Below are positions 1 to 37,958 of a stretch of 37,958 nt of DNA, one piece after another. The notes under the pieces were generated by a model. The model had not been told where the DNA came from. It saw only the letters and a program-made list of their open reading frames with translations, and did no database searches. Positions within the stretch are counted from its first letter, which is position 1. Every line of letters begins with the position of its first letter. The translations under genes were made by a program, and so were the position numbers. Source of the stretch: Pseudomonadota bacterium (GTDB lineage Bacteria; Pseudomonadota; Alphaproteobacteria; Rickettsiales; UBA1997); NCBI GenBank assembly GCA_009925685.1, contig RFYG01000003.1, positions 1 to 37,958 of the forward strand. Reading direction: 5' to 3'.

Positions 1-118
1 AGTGTTTGAAATTGGCGAGATTATATTTTAAAAACTTTTTGTTGCGCAATTAAAATTATCAAATTCTCTAAAAATCATTTAAAGCACCAATGTATTTTTT
101 ATATATGAACAAATTTTT

Positions 119-325
119 ATGAATGAATTTTCTCAGGCTGATCATAAAAATATAAAATTTTCTGAAAAATTTAAGGGGTTTTTGTATAAACTTATTCATT
201 ATTTCGGTATTATTTTTAGTATTTTGGTGGCGATATATGCTCTTTACAATTTGATGCCAGAATTTATTAAATTTTGTTTTGAATATATCATCAAAATCAT
301 GAAATCTGATTATCCAAACCTTTGA
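119..325 (+). CDS. small putative single-TM membrane protein
   Basis: 68-aa ORF with one hydrophobic segment (LIHYFGIIFSILVAIYALYNL); no homology recognised. Confidence 0.3.
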   Translation: MNEFSQADHKNIKFSEKFKGFLYKLIHYFGIIFSILVAIYALYNLMPEFIKFCFEYIIKIMKSDYPNL

Positions 326-499
326 TATTCTTATTTAATTAAGTTTTTTGATAAATCCTAAAATTGAAATTTGTGGTTTAAATTTCGCTTTTAATTGTTA
401 TTAAATTTTAAGCCTAAATTTGACATTTAAATAAAAAAATATTTCAATGGCGGTCTCAAAAATTTATCCAATCTTAAAAACAAACTTAAACTGCACAAA

Positions 500-1516
500 A
501 TGGTTAGCAAATCTTTAGCTTCAAGCGCTAAGTCTAGTTCCAAACATAATTCTATCAAAGATTTTAAAAAAGATGAATTGCTTGGTTTATATCAAGAAAT
601 GTTGTTGATTCGAAGATTTGAAGAAAAAGCTGGCCAGCTTTATGGAATGGGCCTTATCGCTGGATTTTGTCATCTTTATATCGGCCAAGAAGCTATCGCT
701 TCGGGCATGCGCTTCACAATGATTGATGGCGATAAAGTCATCACAACTTATCGTGATCATGGGCACATGATTGCGGTTGGTTCGGATCCAAAAAAAATCA
801 TGGCTGAATTGCTTGGTCGTCGTGACGGTTCCTCGAAAGGTAAAGGCGGATCAATGCATTTATTTGATCTCGAAAAGCACTTTTATGGCGGTCATGGAAT
901 AGTCGGAGCATCTGTGCCAATTGGTGCCGGACTTGCTTTTGCAGATAAATATAAAGGCACCAACAACGTAACTTATTGTTATTTTGGAGATGGCGCGGCG
1001 CATCAAGGTCAAGTTTATGAGGCCTTTAATATGGCAAAATTATGGAACTTGCCGGTTTTATTTATTATTGAAAATAATCACTACGCCATGGGAACTTCCG
1101 TCTCTCGTTCATCATCAATTGATGAGCTTCACAAGCGTGGAATTGGATTTAATATCCCCGGTGTAAAAATTAACGGCATGGATATTTTTGATGTAATTAA
1201 GGATGGTCAAAAATGTGTTGACTACGTTAGATCTGGCAATGGCCCAATGATAATCGAAATGGATACTTATCGCTATCGTGGTCATTCAATGTCTGACCCA
1301 GCTACCTATCGCTCAAAAGAAGAAGTAAATTGTAAAAAAGACCTCGATCCAATTGATACTTTGCGTGGCAATATATTGCAAAACAGCGTTGCAAGCGAAA
1401 GTGAAATCAAAAAAATTGATGATGAAATTAAAAATCAAGTTAACGAAATTGTTGAATTTGCAAAAAATAGCCCCGAGCCTGATGAATCAGAGCTTTTAAC
1501 CGAGATTTACAACTAA
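500..1516 (+). CDS. pdhA: pyruvate dehydrogenase E1 component subunit alpha
   Basis: 338 aa; E1-alpha/TPP motifs [20 protein letters not shown]...IIENN and [15 protein letters not shown]. Confidence 0.96.
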
Positions 1517-1520
1517 GATT

Positions 1521-2513
1521 ATGACTCTCAGAAAACTTACTGTGCGAGAAGCACTTAGAGAAGCAATGGCCGAAGAAATGCGCAAACATCCCGAAATATT
1601 TGTGATGGGCGAAGAAGTTGCCGAATATAACGGCGCCTACAAAGTAACCCAAGGTCTCTTATCTGAGTTTGGTGCCAAAAGAGTAATCGATACTCCGATC
1701 ACCGAACATGGTTTTGCCGGTTTGGCGGTTGGTTCGGCATTTGCTGGACTTCGTCCGATCGTTGAATTCATGACTTTTAATTTTGCCATGCAAGCCATTG
1801 ATCAAATCGTCAATTCTGCCGCCAAAACCAACTACATGTCGGGAGGTCAAGTTAGATGTCCAATTGTTTTTAGAGGTCCAAATGGTGCTGCCTCTAGAGT
1901 TGGAGCCCAGCATTCGCAATGCTATGCTTCGTGGTATGGCTCAATTCCTGGTTTGAAAGTAATAGCTCCTTACTCTTCTGCTGATGCGAAGGGTTTATTG
2001 AAATCAGCAATTCGCGATCCAAATCCGGTAGTTTTTTTAGAAAATGAAATTACCTACGGCTTTAGTTTTGAAGAGGAATATGACGACGATCATGTGGTTG
2101 AAATTGGAAAGGCAAAAGTTTTGCGCGAAGGTTCCGACATTACCATAATTGCCTTCTCTTTGGTGGTTAAATATGCACTTGAAGCAGCTCAAGAACTCGA
2201 ATCAATCGGTATTTCTGCTGAAGTGATCGACCTTAGAACTATTCGACCAATTGATCGCCAAACAATTGTTGAATCGGTCAAAAAAACTTCACGATGCGTT
2301 ACGGTTGAAGAAGGCTTTCCTTTTGGATCCGTCGGTAGTGAAATTGCTTCAATCTTAATTGATGAAGCTTTTGATTATCTTGATGCGCCAATCAAAAAAC
2401 TTACTTCGGTTGATGCGCCTTTGCCATATGCCGAAAATCTTGAGAGACTTGCTCTCCCCAAGACTCAAGATATTGTTAGGGTCGCCAAAGAATTATGTAA
2501 TAAATCTTCGTAA
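1521..2513 (+). CDS. pdhB: pyruvate dehydrogenase E1 component subunit beta
   Basis: 330 aa; LREAMAEEM...[17 protein letters not shown]; directly follows pdhA. Confidence 0.96.
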
Positions 2514-2554
2514 TTAATTTAATAAATATTCACAAAGTCAACATAGCTTCATAA

Positions 2555-2926
2555 ATGGTCATCACAAGATACACAATATACAATTTTGTTAAAAAAAATC
2601 GCATAAACAAATCTGTTTTTTTGTCTTATTGCATAGCTTTTTCGCTAATTCTTTATTTTATGTTTGTATCGATTTTTGGAGATAAAGGCTTAATCGAATA
2701 TTATACTCTTAAAAAAGAAGCTCAAAGAATTGAGAATGACAAAGTTGAATTGATTAACAAAATCCGCATCAAAAAAGATATGATTAAAGCTATGGATTAT
2801 GAGTCTCTGGATCTTGATTTGGTTGATGAACAGTCGCGCAAAATACTCGGTTATGTTGGTAAAGATGAAATTGTTATTTACCAAGACAAAAATTCACACG
2901 GTGATAGCGACAAATCTAAAAAATAA
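2555..2926 (+). CDS. FtsB/DivIC-like septum formation initiator
   Basis: 123 aa: N-terminal TM then coiled coil, ending ARKILGYVGKDEIVIYQ-type (SRKILGYVGKDEIVIYQ). Confidence 0.75.
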   Translation: MVITRYTIYNFVKKNRINKSVFLSYCIAFSLILYFMFVSIFGDKGLIEYYTLKKEAQRIENDKVELINKIRIKKDMIKAMDYESLDLDLVDEQSRKILGYVGKDEIVIYQDKNSHGDSDKSKK

Positions 2927-2929
2927 CAC

Positions 2930-3544
2930 ATGCTTATCAAGCAAGAAATACTTAGAAAACTCTTTCACATCGGCCTTTCTATAATTCCGCTTCTCTACAT
3001 AAATCTTGGAAAAACAAGTTTTTTATGCTTATTTATTCCGTTGGCGATTGCCATAATTGGTATTGATTTTTGTCGGTGCAAATACAATTCGATTGGCTCT
3101 GCCATAACCCCGATTTTTAAAATTATTATGCGTGAAAAAGAGTTAAGTCGTAAGAATTTGTCGGGCGTATCTTGGGCTTTTTTTTGTGCAATAATAAATT
3201 TTTTAATTTTTCACCCAGCTGTTGCGGTGACGGGCTTTTTGATATTAACTTTTGCAGATGCTATGGCGGCTGTTATCGGAAAATCTGTCAAAAGTGCTAA
3301 ATTTTACCAAAAATCTCGTGCCGGCTCATTAGCTTTTTTTATAACCTCGATTTTAGTGATAATTTCATGCGGAATTTATTTTGATTGTCGCTTACCATTT
3401 TTTTTGTTCGCTTCTTTTGTAGCAATGTTTGTAACCTACTTAGAGGCTTATCCCGACTTATTTCGCATCGATGATAATTTACTTATACCTATGTCTTTTG
3501 GGATTTGCATGACCTTGCTCGACTTAATGTGGCATATCTTATAA
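2930..3544 (+). CDS. dolichol/phytol kinase-like CTP-transferase membrane protein
   Basis: 204 aa polytopic; LRKLFHIG start and FADAMAAVIGKSVKS motif typical of SEC59/VTE5-type kinases. Confidence 0.65.
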   Translation: MLIKQEILRKLFHIGLSIIPLLYINLGKTSFLCLFIPLAIAIIGIDFCRCKYNSIGSAITPIFKIIMREKELSRKNLSGVSWAFFCAIINFLIFHPAVAVTGFLILTFADAMAAVIGKSVKSAKFYQKSRAGSLAFFITSILVIISCGIYFDCRLPFFLFASFVAMFVTYLEAYPDLFRIDDNLLIPMSFGICMTLLDLMWHIL

Positions 3545-3562
3545 TAAACCATAAAAATTTTC

Positions 3563-5356
3563 ATGAATTTTGCCAAAGATTTTCCAGAAAAATTGCGTTC
3601 TTCAATCTTGGCTTCCGAAGTAATTGGCAAGAAGGTTCGGCTTAAAAAAAGGGGCAAAGATTATTTGGGTTTATGCCCATTTCATAACGAAAAAACCCCA
3701 TCTTTTACCGTTAACGATCAAAAAGGTTTTTATCATTGCTTTGGGTGCCAAGCTCACGGCGACATAATAACTTTTGTGATGGAGACCGAAAGGTTAGAGT
3801 TCAAGGACACGATTTTCAAGATTGCGCAAGATTTTGGAATTGAAGTGCCAATCGTCGAAAATAACAAACCTCAGAACAATTATGTTGCGAGAGATTTTGA
3901 AATTATCGCCAAAATAAATGAATTTTTTACCAAAAATCTTCATCAACAAAATGTTGTAGAAGCTAGAGATTACTTAAAAAAAAGAGGCTTTAATTCAATA
4001 ATAGCTAAAAAATTTCATTTGGGATATGCGCCAAATTCTTATGAATTACTCGTAAATTACCTCAAAGGTATGGGCTTTAACCCTAATGAAATAGAGTCTT
4101 GCGGGGTGGTTGGTAAAAATGATAAAGGCAACCTTTATGACAAATTTCGTAACCGCATAACTTTTGCAATTACCGATAAAAAAAATCGTCCCATTGCCTT
4201 TGGCGGAAGATCTTTAGGCGACGATATGCCAAAATATTTGAATTCCGCCGAAACTGATATTTTTAAAAAAAATCTTACCCTCTACAATTTTTTTAATGCC
4301 CGCAAATCCATATTCGACAAGGGTTTCGCCATTATGGTTGAAGGTTATATGGACGCCATCTCTTTGGCGGTAAATGGTTTTGAAAATGTTGTTGCCGGCC
4401 TTGGAACCGCTATCAGTGAAGAGCATTTGAAGCAACTTTTTGTCATCACTGATAAAATTATTATTTGTTTAGATGGAGATAATGCTGGTTTTAAAGCTAT
4501 GAAGAGGGTTTGCGAAATTGCATTGCCAATTATTAATTCGCAAAAAAATATCATGTTTTGTTTTTTGCCCAACCAAATGGACCCCGATGATTTTATTAAA
4601 AAATATGGAGCAAGCGAATTTCAAAAAGCTTTAGACTCTTCGGTACCAATGTCGCAAGCCATAATTGATTTCACCACTAATGATTTAGGAATAAAAAATT
4701 ATCTGAAATTATCCGCTGAAGAAAAGGCGCGACTTGATTTAGAGTTAAATAAAAAAATTAATTTAATAAACGATTCGGCAACCAAAAAATATTTTATGCA
4801 ATTTATTAAAAATTGGTTGTTTTCGATCGGAAGAACAATTGCCAATAAATCAAACAAAATAGAGGTTTCAAAGGTTATTATTAATCAAAAAAACCTCCAA
4901 AAATTTAATAAAAATTCGCTAAATATAATGGCGTTTTTGATAAAATATCCGCAATTAATAAATTATCGCGATAACGATTTCAACCTTAGAGAAATGCAGT
5001 TTGAGGATGAAAAAATGACCGAGCTAAAAGAATTTATCCTTAATTTAGTAGATGAAAATTGCCAAAATATCGTCGAAGAGCTTGATAAATCAGTTTTCAG
5101 GCTTTACAATGGCGAGATTAAAAATATTGTGGCGCGCCAAAATTCAAATGACAGCAATCTTCAAAAAAAATTTCGCCTTCTGCTTCTAAAGGATTTATTT
5201 TCCAATGTTGAGAGGCAATATCTCGAAAATTTGAATGCCATTGATGACATAGAAACTCATCAAACCACAATTTCAACTCAAAAAATTACCGAAATTTTTG
5301 ATTACAAAAACACTATTCATGCCAAGATTATCGAGCTTGAGAAAGATATTATTTAA
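3563..5356 (+). CDS. dnaG: DNA primase
   Basis: 597 aa; zinc finger CPFHNEKTPSFTVNDQKGFYHCFGC; TOPRIM VEGYMDAISL and LDGDNAG. Confidence 0.97.
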   Translation: MNFAKDFPEKLRSSILASEVIGKKVRLKKRGKDYLGLCPFHNEKTPSFTVNDQKGFYHCFGCQAHGDIITFVMETERLEFKDTIFKIAQDFGIEVPIVENNKPQNNYVARDFEIIAKINEFFTKNLHQQNVVEARDYLKKRGFNSIIAKKFHLGYAPNSYELLVNYLKGMGFNPNEIESCGVVGKNDKGNLYDKFRNRITFAITDKKNRPIAFGGRSLGDDMPKYLNSAETDIFKKNLTLYNFFNARKSIFDKGFAIMVEGYMDAISLAVNGFENVVAGLGTAISEEHLKQLFVITDKIIICLDGDNAGFKAMKRVCEIALPIINSQKNIMFCFLPNQMDPDDFIKKYGASEFQKALDSSVPMSQAIIDFTTNDLGIKNYLKLSAEEKARLDLELNKKINLINDSATKKYFMQFIKNWLFSIGRTIANKSNKIEVSKVIINQKNLQKFNKNSLNIMAFLIKYPQLINYRDNDFNLREMQFEDEKMTELKEFILNLVDENCQNIVEELDKSVFRLYNGEIKNIVARQNSNDSNLQKKFRLLLLKDLFSNVERQYLENLNAIDDIETHQTTISTQKITEIFDYKNTIHAKIIELEKDII

Positions 5357-5425
5357 TCTCCAAAAATTTCATAATTTTTAGTTTTGATCAACATTTTATA
5401 TAAATAACCTTTAAAATTATTGTTT

Positions 5426-7981
5426 ATGGCTCCGAAGAAAAAAAATATTATTAAGGCAACGCCCAAAAAGATTGTTAACAAAAATATTAAACCTAAAACC
5501 AATCCTAAAAAACCCCAAAAAGCCTTAAAATCGAATGTCAAATCGCTTAACAAATCTTCGCCCACTTCAATAAAAAACAAACATTCCAAACCGCTCAAAA
5601 AAGCGCCTAAGTCAACTCCTAAAAAAACTTTACCCACTAAAATTGTTGGCAAAAAAATCAATAAAGATAAGTCAAAATCTTTAAAAAAATCTTCATTAAA
5701 AATTGTTAAAAAAGTGGTTACAAAAAAACCCGAACCTATCAACAAAAAAACCTCAAACAAAACCAAAAAAATCCCCAAAAAAATTGTCCAAAAAGTTGAA
5801 AAAAATATCGATAAGAGGCAAAAAATTTCTAAAACTCTAAAACAAAATATAAAAACTATTAAAGCGGTCAAACAAGCTATCGAAAAATCTCCAAAAAACC
5901 TCGCTAAGACCGAGAAAGACATTGCTAAAACCCAGAAAGAGGTTATTAAATCCAAGAAAGACATCATTAAAGATTTCAAAAAAGAAAACAAAAAATCATC
6001 ATCTCTTAATGAAAAATCCAACCGTTTGGTTGAAAAATTTCAGTTAATTAACGATGTGAGATATTCGATCAATAAAGCCGACGAAAACAGTAAAAAAATT
6101 TCTAGTGAAATCGCCAATAAACTTAAAAAACTTATTGCGCTTGGAAAAACTCAGGGCTTTTTGACCCATGAGCAAATTGGCGAAAATATTGAAACCGAGC
6201 TTGATGCTAAAAAACTCGATAGAATCGTTGATATTCTTGGCGAGTTTAAAATTCAAATTGTTGAAAAAGAAGAAGATCTTGAGCGTTTAATTGAAGAAGG
6301 TTTAGCTTCAAAAGATGATGAAAAAAGTCAAAAAAGAAGTGAAGATTCGGTTAAAACTTACTTGAAATCAATGAGTACCGTCAAGCTTCTCACCAGAGAT
6401 GACGAGGTTTCAATTGCCATGAGAATCGAAGAAGGTCGCAGTAAAACCGTTAATTTTTTATATCAAAGTCCACTAATTATGCGCCACTTTATCGAGTGGT
6501 ATAATGGCTTATCGAATGGCACGATTCTTTTGCGCGACATAATTCGTATCGACGAAACTTATAATTCTGAGCTTGAAGAAATGATTAAAAGCAATGATCA
6601 ACAAGCTCCAACCGGTGAAAATAATGTTGAAGATGTTACCTCGATAATTGAAGAGCAAGTTGATTCGGTAGAAATTAATGAAGATTCTTTATTTGAGGAT
6701 GAAGAGCTTGAAGAGATTGATGAAAGCGCTGTTTCGTTTGTTTCGATGGAGCGAATTTTAATGCCAAAAATGCTCGAATTGTTCCAAAAAATTGCCACTA
6801 TTTGTCAAAAAATCATCGATAAATCTGAAGATAAAACGCCAGAGCAAATCAAAAATGATAAAGAAATTAACAAGCTCAAAGCCGATTTTGAAGTGCTTTC
6901 AAATGAAGTTAGTTTCAATGATGCCCTAATTAAAGCTTTAGTTGATCAACTCTATGAAGCTCAACAAAAATTATTATCAACCGAAATAGAATTACTAAAA
7001 TATGCCCAATCTTTTGGCATTGATAAGGTTGATTTTTTAAAAAATTATGCCGGTATTGAAGAGGGAAATAAGTGGTACAAAAAAATTTCTGAAAACAAAG
7101 ATAAGAAGTGGCAAAAATATGCTTCAGAAGGAAAGGAACAAATCTTTACTCTTCTCGAAAAAATTGCCAAATTTACTAAAATCATGGGAATTAGTGTCGC
7201 TGATTTTAAAAAAATGATTAGCAATATTCGCTTAAGTCAAGAAGAAGAATTAAAAGCCAAAAAAGAAATGATCGAAGCCAACTTAAGGTTGGTAGTTTCG
7301 ATTGCCAAAAAATATACTAATCGCGGTTTACAATTTCTTGATCTAATCCAAGAGGGTAATATTGGCTTGATGCGCGCGGTCGATAAGTTTGAATATCGTC
7401 GAGGTTATAAATTTTCTACCTATGCCACTTGGTGGATTCGTCAGGCCATAACCAGAGCAATTGCTGACCAATCTAGAACCATTCGGATTCCGATTCACAT
7501 GGTTGAAACCATTAACAAAATTGTTAAAACTTCGCGTCAACTTACCCAAGAATTAGGTCGCACTCCTGATGCTCAAGAGATTGCAGATAGATTGCTTATG
7601 CCGGTTGAAAAAGTTCGTAAAGTTTTACGAACTTCTAAAGATCCGGTTAGTCTTGAGTCGCCTATTTCAGGTGATGATGAAGAAAGCGTTATTGGTGATT
7701 TTATCGAAGATAAAACTGCTGTTTTGCCTTTTGACGCTGCCTCGCACTCAAAACTTAAAGAACTAATCTCGCAAATATTGTCGTCACTTACCGCTCGCGA
7801 AGAAAGAGTGCTTAGAATGCGCTTTGGAGTTGGAATGGTAACCGACCATACTCTCGAAGAAGTCGGCAAACAATTTTCGGTAACGCGAGAAAGAATTCGC
7901 CAAATCGAGGCCAAGGCTTTAAAAAAATTGCAACATCCTAAACGGGCTAAATTATTAAAAAGCTTCTTACAAGATGCTTAG
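5426..7981 (+). CDS. rpoD: RNA polymerase sigma-70 factor with long Lys-rich N-terminal extension
   Basis: C-terminal half has regions 2-4 ([88 protein letters not shown]). ATG at 5426 preferred over the in-frame TTG at 5420. Confidence 0.96.
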
Positions 7982-7995
7982 ATTATAAATTACCA

Positions 7996-9798
7996 ATGCC
8001 TCACCAACAAACAAAAAACTCAATTCTTGACAAAAAATGGCAAGCAAAACCGTTCGATGAAAGAACGGTTTTGACTATCGTTCAGCGTCAAAATATCTCC
8101 GAAATTCTCTCTAAATTACTTACCGCTCGACAAATTAAACTCGACGAAATTGATAATTTTTTAAATCCCAAAATTAAAAATATTTTGCCCAATCCTTTTG
8201 AGCTTGGAGATATGGAAGTGGCCGTCAAAGCATTGGTCAAAGCTATTAAAACAAAAAAAAAGATTACGATATTTGGTGATTATGATGTTGATGGCGCTAC
8301 TTCGGTAGCTCTTTTGGTGCGCTATTTAAAAAATTTTCAGATTGAAGCCGAAATCTATATTCCAGATAGAATCCTTGAGGGTTATGGCCCAAATTCGCAG
8401 GCTTTGCTCAATCTTAAAAAAAATGGCACAGATTTGGTAATTATGGTTGATTGCGGGACTGTAGCCTTCGAGCCTCTACAAACCGCCAAAAAAGCCGGTC
8501 TCGAAATCGTTGTGATCGATCATCATCTTGGGGTTATTGAAAAGCCTGAAGCGATTGCGATTATTAATCCAAATTTACTCAACGAAAAATTTCCGCATAA
8601 AAATTTATGCGCGGTTGGGGTGGCGTTTTTGTTCATCGTCGCCATCAATAAAACTTTGCGCGAAGAAAATTTTTTTGTAAATTTTAGTGAGCCAAATTTA
8701 TTGGATATGATGGATCTAGTGGCCCTTGGAACGGTTTGCGATGTAATGCCTTTGACAGGCCTAAACCGAGCTTTTGTGGCATCGGGCCTTAAGGTTTTAC
8801 AACAGCGCAAAAATATTGGCCTGCGCGCCATTTGCGATAATGCTAATTTATCAAATTCACCCAATTCTTATACATTAGGTTTTGTGATTGGTCCCAGAAT
8901 TAATGCCGGTGGGCGAGTTGGAAACTCATCCTTGGGGGCCAAGATTTTATCAAGTGATGATGAATCAGAGGTTTTTGAGATTGCTCAAAAACTCGAATTT
9001 CATAATCAAGAGCGCAAAAACCTTGAGGCACAAGCCTTGGCTCAAGCAATTGAAAATTTAGAAAGTTCCCAGAATAATTTTAGTAAAAATGATGCAATAA
9101 TTTTTGCGGTTTCTGACGCTTGGCATCAAGGAATCATTGGTATTATGGCTTCAAGGCTCAAAGAAATTTATAATAAACCGGTGGCCGTCTTAACGATTGA
9201 CAAAAAAACCTCTAAAGCCAAGGGATCGTGCCGTTCAATCACTGGCATTGATTTTGGAAAAGAAATTTTAAAAGCTCGTCTTGAAGGCCTCTTACTTGAT
9301 GGCGGAGGACATGCGATGGCGGGCGGTTTTAGCGTCGAATCAGCAAAAATAAAAGATTTACACCAGTTTTTTTGCAAAAATCTTACCACAAAAGTCGATG
9401 AAATCTTGCAAGAAAACCTTTGCGAATATGATTTGGCGCTTGATTTAGAGCAACTTAACATTGATTTAATCAAAGAGCTTGCCAATCTTGAACCTTTTGG
9501 AGTTGGCAATCCGCGTCCGCGATTTATGCTTCGAAATTTATATAAAATTCGTGCTAATTTTGTGGGTAAAGATCAAGAGCATCTGAGCCTAGTTTTAACA
9601 TCTAAAAACTCTTTGGGTTTTACTAATCAAATTCCAGCTATTTTATTTCGTGCCAAGCAGTCAAAGCTAACTCCGATTTTGCTAGAACTAAAAAATTCTC
9701 AACCAATCTCTGTAATTGGAACCATCGAAATCAATAGTTGGATGGGGGTCGAAAAATTGCAATTACAAATCGACGACGCGATTATTGGTGCGCAATAA
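7996..9798 (+). CDS. recJ: single-stranded-DNA-specific exonuclease RecJ
   Basis: 600 aa; FGDYDVDGATSVALLV, VMVDCG, IDHHLG and GGGHAMAGGFS motifs. Confidence 0.96.
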   Translation: MPHQQTKNSILDKKWQAKPFDERTVLTIVQRQNISEILSKLLTARQIKLDEIDNFLNPKIKNILPNPFELGDMEVAVKALVKAIKTKKKITIFGDYDVDGATSVALLVRYLKNFQIEAEIYIPDRILEGYGPNSQALLNLKKNGTDLVIMVDCGTVAFEPLQTAKKAGLEIVVIDHHLGVIEKPEAIAIINPNLLNEKFPHKNLCAVGVAFLFIVAINKTLREENFFVNFSEPNLLDMMDLVALGTVCDVMPLTGLNRAFVASGLKVLQQRKNIGLRAICDNANLSNSPNSYTLGFVIGPRINAGGRVGNSSLGAKILSSDDESEVFEIAQKLEFHNQERKNLEAQALAQAIENLESSQNNFSKNDAIIFAVSDAWHQGIIGIMASRLKEIYNKPVAVLTIDKKTSKAKGSCRSITGIDFGKEILKARLEGLLLDGGGHAMAGGFSVESAKIKDLHQFFCKNLTTKVDEILQENLCEYDLALDLEQLNIDLIKELANLEPFGVGNPRPRFMLRNLYKIRANFVGKDQEHLSLVLTSKNSLGFTNQIPAILFRAKQSKLTPILLELKNSQPISVIGTIEINSWMGVEKLQLQIDDAIIGAQ

Positions 9799-9854
9799 AT
9801 TTACGTACGCAAAATAAAATTTTAAATCAAAAATAAATTTTTTATTAAAAAAAT

Positions 9855-11909
9855 ATGCAAGTAAAAGAAATTCCAATTTATCAATTTCTGGAAGGGTCGG
9901 ATAAAAGATTTATTATTCCCGTTTATCAAAGAGATTATTCTTGGACTAAAAAAAATTGCCAGAAATTATGGGATGACATGTTGATTTTGGCTAATTCCCA
10001 GCGACCAGATCATTTTTTAGGAACAATTGTAGGAATTGTAAGTAATTATGCAGAATATGTAATTATTGATGGACAACAACGACTCACAACGATTTCTATT
10101 TTTTTATTATCGCTTCATAATTTTCTAAAAAATAAAATTGATAAAAGCGAGGAAGAAAATCGCTTGGAAAGTCAATTATTAGAATTTTTAATTGATAAAT
10201 ATTCCAAGGATCAAGCTAGAAGAATAAGACTTAAGCCCAATAAGCAAGATGAAGTTTTTTTTAATAATTTATTTAAAGATTCGGAGGCAAAAAAATCAGA
10301 AATATCATCAAATATTATAAATAATTATAATTTTTTTAGTGAAAAAATTCACAATTGTGAAATTGCCCCGCAAGATTTATTTAATTATTTTCGCAAATTA
10401 AAAATAATTTTGATTGATTTGGTTCGTGGCATTGATGATCCTCAATTAATCTTTGAAAGCCTTAATTCGACTGGGGTAGATTTGGAATCAAGTGATTTGA
10501 TTCGTAATTACATACTCATGGATTTGGAGCCAGAAAAACAAGAGCAATTTTATCAAAAATATTGGTTAGAAATTGAAAAATTAGTTGAAGATGAATTTGA
10601 AATTTTTGTACAAAATTATTTAATTTTTAAAAATAAATCTTGGATTAAAAGTGACGATGTTTATGAAAATTTCAAAAAATTTGTTAAAGAAAATTTTGCC
10701 CAAGATAAAGAAAAAATTCTGCAAGATTTAATTTATTATGCTAAAATTTTTAGCATAATTTTTCAAATTACTAAACATAAAAATACTGAAATAAATAATT
10801 GTCTTAAAAGGTTTTGTGAACTTGATTTTAGTGTAGCGGTTCCATATTTTCTTGACATATTTACCGATTTAGATTTAGGAATTTTATCTGAAGAAAATGT
10901 TATAAAAATTATCAAAACTATTGAAAGTTTAGCCTTTCGTAAAAATTTCGTCGACAACACCTCGCAGGGTTTAAATAAACTTTTTATAACTCTGGCCAAG
11001 GAAATCAAGAAAGAGAAGGATTGGCAAGAAAATTATCTCGATATTTTTAATTTTATTTTATTAAGCAAAAGTGGTTCGACAAAATTTCCAACCGATGATG
11101 ATTTTGAAAATGCTTTTATCAATAAAGAAGTTTATAAAACAAAAAATAAATTTTATTTATTAAGTGCCATTGAGAACTACAAATCAGCCTTTAAAATTGA
11201 AATTGATGATTTGGAAATTGAGCATATTATGCCTCAAAATTTAACCAGAGATTGGCAACAAAAATTAGGTGAAAATTACGCAGAAATTCACAAAAAATAT
11301 TTGCATACTATTGGAAATCTTACGCTAACAACTTCTCGACAAAATAAAGTTTTATCCAATTTACCGAAAGAAGAAAAAGATAAAATTGATTTTCAAACTA
11401 GCAAATTAAAATTAAATTTTAGACTTGAAGAAAATAAAATTTGGAATGACAAAACTATAGTTGAAAGAGCAAAAATATTGGCTTTGGAGGCAAAACAAAT
11501 TTGGCAATATCCCAAAACTAATTATAAAAAAATAGTTATTGAGGATGAGATTTTTGATTTGACAAGCGAGGATGATTTTTCAAATAGAAAGCCTATGTGG
11601 ATTAGTTTTGAAGGTGGCAATGTGCGTATTGAATTAAAGCATTGGCGAGATTTCTTAAGAGAATTGTGCGGATTCCTATGGGAAATTCTTCCGGACGAAT
11701 TCGAAACTGTCATGAAAAATCGAGAATTAAAAAATTACTTTGATAAAAATAATTTAAGAACCCCGCTTGAGTTTGCTAAAGATAAATTTATCGAAGCGAA
11801 TTTAAGTACAAACCATATTTTAAATTTAGCACAAAAAGTTTGTGAAAGCGTTGGTTATTACCAAGAAGAAGTAAGATTCGGACTAATAAAAGAAAAAAAT
11901 AAAAACTAA
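9855..11909 (+). CDS. DUF262 + DUF1524 (GmrSD-like) protein, putative type IV restriction/antiphage nuclease
   Basis: 684 aa; IPVYQRDYSW, IDGQQRLTT (DUF262) and IEHIMPQNLTRDWQ...HTIGNLTLT (DUF1524 HNH-like). Confidence 0.85.
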   Translation: MQVKEIPIYQFLEGSDKRFIIPVYQRDYSWTKKNCQKLWDDMLILANSQRPDHFLGTIVGIVSNYAEYVIIDGQQRLTTISIFLLSLHNFLKNKIDKSEEENRLESQLLEFLIDKYSKDQARRIRLKPNKQDEVFFNNLFKDSEAKKSEISSNIINNYNFFSEKIHNCEIAPQDLFNYFRKLKIILIDLVRGIDDPQLIFESLNSTGVDLESSDLIRNYILMDLEPEKQEQFYQKYWLEIEKLVEDEFEIFVQNYLIFKNKSWIKSDDVYENFKKFVKENFAQDKEKILQDLIYYAKIFSIIFQITKHKNTEINNCLKRFCELDFSVAVPYFLDIFTDLDLGILSEENVIKIIKTIESLAFRKNFVDNTSQGLNKLFITLAKEIKKEKDWQENYLDIFNFILLSKSGSTKFPTDDDFENAFINKEVYKTKNKFYLLSAIENYKSAFKIEIDDLEIEHIMPQNLTRDWQQKLGENYAEIHKKYLHTIGNLTLTTSRQNKVLSNLPKEEKDKIDFQTSKLKLNFRLEENKIWNDKTIVERAKILALEAKQIWQYPKTNYKKIVIEDEIFDLTSEDDFSNRKPMWISFEGGNVRIELKHWRDFLRELCGFLWEILPDEFETVMKNRELKNYFDKNNLRTPLEFAKDKFIEANLSTNHILNLAQKVCESVGYYQEEVRFGLIKEKNKN

Positions 11910-11947
11910 ATTTAATTCAAAAATTTATTAAAATTCGCGATTAATAA

Positions 11948-12589
11948 TCAAAAAACTTTCTTATCAAACTTACAAAATTTTTCGATTTGGCAATTTTTGC
12001 AATTGGGCTTGCGGGCTTGGCAGATATAGCGTCCGTGTAAAATCATCCAATGATGTGCATGAAATAAAAATTTCTTTGGAATTTTTTTCAATAACGCTAA
12101 TTCGGTTTTTTCGGGATTGGTTTCGTCAACAATTCCAAGGCGATTGGCCACGCGAAAAACATGGGTATCAACCGCAATTGTTGGTTTACCAAAAGCGCAA
12201 TTCAAAACTACATTGGCGGTTTTCTGCCCTACTCCCGCTAGATTTTTGAGCGATTCAAAATCACTCGGCACTTGAGAATTATGTAGTTTAATTAATTGCT
12301 CGCTTAGAATTATAATGTTTTTAGCCTTGTTGTTGTAAAGCCCAATCGTCGAAATATATTTTTTCAATTTTTCTTCGCCAAGCGCGAGCATTTTTTGCGG
12401 AGTATCCACAACTTTAAAAAGATTTTTGGTGGCCTTGTTTACGCCGATATCAGTGCTTTGAGCCGATAAAACCACCGCTACTAAAAGTGTATAATTATTG
12501 CTGAAATTTAGTTCGGTTTGTGGATGTGGATTTAGATTTTGCCAAGTCGTAAAAATATTGTTGATATTTTGAGATGAAATATTGGCCAT
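11948..12589 (-). CDS. nth: endonuclease III
   Basis: 213 aa; LAGVGQKTANVVLNCAFGKPTIAVDTHVFRVANRLG and C-terminal 4Fe-4S cysteines CQARKPNCKNCQIEKFC. Confidence 0.95.
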   Translation of the reverse strand: MANISSQNINNIFTTWQNLNPHPQTELNFSNNYTLLVAVVLSAQSTDIGVNKATKNLFKVVDTPQKMLALGEEKLKKYISTIGLYNNKAKNIIILSEQLIKLHNSQVPSDFESLKNLAGVGQKTANVVLNCAFGKPTIAVDTHVFRVANRLGIVDETNPEKTELALLKKIPKKFLFHAHHWMILHGRYICQARKPNCKNCQIEKFCKFDKKVF

Positions 12590-12723
12590 TAATGCTCAGA
12601 AAATTTTGAGTAAATCAATTTTAATTTTACAAATAAAATTTTTTTTCTAGTTTGAACGAGTGTTTTCAATAATGCAAAATGATTTTGGTTGGTGATTATT
12701 TTTGCGTAAATTTTCAAATTTTC

Positions 12724-14136
12724 ATGAATATTAGTGATATAAAAAAACAACAAAAGGTTCATTTTGTTGGTTTGGGCGGTATTGGAATGAGTGCTTTGGC
12801 ATTTATTCTTCGTAAATGGAATGTCGCGGTTCAGGGCTCAGATTTAAAAGAAAATTATTTAACTCCAAAATTAAAAGAAGTTGGCGTGCAATATTTTGTA
12901 GGCCACGATGAAAAAAATATCGATGAGAGCGTATCGCTGTTGGTTCAAACATCTATCATCAAAACTACTAACCCAGAGATATTAAAAGCCCAAGAGTTGC
13001 AAATTCCAATCATTACTCGCGCACAATTATTGGCAATTATTATGCAAGATTACAAAGGAATCACCATTGCCGGAACGCACGGCAAAACTAGCACGACGGG
13101 CATGGTAGCGATGATGCTTGAGTCAAATAATTTTGATCCAACCGTTATTAATGGTGGAATAATTCATCATTTTCAAAGTAATTCTAAAATCGGTAAAGGA
13201 GAGTATTTGGTAGCTGAGTCAGATGAGTCGGACGCAAGTTTTATAGCCTTGCCGAGTTTTATTGGCGCAGTAACCAATATTGAGCCAGAGCATCTCGAAT
13301 TTGCTGGATATGGTGGCGATTTTGAGAAACAAAAAGCTTGCTTTGAGAAATATATCACTCAAATTCCGGCGCAAGGTTTGTGCGTTTTATGCCTTGATAG
13401 CCCTGAAGTTGAGAAGATTTATAACAAATTGATTTCTAGTCATAAAAATTTAATTAGTTATTCAATTAAAAAATCCGCCGATATTGTCGCTAAAAATATC
13501 TTTGTAAGCATCGATGGAATCAGTTTTGACATACATTTTAAAAATGGCGAAATTATTGCCGGTGTAAAAATGCCAATCTATGGTGAGCATAACGCTAGCA
13601 ATGCTTTAGTTGCAGTTGCCATCGCTAAATATTTTAATTTTGGCGCTGAGCAAATTAAAAAAGGTTTAGCTAGTTTTACGGGCGTCAAACAGCGCTTCAC
13701 CAAAGTCGGAAGCTATAATGGCGTTACCATTATTGATGATTATGGTCATCATCCAACCGAGATAAAAGCAACCCTCAAAGGCGCGCGCAATTTGGTTAAA
13801 AATAACAAACTAATTTGTGTTTTTCAGCCCCACAAATACACACGCGTTCGTGATTTGTTTAATGAATTTTGTCACGCTTTTGAATATGCGGATTGTGTGA
13901 TTGTCACCGATATTTATTCGGCTTCGCAAGCTCCAATTGACGGTATTACTCAAGATTATTTAATTGAGGGTATCAAAAAAACTGGTCATCCAAAAGTTAT
14001 AAAATTGAATCACGAGAACGACTTGGCCTCAGTTTTAAAAAATGAAATTAATCAAGGTGATATGGTTTTATGCACTGGGGCCGGCACTATTAGCTCATGG
14101 GCCTATAAACTCGAAGAACAACTCAAAAAATTGTAA
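12724..14136 (+). CDS. murC: UDP-N-acetylmuramate--L-alanine ligase
   Basis: HFVGLGGIGMSALA, GTHGKTSTTGM, DDYGHHPTEI; start set to ATG 12724 (track start is 12679). Confidence 0.95.
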   Translation: MNISDIKKQQKVHFVGLGGIGMSALAFILRKWNVAVQGSDLKENYLTPKLKEVGVQYFVGHDEKNIDESVSLLVQTSIIKTTNPEILKAQELQIPIITRAQLLAIIMQDYKGITIAGTHGKTSTTGMVAMMLESNNFDPTVINGGIIHHFQSNSKIGKGEYLVAESDESDASFIALPSFIGAVTNIEPEHLEFAGYGGDFEKQKACFEKYITQIPAQGLCVLCLDSPEVEKIYNKLISSHKNLISYSIKKSADIVAKNIFVSIDGISFDIHFKNGEIIAGVKMPIYGEHNASNALVAVAIAKYFNFGAEQIKKGLASFTGVKQRFTKVGSYNGVTIIDDYGHHPTEIKATLKGARNLVKNNKLICVFQPHKYTRVRDLFNEFCHAFEYADCVIVTDIYSASQAPIDGITQDYLIEGIKKTGHPKVIKLNHENDLASVLKNEINQGDMVLCTGAGTISSWAYKLEEQLKKL

Positions 14137-14137
14137 G

Positions 14138-14569
14138 ATGGAGTTAATAATAAAAGATTTAGAAACAAAAAATTCGATGCTCGAAACTCATTTTTTGGTT
14201 CAACAAATGTATCGAAACCTTGATTATAAAGCCTTTGAGTTAGCTATTGATGAAATGATAATGCGCAATGATTATAAAATGGTAGCCGGTTTTTATGATA
14301 ATCAAATGATTGCTGTATCGGGCTTTTGGATTTCGCGCATGCTTTATTGCGGAAAATATTTGCAGGTTTCTAACTTAGTTGTTGATGGCGATAAGCGCAA
14401 TTTCGGTGTCGGCAAAAAAATACTCAATTATCTTGAAAACAAGGCTCGCAAATTGGGTTGCGATAAAATTGTTCTTGATTCTTACACTGAAAACAAAAAA
14501 TCACATTCGCTTTATTATGGTGAAGATTTTTATATTCGTGGTTTTCACTTTATGAAGGATTTAACCTAG
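14138..14569 (+). CDS. GNAT-family N-acetyltransferase
   Basis: LQVSNLVVDGDKRNFGVGKKILNYLENKARKLGCDKIVLDSYTENKKSHSLYYGEDF; ATG at 14138, just after the murC stop. Confidence 0.85.
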   Translation: MELIIKDLETKNSMLETHFLVQQMYRNLDYKAFELAIDEMIMRNDYKMVAGFYDNQMIAVSGFWISRMLYCGKYLQVSNLVVDGDKRNFGVGKKILNYLENKARKLGCDKIVLDSYTENKKSHSLYYGEDFYIRGFHFMKDLT

Positions 14570-14729
14570 AGTATAAACGATTGGGTATAGGTTAGTTCTG
14601 ACCCAAATAACTTATTGAGCTTTAATTATTAATTTTGCTAAAAATAAAATTATCAAATAAAAATCTTTGTAAAATCAAAATAAGTTAATAATTTATATAA
14701 CTAATATTTAATCATAACTATTAACATCT

Positions 14730-15287
14730 ATGACAAACCAGCGCGCCAAATACACCCCCGCACATGTTGCAAATTATATTTTGCGATATTTTTTCATTTA
14801 CAACAAAGAAATTACCCCACTAAAACTACAAAAACTTCTCTACATCGCATATGGTTGGAACTTGGTTTTGAACAAAGAAAACCCAAGACTTTTTGATGAG
14901 CCAATCTTGGCTTGGAAGTATGGCCCCGTTATTCCATCTATCTATTATTATTTTAAAGATAAAACCGCCGATAGGAACAAAATAGACAACTCATATGTGG
15001 TGACTTTTGATGAAAAAGGCGATATTGATTATAACGCCCCCATCATTCCAGATAGCGATATCAAAACCAGAAGAATTATTAACGCGGTACTAGACAAATA
15101 CGGAGAAAGAAGTGGTGAAGAATTGGTTAATAAATTGCATAAAAAGGGATCTCCGTGGGATAATGCCTATAATAAAAATGGCGTTGAAGGTTCTGGCAAA
15201 AACTCTGCTCTTAATGATGATGAAATTGCCGAAAGGTCTCGTTTTGCAATTGACGATTTTATCGAAAGCAAAAAATCATCCAATTAA
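14730..15287 (+). CDS. Panacea (DUF4065) domain protein, SocA/GepA-like
   Basis: 185 aa; ANYILRYF...ITPLKLQKLLYIAYGWNLVL...LFDEPILAWKYGPVIPSIYYYFK, the characteristic Panacea core. Confidence 0.88.
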   Translation: MTNQRAKYTPAHVANYILRYFFIYNKEITPLKLQKLLYIAYGWNLVLNKENPRLFDEPILAWKYGPVIPSIYYYFKDKTADRNKIDNSYVVTFDEKGDIDYNAPIIPDSDIKTRRIINAVLDKYGERSGEELVNKLHKKGSPWDNAYNKNGVEGSGKNSALNDDEIAERSRFAIDDFIESKKSSN

Positions 15288-15298
15288 TTACCACTCTT

Positions 15299-15961
15299 AT
15301 GAAAACCCACGCCAATATTAACCATTTTGATATTAATTCAAATGCTCCTGATCAATCTGAGGAAAGAATTGAGCAAATAAAGAATAATAAATTATATGTG
15401 GTTGAGTCAAACGTTTCTAAGCAATTTGATATTGATAAGGATGCCGAAATTCATAAAATATCGGTAGAAAAAGCCTATCAATTGCACGACCACAAAGCTA
15501 GGATGTTCAATTGGATAATTAATATGAGTAGTTATTACCTAATCATAGTGCTGATTATTTTTTCACTTTCAATGTTTGAGATTAGAAAAGACCTCGATGA
15601 ATATTGGTTTTATATTATACTCTCATCTTTGTTTCTATTTCCTCCATTGATTCAAAAAATTGCCGAGACGATTTTCGATTTCAAAAGAGCCAAAAAACTC
15701 TCAAATATTGATTCGAAAAAATTCGAAGAAACAGCCGAAGAAGTTTTTGATAAAAAAACCCTCAATAAAATTTTTATCGCTTTGTTTAGCGGATGCTTTG
15801 TTTTTGCCACCTATCTGTTGCTTAGCAAAATTATTAACATCCGCGACAGTGCAACGGCGCCGGATTCGGCAATAATTATTGCCCTCATCACATCGACCAC
15901 GGGCACAATTATCGCACTTCCGGCGGTTGTTGCGAAAATAATTTTTGACGAAAAAAAGTAG
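15299..15961 (+). CDS. multi-TM membrane protein with soluble N-terminus, candidate partner/toxin of the Panacea gene
   Basis: 220 aa; about 70-aa polar N-terminus then about four hydrophobic segments; starts 11 bp after the Panacea stop, same strand. Confidence 0.7.
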   Translation: MKTHANINHFDINSNAPDQSEERIEQIKNNKLYVVESNVSKQFDIDKDAEIHKISVEKAYQLHDHKARMFNWIINMSSYYLIIVLIIFSLSMFEIRKDLDEYWFYIILSSLFLFPPLIQKIAETIFDFKRAKKLSNIDSKKFEETAEEVFDKKTLNKIFIALFSGCFVFATYLLLSKIINIRDSATAPDSAIIIALITSTTGTIIALPAVVAKIIFDEKK

Positions 15962-16018
15962 CTTCAAAATCCCCAACTTCCAACAAATTCTAGGCTTATC
16001 GAATTAGCGCAATTGACC

Positions 16019-17086
16019 CTATTTGTTGATGAGATTACTTTTAAACAGCAAAGAAGTGTCGCCATAAGAATAAAAGCGATATTGTTGTTCGATGGCGTGG
16101 CGATAGATTTTAAAGGCATTCTCATAGCCCACAAAAGCGCAAACCAGCATAAATAAAGTTGATTTTGGCAAGTGAAAATTCGTCATCAAAACATCAACAA
16201 TTTTAAAATCGTAAGGCGGGTAAATAAAAATATCGGTTGTACGATTTTGTGGTTGCAAAAAACCATCACTATCAACGCTTGACTCCAAAGCTCTCAAGCT
16301 TGTTGTGCCGACCGCAATAATTTTTTTACCAAGCTTTTTGGCGTGGTTAATAATCTCACAATTTTCGGCGGACAAAACATATTTTTCGGAGTGCATTTGA
16401 TGTTTATCGAGCGTTTCAGCACGAACGGGCAGAAAGGTCCCTGCCCCTACATTCAATGTTAAAAACACACATTTCATCTTTTTTTCAACAATTTTTTTAA
16501 AAATCTCTTCGTTAAAATGAAGCCCAGCTGTTGGGGCCGCAACCCCTGCCCCATCTTTAGCATAAAGAGTTTGATAATTTTTGGAATCGTAATTTTTTTT
16601 AGAATCATCGCGCTTGATATAAGGTGGAAGAGGTGTGGATCCATGTATTTCAAGAACTTCGTGCAATTCTTTTCCACTAATTATGCGGTTGTCTAAGTAA
16701 AATTGGATTTTGATAAAACCATCGAGTTTTTTTTCGACCACAATGCAAAAAAAATTTTTTGCCAAAATTATTTTATCGTGATCATTAATTTTTTTAGCCG
16801 GCCTACAAAGTGCTTGCCAAATTCCATCAATTTCTTGGTCAAGATTAAAATCAATTGTTGATTTTGTGCGCTCAATTGTGCCACGCAATTTTGCCTTGAT
16901 AACCTTAACTTGATTAAATATCATCACGTCGCCTTCGCAAAAATAATCAATTAAATTTATAACTTTCTTATCGAAAATTTCATTATTTTTAAATATTAAT
17001 AAAGGTGTTTGTTCCTTGTTTTGACGAGGCTGATGCGCTATTAAATTTGAAGGTAAACTGAAATCAAAATCATTAGTTTTAAACAT
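16019..17086 (-). CDS. queA: S-adenosylmethionine:tRNA ribosyltransferase-isomerase
   Basis: 355 aa; FDFSLPSNLIAHQP, GAGTFLPVR, TDIFIYPPYDFKIVDVLMTNFHLPKSTLFMLVCAF. Confidence 0.96.
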   Translation of the reverse strand: MFKTNDFDFSLPSNLIAHQPRQNKEQTPLLIFKNNEIFDKKVINLIDYFCEGDVMIFNQVKVIKAKLRGTIERTKSTIDFNLDQEIDGIWQALCRPAKKINDHDKIILAKNFFCIVVEKKLDGFIKIQFYLDNRIISGKELHEVLEIHGSTPLPPYIKRDDSKKNYDSKNYQTLYAKDGAGVAAPTAGLHFNEEIFKKIVEKKMKCVFLTLNVGAGTFLPVRAETLDKHQMHSEKYVLSAENCEIINHAKKLGKKIIAVGTTSLRALESSVDSDGFLQPQNRTTDIFIYPPYDFKIVDVLMTNFHLPKSTLFMLVCAFVGYENAFKIYRHAIEQQYRFYSYGDTSLLFKSNLINK

Positions 17087-17840
17087 GGAAAATCACAAAA
17101 CGCATTTCGGTTTTAAAGAGGTTAATTACGAACAAAAATCGAATTTAGTAAAAAATATTTTTTCAAATGTTGCCAAAAAATATGATTTAATGAACGATTT
17201 AATGAGCGCGGGAACGCACCGGCTCTGGAAAAATAAAATGATAAATCACATTGATTTTATTGACAATATGCAAGTGATTGATGTTGCCTCTGGAACCGGC
17301 GACATAGCTTTTAGAATTGCCAAATTAGCTCAAGAAAAACATCTAAACTATCATATTGAAGTCGCCGATATTAACCCGCAAATGCTAGAGGTCGGCCGAA
17401 ATAGAGCTGTCGACAATAATTTGTTTTCCAAATTAAATTTTAATGAATGCGATGGCGAGAATTTGCCCTTTGATAATGAATCTTTTGATGTTTACACGAT
17501 TGCTTTTGGTATTCGTAATTTTACTAACATCGAAAAAGGTCTTTTAGAGGCTAGGCGTGTTTTAAAAAAGGGCGGAATGTTTTTATGCTTAGAGTTTTCA
17601 AAGGTCGATGATATTTTTTTACAAAAAATTTATGATATTTATTCGTTCAAAATCATTCCAAAAATCGGTGAAGTTATATTAAAAGATGGTGAATCATATC
17701 AATATTTAGTTGAAAGTATTCGTAAATTTCCCGATCAAAAAACTTTCCAGAAAATGATCGAAAATGCCGGATTTTCCCGTGTGAAATTTGAAAATTTAAC
17801 TTTCGGAGTTTGTGCAATTCATGTTGCTATCAAAGATTAA
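17085..17840 (+). CDS. ubiE: ubiquinone/menaquinone biosynthesis C-methyltransferase
   Basis: 251 aa; THFGFKEVNYEQKSNLVKNIFSNVAKKYDLMNDLMSAGTHRLWK, VIDVASGTGDIAFR. Confidence 0.96.
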   Translation: MENHKTHFGFKEVNYEQKSNLVKNIFSNVAKKYDLMNDLMSAGTHRLWKNKMINHIDFIDNMQVIDVASGTGDIAFRIAKLAQEKHLNYHIEVADINPQMLEVGRNRAVDNNLFSKLNFNECDGENLPFDNESFDVYTIAFGIRNFTNIEKGLLEARRVLKKGGMFLCLEFSKVDDIFLQKIYDIYSFKIIPKIGEVILKDGESYQYLVESIRKFPDQKTFQKMIENAGFSRVKFENLTFGVCAIHVAIKD

Positions 17841-18111
17841 AATTTTTGTTATTTTGATATTTTTAACTTCATGTCAAGGGGCCTGCTTTATTGAGCCCAA
17901 ACACACTGAAGAGGCGCAAAGATTATACGAAATGCTCGGAACCCATCGTGCTTTTCTCAGTCATGACGAGGCTTACAAACTTTTCGGAGCCTGTTACCGT
18001 CAATCGGACAGAATTTTTGTTTCAAAAAATCTTTATAAAAATAAATATATTTTAGTGAGATTTGGCGAGCCGATTACTTTCCAAGATGAAGATAAGTGGT
18101 TTGGGTTTTAG
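17821..18111 (+). CDS. small putative lipoprotein
   Basis: ATG at 17821 overlaps the ubiE 3' end; hydrophobic leader followed by a lipobox-like LTSC. Confidence 0.6.
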   Translation: MLLSKIKIFVILIFLTSCQGACFIEPKHTEEAQRLYEMLGTHRAFLSHDEAYKLFGACYRQSDRIFVSKNLYKNKYILVRFGEPITFQDEDKWFGF

Positions 18112-18165
18112 TTTGCGATGTTTTTAATGAATTTATATTTATACCAAAACTTATCAGAAATATTT

Positions 18166-19470
18166 TTATAATAAGTTTTGTTTATTAATAAAATCCTTAA
18201 CTAACTTCAAAATATCCATCACCGTGTCACGAATTTTGGCGTCAAAACCAATGTTAGTTTTAGCCCAATCTTTGACCCATGGCCTAGCAAGATCCCAAAT
18301 ATTAAGATTTGGGTCAAGGGTAACGCCAACACCTTCAACTAAAAGAAGAGTTTTTTGCAACAAAAGCAATTCCGGTTTGGTTTCCATGTGGTAATTTCTC
18401 GACATTTCAATTAGAGCGGTGAGTAGCTTGGCAATCGAAATATCTTTGACATCGATTCCAACAATCATTTCTCCAATTTTTCGACATGATAAAGCAAGAT
18501 CATCGATATTGGTATCGCTCGGAACAAAACCCACCTCAACATGAATTTCAGCAACTCGTTGATAGTTTTTGTGTAAAAAACCAATCAAAACCTCGGCAAC
18601 CGCAATGCGCGTTTTTTTATCAATTTTGCCCATTATTCCAAAATCAACCACGGCAATATTGCCATTATTCATTAAAAATAAATTACCCGGATGCATGTCG
18701 GCATGAAAAAAACCATGAACGTAAACTTGTTGAAAATAAGACAAGACAAGGTTTTCGGCGATAGTTTTTTTGTCAAAAGGTGAGTCGTGAATTGCTTCTT
18801 TATTAGAAAATGGAATTCCATCAATCCATTCGCTAACCAATATTTTGTTGGTCGAATGTTGCCAAAAAATTTGTGGCACATAAAACCCTTTTATTCCTTC
18901 TAAATCTTCTTTGAGTTTTGAGCCATTGGCTCCTTCGTGAAGCAAATCTAGTTCATAACGAGCAGTTTGTTTTAATAAATCGGCAATATCGCGAAGGGTT
19001 TTGCCTAAAAAATCAGAAAATGGATTCACGATTTTTATTAAAAGTTTTAGGGTTGCAATATCGCGCATCATGGTTTTTTGGATATTTGGGCGCAGTATTT
19101 TTACTGCTACTAATTGTCCATTTTGTAATTGAGCTTTGTGAACCTGAGCAATTGAGGCTGATGCGATTGGAATAAAATTAAAGTCTTTGAAGATTTTATC
19201 AAAATCTGCACCCAATTCTTGATCAATAATTGTTGTTAATTTTTTTGGGCAAAAGGGCTCAATTTTATCTTGGAATTTTGATAGAGCGCTGGCTATTGTA
19301 GATCCAACCAAATCAGCTCTTACCGATAATAATTGACCTAATTTTATGAAGGATGGCCCTGCGCTATTTAAAAAAAAATAGATAGCCTTGGTTTTATTAA
19401 TTAATAGAAGTGGAAGAAGTGAAATTAAAAGAGTTAGTAATCTAATAAGATTAATTAATGGCAAAAACAC
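18166..19470 (-). CDS. ubiB: ABC1/UbiB-family protein kinase-like
   Basis: 434 aa; GPSFIKLGQLLSVRADL, SASIAQVHKAQL, FFHADMHPGNLF, VDFGIMG. Confidence 0.92.
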   Translation of the reverse strand: MFLPLINLIRLLTLLISLLPLLLINKTKAIYFFLNSAGPSFIKLGQLLSVRADLVGSTIASALSKFQDKIEPFCPKKLTTIIDQELGADFDKIFKDFNFIPIASASIAQVHKAQLQNGQLVAVKILRPNIQKTMMRDIATLKLLIKIVNPFSDFLGKTLRDIADLLKQTARYELDLLHEGANGSKLKEDLEGIKGFYVPQIFWQHSTNKILVSEWIDGIPFSNKEAIHDSPFDKKTIAENLVLSYFQQVYVHGFFHADMHPGNLFLMNNGNIAVVDFGIMGKIDKKTRIAVAEVLIGFLHKNYQRVAEIHVEVGFVPSDTNIDDLALSCRKIGEMIVGIDVKDISIAKLLTALIEMSRNYHMETKPELLLLQKTLLLVEGVGVTLDPNLNIWDLARPWVKDWAKTNIGFDAKIRDTVMDILKLVKDFINKQNLL

Positions 19471-19481
19471 TAGAATTAAAT

Positions 19482-19826
19482 TTATGGCGTTGTGCCGTTA
19501 TTATGATTTTGAGTGCTAGGATTTGGAATTGTTGTCGGCGAGTTGGTATCAATTTTAATTTTTGTTAAATCAACATCGACGCCAGCCCATGAAAATAGGT
19601 TATTGAGGAGTTTAGATAAAATTTCTAAAATATTTACCGACATTTCTTGGATACGACTAATAACCAACTTTAGTGCTTGAGCCTCATTGCTTCTTTGTTC
19701 TAGACCAAGAATAGCGATAAGTTCATCAACGGTAATAATTTTTAAGACAAGCATAATAACAATTAATGATAAAGCTGTGGAGCTGTAAATCATTGCAATG
19801 CGAACGTATGTAAAGGGAGTGATCAT
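19482..19826 (-). CDS. hypothetical membrane protein
   Basis: 114 aa; one N-terminal TM and Thr/Pro/Asn-rich tail; 11 bp upstream of ubiB. Confidence 0.5.
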   Translation of the reverse strand: MITPFTYVRIAMIYSSTALSLIVIMLVLKIITVDELIAILGLEQRSNEAQALKLVISRIQEMSVNILEILSKLLNNLFSWAGVDVDLTKIKIDTNSPTTIPNPSTQNHNNGTTP

Positions 19827-19887
19827 TGGAAAAAATTTGTTTTTTGAAATCTTAATTATGGCTTTTTTAGCTTCAAGATATTTATAG

Positions 19888-20796
19888 CTAATCAGTCAAG
19901 AATTTTAAGAGCGCTTGCCTTATTGCGACCCCAGCTGAAACTTGTTTTAAAATCACAGATTTTTCAAGATCATCAGCGAGTTTTGAAGAAATTTCAACAC
20001 CACGATTTATTGGCCCTGGATGCATGACCAGAGCGTTGTTGGTGACTTTAAGTTTTTCATGACTTAGTCCGTAAAGTTTGAAATATTCTTGAGGAGATGG
20101 AATGAATGATCCACTCATTCTTTCTTGTTGGATTCTAAGTAACATTACCACATCAGCATTATTAAGGCCTTTTCCTAGTTCATTAAAAACTTCAATATTC
20201 CAATTAATTTTTAACCACTCTCTAAAATCATGAGGCACTAGAGTAGCGGGAGTTATTATGTTTATTTTGCAACCATATTTAGATAATAGTTTGATATTAG
20301 AACGAGCTACACGCGAGTGTAAAACATCGCCACAAATTGCAATCTTAAGATTTTGTAAATGATGCTTATGCTTCTTGATGATGAAGCAGTCCAGCAATGC
20401 TTGTGATGGATGTTCATTGGTGCCATCTCCGGCATTAATTAGTGAGCAATTAATGTATTTTTTTAATAATTCTACGATCCCACTTGAATTATGGCGAATT
20501 GCAACAAAGTCGGGTTGCATAGCATTAATGGTTTGAGTGGTATCAATTATTGATTCACCCTTTTTTAACGATGATAAAGAGATATCCAGATTAACGACCT
20601 TGGCACCCATTTTTTTGCCAGCAATTTCAAAAGACATTCTGGTTCGAGTCGAGTTTTCGAAAAAAAAGTTAATTAGTAATTTGCCGTCGAGATCATGGTG
20701 TTGTTGATGCGGATTGTTAAAGTAAAGATTTGCTAAATCGAAAATTTTTTCAATTTGATCTATTTTTAGTTGGTCAATCGAAATAAGATCTTTCAT
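19888..20796 (-). CDS. pyrB: aspartate carbamoyltransferase catalytic subunit
   Basis: 302 aa; FFENSTRTRMSFEIAGKKMGA, NAGDGTNEHPSQALLD, MHPGPINRGVEI. Confidence 0.95.
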   Translation of the reverse strand: MKDLISIDQLKIDQIEKIFDLANLYFNNPHQQHHDLDGKLLINFFFENSTRTRMSFEIAGKKMGAKVVNLDISLSSLKKGESIIDTTQTINAMQPDFVAIRHNSSGIVELLKKYINCSLINAGDGTNEHPSQALLDCFIIKKHKHHLQNLKIAICGDVLHSRVARSNIKLLSKYGCKINIITPATLVPHDFREWLKINWNIEVFNELGKGLNNADVVMLLRIQQERMSGSFIPSPQEYFKLYGLSHEKLKVTNNALVMHPGPINRGVEISSKLADDLEKSVILKQVSAGVAIRQALLKFLTD

Positions 20797-21725
20797 GTTT
20801 TGGCGATAAGATGTTTGAAAATTTCTTCTAAATCTGGTTGTTGAGTTACGATGTCGGTGATTTGAATTTTGGAATTATAAACTTCTTCAAGGATTTTTTC
20901 GACGTGGATTTTGGCTGGATCAAAGGTGATTGAAATTTTATTTGCGGTTAAGTTTTTAATATTAATCTCTGGGATTTTTGTAAATAAGTTGGCGCTAACA
21001 TTTGCGCCAGAGGTAATAATAATTTCTTTATTTGAAAGAACTTTCATCAAATTCTCTTTAGAGTCATTGGCAATTAATTGACCTTTGTCAATAACTGCTA
21101 TTTGGTCGCACAACTGTTCAGCTTCTTCAAGATAATGGGTGGTCAATAAGATTGTCGTGCCGTTATTATTAAGTTTTTTGACATAATTCCAAAGTTGATT
21201 ACGAAGCTCGACATCAACCCCAGCGGTTGGCTCGTCTAATACTAAAATTTCGGGGTTGTGAACTAGAGCCTTTGCTACCAATAAGCGTCGACGCATTCCA
21301 CCCGAGAGACTTCTGGGTGTTGCTTTAGATTTATCTTTTAATCCAAGGGCTTCGATTATTTCATCGGTGCGCCTCAAGGCTTTTTTTATGCCAAAATATC
21401 CGGCATAAATTTCAAGAGTTTCATAAACATTAAAAAACGGATCGATTATGAGTTCTTGGGGAACTATGCCAATTTTGAATTTAGTGGCTTGTTGATTTTC
21501 ATCTATATCGATGCCACCAATTTTAACCTTGCCAGAGGTTTTTTTAACTAACCCAGCCAGAATATTGATAATGGTCGATTTGCCGGCGCCATTCGGGCCC
21601 AATAAACCAAAAAATGACCCTTTTTTTATTTTTAGATTTATCGATTTTAGCGCGACTTTTGAACTTGAGTGGTTTTTTTTGTGATAAGTTTTTTCTAAAT
21701 CACTAATTTCGATTGCGTAATCCAT
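20793..21725 (-). CDS. ABC-2-type (CcmA/DrrA-like) ABC transporter ATP-binding protein
   Basis: 310 aa; Walker A GPNGAGKST, signature LSGGMRRRL, Walker B LVLDEPTAGVD; ATGA overlap with pyrB. Confidence 0.92.
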   Translation of the reverse strand: MDYAIEISDLEKTYHKKNHSSSKVALKSINLKIKKGSFFGLLGPNGAGKSTIINILAGLVKKTSGKVKIGGIDIDENQQATKFKIGIVPQELIIDPFFNVYETLEIYAGYFGIKKALRRTDEIIEALGLKDKSKATPRSLSGGMRRRLLVAKALVHNPEILVLDEPTAGVDVELRNQLWNYVKKLNNNGTTILLTTHYLEEAEQLCDQIAVIDKGQLIANDSKENLMKVLSNKEIIITSGANVSANLFTKIPEINIKNLTANKISITFDPAKIHVEKILEEVYNSKIQITDIVTQQPDLEEIFKHLIAKT

Positions 21726-21775
21726 TTATAAAATTTTTGAGTTTTTAGTTTTAACGATCAACGCGCTAAATTTTG

Positions 21776-22099
21776 TTATAAAGTTATTTGTTTTTCCTTG
21801 AGAAAGGTTTGTAACTCTCCGCTTTGAAACATTTCTTTAACTATGTCACAACCGCCGATAAATTCACCTTTTATATAAAGTTGAGGAATGGTTGGCCAAT
21901 CAGAAAATTCTTTAATTCCTTGTCTAATTTCTGGGTCGGCCAAGACGTTAATGTCAATAAAATTAACCTTAAGATTTCTTAAAATTTGAACCACCACTGC
22001 CGAAAAACCGCATTGAGGAAAATCTTTGGTTCCTTTCATGAATAAGACTACGGGATTTTGTTCAACGGTGTTAGAGATTTCTTGATTTATATTGCGCAT
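21776..22099 (-). CDS. grxD: CGFS-type monothiol glutaredoxin
   Basis: 107 aa; [21 protein letters not shown] and [19 protein letters not shown]. Confidence 0.95.
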
Positions 22100-22101
22100 A
22101 A

Positions 22102-22332
22102 TTATTGGGATGAAGTTTTTAGTTCGATAGCGTGAAGTTGTTTATGCAAAACATTATCAAGCGCTTTGTGAACAATTTTATGTTGTTGAATTTTGTTTAA
22201 ATTGGCAAATTGTTGGTCAATTATTTCAATACGATAATGGTCTTTGTCGCCTACGGTATCAACAACTTTTATTGTTGCGTTAGGAAAGTTTTGTAGAATC
22301 AAGTTGTAAAGGATTTTTTGTTCAATCGCCAT
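22102..22332 (-). CDS. bolA: BolA family protein
   Basis: 76 aa; [30 protein letters not shown]...LHAIELKT; next to grxD. Confidence 0.9.
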
Positions 22333-22387
22333 TTTAAATTTTTAAAAAATCTTAAATTAACCCTCCAACTATGTCAATCTTGAAGGT

Positions 22388-23266
22388 CTAAAAAAGTCCG
22401 AAATTTTTTAATATTGTTATAACGCTAAGACTGGCAATAACGGTGCCAACAATAATCATTAAAAGTGAAGTTGGTAGTCTGGTGGTAATTTTGGCCGCAA
22501 ATGGCGCGCTAATTATTCCTCCCAATATGAGGCCAGCAATTATTTCTGGTTCGTTAATGCCAACAAAAATTGCAAAAGAAAATCCCGTTGAGGTAGTAAT
22601 AAAAAATTCTGCCGAATTAACAGAGCCAATAGTTTTTTTAGGTTCGTGACCGCGGGACAATAGCGTTGTGGTAACAACCGGCCCCCAGCCACCTCCCCCA
22701 ATAGCATCTATTATGCCACCTGCGAGTGCCAATGGGGTAATTTTTTTGGCGTTAATTTTATTGATAAAAACCCGTTTTTTTAAAGCTTTAAAAATTATAA
22801 ATATTCCCATTAATGCCAGATAAATTGAAATCCAAGGTTTTAAAATTTTACCGTCTATATTTGTTAATATGAATACGCCGACCAGACCACCGATAATTCC
22901 AGGAAAAATTAGGTTTAGGAACAGTTTTTTGTCAATATTGTTGAGTCGCCAATGGCTTAATCCTGAGGCGCCAGTTGTAAAAACTTCGGCAATGTGAATG
23001 GAGCTAGAAGCAACTATTGGAGAAACTCCTTGGCTCAATAAAAATGTTGTAGCTGTGAGGCCATAAGCCATGCCGATTGCGCCGTCAATTAATTGAGCAA
23101 TAATTCCGATTAAAAATGAGTTGGTGAGGTTTTTTATATTGACATCGCCATCAACCTTAAAATAAAGCACAGTGCAAATTATGGCGACTGCAGAGGTTAA
23201 AAATAAGGTAAGGATATTTTGAAAAGTGGTGTTGTAATTTTTTTGATGATTAGTTTTTTTTGGCAT
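22388..23266 (-). CDS. TauE/SafE family permease
   Basis: polytopic; GIIAQLIDGAIGMAYGL and GGIIDAIGGGGWGPVVTTTLL repeats; ATG at 23266 preferred over the track TTG at 23293. Confidence 0.9.
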   Translation of the reverse strand: MPKKTNHQKNYNTTFQNILTLFLTSAVAIICTVLYFKVDGDVNIKNLTNSFLIGIIAQLIDGAIGMAYGLTATTFLLSQGVSPIVASSSIHIAEVFTTGASGLSHWRLNNIDKKLFLNLIFPGIIGGLVGVFILTNIDGKILKPWISIYLALMGIFIIFKALKKRVFINKINAKKITPLALAGGIIDAIGGGGWGPVVTTTLLSRGHEPKKTIGSVNSAEFFITTSTGFSFAIFVGINEPEIIAGLILGGIISAPFAAKITTRLPTSLLMIIVGTVIASLSVITILKNFGLF

Positions 23267-23280
23267 TTTTTGTTTTGGAT

Positions 23281-23304
23281 ATTGGGGGGGCAACCCCCCC
23301 CAAT
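23281..23304. other. strong intercistronic inverted repeat with G7/C7 stem
   Basis: ATTGGGGGGG-CAAC-CCCCCCCAAT, 10-bp perfect stem between pnp and the TauE-like gene. Confidence 0.85.
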
Positions 23305-23334
23305 TAGGTGTTTTAAGGCAATTCCAGTTGAGAA

Positions 23335-25677
23335 CTAACTAAAGAAACCTCTTCTTTTTTTAGAAGAATCATCTCTATCACCTCTATCGCGGTTATCACG
23401 ACGATCGTCTCTGTCGCCTCTATCGCGGTTATCACGACGATCTCTTCTGTCGTCACCCCTTCTATCGTCATTTCTTCTTTTGTCACGACGATCATCTCGG
23501 TCGCGAGAATCGTCACCACGAGAAGAAAACTCTCTTTCATCGACGATATTAGGTTTGTTAGAAATCTTATCAGAAATATCCTCTCCAGTAATTTGATCAA
23601 CGCAACGATAGCTGAGTTTAGGGCGTCCTTTTTTGTCAAATCCGATCACTTTTACTTTAACGATATCGCCTTCGTTAATGACGTCTTCGACAAATTCTAT
23701 TCTATATTCTGCCAATTCAGAAATATGAACAAAGCCATCACGATTTGGAGAAATGCTAACAAAAGCCCCGGCATCTATGACCTTTACAACTGGGCCTTCA
23801 TAGATATCACCAATTTCTGGTTCAAAAGTGATTTCATTAATCATGCTCAAGGCTTTTTTGATTGAATCAGAGCTGTTTGACGAGATTTTAACGATTCCGC
23901 TATCTTCAATATCAACAATCGCTCCCGAAACTGCGCAAATTTCTTTGATTACAGCCCCTCTCGAACCAATAACTTCACGAATTTTCTTTTGAGGAATGGT
24001 TATAGTTTCGACTTTTGGAACATTGTTGTTGAGTTCGGTGCGAGGCGAATTAATAACGGCATCCATTTTGTTAAGAATGTGAATCCTCCCTTCGTATGCT
24101 TGCTCGAGGGCTTTTTGCATAATTTCGGTTGTTATGCCATTGATCTTGATATCCATTTGGAGAGCGGTGATACCTTCTCGGGTTCCGGCCACTTTAAAAT
24201 CCATATCGCCAAGATGATCTTCGTCACCCATAATGTCGGATAAAATAACGAATTTTTCACCTTCTTTTATTAAACCCATAGCAATTCCTGAAACCGGAGC
24301 TTTGATTGGAACCCCAGAATCCATAAGGGCCAGCGAAGTACCGCACACTGTTGCCATTGAAGATGAGCCGTTTGATTCGGTAATCTCAGAGACAATTCTA
24401 GTAGTGTATGAAAATTTTTCATTGCTAGGATAAACAGGATTTATGGCTCTCCAAGCTAATTTTCCGTGGCCGATTTCTCTTCTTCCTGGAGATTTTAATT
24501 GACCAACTTCACCAACTGAATATGGCGGGAAGTTGTAATGAAGCATGAATGATTCTTCGCTTAATCCAGCATCTAGTGATTCGATTAATTGTTTATCTTT
24601 ACCGCCAGCGCCAAGTGTTGAAACAACCAAAGCTTGGGTTTCGCCTCGAGTAAATAAAGCTGAGCCATGAACTTGCGGAAGAACGCCAATCTCAATTTCA
24701 ATTGGTCGGATTTGAGTGGTTGAGCGACCGTCAATTCTGGTACCGTTATCTAAAACGTCATTTCTAACGATTTCTTGGGATAATGTTTTGAAAATCGATT
24801 TTATTTTGTTGTCGTCAATACTGTTTTCAGGATTAACAAAGCGCGATTTAATATCGCTAAAAATTTGTTCCAAGTCACTTGAACGGGCTTGTTTTTCGAG
24901 TTTTTTATAAGCTTTAATTAGTCTATCACCAATAAAGTTTTTAATATCATTTTTAAGGTTATCATTATTGTTTTGAGGTATTTGAATTTTTTGTTTCCCA
25001 CATTCTTTTACCAAATCTTCAATTAATTTTATAATTGGTTGGAATGCGCTATGCCCAAAACTAACGGCTTCAAGCATTTTCTGTTCGGACAGTTCTTTTG
25101 CCTCGGATTCAACCATTAAAACTGAACTAGTAGTTCCGGCAACCACCAAATCAAGTGAACTGTTTTTTAATTCTTCGTTACTTGGATTAAGTACAAACTC
25201 GTTGTTGATGTATCCAACTCTTGCTCCGGCAACAATCATCTCAAAAGGAGCTTCGGAAATTGCTAACGCAGCAGAAGAGCCAATTAAGGCAGGAATATCG
25301 GGGTTACACGAAGGATCGTAAGATAATACAGTACAAACCACATTTACTTCGTTGTAAAAGTTTGTTGGGAACATTGGACGAATAGGTCTATCTATAAGTC
25401 TTGCTACTAGGGTTGCTGAGTCAGATGGCTTAGTTTCTCGTTTGAAAAAGCCCCCAGGGATTTTTCCAGCAGCATATGATTTTTCTAAGTAATTTACAGT
25501 GAGTGGAAAAAAATCTGCTCCATCGACAGCTTTATGGGCCATGGTTACCGCACAAAGGACAGTGGTATTGCCGTATTTAACTATAACCGAGCCGTTAGCT
25601 TGGCGAGCTATTTTGCCAGTTTCAATTGATAGGTTTTTGCCATTCCAATTAATGTCTTTTTTTGTAACATTGAACAT
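23335..25677 (-). CDS. pnp: polyribonucleotide nucleotidyltransferase with Arg/Asp-rich C-terminal tail
   Basis: 780 aa; NGSSSMATVCGTSLALMDSGVPIKAPVSGIAMGLI, KH IREVIGSRGAVIKEI, S1 domain. Confidence 0.97.
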   Translation of the reverse strand: MFNVTKKDINWNGKNLSIETGKIARQANGSVIVKYGNTTVLCAVTMAHKAVDGADFFPLTVNYLEKSYAAGKIPGGFFKRETKPSDSATLVARLIDRPIRPMFPTNFYNEVNVVCTVLSYDPSCNPDIPALIGSSAALAISEAPFEMIVAGARVGYINNEFVLNPSNEELKNSSLDLVVAGTTSSVLMVESEAKELSEQKMLEAVSFGHSAFQPIIKLIEDLVKECGKQKIQIPQNNNDNLKNDIKNFIGDRLIKAYKKLEKQARSSDLEQIFSDIKSRFVNPENSIDDNKIKSIFKTLSQEIVRNDVLDNGTRIDGRSTTQIRPIEIEIGVLPQVHGSALFTRGETQALVVSTLGAGGKDKQLIESLDAGLSEESFMLHYNFPPYSVGEVGQLKSPGRREIGHGKLAWRAINPVYPSNEKFSYTTRIVSEITESNGSSSMATVCGTSLALMDSGVPIKAPVSGIAMGLIKEGEKFVILSDIMGDEDHLGDMDFKVAGTREGITALQMDIKINGITTEIMQKALEQAYEGRIHILNKMDAVINSPRTELNNNVPKVETITIPQKKIREVIGSRGAVIKEICAVSGAIVDIEDSGIVKISSNSSDSIKKALSMINEITFEPEIGDIYEGPVVKVIDAGAFVSISPNRDGFVHISELAEYRIEFVEDVINEGDIVKVKVIGFDKKGRPKLSYRCVDQITGEDISDKISNKPNIVDEREFSSRGDDSRDRDDRRDKRRNDDRRGDDRRDRRDNRDRGDRDDRRDNRDRGDRDDSSKKRRGFFS
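23372..23443 (-). repeat. 36-bp tandem repeat (2 near-identical copies) in the pnp 3' coding end
   Basis: copies 23372-23407 and 23408-23443 encode RRDNRDRGDRDD-type repeats. Confidence 0.85.
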
Positions 25678-25811
25678 ATTTTCATCTTTTTAAGTTTTTA
25701 AGGGATGTGAATAATTGCTTAGTCACTTTATGCAACAAATTGCAGATTGGGAATTGAAGATTTGCTTGGTCTTGCAATTATGCGAATCTGTTTTGAAAAA
25801 TATTTTTAATA

Positions 25812-26081
25812 CTATTTTCTAATATCAAGTTTTTTGATAAGATCTTCGTAGCGTTGATTTGAAATATTTTTCAGGTAATCAAGGAGTCTTCTTCTTTTGC
25901 CAACCAAAATAAGCAGACCTCTTCTGGAAGAGTGATCTTTTTTATGATTTTTTAAATGTTCAGTGAGATTATCAATTTTTTTAGTAAGAACCGCGCATTG
26001 AACTTCAACTGAACCGGTGTCATTTTTGGACGTAGCAAAGTCTTTTACTATTTGTTTTTTAGTTTTGGTATTGAACAGCAT
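25812..26081 (-). CDS. rpsO: 30S ribosomal protein S15
   Basis: 89 aa; [49 protein letters not shown]. Confidence 0.97.
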
Positions 26082-26167
26082 TTTTTAATTAATTTGTGCC
26101 TGAATCGATAACTCAAGCTGGTTGCTAACATTAACTCAAATCATCATATTTTGTAGTGTTTTTACAT

Positions 26168-26905
26168 CTAATGTAAATCTAGAAGTGAGCCATCTTTATA
26201 AGACTGGCCAAACATAATTGAGTTTTTTAAATCGTCAAGCGAAATTGTTTGGTGAATTTTAAACGCCCCAACCTCCAATCTTTTTAAATTTTCTACATAT
26301 CCACAGATATTATTTTTTATACAAATATCGTGAACAAGTGTTCGAATATAAGTCCCTTTTGAGCACTCAAATTCTAGCTCGCATGAGTCATTCGAAAATT
26401 TTAAAACTTTGATTGATTTTATAAATACTTCTCGCCACGGCATTTCAAAGTCTTTTCCCTCTCTGGCTAGTTTGTATGAGCGCACACCGTTAATTTTGAT
26501 AGCCGAAAATTTAGATGGCTGTTGCTTTATTTTACCTAAAAAACTTGTTAAACTTTCTGCGAATTTTGACAAATTTACCCTGTTTTTAGATGTTTGTACG
26601 ATTTTTCCTGAAGTGTCATCTGTATCACGAAACTCTCCAAAATTTATTTCTACAAAATATTTTTTTGAATAATTCATAATCTCATTACTTTGTTTGGTGC
26701 ACTTGTTTACGGCAATTGGAAGAACTCCAGTTGCAAAAGGATCGAGGGTTCCTCCGTGACCAACTTTTTTAGCTTTGGTAATTCTTTTGATTATACTTAC
26801 GACTTTTGCTGATGAGTAGTTAATAGGTTTATCGATGTTAACCCAATAGTTGTCTTGTGAAAAGTTAATTGATCTTTGGGAGATTATTTTTGGTGACAAA
26901 TTCAT
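26168..26905 (-). CDS. truB: tRNA pseudouridine(55) synthase
   Basis: 245 aa; KVGHGGTLDPFATGVLPIAVNKCTK, RSYKLAREG, CSKGTYIRTLVHDI. Confidence 0.96.
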   Translation of the reverse strand: MNLSPKIISQRSINFSQDNYWVNIDKPINYSSAKVVSIIKRITKAKKVGHGGTLDPFATGVLPIAVNKCTKQSNEIMNYSKKYFVEINFGEFRDTDDTSGKIVQTSKNRVNLSKFAESLTSFLGKIKQQPSKFSAIKINGVRSYKLAREGKDFEMPWREVFIKSIKVLKFSNDSCELEFECSKGTYIRTLVHDICIKNNICGYVENLKRLEVGAFKIHQTISLDDLKNSIMFGQSYKDGSLLDLH

Positions 26906-26913
26906 TTGCTAAC

Positions 26914-27801
26914 CTAGACGGTGTTGGCCCCAGATATAATATCAATTAACTCTTTAGTGATATTAGCTTGCCTCGTGCGGTTGTATACAAGTGTTAGATT
27001 TTTAATCATTTTGCCAGCATTATTACTAGCGGATTCCATTGCAGACATTCTGGCGCCTTGTTCAGATGCGCTATTTTCAAGTAATTGATTATATATCTGT
27101 ATGGTAATGTTGCGAGGTAAAAGTTCTTGAAGAACTGCTTCTTCGCTTGGTTCATAGTTTATTGGCGATTCAAGGTTTGATAAGTTTGGGTTATAGCTTA
27201 TTGGTGCAGGAATAATTTGATTACAAACTTGTTCTTGCGATATCGCTGATTTAAATTTGCTATAAATAACCTCGCAGACATCAAATTCATTGTTGTCGAA
27301 TAAGTTTATTATTTTATTGCTAAGGCTTTCGGCGATATCAATATTGATATTATTCCTAAAAATTCCATTAACGCATTCAATTATTTTCTTGCCGTAAATT
27401 CCCTTTAATTGTTCGAAGGCTTTTTTGCCGATACAAAGAATTTTAACATCTCTTCCTTGCGAAATTAAGTCATTAATTTTGTTTTTTGCAAATTTAACAG
27501 TTGAACTATTGAGCCCCCCGCACAAACCTCTGTCTGATGATATTACTATCAGAAGGTGTTTTTCGTTACTGCCTTTTCCGGTTAGAAGAGGAAATTTATC
27601 ATTTAGACCACCTCGAACAGATATATTTGAAGCGAGATCAGAGGTCATTTCACGAATTTTTTCAGCATATGGTCTTGATACTTCAACGAGGTGCTTTGCT
27701 TTTTTTAAACGCGACGCTGCAACCATCTTCATGGCTTTGGTCATTTTTTGCGTAGACTTAACTGATTTAATTCTAGTTTTAAGAGTTTTTAAATTTGCCA
27801 T
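26914..27801 (-). CDS. atpG: ATP synthase F1 subunit gamma
   Basis: 295 aa; RIKSVKSTQKMTKAMKMVAASRL, SDRGLCGGLN, RTRQANITKELIDIISGA. Confidence 0.97.
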   Translation of the reverse strand: MANLKTLKTRIKSVKSTQKMTKAMKMVAASRLKKAKHLVEVSRPYAEKIREMTSDLASNISVRGGLNDKFPLLTGKGSNEKHLLIVISSDRGLCGGLNSSTVKFAKNKINDLISQGRDVKILCIGKKAFEQLKGIYGKKIIECVNGIFRNNINIDIAESLSNKIINLFDNNEFDVCEVIYSKFKSAISQEQVCNQIIPAPISYNPNLSNLESPINYEPSEEAVLQELLPRNITIQIYNQLLENSASEQGARMSAMESASNNAGKMIKNLTLVYNRTRQANITKELIDIISGANTV

Positions 27802-27859
27802 ATTATTTTTGATGACAACAGATAATTTGAATTAGCTAGTTGTAATAAAATTATTTTGT

Positions 27860-29455
27860 TTATTTTGATTCGTGCTTGAGCCTATCATTCAGTCCAACGT
27901 GATCAACGTGGTTTGAGGGTGAATGATTGATGAAAGTTGCAACAAACTCTTCAATAATCTTCTTAAGATTAGTTTCGGTTTCATCGGTAATTTTTTGCTC
28001 TTTTTTAATTGAGGCAAGAATTTCAGGCTTAGAAGCTTTGATTTTTCTCATTAGCTCGGCTTCAAATTTTGTAACCTCTTTTGAGGTAATTTTATCGAGA
28101 TAGCCTTTTACTCCAGAATAAATTGAGACGACTTGTTCTTCAAAGCCCATTGGAGAATATTGGTTTTGTTTGAGAAGTTCTGTAAGTTTTCGACCCTTAT
28201 CAAGAAGTTTTTGTGTTGCTGTATCAAGATCCGAGCCAAATTGAGCGAATGCTTCAAGCTCTCGAAACTGCGCAAGATCAAGTTTTATTGTTCCAGCGAC
28301 TTGCTTCATAGCTTTAGTTTGAGCAGCCGAGCCCACGCGAGAAACTGATAAACCAACATTCACTGCCGGCTTTATGCCTTTATAAAATAATTCAGTTTCT
28401 AGAAATATTTGCCCATCAGTTATGGAAATTACATTTGTTGGAATGTACGCCGACACATCGCCCGCTTGAGTTTCAATGATTGGAAGTGCAGTTAATGAGC
28501 CACCACCCATCTCTTTTGACATTTTAGCTGCTCGCTCTAAGAGGCGCGAATGTATGTAAAATACATCTCCCGGATAAGCCTCACGACCTGGTGGACGACG
28601 AAGAAGTAGAGACATTTCTCGATATGCAACCGCGTGTTTACTGAGATCGTCGTAGGCAACAAGTGCATGCATTCCATTGTCTCTGAAATATTCTCCAATC
28701 GTGCAACCCGTATATGGAGCAAAAAACTGAAGAGCTGAAGCTTCTGATGCGGTTGCTGAAACAACCACCGAGTATTTCATGGCGCCAGCGTCTTCAAGAG
28801 TTTTGACGATTTGCGCAACTGTTGATCTTTTTTGACCAATTGCCACATAAATACAATAAAGTTTTTTGCTTTCATCGTTTTCATTGTGGGCAGATGCTTG
28901 ATTAATAAAGGTATCGATTACGATAGCAGTTTTGCCAGTTTGGCGATCGCCAATAATTAGCTCCCTTTGACCACGACCGACTGGAATAAGGCTATCAATC
29001 GCTTTAATTCCAGTTTGCATCGGCTCCGAAACTGATTGACGAGCAATAATTCCTGGGGCTTTAACTTCGACTCGGCGATATTCAGAGGCTAGGATTGGTC
29101 CTTTTCCGTCAATCGGATTACCAAGGGCATCGACTACCCTTCCTAATAAACCTTTTCCAACTGGGACTTCAACGATTTTGCCGGTTCTTTTAACGCTAGA
29201 ACCTTCTTTGATCTTTTGTGAATCGCCAAAAATAACTATTCCAACGTTATCTGATTCAAGGTTAAGAGCCATTCCCTTGACCCCCCCTTCAAACTCAACT
29301 AATTCACCAGCTTGAACATTATCAAGTCCGTATACTTTGGCGATTCCATCGCCAACTTTAATAACTTCGCCAACCTCTTTTAGTTCTGCGGAAGAGTGAA
29401 AATTTTCAATTGTTTTTTGTAAAATACTCGAAAACTCTTCGACTTTAAATTCCAT
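27860..29455 (-). CDS. atpA: ATP synthase F1 subunit alpha
   Basis: 531 aa; [53 protein letters not shown]. Confidence 0.97.
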
Positions 29456-29573
29456 ATTTAGTTTTTATTTTGTTAATTGATTGATTTGATTGTTTTGTAG
29501 TGGAGTAAATTTTGTAAAATTTGGCCGGCATTTTAGGAACAAAATTTGTAAATGCAAGAAGGCTTTTGGATGA

Positions 29574-30113
29574 TTAATTTATTGCCGATAGACACTCTTT
29601 TTGAATTTGCTCTAAATGATTTTTGAGGCTAGCATCAATAACTTTTGAACCGATTTTAATTTGCAAGCCACCAAGAATTTTTGGAGATAGAGTATGTTTT
29701 AAAAGAATTTTTTTATCGGGATAGGATTTTTCAAGAAGAATTTTAATATTTTCTATGTTTAAACCTACAGTAGAAACAACCTCAACCTCAAGAATTTTTT
29801 TATAATCGCGAGCCATTCTGTTAAATTCTTCGTGGATTTCTGGAAAAAGATTCAGGCGACGATTTTTGACAATTGAAGCAAAGAAATTGGAGGTTAGGTT
29901 GCCTAATTTGAATCTTGAAGTGACCTCATTAATAATTTTGATCATGTCATTTTTTGAAATTACTGGGTTTTTTAATTCCTGCGCAAAACTGTTGCTAAAG
30001 TTTTTTCTAAAAACTTCGAGTTCTTCGGAGATTTTGTCGATTGAGTTGTTGTTTTTTGATGCTAGAAATAAAGTTTTAGCATATGTTTTGGCGATTACTG
30101 ATACTCTAGGCAT
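29574..30113 (-). CDS. atpH: ATP synthase F1 subunit delta
   Basis: 179 aa; YAKTLF N-terminus and KIGSKVIDASLKNHLEQIQ C-terminus; upstream of atpA. Confidence 0.9.
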   Translation of the reverse strand: MPRVSVIAKTYAKTLFLASKNNNSIDKISEELEVFRKNFSNSFAQELKNPVISKNDMIKIINEVTSRFKLGNLTSNFFASIVKNRRLNLFPEIHEEFNRMARDYKKILEVEVVSTVGLNIENIKILLEKSYPDKKILLKHTLSPKILGGLQIKIGSKVIDASLKNHLEQIQKECLSAIN

Positions 30114-30299
30114 TGTATAATGGGTTTAGGATTGTTAATTGGTTATTAAGCAGTGATAAAAATAAAATAATCCCAGTTTCAATGAAATATTAAAACTGTA
30201 AAAATTTTTAAAATATTAAGCTAATAACGAGAATTTTTTTAAGAGAATTTTTTATATTTTATTGACACGAAAAATAAAATGCAATGGCACCATATAAAT

Positions 30300-30995
30300 T
30301 TATTTTGGACTTAAATTATCAGTATTTTTAGCTTTAAATCCTTGAGCAACTAAATAGGTTTCAGATGAATCTTTTCGTGATGAATCGGGTTTAAAATATT
30401 TAACTTTAGTAAAATTTTCTCTAAGTAATTTTAAAACTCCCTCTGAACTACCACCTTGGAAGATTTTTCCTACAAAGCTTCCGTTGTTTTTTAAAATTTT
30501 GTTAGCGAGTTTTAGCGATTGTTCCAATAAATCAATAATTCTTAAATGGTCAGTATTATGGTCACCAGTAGTGTTTGAGGCCATATCGCTTAAAACTAAA
30601 TCGCAATGACCATTTTTATTAAATTTAATTTTTTTTAATTCGTTAATAATTTTCTCGTCGGCATCTTTTTCTAAAAAATCAAGTTGTAAAAAATTAACTC
30701 CCGCAATTGGAGGAATTTCGAGTAAATCAATAGCCACAATGTTTCCCATGCCAACTTTTTCGACGCAATATTGGCTCCATCCACCGGGGGCGCATCCCAA
30801 ATCAACCACAATTTTATTTTTTTTGAATAGATTAAATTTTTTATCAATCTCGATGATTTTGAATGTTGCTCTAGATCTCCAGCCCTCAATTTTTGCTCTT
30901 TCAACAAATGGGTCATTCACTTGGCGTAAAAGCCATTTTTGGGATGATTTTGAAAATTTTTTGCTTTTCTTTAAAGTTTGGAATTTTTGGGGCAT
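30300..30995 (-). CDS. rlmE: 23S rRNA (uridine-2'-O-)-methyltransferase
   Basis: 231 aa; VVDLGCAPGGWSQY, DLVLSDMASNTTGDHNTDHLR, FVGKIFQGG. Confidence 0.95.
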   Translation of the reverse strand: MPQKFQTLKKSKKFSKSSQKWLLRQVNDPFVERAKIEGWRSRATFKIIEIDKKFNLFKKNKIVVDLGCAPGGWSQYCVEKVGMGNIVAIDLLEIPPIAGVNFLQLDFLEKDADEKIINELKKIKFNKNGHCDLVLSDMASNTTGDHNTDHLRIIDLLEQSLKLANKILKNNGSFVGKIFQGGSSEGVLKLLRENFTKVKYFKPDSSRKDSSETYLVAQGFKAKNTDNLSPK

Positions 30996-31029
30996 GAGGA
31001 ATATTTGGGATTTAAATTATTTTAAAAAT

Positions 31030-31230
31030 CTAATCTAGTTTACGAGCTTTGTCAATCAACATAATCGCTATGCCGTCAATAATTGGATAAGACAATTTTG
31101 ATTCTAAACTTATTAGTTTTTGATCTTTTGAGTCGTAAACTAATTTAGATTTTGATTGCGGGCATCGTAAAATTTCTAAAATTTTGGGATTAAAATTATT
31201 TTTAGGTGAATTATTGGAATTTTTTATCAT
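31030..31230 (-). CDS. Trm112-like small protein
   Basis: ILEILRCPQSKSKLVYD...LSYPIIDGIAIML; ATG at 31230. Confidence 0.8.
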   Translation of the reverse strand: MIKNSNNSPKNNFNPKILEILRCPQSKSKLVYDSKDQKLISLESKLSYPIIDGIAIMLIDKARKLD

Positions 31231-31339
31231 GGTAAATTTCAATTTATGAACTTGATTTTGTTATTGCTCTCAATAAGCTTAAGGCGCATTAAAATTGCTT
31301 AATCATATTAGTCCTTTTCTTAAATTAAATTAAAAATTT

Positions 31340-31416
31340 CGGGGTGTAGCGCAGCCTGGTAGCGCACAAGGCTGGGGGTCTTGTGGTCGCTGGTTCAAAT
31401 CCAGTCACCCCGACCA
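31340..31416 (+). tRNA. tRNA-Pro(GGG)
   Basis: CGGGGTG/CACCCCG acceptor, D arm GCGC...GCGC, anticodon arm CAAGG-CTGGGGG-TCTTG, T arm GCTGGTTCAAATCCAGT, encoded CCA. Confidence 0.96.
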
Positions 31417-31435
31417 ATATTTTATCATAAAACTT

Positions 31436-32428
31436 ATGACAAACAAAAAAAAATTATCTTTAAAAACTTCAAAAAAAACATTGGGTTCGATAGCTACCAA
31501 ATCCCAAAAAAAATTATTTAATTCATTTGATTTTGTTGCGCAAAAAAATGGTTTTCTTGGTATTGAAGAGAGTTATCTAAATTCACCCCAAGACGCTAAA
31601 GTTGTGGTTGTGCCCTTCGGTCTTGAAAAATCAGTTAGTTACGGTGGTGGAACTAAAAATGGTCCGCAAGCTATTATCAAAGCTTCGCATCAAGCCGAAT
31701 TATTTGATGAAGAATTTTGGTGTGAACCATTCAGGCAATATGGTGTCGCCACAATGAAAGCGCCGAAAATTGATTATAACTCAGTCGCTAAATCTCTTGA
31801 CCAGCTCGAAAATATTACTGAGGCGTTAATTGACGCCGATAAATTCCCGTTAATTCTTGGTGGCGAGCATTCTATAACTGCCGGTTCAATTCGTCCCTTC
31901 GTAAAAAAATATCCTGATTTGGCGATTTTACATTTTGATGCCCACGCTGATTTACGAGATGGCTACGACGGTGAACATTTTTCTCATGCTTCGGCGCTTC
32001 GAAGAGTAATGGATCACCCAATTTCAACGCTAATTTCATGCGGTATTCGCAATATTTCGGCTTCGGAAATTCCTTATCTCGAAAATAATTCAAAGCGCAT
32101 CACTATTCATTTTGCCAAGGATAAGCATGAGTGGGATTATAAAAAAATCGTGGCACCTCTTAAAGGTCGCAATGTTTTTTTAACTTTTGATATTGATGGT
32201 TTTGATTCGGGAATTATGCAAGCTACCGGAACCCCAGAGCCGGGCGGTCTTTTGTGGTATGATGCAATTAATATTATCAAAGAAGCTTCAAAAATTTGTA
32301 ATTTTGTTGGAGCCGATGTTGTTGAGTTGGCGCCGGTTAAAAGCCTTCACTCATGTGATTTTTTGACCGCTAAATTATGCTATAAAATTTTATCTTTTGC
32401 CTTAGCCAAACCCAAAAAAAAATTTTAA
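31436..32428 (+). CDS. speB: agmatinase/arginase-family ureohydrolase
   Basis: 330 aa; LGGEHSIT, HFDAHADLRD, TFDIDGFDSG metal-ligand motifs. Confidence 0.88.
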   Translation: MTNKKKLSLKTSKKTLGSIATKSQKKLFNSFDFVAQKNGFLGIEESYLNSPQDAKVVVVPFGLEKSVSYGGGTKNGPQAIIKASHQAELFDEEFWCEPFRQYGVATMKAPKIDYNSVAKSLDQLENITEALIDADKFPLILGGEHSITAGSIRPFVKKYPDLAILHFDAHADLRDGYDGEHFSHASALRRVMDHPISTLISCGIRNISASEIPYLENNSKRITIHFAKDKHEWDYKKIVAPLKGRNVFLTFDIDGFDSGIMQATGTPEPGGLLWYDAINIIKEASKICNFVGADVVELAPVKSLHSCDFLTAKLCYKILSFALAKPKKKF

Positions 32429-32463
32429 TCCCTAAAAAATTTCAATTAGATCAATAAATTTAA

Positions 32464-33492
32464 GTGTTAATAAAAAAATCTAAATCAGACTTCATAAACG
32501 GTATTAAAATCGAAAAAGGTAAGCGCTACCGGATTAATCTCGATATGGGTAGAATGCACGATTTTACTGATCTGAAAATGCCAATCGAAGTTGTTTCCGG
32601 CAAAAAAGATGGCCCCACCATTTTTATTTGTTCAACTATTCATGGCGACGAAATTAATGGTATCGAAATAGTTAGGACTTTACTCGACTTGATCGATATA
32701 AAAACTATGGCGGGTAAGCTTATTGCCATCCCGATTGTCAATATTTTTGGCTTTAACGACCATTCGCGATATTTGCCAGATCGACGTGATTTAAATCGTT
32801 GTTTTCCGGGTATTAAAAATGGTTCTTTGGCATCGCAACTTGCTTATAAATTTATGCAAGAAATTGTTTTAAAATCAGATTTTGGTATTGATATACATAG
32901 CGGTTCTTTACATCGTATTAATTTTCCACAAATTAGAACTGATATGGAAAATAATGTTGATCTCGAGTTGGCAAAAGTTTTTAACGCGCCGGCCATAGTT
33001 AATTCAAATCTTCGCGATGGCTCTCTTCGAAACGCCGGTTCCCAAGCCAATATTCCAATTATAGTTTATGAAGCTGGTGAAATTTTGAGGTTTGATCAAG
33101 AAGCTGTCAAAATTGGTCTCAGAGGAATTTTTAATGTCATGAAAAAAATCGGCATGATTTCAAAAATTCCATCAAAATTAGAGTTTAAAAACAAAAATCA
33201 AATTTTTTTAGCGCGATCTAGTTCTTGGATTAGAGCTTCTCAAAGTGGAATTTTTTTGGCAAATGTAAAATTGGGTGACAAAATTAAAAAATCCCAAATT
33301 CTTGGTACGATTTCGAATCCTTTTGGCGAAAATAAGTTTGATATTATTGCTGGCGATGACGGGTTAGTTATTGGCCTGACAATGATGCCATTGGTCAATA
33401 AGGGTGACGCTTTGCTTCATTTAGCTTCGTCTAAAAAACTGACAGTCAAAGAAAATTTTACCAATGATTCGCAAAATTTAGTGATGGATTAA
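32464..33492 (+). CDS. succinylglutamate desuccinylase/aspartoacylase (M14-like) family protein
   Basis: 342 aa, GTG start; STIHGDEINGIEIVR, DRRDLNRCFPG, GIDIHSG. Confidence 0.9.
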   Translation: MLIKKSKSDFINGIKIEKGKRYRINLDMGRMHDFTDLKMPIEVVSGKKDGPTIFICSTIHGDEINGIEIVRTLLDLIDIKTMAGKLIAIPIVNIFGFNDHSRYLPDRRDLNRCFPGIKNGSLASQLAYKFMQEIVLKSDFGIDIHSGSLHRINFPQIRTDMENNVDLELAKVFNAPAIVNSNLRDGSLRNAGSQANIPIIVYEAGEILRFDQEAVKIGLRGIFNVMKKIGMISKIPSKLEFKNKNQIFLARSSSWIRASQSGIFLANVKLGDKIKKSQILGTISNPFGENKFDIIAGDDGLVIGLTMMPLVNKGDALLHLASSKKLTVKENFTNDSQNLVMD

Positions 33493-34280
33493 TGGCTGTT
33501 TTTTTGAAGCTCTTGCGCCCTAAAATATTCTCTAGTTTTAATAATTTTAACAAATCTTGAAAAGGCATATAAGTAACTGTAAGTAATGCCGTCGATCCCA
33601 TAAATAAAATAGCGACGTATTATATAAGCTTTTAAAAATGCCATCGATGGCGAAAATAATGCTTTAAAATATGATGGGCATCGACCTTTATTAAAGCTAT
33701 CAAGTGCTTGCATAGATGAGTATGAATTTATTTTATCAATCCAATGTTTAAAATCCCGAAAAGATTGATGAAAAATAATATTTTTTAGTTGAAGAATTTT
33801 AGAATTATTTTTATTCCTAACCACTACAGAATCATGAACTGAGCTATCTTTAAAACCAGCTAAATCTTTGCGGTAAAGTCTGAGTTGATTGTAAAAATAA
33901 GCTAATTTTTTGGGGTGTTTTTCAAAACGAAATTTATTGACGATTTTAACCTTAAAACCGGCGATATTTTCTGCAATTGGTTGATTAAAAGTGGATTTAA
34001 TTTCTTGAGTAAGTTCATGAGAAATTTCTTCATCAGCATCGATGTTTAAAACCCAATTATTTCGACATAAATTTTCGCCAAAAATTTTTTGCAAACCATA
34101 ACCCTTCCACTCGTTAAAAACTACTTTGGCACCACAGGATTCAGCAATTGCAGTGGTTTTATCGCTACTTCCAGAATCGATAACTATAATTTCATCGGCA
34201 ATTTCTTTGCACGCCAAAATTATTGTAGCGATTCGATCTTCTTCATTTTTGGTAATAATAAAAACTGAAATTGGATTCAT
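33489..34280 (-). CDS. family 2 glycosyltransferase (WaaE/KdtX-like)
   Basis: 263 aa; SVFIITKNEEDRI, IVIDSGSSDKT, WVLNIDADEEIS. Confidence 0.88.
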   Translation of the reverse strand: MNPISVFIITKNEEDRIATIILACKEIADEIIVIDSGSSDKTTAIAESCGAKVVFNEWKGYGLQKIFGENLCRNNWVLNIDADEEISHELTQEIKSTFNQPIAENIAGFKVKIVNKFRFEKHPKKLAYFYNQLRLYRKDLAGFKDSSVHDSVVVRNKNNSKILQLKNIIFHQSFRDFKHWIDKINSYSSMQALDSFNKGRCPSYFKALFSPSMAFLKAYIIRRYFIYGIDGITYSYLYAFSRFVKIIKTREYFRAQELQKNSH

Positions 34281-34367
34281 AAATTTGTTGATTTAATTTT
34301 GGGCCAACAATATTCTTCGCGACATCATTTTCAATTTATTTTTCTAATAAATTTCTCATCAAAAATT

Positions 34368-35150
34368 ATGAAAAAACTTGCTAAGAAAAAGCTTATTATT
34401 TTGGCTTCGGTGGTTGCTCTTATTGGTTTTGGGGCTTTAGTTGTAAACAATTATAAAACTAAAACATCTTTTAAATACTCAAACAAAAGTGCCGAAGATC
34501 TCAAGCCCCAACAAAATCCGCAAGATCCGGTTAATAGTGCCATAATTGAAGACGCTAAAGCTCAAGATGAATTGCGAAAAAACAGTGAACTACTCAAAAT
34601 TCTTCCCGAAGATTATGTTATCGGCGATAAAAATGCTCCAGTTATAATGATCGAATACGCCTCTTTGTCGTGTCCGCATTGCGCTACTTTTGTGCGTGAG
34701 TCATATGAAAAGCTCAAGAACGAATATTTTGATTCTGGTAAAGTTGCTTTTATTTTTCGTAATTTTCCACTCAATCACCCAGCCCTTGCTGGAGCCATGC
34801 TTGCTGAGTGTCAAGCTCAAGATAATCCACAAAATTCGGCTGAAAAATATTATAGTGTGATAAAAATTTTGTTTAGAACTCAAGATAGTTGGGCTTTTGA
34901 TCAAAAATTTATCGAAAAACTAGAATCGATTTTTAAACTTGACGGCATGAGTTCAGAAAGATTTAGCGCTTGCGTAAACAACAAATCCTTGCAAGAAAAA
35001 ATTCTTAAACATCGCATGGAAGTTGCTAAGTCCCTCTTCATAAAATCAACGCCAAGTTTTTTTGTTAATGGCGAAGCTTCCGAAGGTTATATTGATTATG
35101 TTACTTTAAAAAAATTGATCGACAAAAAATTAGAAGAATCTAAAAAATAG
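34368..35150 (+). CDS. DsbA-like thiol:disulfide oxidoreductase with N-terminal membrane/signal segment
   Basis: ASLSCPHCATFVRESYEKLKNEY with CPHC active site; ATG at 34368 preferred. Confidence 0.9.
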   Translation: MKKLAKKKLIILASVVALIGFGALVVNNYKTKTSFKYSNKSAEDLKPQQNPQDPVNSAIIEDAKAQDELRKNSELLKILPEDYVIGDKNAPVIMIEYASLSCPHCATFVRESYEKLKNEYFDSGKVAFIFRNFPLNHPALAGAMLAECQAQDNPQNSAEKYYSVIKILFRTQDSWAFDQKFIEKLESIFKLDGMSSERFSACVNNKSLQEKILKHRMEVAKSLFIKSTPSFFVNGEASEGYIDYVTLKKLIDKKLEESKK

Positions 35151-35153
35151 TTA

Positions 35154-35918
35154 ATGTCTGCTAAAATCGAAATCAAAAACCTGCACAAAAATTTTTCTAA
35201 AAAAGAGGTTCTTAGTGGAGTTGACCTAAGTGTTGATAAGTCTAGCTCGTTGGTAATATTGGGGGGTTCTGGCAGTGGTAAATCTGTATTAATCAAAATA
35301 ATTTCTGGTCTTATTGAGCCTAGTTCCGGTTCTATAAATATTGATGGTCAAAATATTTTATCTTTTAATTCAAAACAAAAAGATGAATTGATGCAAAAAA
35401 TTGGGTTTTTATTTCAAGGCGGTGCTCTATTTGATTCTCTTAGTGTCTGGGAAAATGTGGCCTTTCGTCTTATTCACCACCAAAAAATATCAAAGTTTGA
35501 TGCCAAGAAAATTGCTATTTCAAAACTAAATTCGGTTGGATTGAGTCAAAAAACCGCGGATTTATTGCCTTCCGAGCTTTCGGGCGGAATGCAAAAAAGA
35601 GTTTCTTTGGCCAGAGTAATTGCTTCTAATCCAGAAATTATTTTCTTTGATGAACCAACAACCGGACTCGATCCCATCATGGCCGATGTAATAAATGATT
35701 TAATAATTGCTAATTCCAAAGAGCTTGGCGCTACAACGATTACAATCACTCACGATATGCATTCTGCGCGCAAAATTTCCGATAAAATCGCTATGTTGTA
35801 TGAGGGGAAAATCATTTGGTGCGGAGATATAAAAGATCTCGATAATTCGGGTAACCCTTTTGTGGATCAATTCATTAACGGAAGAGCTAAAGGACCAATA
35901 AATTTTCTTCAAAAATAG
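35154..35918 (+). CDS. Mla-type ABC transporter ATP-binding protein (MlaF-like)
   Basis: 254 aa; LGGSGSGKSVLIKIISGLI, GFLFQGGALFDSLSVWENVAF, LSGGMQKRVSLARVI, FFDEPTTGLDPI. Confidence 0.92.
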   Translation: MSAKIEIKNLHKNFSKKEVLSGVDLSVDKSSSLVILGGSGSGKSVLIKIISGLIEPSSGSINIDGQNILSFNSKQKDELMQKIGFLFQGGALFDSLSVWENVAFRLIHHQKISKFDAKKIAISKLNSVGLSQKTADLLPSELSGGMQKRVSLARVIASNPEIIFFDEPTTGLDPIMADVINDLIIANSKELGATTITITHDMHSARKISDKIAMLYEGKIIWCGDIKDLDNSGNPFVDQFINGRAKGPINFLQK

Positions 35919-36022
35919 CAATTTCTCGTTTTTCGGTGAGTTATTTTCTTAAATCCTCTAAAATATTTAGTACGATTTTAATTGTAAAAACCCTAAAATT
36001 ATAATTTTGATTTGAGATTTGA

Positions 36023-36095
36023 GTGGTGCCCGAAAGTGGTGCCCGAAAGTGGTGCCCGAAAGTGGTGCCCGAAAGTGGTGCCCGAAAGTGGTGCC
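36023..36095. repeat. 13-bp tandem repeat (GTGGTGCCCGAAA) x5 plus a partial copy merging into the tRNA-Phe 3' end
   Basis: full copies start at 36023, 36036, 36049, 36062, 36075; partial GTGGTGCC at 36088. Confidence 0.97.
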
Positions 36096-36164
36096 TAGAG
36101 GCGGAATCGAACCACCGACACAAGGATTTTCAGTCCTTTGCTCTACCGACTGAGCTATCTAGGC
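36089..36164 (-). tRNA. tRNA-Phe(GAA)
   Basis: minus strand GCCTAGATAGCTCAGTCGGTAGAGCAAAGGACTGAAAATCCTTGTGTCGGTGGTTCGATTCCGCCTCTAGGCACCA; paired acceptor, D, anticodon and T arms; encoded CCA. Confidence 0.97.
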
Positions 36165-36171
36165 TTAATTA

Positions 36172-36330
36172 TTGAAAACTTTAAGAAAGTTTTCCCCTGA
36201 AGACGTGGGTGAAATTAAAAACCTTAGAGCCAATGGTCTTTCGTATAGAAAGATTGCGGAAAGGTTTAACTGCGCTCACGTAGCCATTTATCAAATCCTT
36301 AAGGGTGGAACCTATCAGGATCTGAGCTAG
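36172..36330 (+). CDS. small phage-type helix-turn-helix protein or truncated HTH domain
   Basis: 52 codons from TTG, below the ORF-track cutoff: MKTLRKFSPEDVGEIKNLRANGLSYRKIAERFNCAHVAIYQILKGGTYQDLS*. Confidence 0.55.
   Translation: MKTLRKFSPEDVGEIKNLRANGLSYRKIAERFNCAHVAIYQILKGGTYQDLS
36174..36194. other. perfect 9-bp inverted repeat at the compositional junction
   Basis: GAAAACTTT-AAG-AAAGTTTTC. Confidence 0.9.
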
Positions 36331-36487
36331 CTATCGATAAACATGTTGGTATTCAGCGTAGGGTTTAGCTGAACCAGGATCTGGAAGATCCGTGGAACAG
36401 TGGGCTTGAGTTTCCTCGGTACCACTGTGGGCCTGGAACTTCCGTCCCATTGAAAAAATTATAGCAACACTTTATCAATCCGGATTA

Positions 36488-36760
36488 TTAAGCTTCCGGA
36501 TTTACCATGACGGGATAATTGTATCCATCGAGCATATTGCCAGCAGAATACATCATTGGGGCCATGGAGCCCATAGCACGGTAAGGATTCACATAACCAT
36601 CTGCAGGTTGCATATCGATACGTGCTGCTTGAATCTCAGGATCGATTGCCCCGCCACCAGCTGCTTTCATAGCCAGCATCGCCCCAGCAGCCTGGGCTTC
36701 TGCTTGTTGCTTACGCTCAGCCGACTTCTTGACGGCCTTTTTAGCTTTAGATTTGTTCAT
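36488..36760 (-). CDS. hypothetical phage-like protein (Ala/Met-rich)
   Basis: 90 aa; lies in the high-GC segment, same strand as the next two ORFs; overlaps the stop of the 36760-37194 ORF by one base. Confidence 0.55.
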   Translation of the reverse strand: MNKSKAKKAVKKSAERKQQAEAQAAGAMLAMKAAGGGAIDPEIQAARIDMQPADGYVNPYRAMGSMAPMMYSAGNMLDGYNYPVMVNPEA

Positions 36761-37194
36761 TAGCGGCGACCTTTTTTCTGAGGCATAGGAGGTTGAATTC
36801 CTAACGGAAGGGGCGGGACGAGCGGCATTGCCCGCATCACCATGTATTGCTCATTGGTGAACGCTAAGTTTTGCGCATTCTCAGCAGCTTTTTGGAACTG
36901 CGGAGCAAGCAAACCATTTCGAGGAAGTGGGGATCCGGGCAGGTTCAATTTGAGGTACGCCGAATCAAGATCCTGGGGCATTTTGGGTTGCGGCGCGTTT
37001 GGATCACCAATAACCGGAGCAGTCGCTGCGCGAATCGCAGCATACTCATCCATATTCCCAGATTGAAGTTGACGGGCAGTATCCCCCGCACCAAACATCA
37101 CAAGTCCGGGAGCGCCAATAGGACCACCAGCAGTCCCGAAATTAGCGAGAAACTGAGCGGCTCTATCCCCAGCACTTGCTTTTTTTGATGCCAT
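36760..37194 (-). CDS. hypothetical phage-like protein
   Basis: 144 aa, Pro/Gln/Met-rich, preceded by an intrinsic terminator. Confidence 0.6.
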   Translation of the reverse strand: MASKKASAGDRAAQFLANFGTAGGPIGAPGLVMFGAGDTARQLQSGNMDEYAAIRAATAPVIGDPNAPQPKMPQDLDSAYLKLNLPGSPLPRNGLLAPQFQKAAENAQNLAFTNEQYMVMRAMPLVPPLPLGIQPPMPQKKGRR

Positions 37195-37211
37195 AACAAA
37201 TCCTTTTTAAA

Positions 37212-37239
37212 TAAAAAGGGGCAGCGTTTGCTACCCCTT
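37212..37239 (-). terminator. rho-independent terminator
   Basis: minus strand AAGGGGTAGC-AAAC-GCTGCCCCTTTTTAT: 10-bp stem with one G-U pair, then U tract. Confidence 0.8.
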
Positions 37240-37275
37240 ATTCTACGTTTAGTTAATTTGTTCAAAAACAGACGA

Positions 37276-37298
37276 ATAATCGGATTTTTTCCGATTAT
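37276..37298 (-). other. hairpin at the stop codon of the last ORF
   Basis: ATAATCGGA-TTTTT-TCCGATTAT, 9-bp perfect stem. Confidence 0.7.
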
Positions 37299-37958
37299 CA
37301 CTCCATAACCAGGAGCTTCTGGCGGAACACTTCAGGATTCTGCTGAGCGGCGTTCAGATAGCGCCAGGCGTTGGAGGGATCGCGCTCGGCCAGGGAGCCG
37401 AAGCTGTTCCAGAAATCGATGGGGTTACCCTGAGCCTGGGGCTGAGGGGGAACCGGCATCTCGGGACGTTGAGGAGCAACGGGACGCTGGAATTGCTGAC
37501 CAACTGCCTGAACCTGCTGGGGAGCGGCGTAACCGATCTCTTCATCGGGAATCGGATAGGGGCCGTTCTCACCGAAGAACTCACAGGTGTAATCAGCAAG
37601 CACGTCTGGATCAGTCAGGATGGTCTCATAAGCTTTGTGCTCATTCGAGAGTTCCTGAAGCAGGTTGACGGCTTCGATCAGCTGGTTGTTGGTGGTGATC
37701 AGAGCATCTTCCAGTTGGCAAGCGTAGTTATTGAGGATCGCCGGAACATCGGGACCGAAATGATCAATAACCTCAAGACTTGCTTCGCTTACCCCGTTTG
37801 CTCGGAGCTGCTGGGGGCTGATTTCCAGCGAAGTTTGGGAAGAGCCGTTGGAGTAAGCCTGGCTGTTGTTGATCCCAGGCATAGAGGTCGGCATCCCCGC
37901 GTTGCTGTACTGGGGAGCCTGCTGGGAAGCGTAGCTGGCCGGGTCGATTTGAGGGCTC
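37298..37958 (-). CDS. phage-like protein, possibly scaffolding/virion-associated; 5' end runs off the window
   Basis: ORF track starts at 37894, but the frame stays open to the window edge (SPQIDPASYASQQAPQYSNAG upstream); Pro/Gln-rich with a helical middle. Confidence 0.6.
   Translation of the reverse strand, partial: SPQIDPASYASQQAPQYSNAGMPTSMPGINNSQAYSNGSSQTSLEISPQQLRANGVSEASLEVIDHFGPDVPAILNNYACQLEDALITTNNQLIEAVNLLQELSNEHKAYETILTDPDVLADYTCEFFGENGPYPIPDEEIGYAAPQQVQAVGQQFQRPVAPQRPEMPVPPQPQAQGNPIDFWNSFGSLAERDPSNAWRYLNAAQQNPEVFRQKLLVME

Follow-up and report, generated by a model that had tools for sequence, protein, structure and literature searches.

Cyanophage DNA beside the tRNA-Phe gene of a bacterial contig: a probable chimeric join rather than an integration

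The DNA analysed here, called the window throughout, is a stretch of 37,958 bases that ends where contig C94 of a 1.45-Mb, 181-contig bacterial assembly (G000) ends; nothing lies beyond it that could be searched for a second att site. Close to that end bacterial sequence gives way to phage-like DNA directly beside the 5' end of a tRNA-Phe gene, and the locus raises the question of how the two came to be neighbours. A sequence-only reading had left three options: an unusual integration, a chimeric join, or a co-assembled phage contig. The comparisons described below strongly favour a chimeric or misassembled join and disfavour integration; judged from its sequence, the contig is very probably a chimera in which host chromosome was misjoined to a cyanophage fragment. 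The features around and beyond the junction are as follows.

36089-36164, minus strand: tRNA-Phe (GAA), the last host gene left whole ahead of the junction (ARAGORN; Rfam tRNA, 72.2 bits)
36165-36179, minus strand: putative host tRNA-Phe 5' leader, from comparison with relatives
36174-36194, no strand: inverted repeat GAAAACTTT-AAG-AAAGTTTTC, which encodes K-T-L-R-K-F-S in the HNH gene
36174-36332, minus strand: 5' portion of the group I intron that interrupts the phage major head protein gene, with site and sequence as in phage loci L047 and L055
36175-36330, plus strand: 3' end of an HNH endonuclease gene (51 codons and stop, C-terminal helix-turn-helix), truncated by the join
36333-36344, minus strand: phage major head protein gene, exon 1 (ATGTTTATCGAT)
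36488-36760, minus strand: phage ORF of 90 aa, with a near-identical ORF in L006 and L003
36760-37194, minus strand: phage ORF of 144 aa, with a near-identical ORF in L006
37298-37958, minus strand: phage ORF broken off where the contig stops, 219 aa present; aa identity is 98-99% with IMG/VR sequences and 37% with S-EIV1
37782-37958, minus strand: C-terminal 59 aa of a virion structural ORF (head and packaging) that overlaps the preceding one and is likewise cut by the contig end

The change at about 36,174 is abrupt and real as sequence. Base composition shifts from about 34% to about 48% GC across the boundary, alignments of host relatives run through the tRNA-Phe gene (96-100% identical in these genomes) and stop at 36164-36177, and alignments of cyanophage contigs begin at 36174 or 36175 and run onward. 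Because host alignments stop where cyanophage alignments start, a change of origin at the junction is confirmed, and with it the earlier description of an abrupt bacterial-to-phage-like transition at the 5' end of a minus-strand tRNA-Phe gene that faces foreign DNA. On the other side of the gene, a 13-bp unit (GAAAGTGGTGCCC) is present in about five tandem copies at 36022-36095; the array extends into the 3' end of tRNA-Phe, whose last bases it repeats, and two adjoining units gave no exact-pattern match in 10 related genomes.

The 1,785-bp tail (36174-37958) is DNA of a freshwater cyanophage resembling Synechococcus phage S-EIV1. Neither the tail DNA, searched against phage records, nor query P0001 in the phage search gave a match, and the relatives came from IMG/VR, where 80 loci fetched with the tail's last ORF were compared with the tail by BLAST. 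The highest nucleotide identity found was to L006 (95% over 1.5 kb). The tail's genes are homologous to those of S-EIV1-like phages and stand in the same order, the order being that of the IMG/VR relatives; with S-EIV1 itself one ORF was matched. The L006 full-length homologue of the ORF at 37782-37958 matches PHROG 20475 (7.9e-209), and the contig ends within this and a second, overlapping phage ORF. At the opposite end, eleven IMG/VR loci align from the very first bases of the tail, that is, from within one phage gene.

That gene is an HNH endonuclease gene of about 201 codons in the relatives, whose frame continues upstream for about 150 codons that are absent from the window. The remaining 51-codon fragment has 71-73% aa identity to the C-termini of HNH ORFs at 11 loci (L045-L047, L049-L053, L055, L061 and L063); used as the sole query, the fragment retrieved one weak relative, and a full-length relative matches Pfam HNH_3 (6.4e-11). 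In the relatives the whole HNH gene lies antisense within a group I intron that interrupts the major head protein gene after codon 4. L006, which is intronless, reads ATGTTTATTGATAACGAC across the insertion site, and the intact product of its head gene hits PHROG 1357 (major head protein) at 1.5e-16. The intron 5' sequence, AGCTA(A/G)CTCAGATCCTGATAGG, and the insertion site are the same in the window as in L047 and L055, two loci whose inserts match Rfam RF00028 in their distal part. A group I ribozyme core at this site was thus found in phage relatives (93.1 bits in L047, 99.4 in L055, 103.6 in L061, 102.4 in L067 and 92.7 in L043); RF00028 had no match in the window, which holds the intron 5' part alone, the core having been lost with the cut at the join. 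The intron coordinates are 11601-12410 in L047 and 11643-12452 in L055, with introns also in L061, L043 and L067, and the corresponding stretch of the window is 36174-36344. The inserts of L043 and L067 are shorter (about 270 and about 230 nt) and lack an HNH ORF. By pattern scan, the insertion site is intronless in 51 loci and carries an insert in 13. The fragment probably comes from an S-EIV1-like phage in which a group I intron bearing an antisense HNH gene interrupts the major head protein gene behind the fourth codon. Since the join cuts a phage gene together with its intron, it does not lie at a phage genome end.

The same comparison disposes of the inverted repeat. The sequence-only reading had reported a perfect repeat, and the match is exact at 36174-36194. 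Hairpins with 9-bp arms in the window number 13, counted with overlaps, while 20 shuffles gave 4.7 on average, which makes the repeat only slightly out of the ordinary as a hairpin. It is accounted for as part of the coding region of the phage HNH gene, the same codons reading GAAAACATTAAGAAAGTTTTC or AAAAACTTTAAGAAAATTTTC in phage relatives; it is incidental to the join, and the earlier idea that it marks the joining mechanism is not supported. Nor does it connect the junction with multiple displacement amplification (MDA), a palindrome at the junction not being a signature of MDA chimeras (PMC1855051). As a terminator the repeat was rejected for want of a terminator-like site, and as an att site because it is phage coding sequence. 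Neither the exact repeat nor the tRNA-leader pattern was found in IMG/VR.

What should follow the tRNA-Phe gene on the host side can be read from relatives, in which, unlike the window, the locus continues with an AT-rich region, ccmE and parB. The order in genome G009 is ABC-transporter ATPase, tRNA-Phe, ccmE, parB, and G004 and G006 have the same order up to ccmE. (Between ccmE and parB of G009, at about 1370-2100 of L103, lies a repeat-like stretch, some of it matching several G000 contigs.) In G000 parB is on another contig, C131, which ends 317 bp upstream of the gene; this facing end is host-like and has no phage match. No ccmE was found in G000, while the same search matched 8 of 10 related genomes; taken alone this is weak evidence, because ccmE was likewise not found in two draft relatives, G003 and G005. 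The AT-rich stretch directly upstream of tRNA-Phe is common to four relatives, is missing from the window, and presumably holds the tRNA promoter. A simple consensus scan marks no promoter in this region of the window, and it marks none next to tRNA-Phe on its strand in G009 either. The search of G000 found one tRNA-Phe-like gene, a second weak match on C98 being a tRNA-Lys. On the favoured reading, the absence of the upstream region from the window is a product of the misjoin.

The searches made found no other piece of this phage in the assembly. When about 20 kb of phage sequence (about 10 kb on one side of the matched part and 8 kb on the other) was searched for in G000, only this tail was found, and no relative of phage ORF P0002 was found in 82 related genomes. 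Among GTDB genome contigs, relatives of this cyanophage ORF were found on just two, both of one Bacteroidetes MAG (L132, QQUU01000104.1; L133, QQUU01000043.1); these contigs may be misbinned phage.

Unrelated sources on the two sides, a breakpoint within a gene, and host synteny resuming on another contig were therefore all found, and the gene cut mid-way, the host synteny, the missing ccmE, the host-like end of the parB contig and the lack of phage elsewhere, by the searches made, together favour a chimera, which accounts for them most simply. Host chromosome would run to just past the tRNA-Phe 5' end, and from 36174 an arbitrary 1,785-bp piece of an S-EIV1-like cyanophage, broken within genes at both ends, would follow. 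The two would have been joined in amplification, library making or assembly, and the real continuation of the host (the AT-rich tRNA upstream region, ccmE, and the parB now on C131) would have been lost at the break. The leader reads AAATGTTGAAACC or AAATATTGTAACC in relatives and TTAATTATTGAAAAC in the window, and its end, GAAA(AC), overlaps the start of phage homology; this may be a microhomology of 4-6 bp at the join and would suit a template switch. Like the microhomology, the kind of artefact is something we infer: an assembler misjoin would usually need an overlap of more than 4-6 bp, and amplification, ligation and assembly are all candidate causes.

End joining in a living cell would fit a few bases held in common at the join, and illegitimate recombination could then have left a cyanophage fragment in the chromosome as a genuine transfer made without an integrase. 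Such an event is very improbable here: the only cultured relative of the phage infects a cyanobacterium, the fragment is still running where the contig stops, the contig end on the parB side is host-like, and the conserved tRNA upstream region has been removed. Least probable of all, if by a little, is that site-specific recombination put a real prophage or a phage remnant upstream of tRNA-Phe, for although tRNA genes are a common integration neighbourhood and the junction lies about 10 bp from one, it is on the 5' rather than the 3' side of the tRNA, its left boundary falls within an HNH gene in a phage intron instead of at an attachment site and no right boundary is reached before the contig stops, no integrase is among the few ORFs of a tail that, at 1.8 kb, is too short for a whole phage, no phage match is found on the facing end of C131, elsewhere in the assembly or in the 82 relatives, and the insertion would have cost the only tRNA-Phe-like gene found in G000 its conserved upstream region.

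Conclusions about the tRNA-Phe neighbourhood and its upstream region should not be drawn from this contig, whose last 1.8 kb needs to be removed before any link between bacterium and cyanophage is inferred. More generally, a cut gene in the foreign part and the synteny of the native part can separate misjoin from integration without reads. On the phage side, related phages that are intronless, that have the intron without the endonuclease ORF, or that have both make gain and loss of intron and endonuclease testable in one lineage.

The virus lineage, chimeric joins, and cyanophage group I introns with HNH endonucleases are all already known. In MDA, chimeras arise when a displaced 3' end anneals to a short complementary sequence; short complementarity is common at the junctions, and most chimeras are inversions with deletions (PMC1855051). 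The present join is alike in linking two unrelated segments, possibly at a short shared sequence, and intermolecular joins do occur, whereas the chimeras described mostly arise inside a single genome, as local inversions with deletions (PMC1855051). Group I introns with HNH endonucleases are known in cyanophages (PMC3428280), antisense endonuclease genes within group I introns in myxomycete rDNA (PMC9548176), and in T4 a free-standing endonuclease gene on the opposite strand beside the major capsid gene (PMC2988022). No report of an antisense HNH gene in a head-gene intron was seen among the search results listed from the cyanophage and intron literature, and this does not prove that none exists. 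A close parallel, I-PfoP3I of phage Pf-WMP3 (PMC3428280), is likewise an HNH endonuclease with a cyanophage group I intron, but that intron lies in the DNA polymerase gene; here the major head protein gene is the one interrupted, and the ORF for the putative HNH endonuclease lies on the antisense strand. S-EIV1 (KJ410740), the sole cultured relative found, shares 37% aa identity in one tail ORF, and its IMG/VR relatives agree in tail ORFs and gene order, with identities reaching 99% (aa) and 95% (nt); unlike these phages, the window holds a 1.8-kb piece alone, cut short at either end and attached to bacterial DNA.
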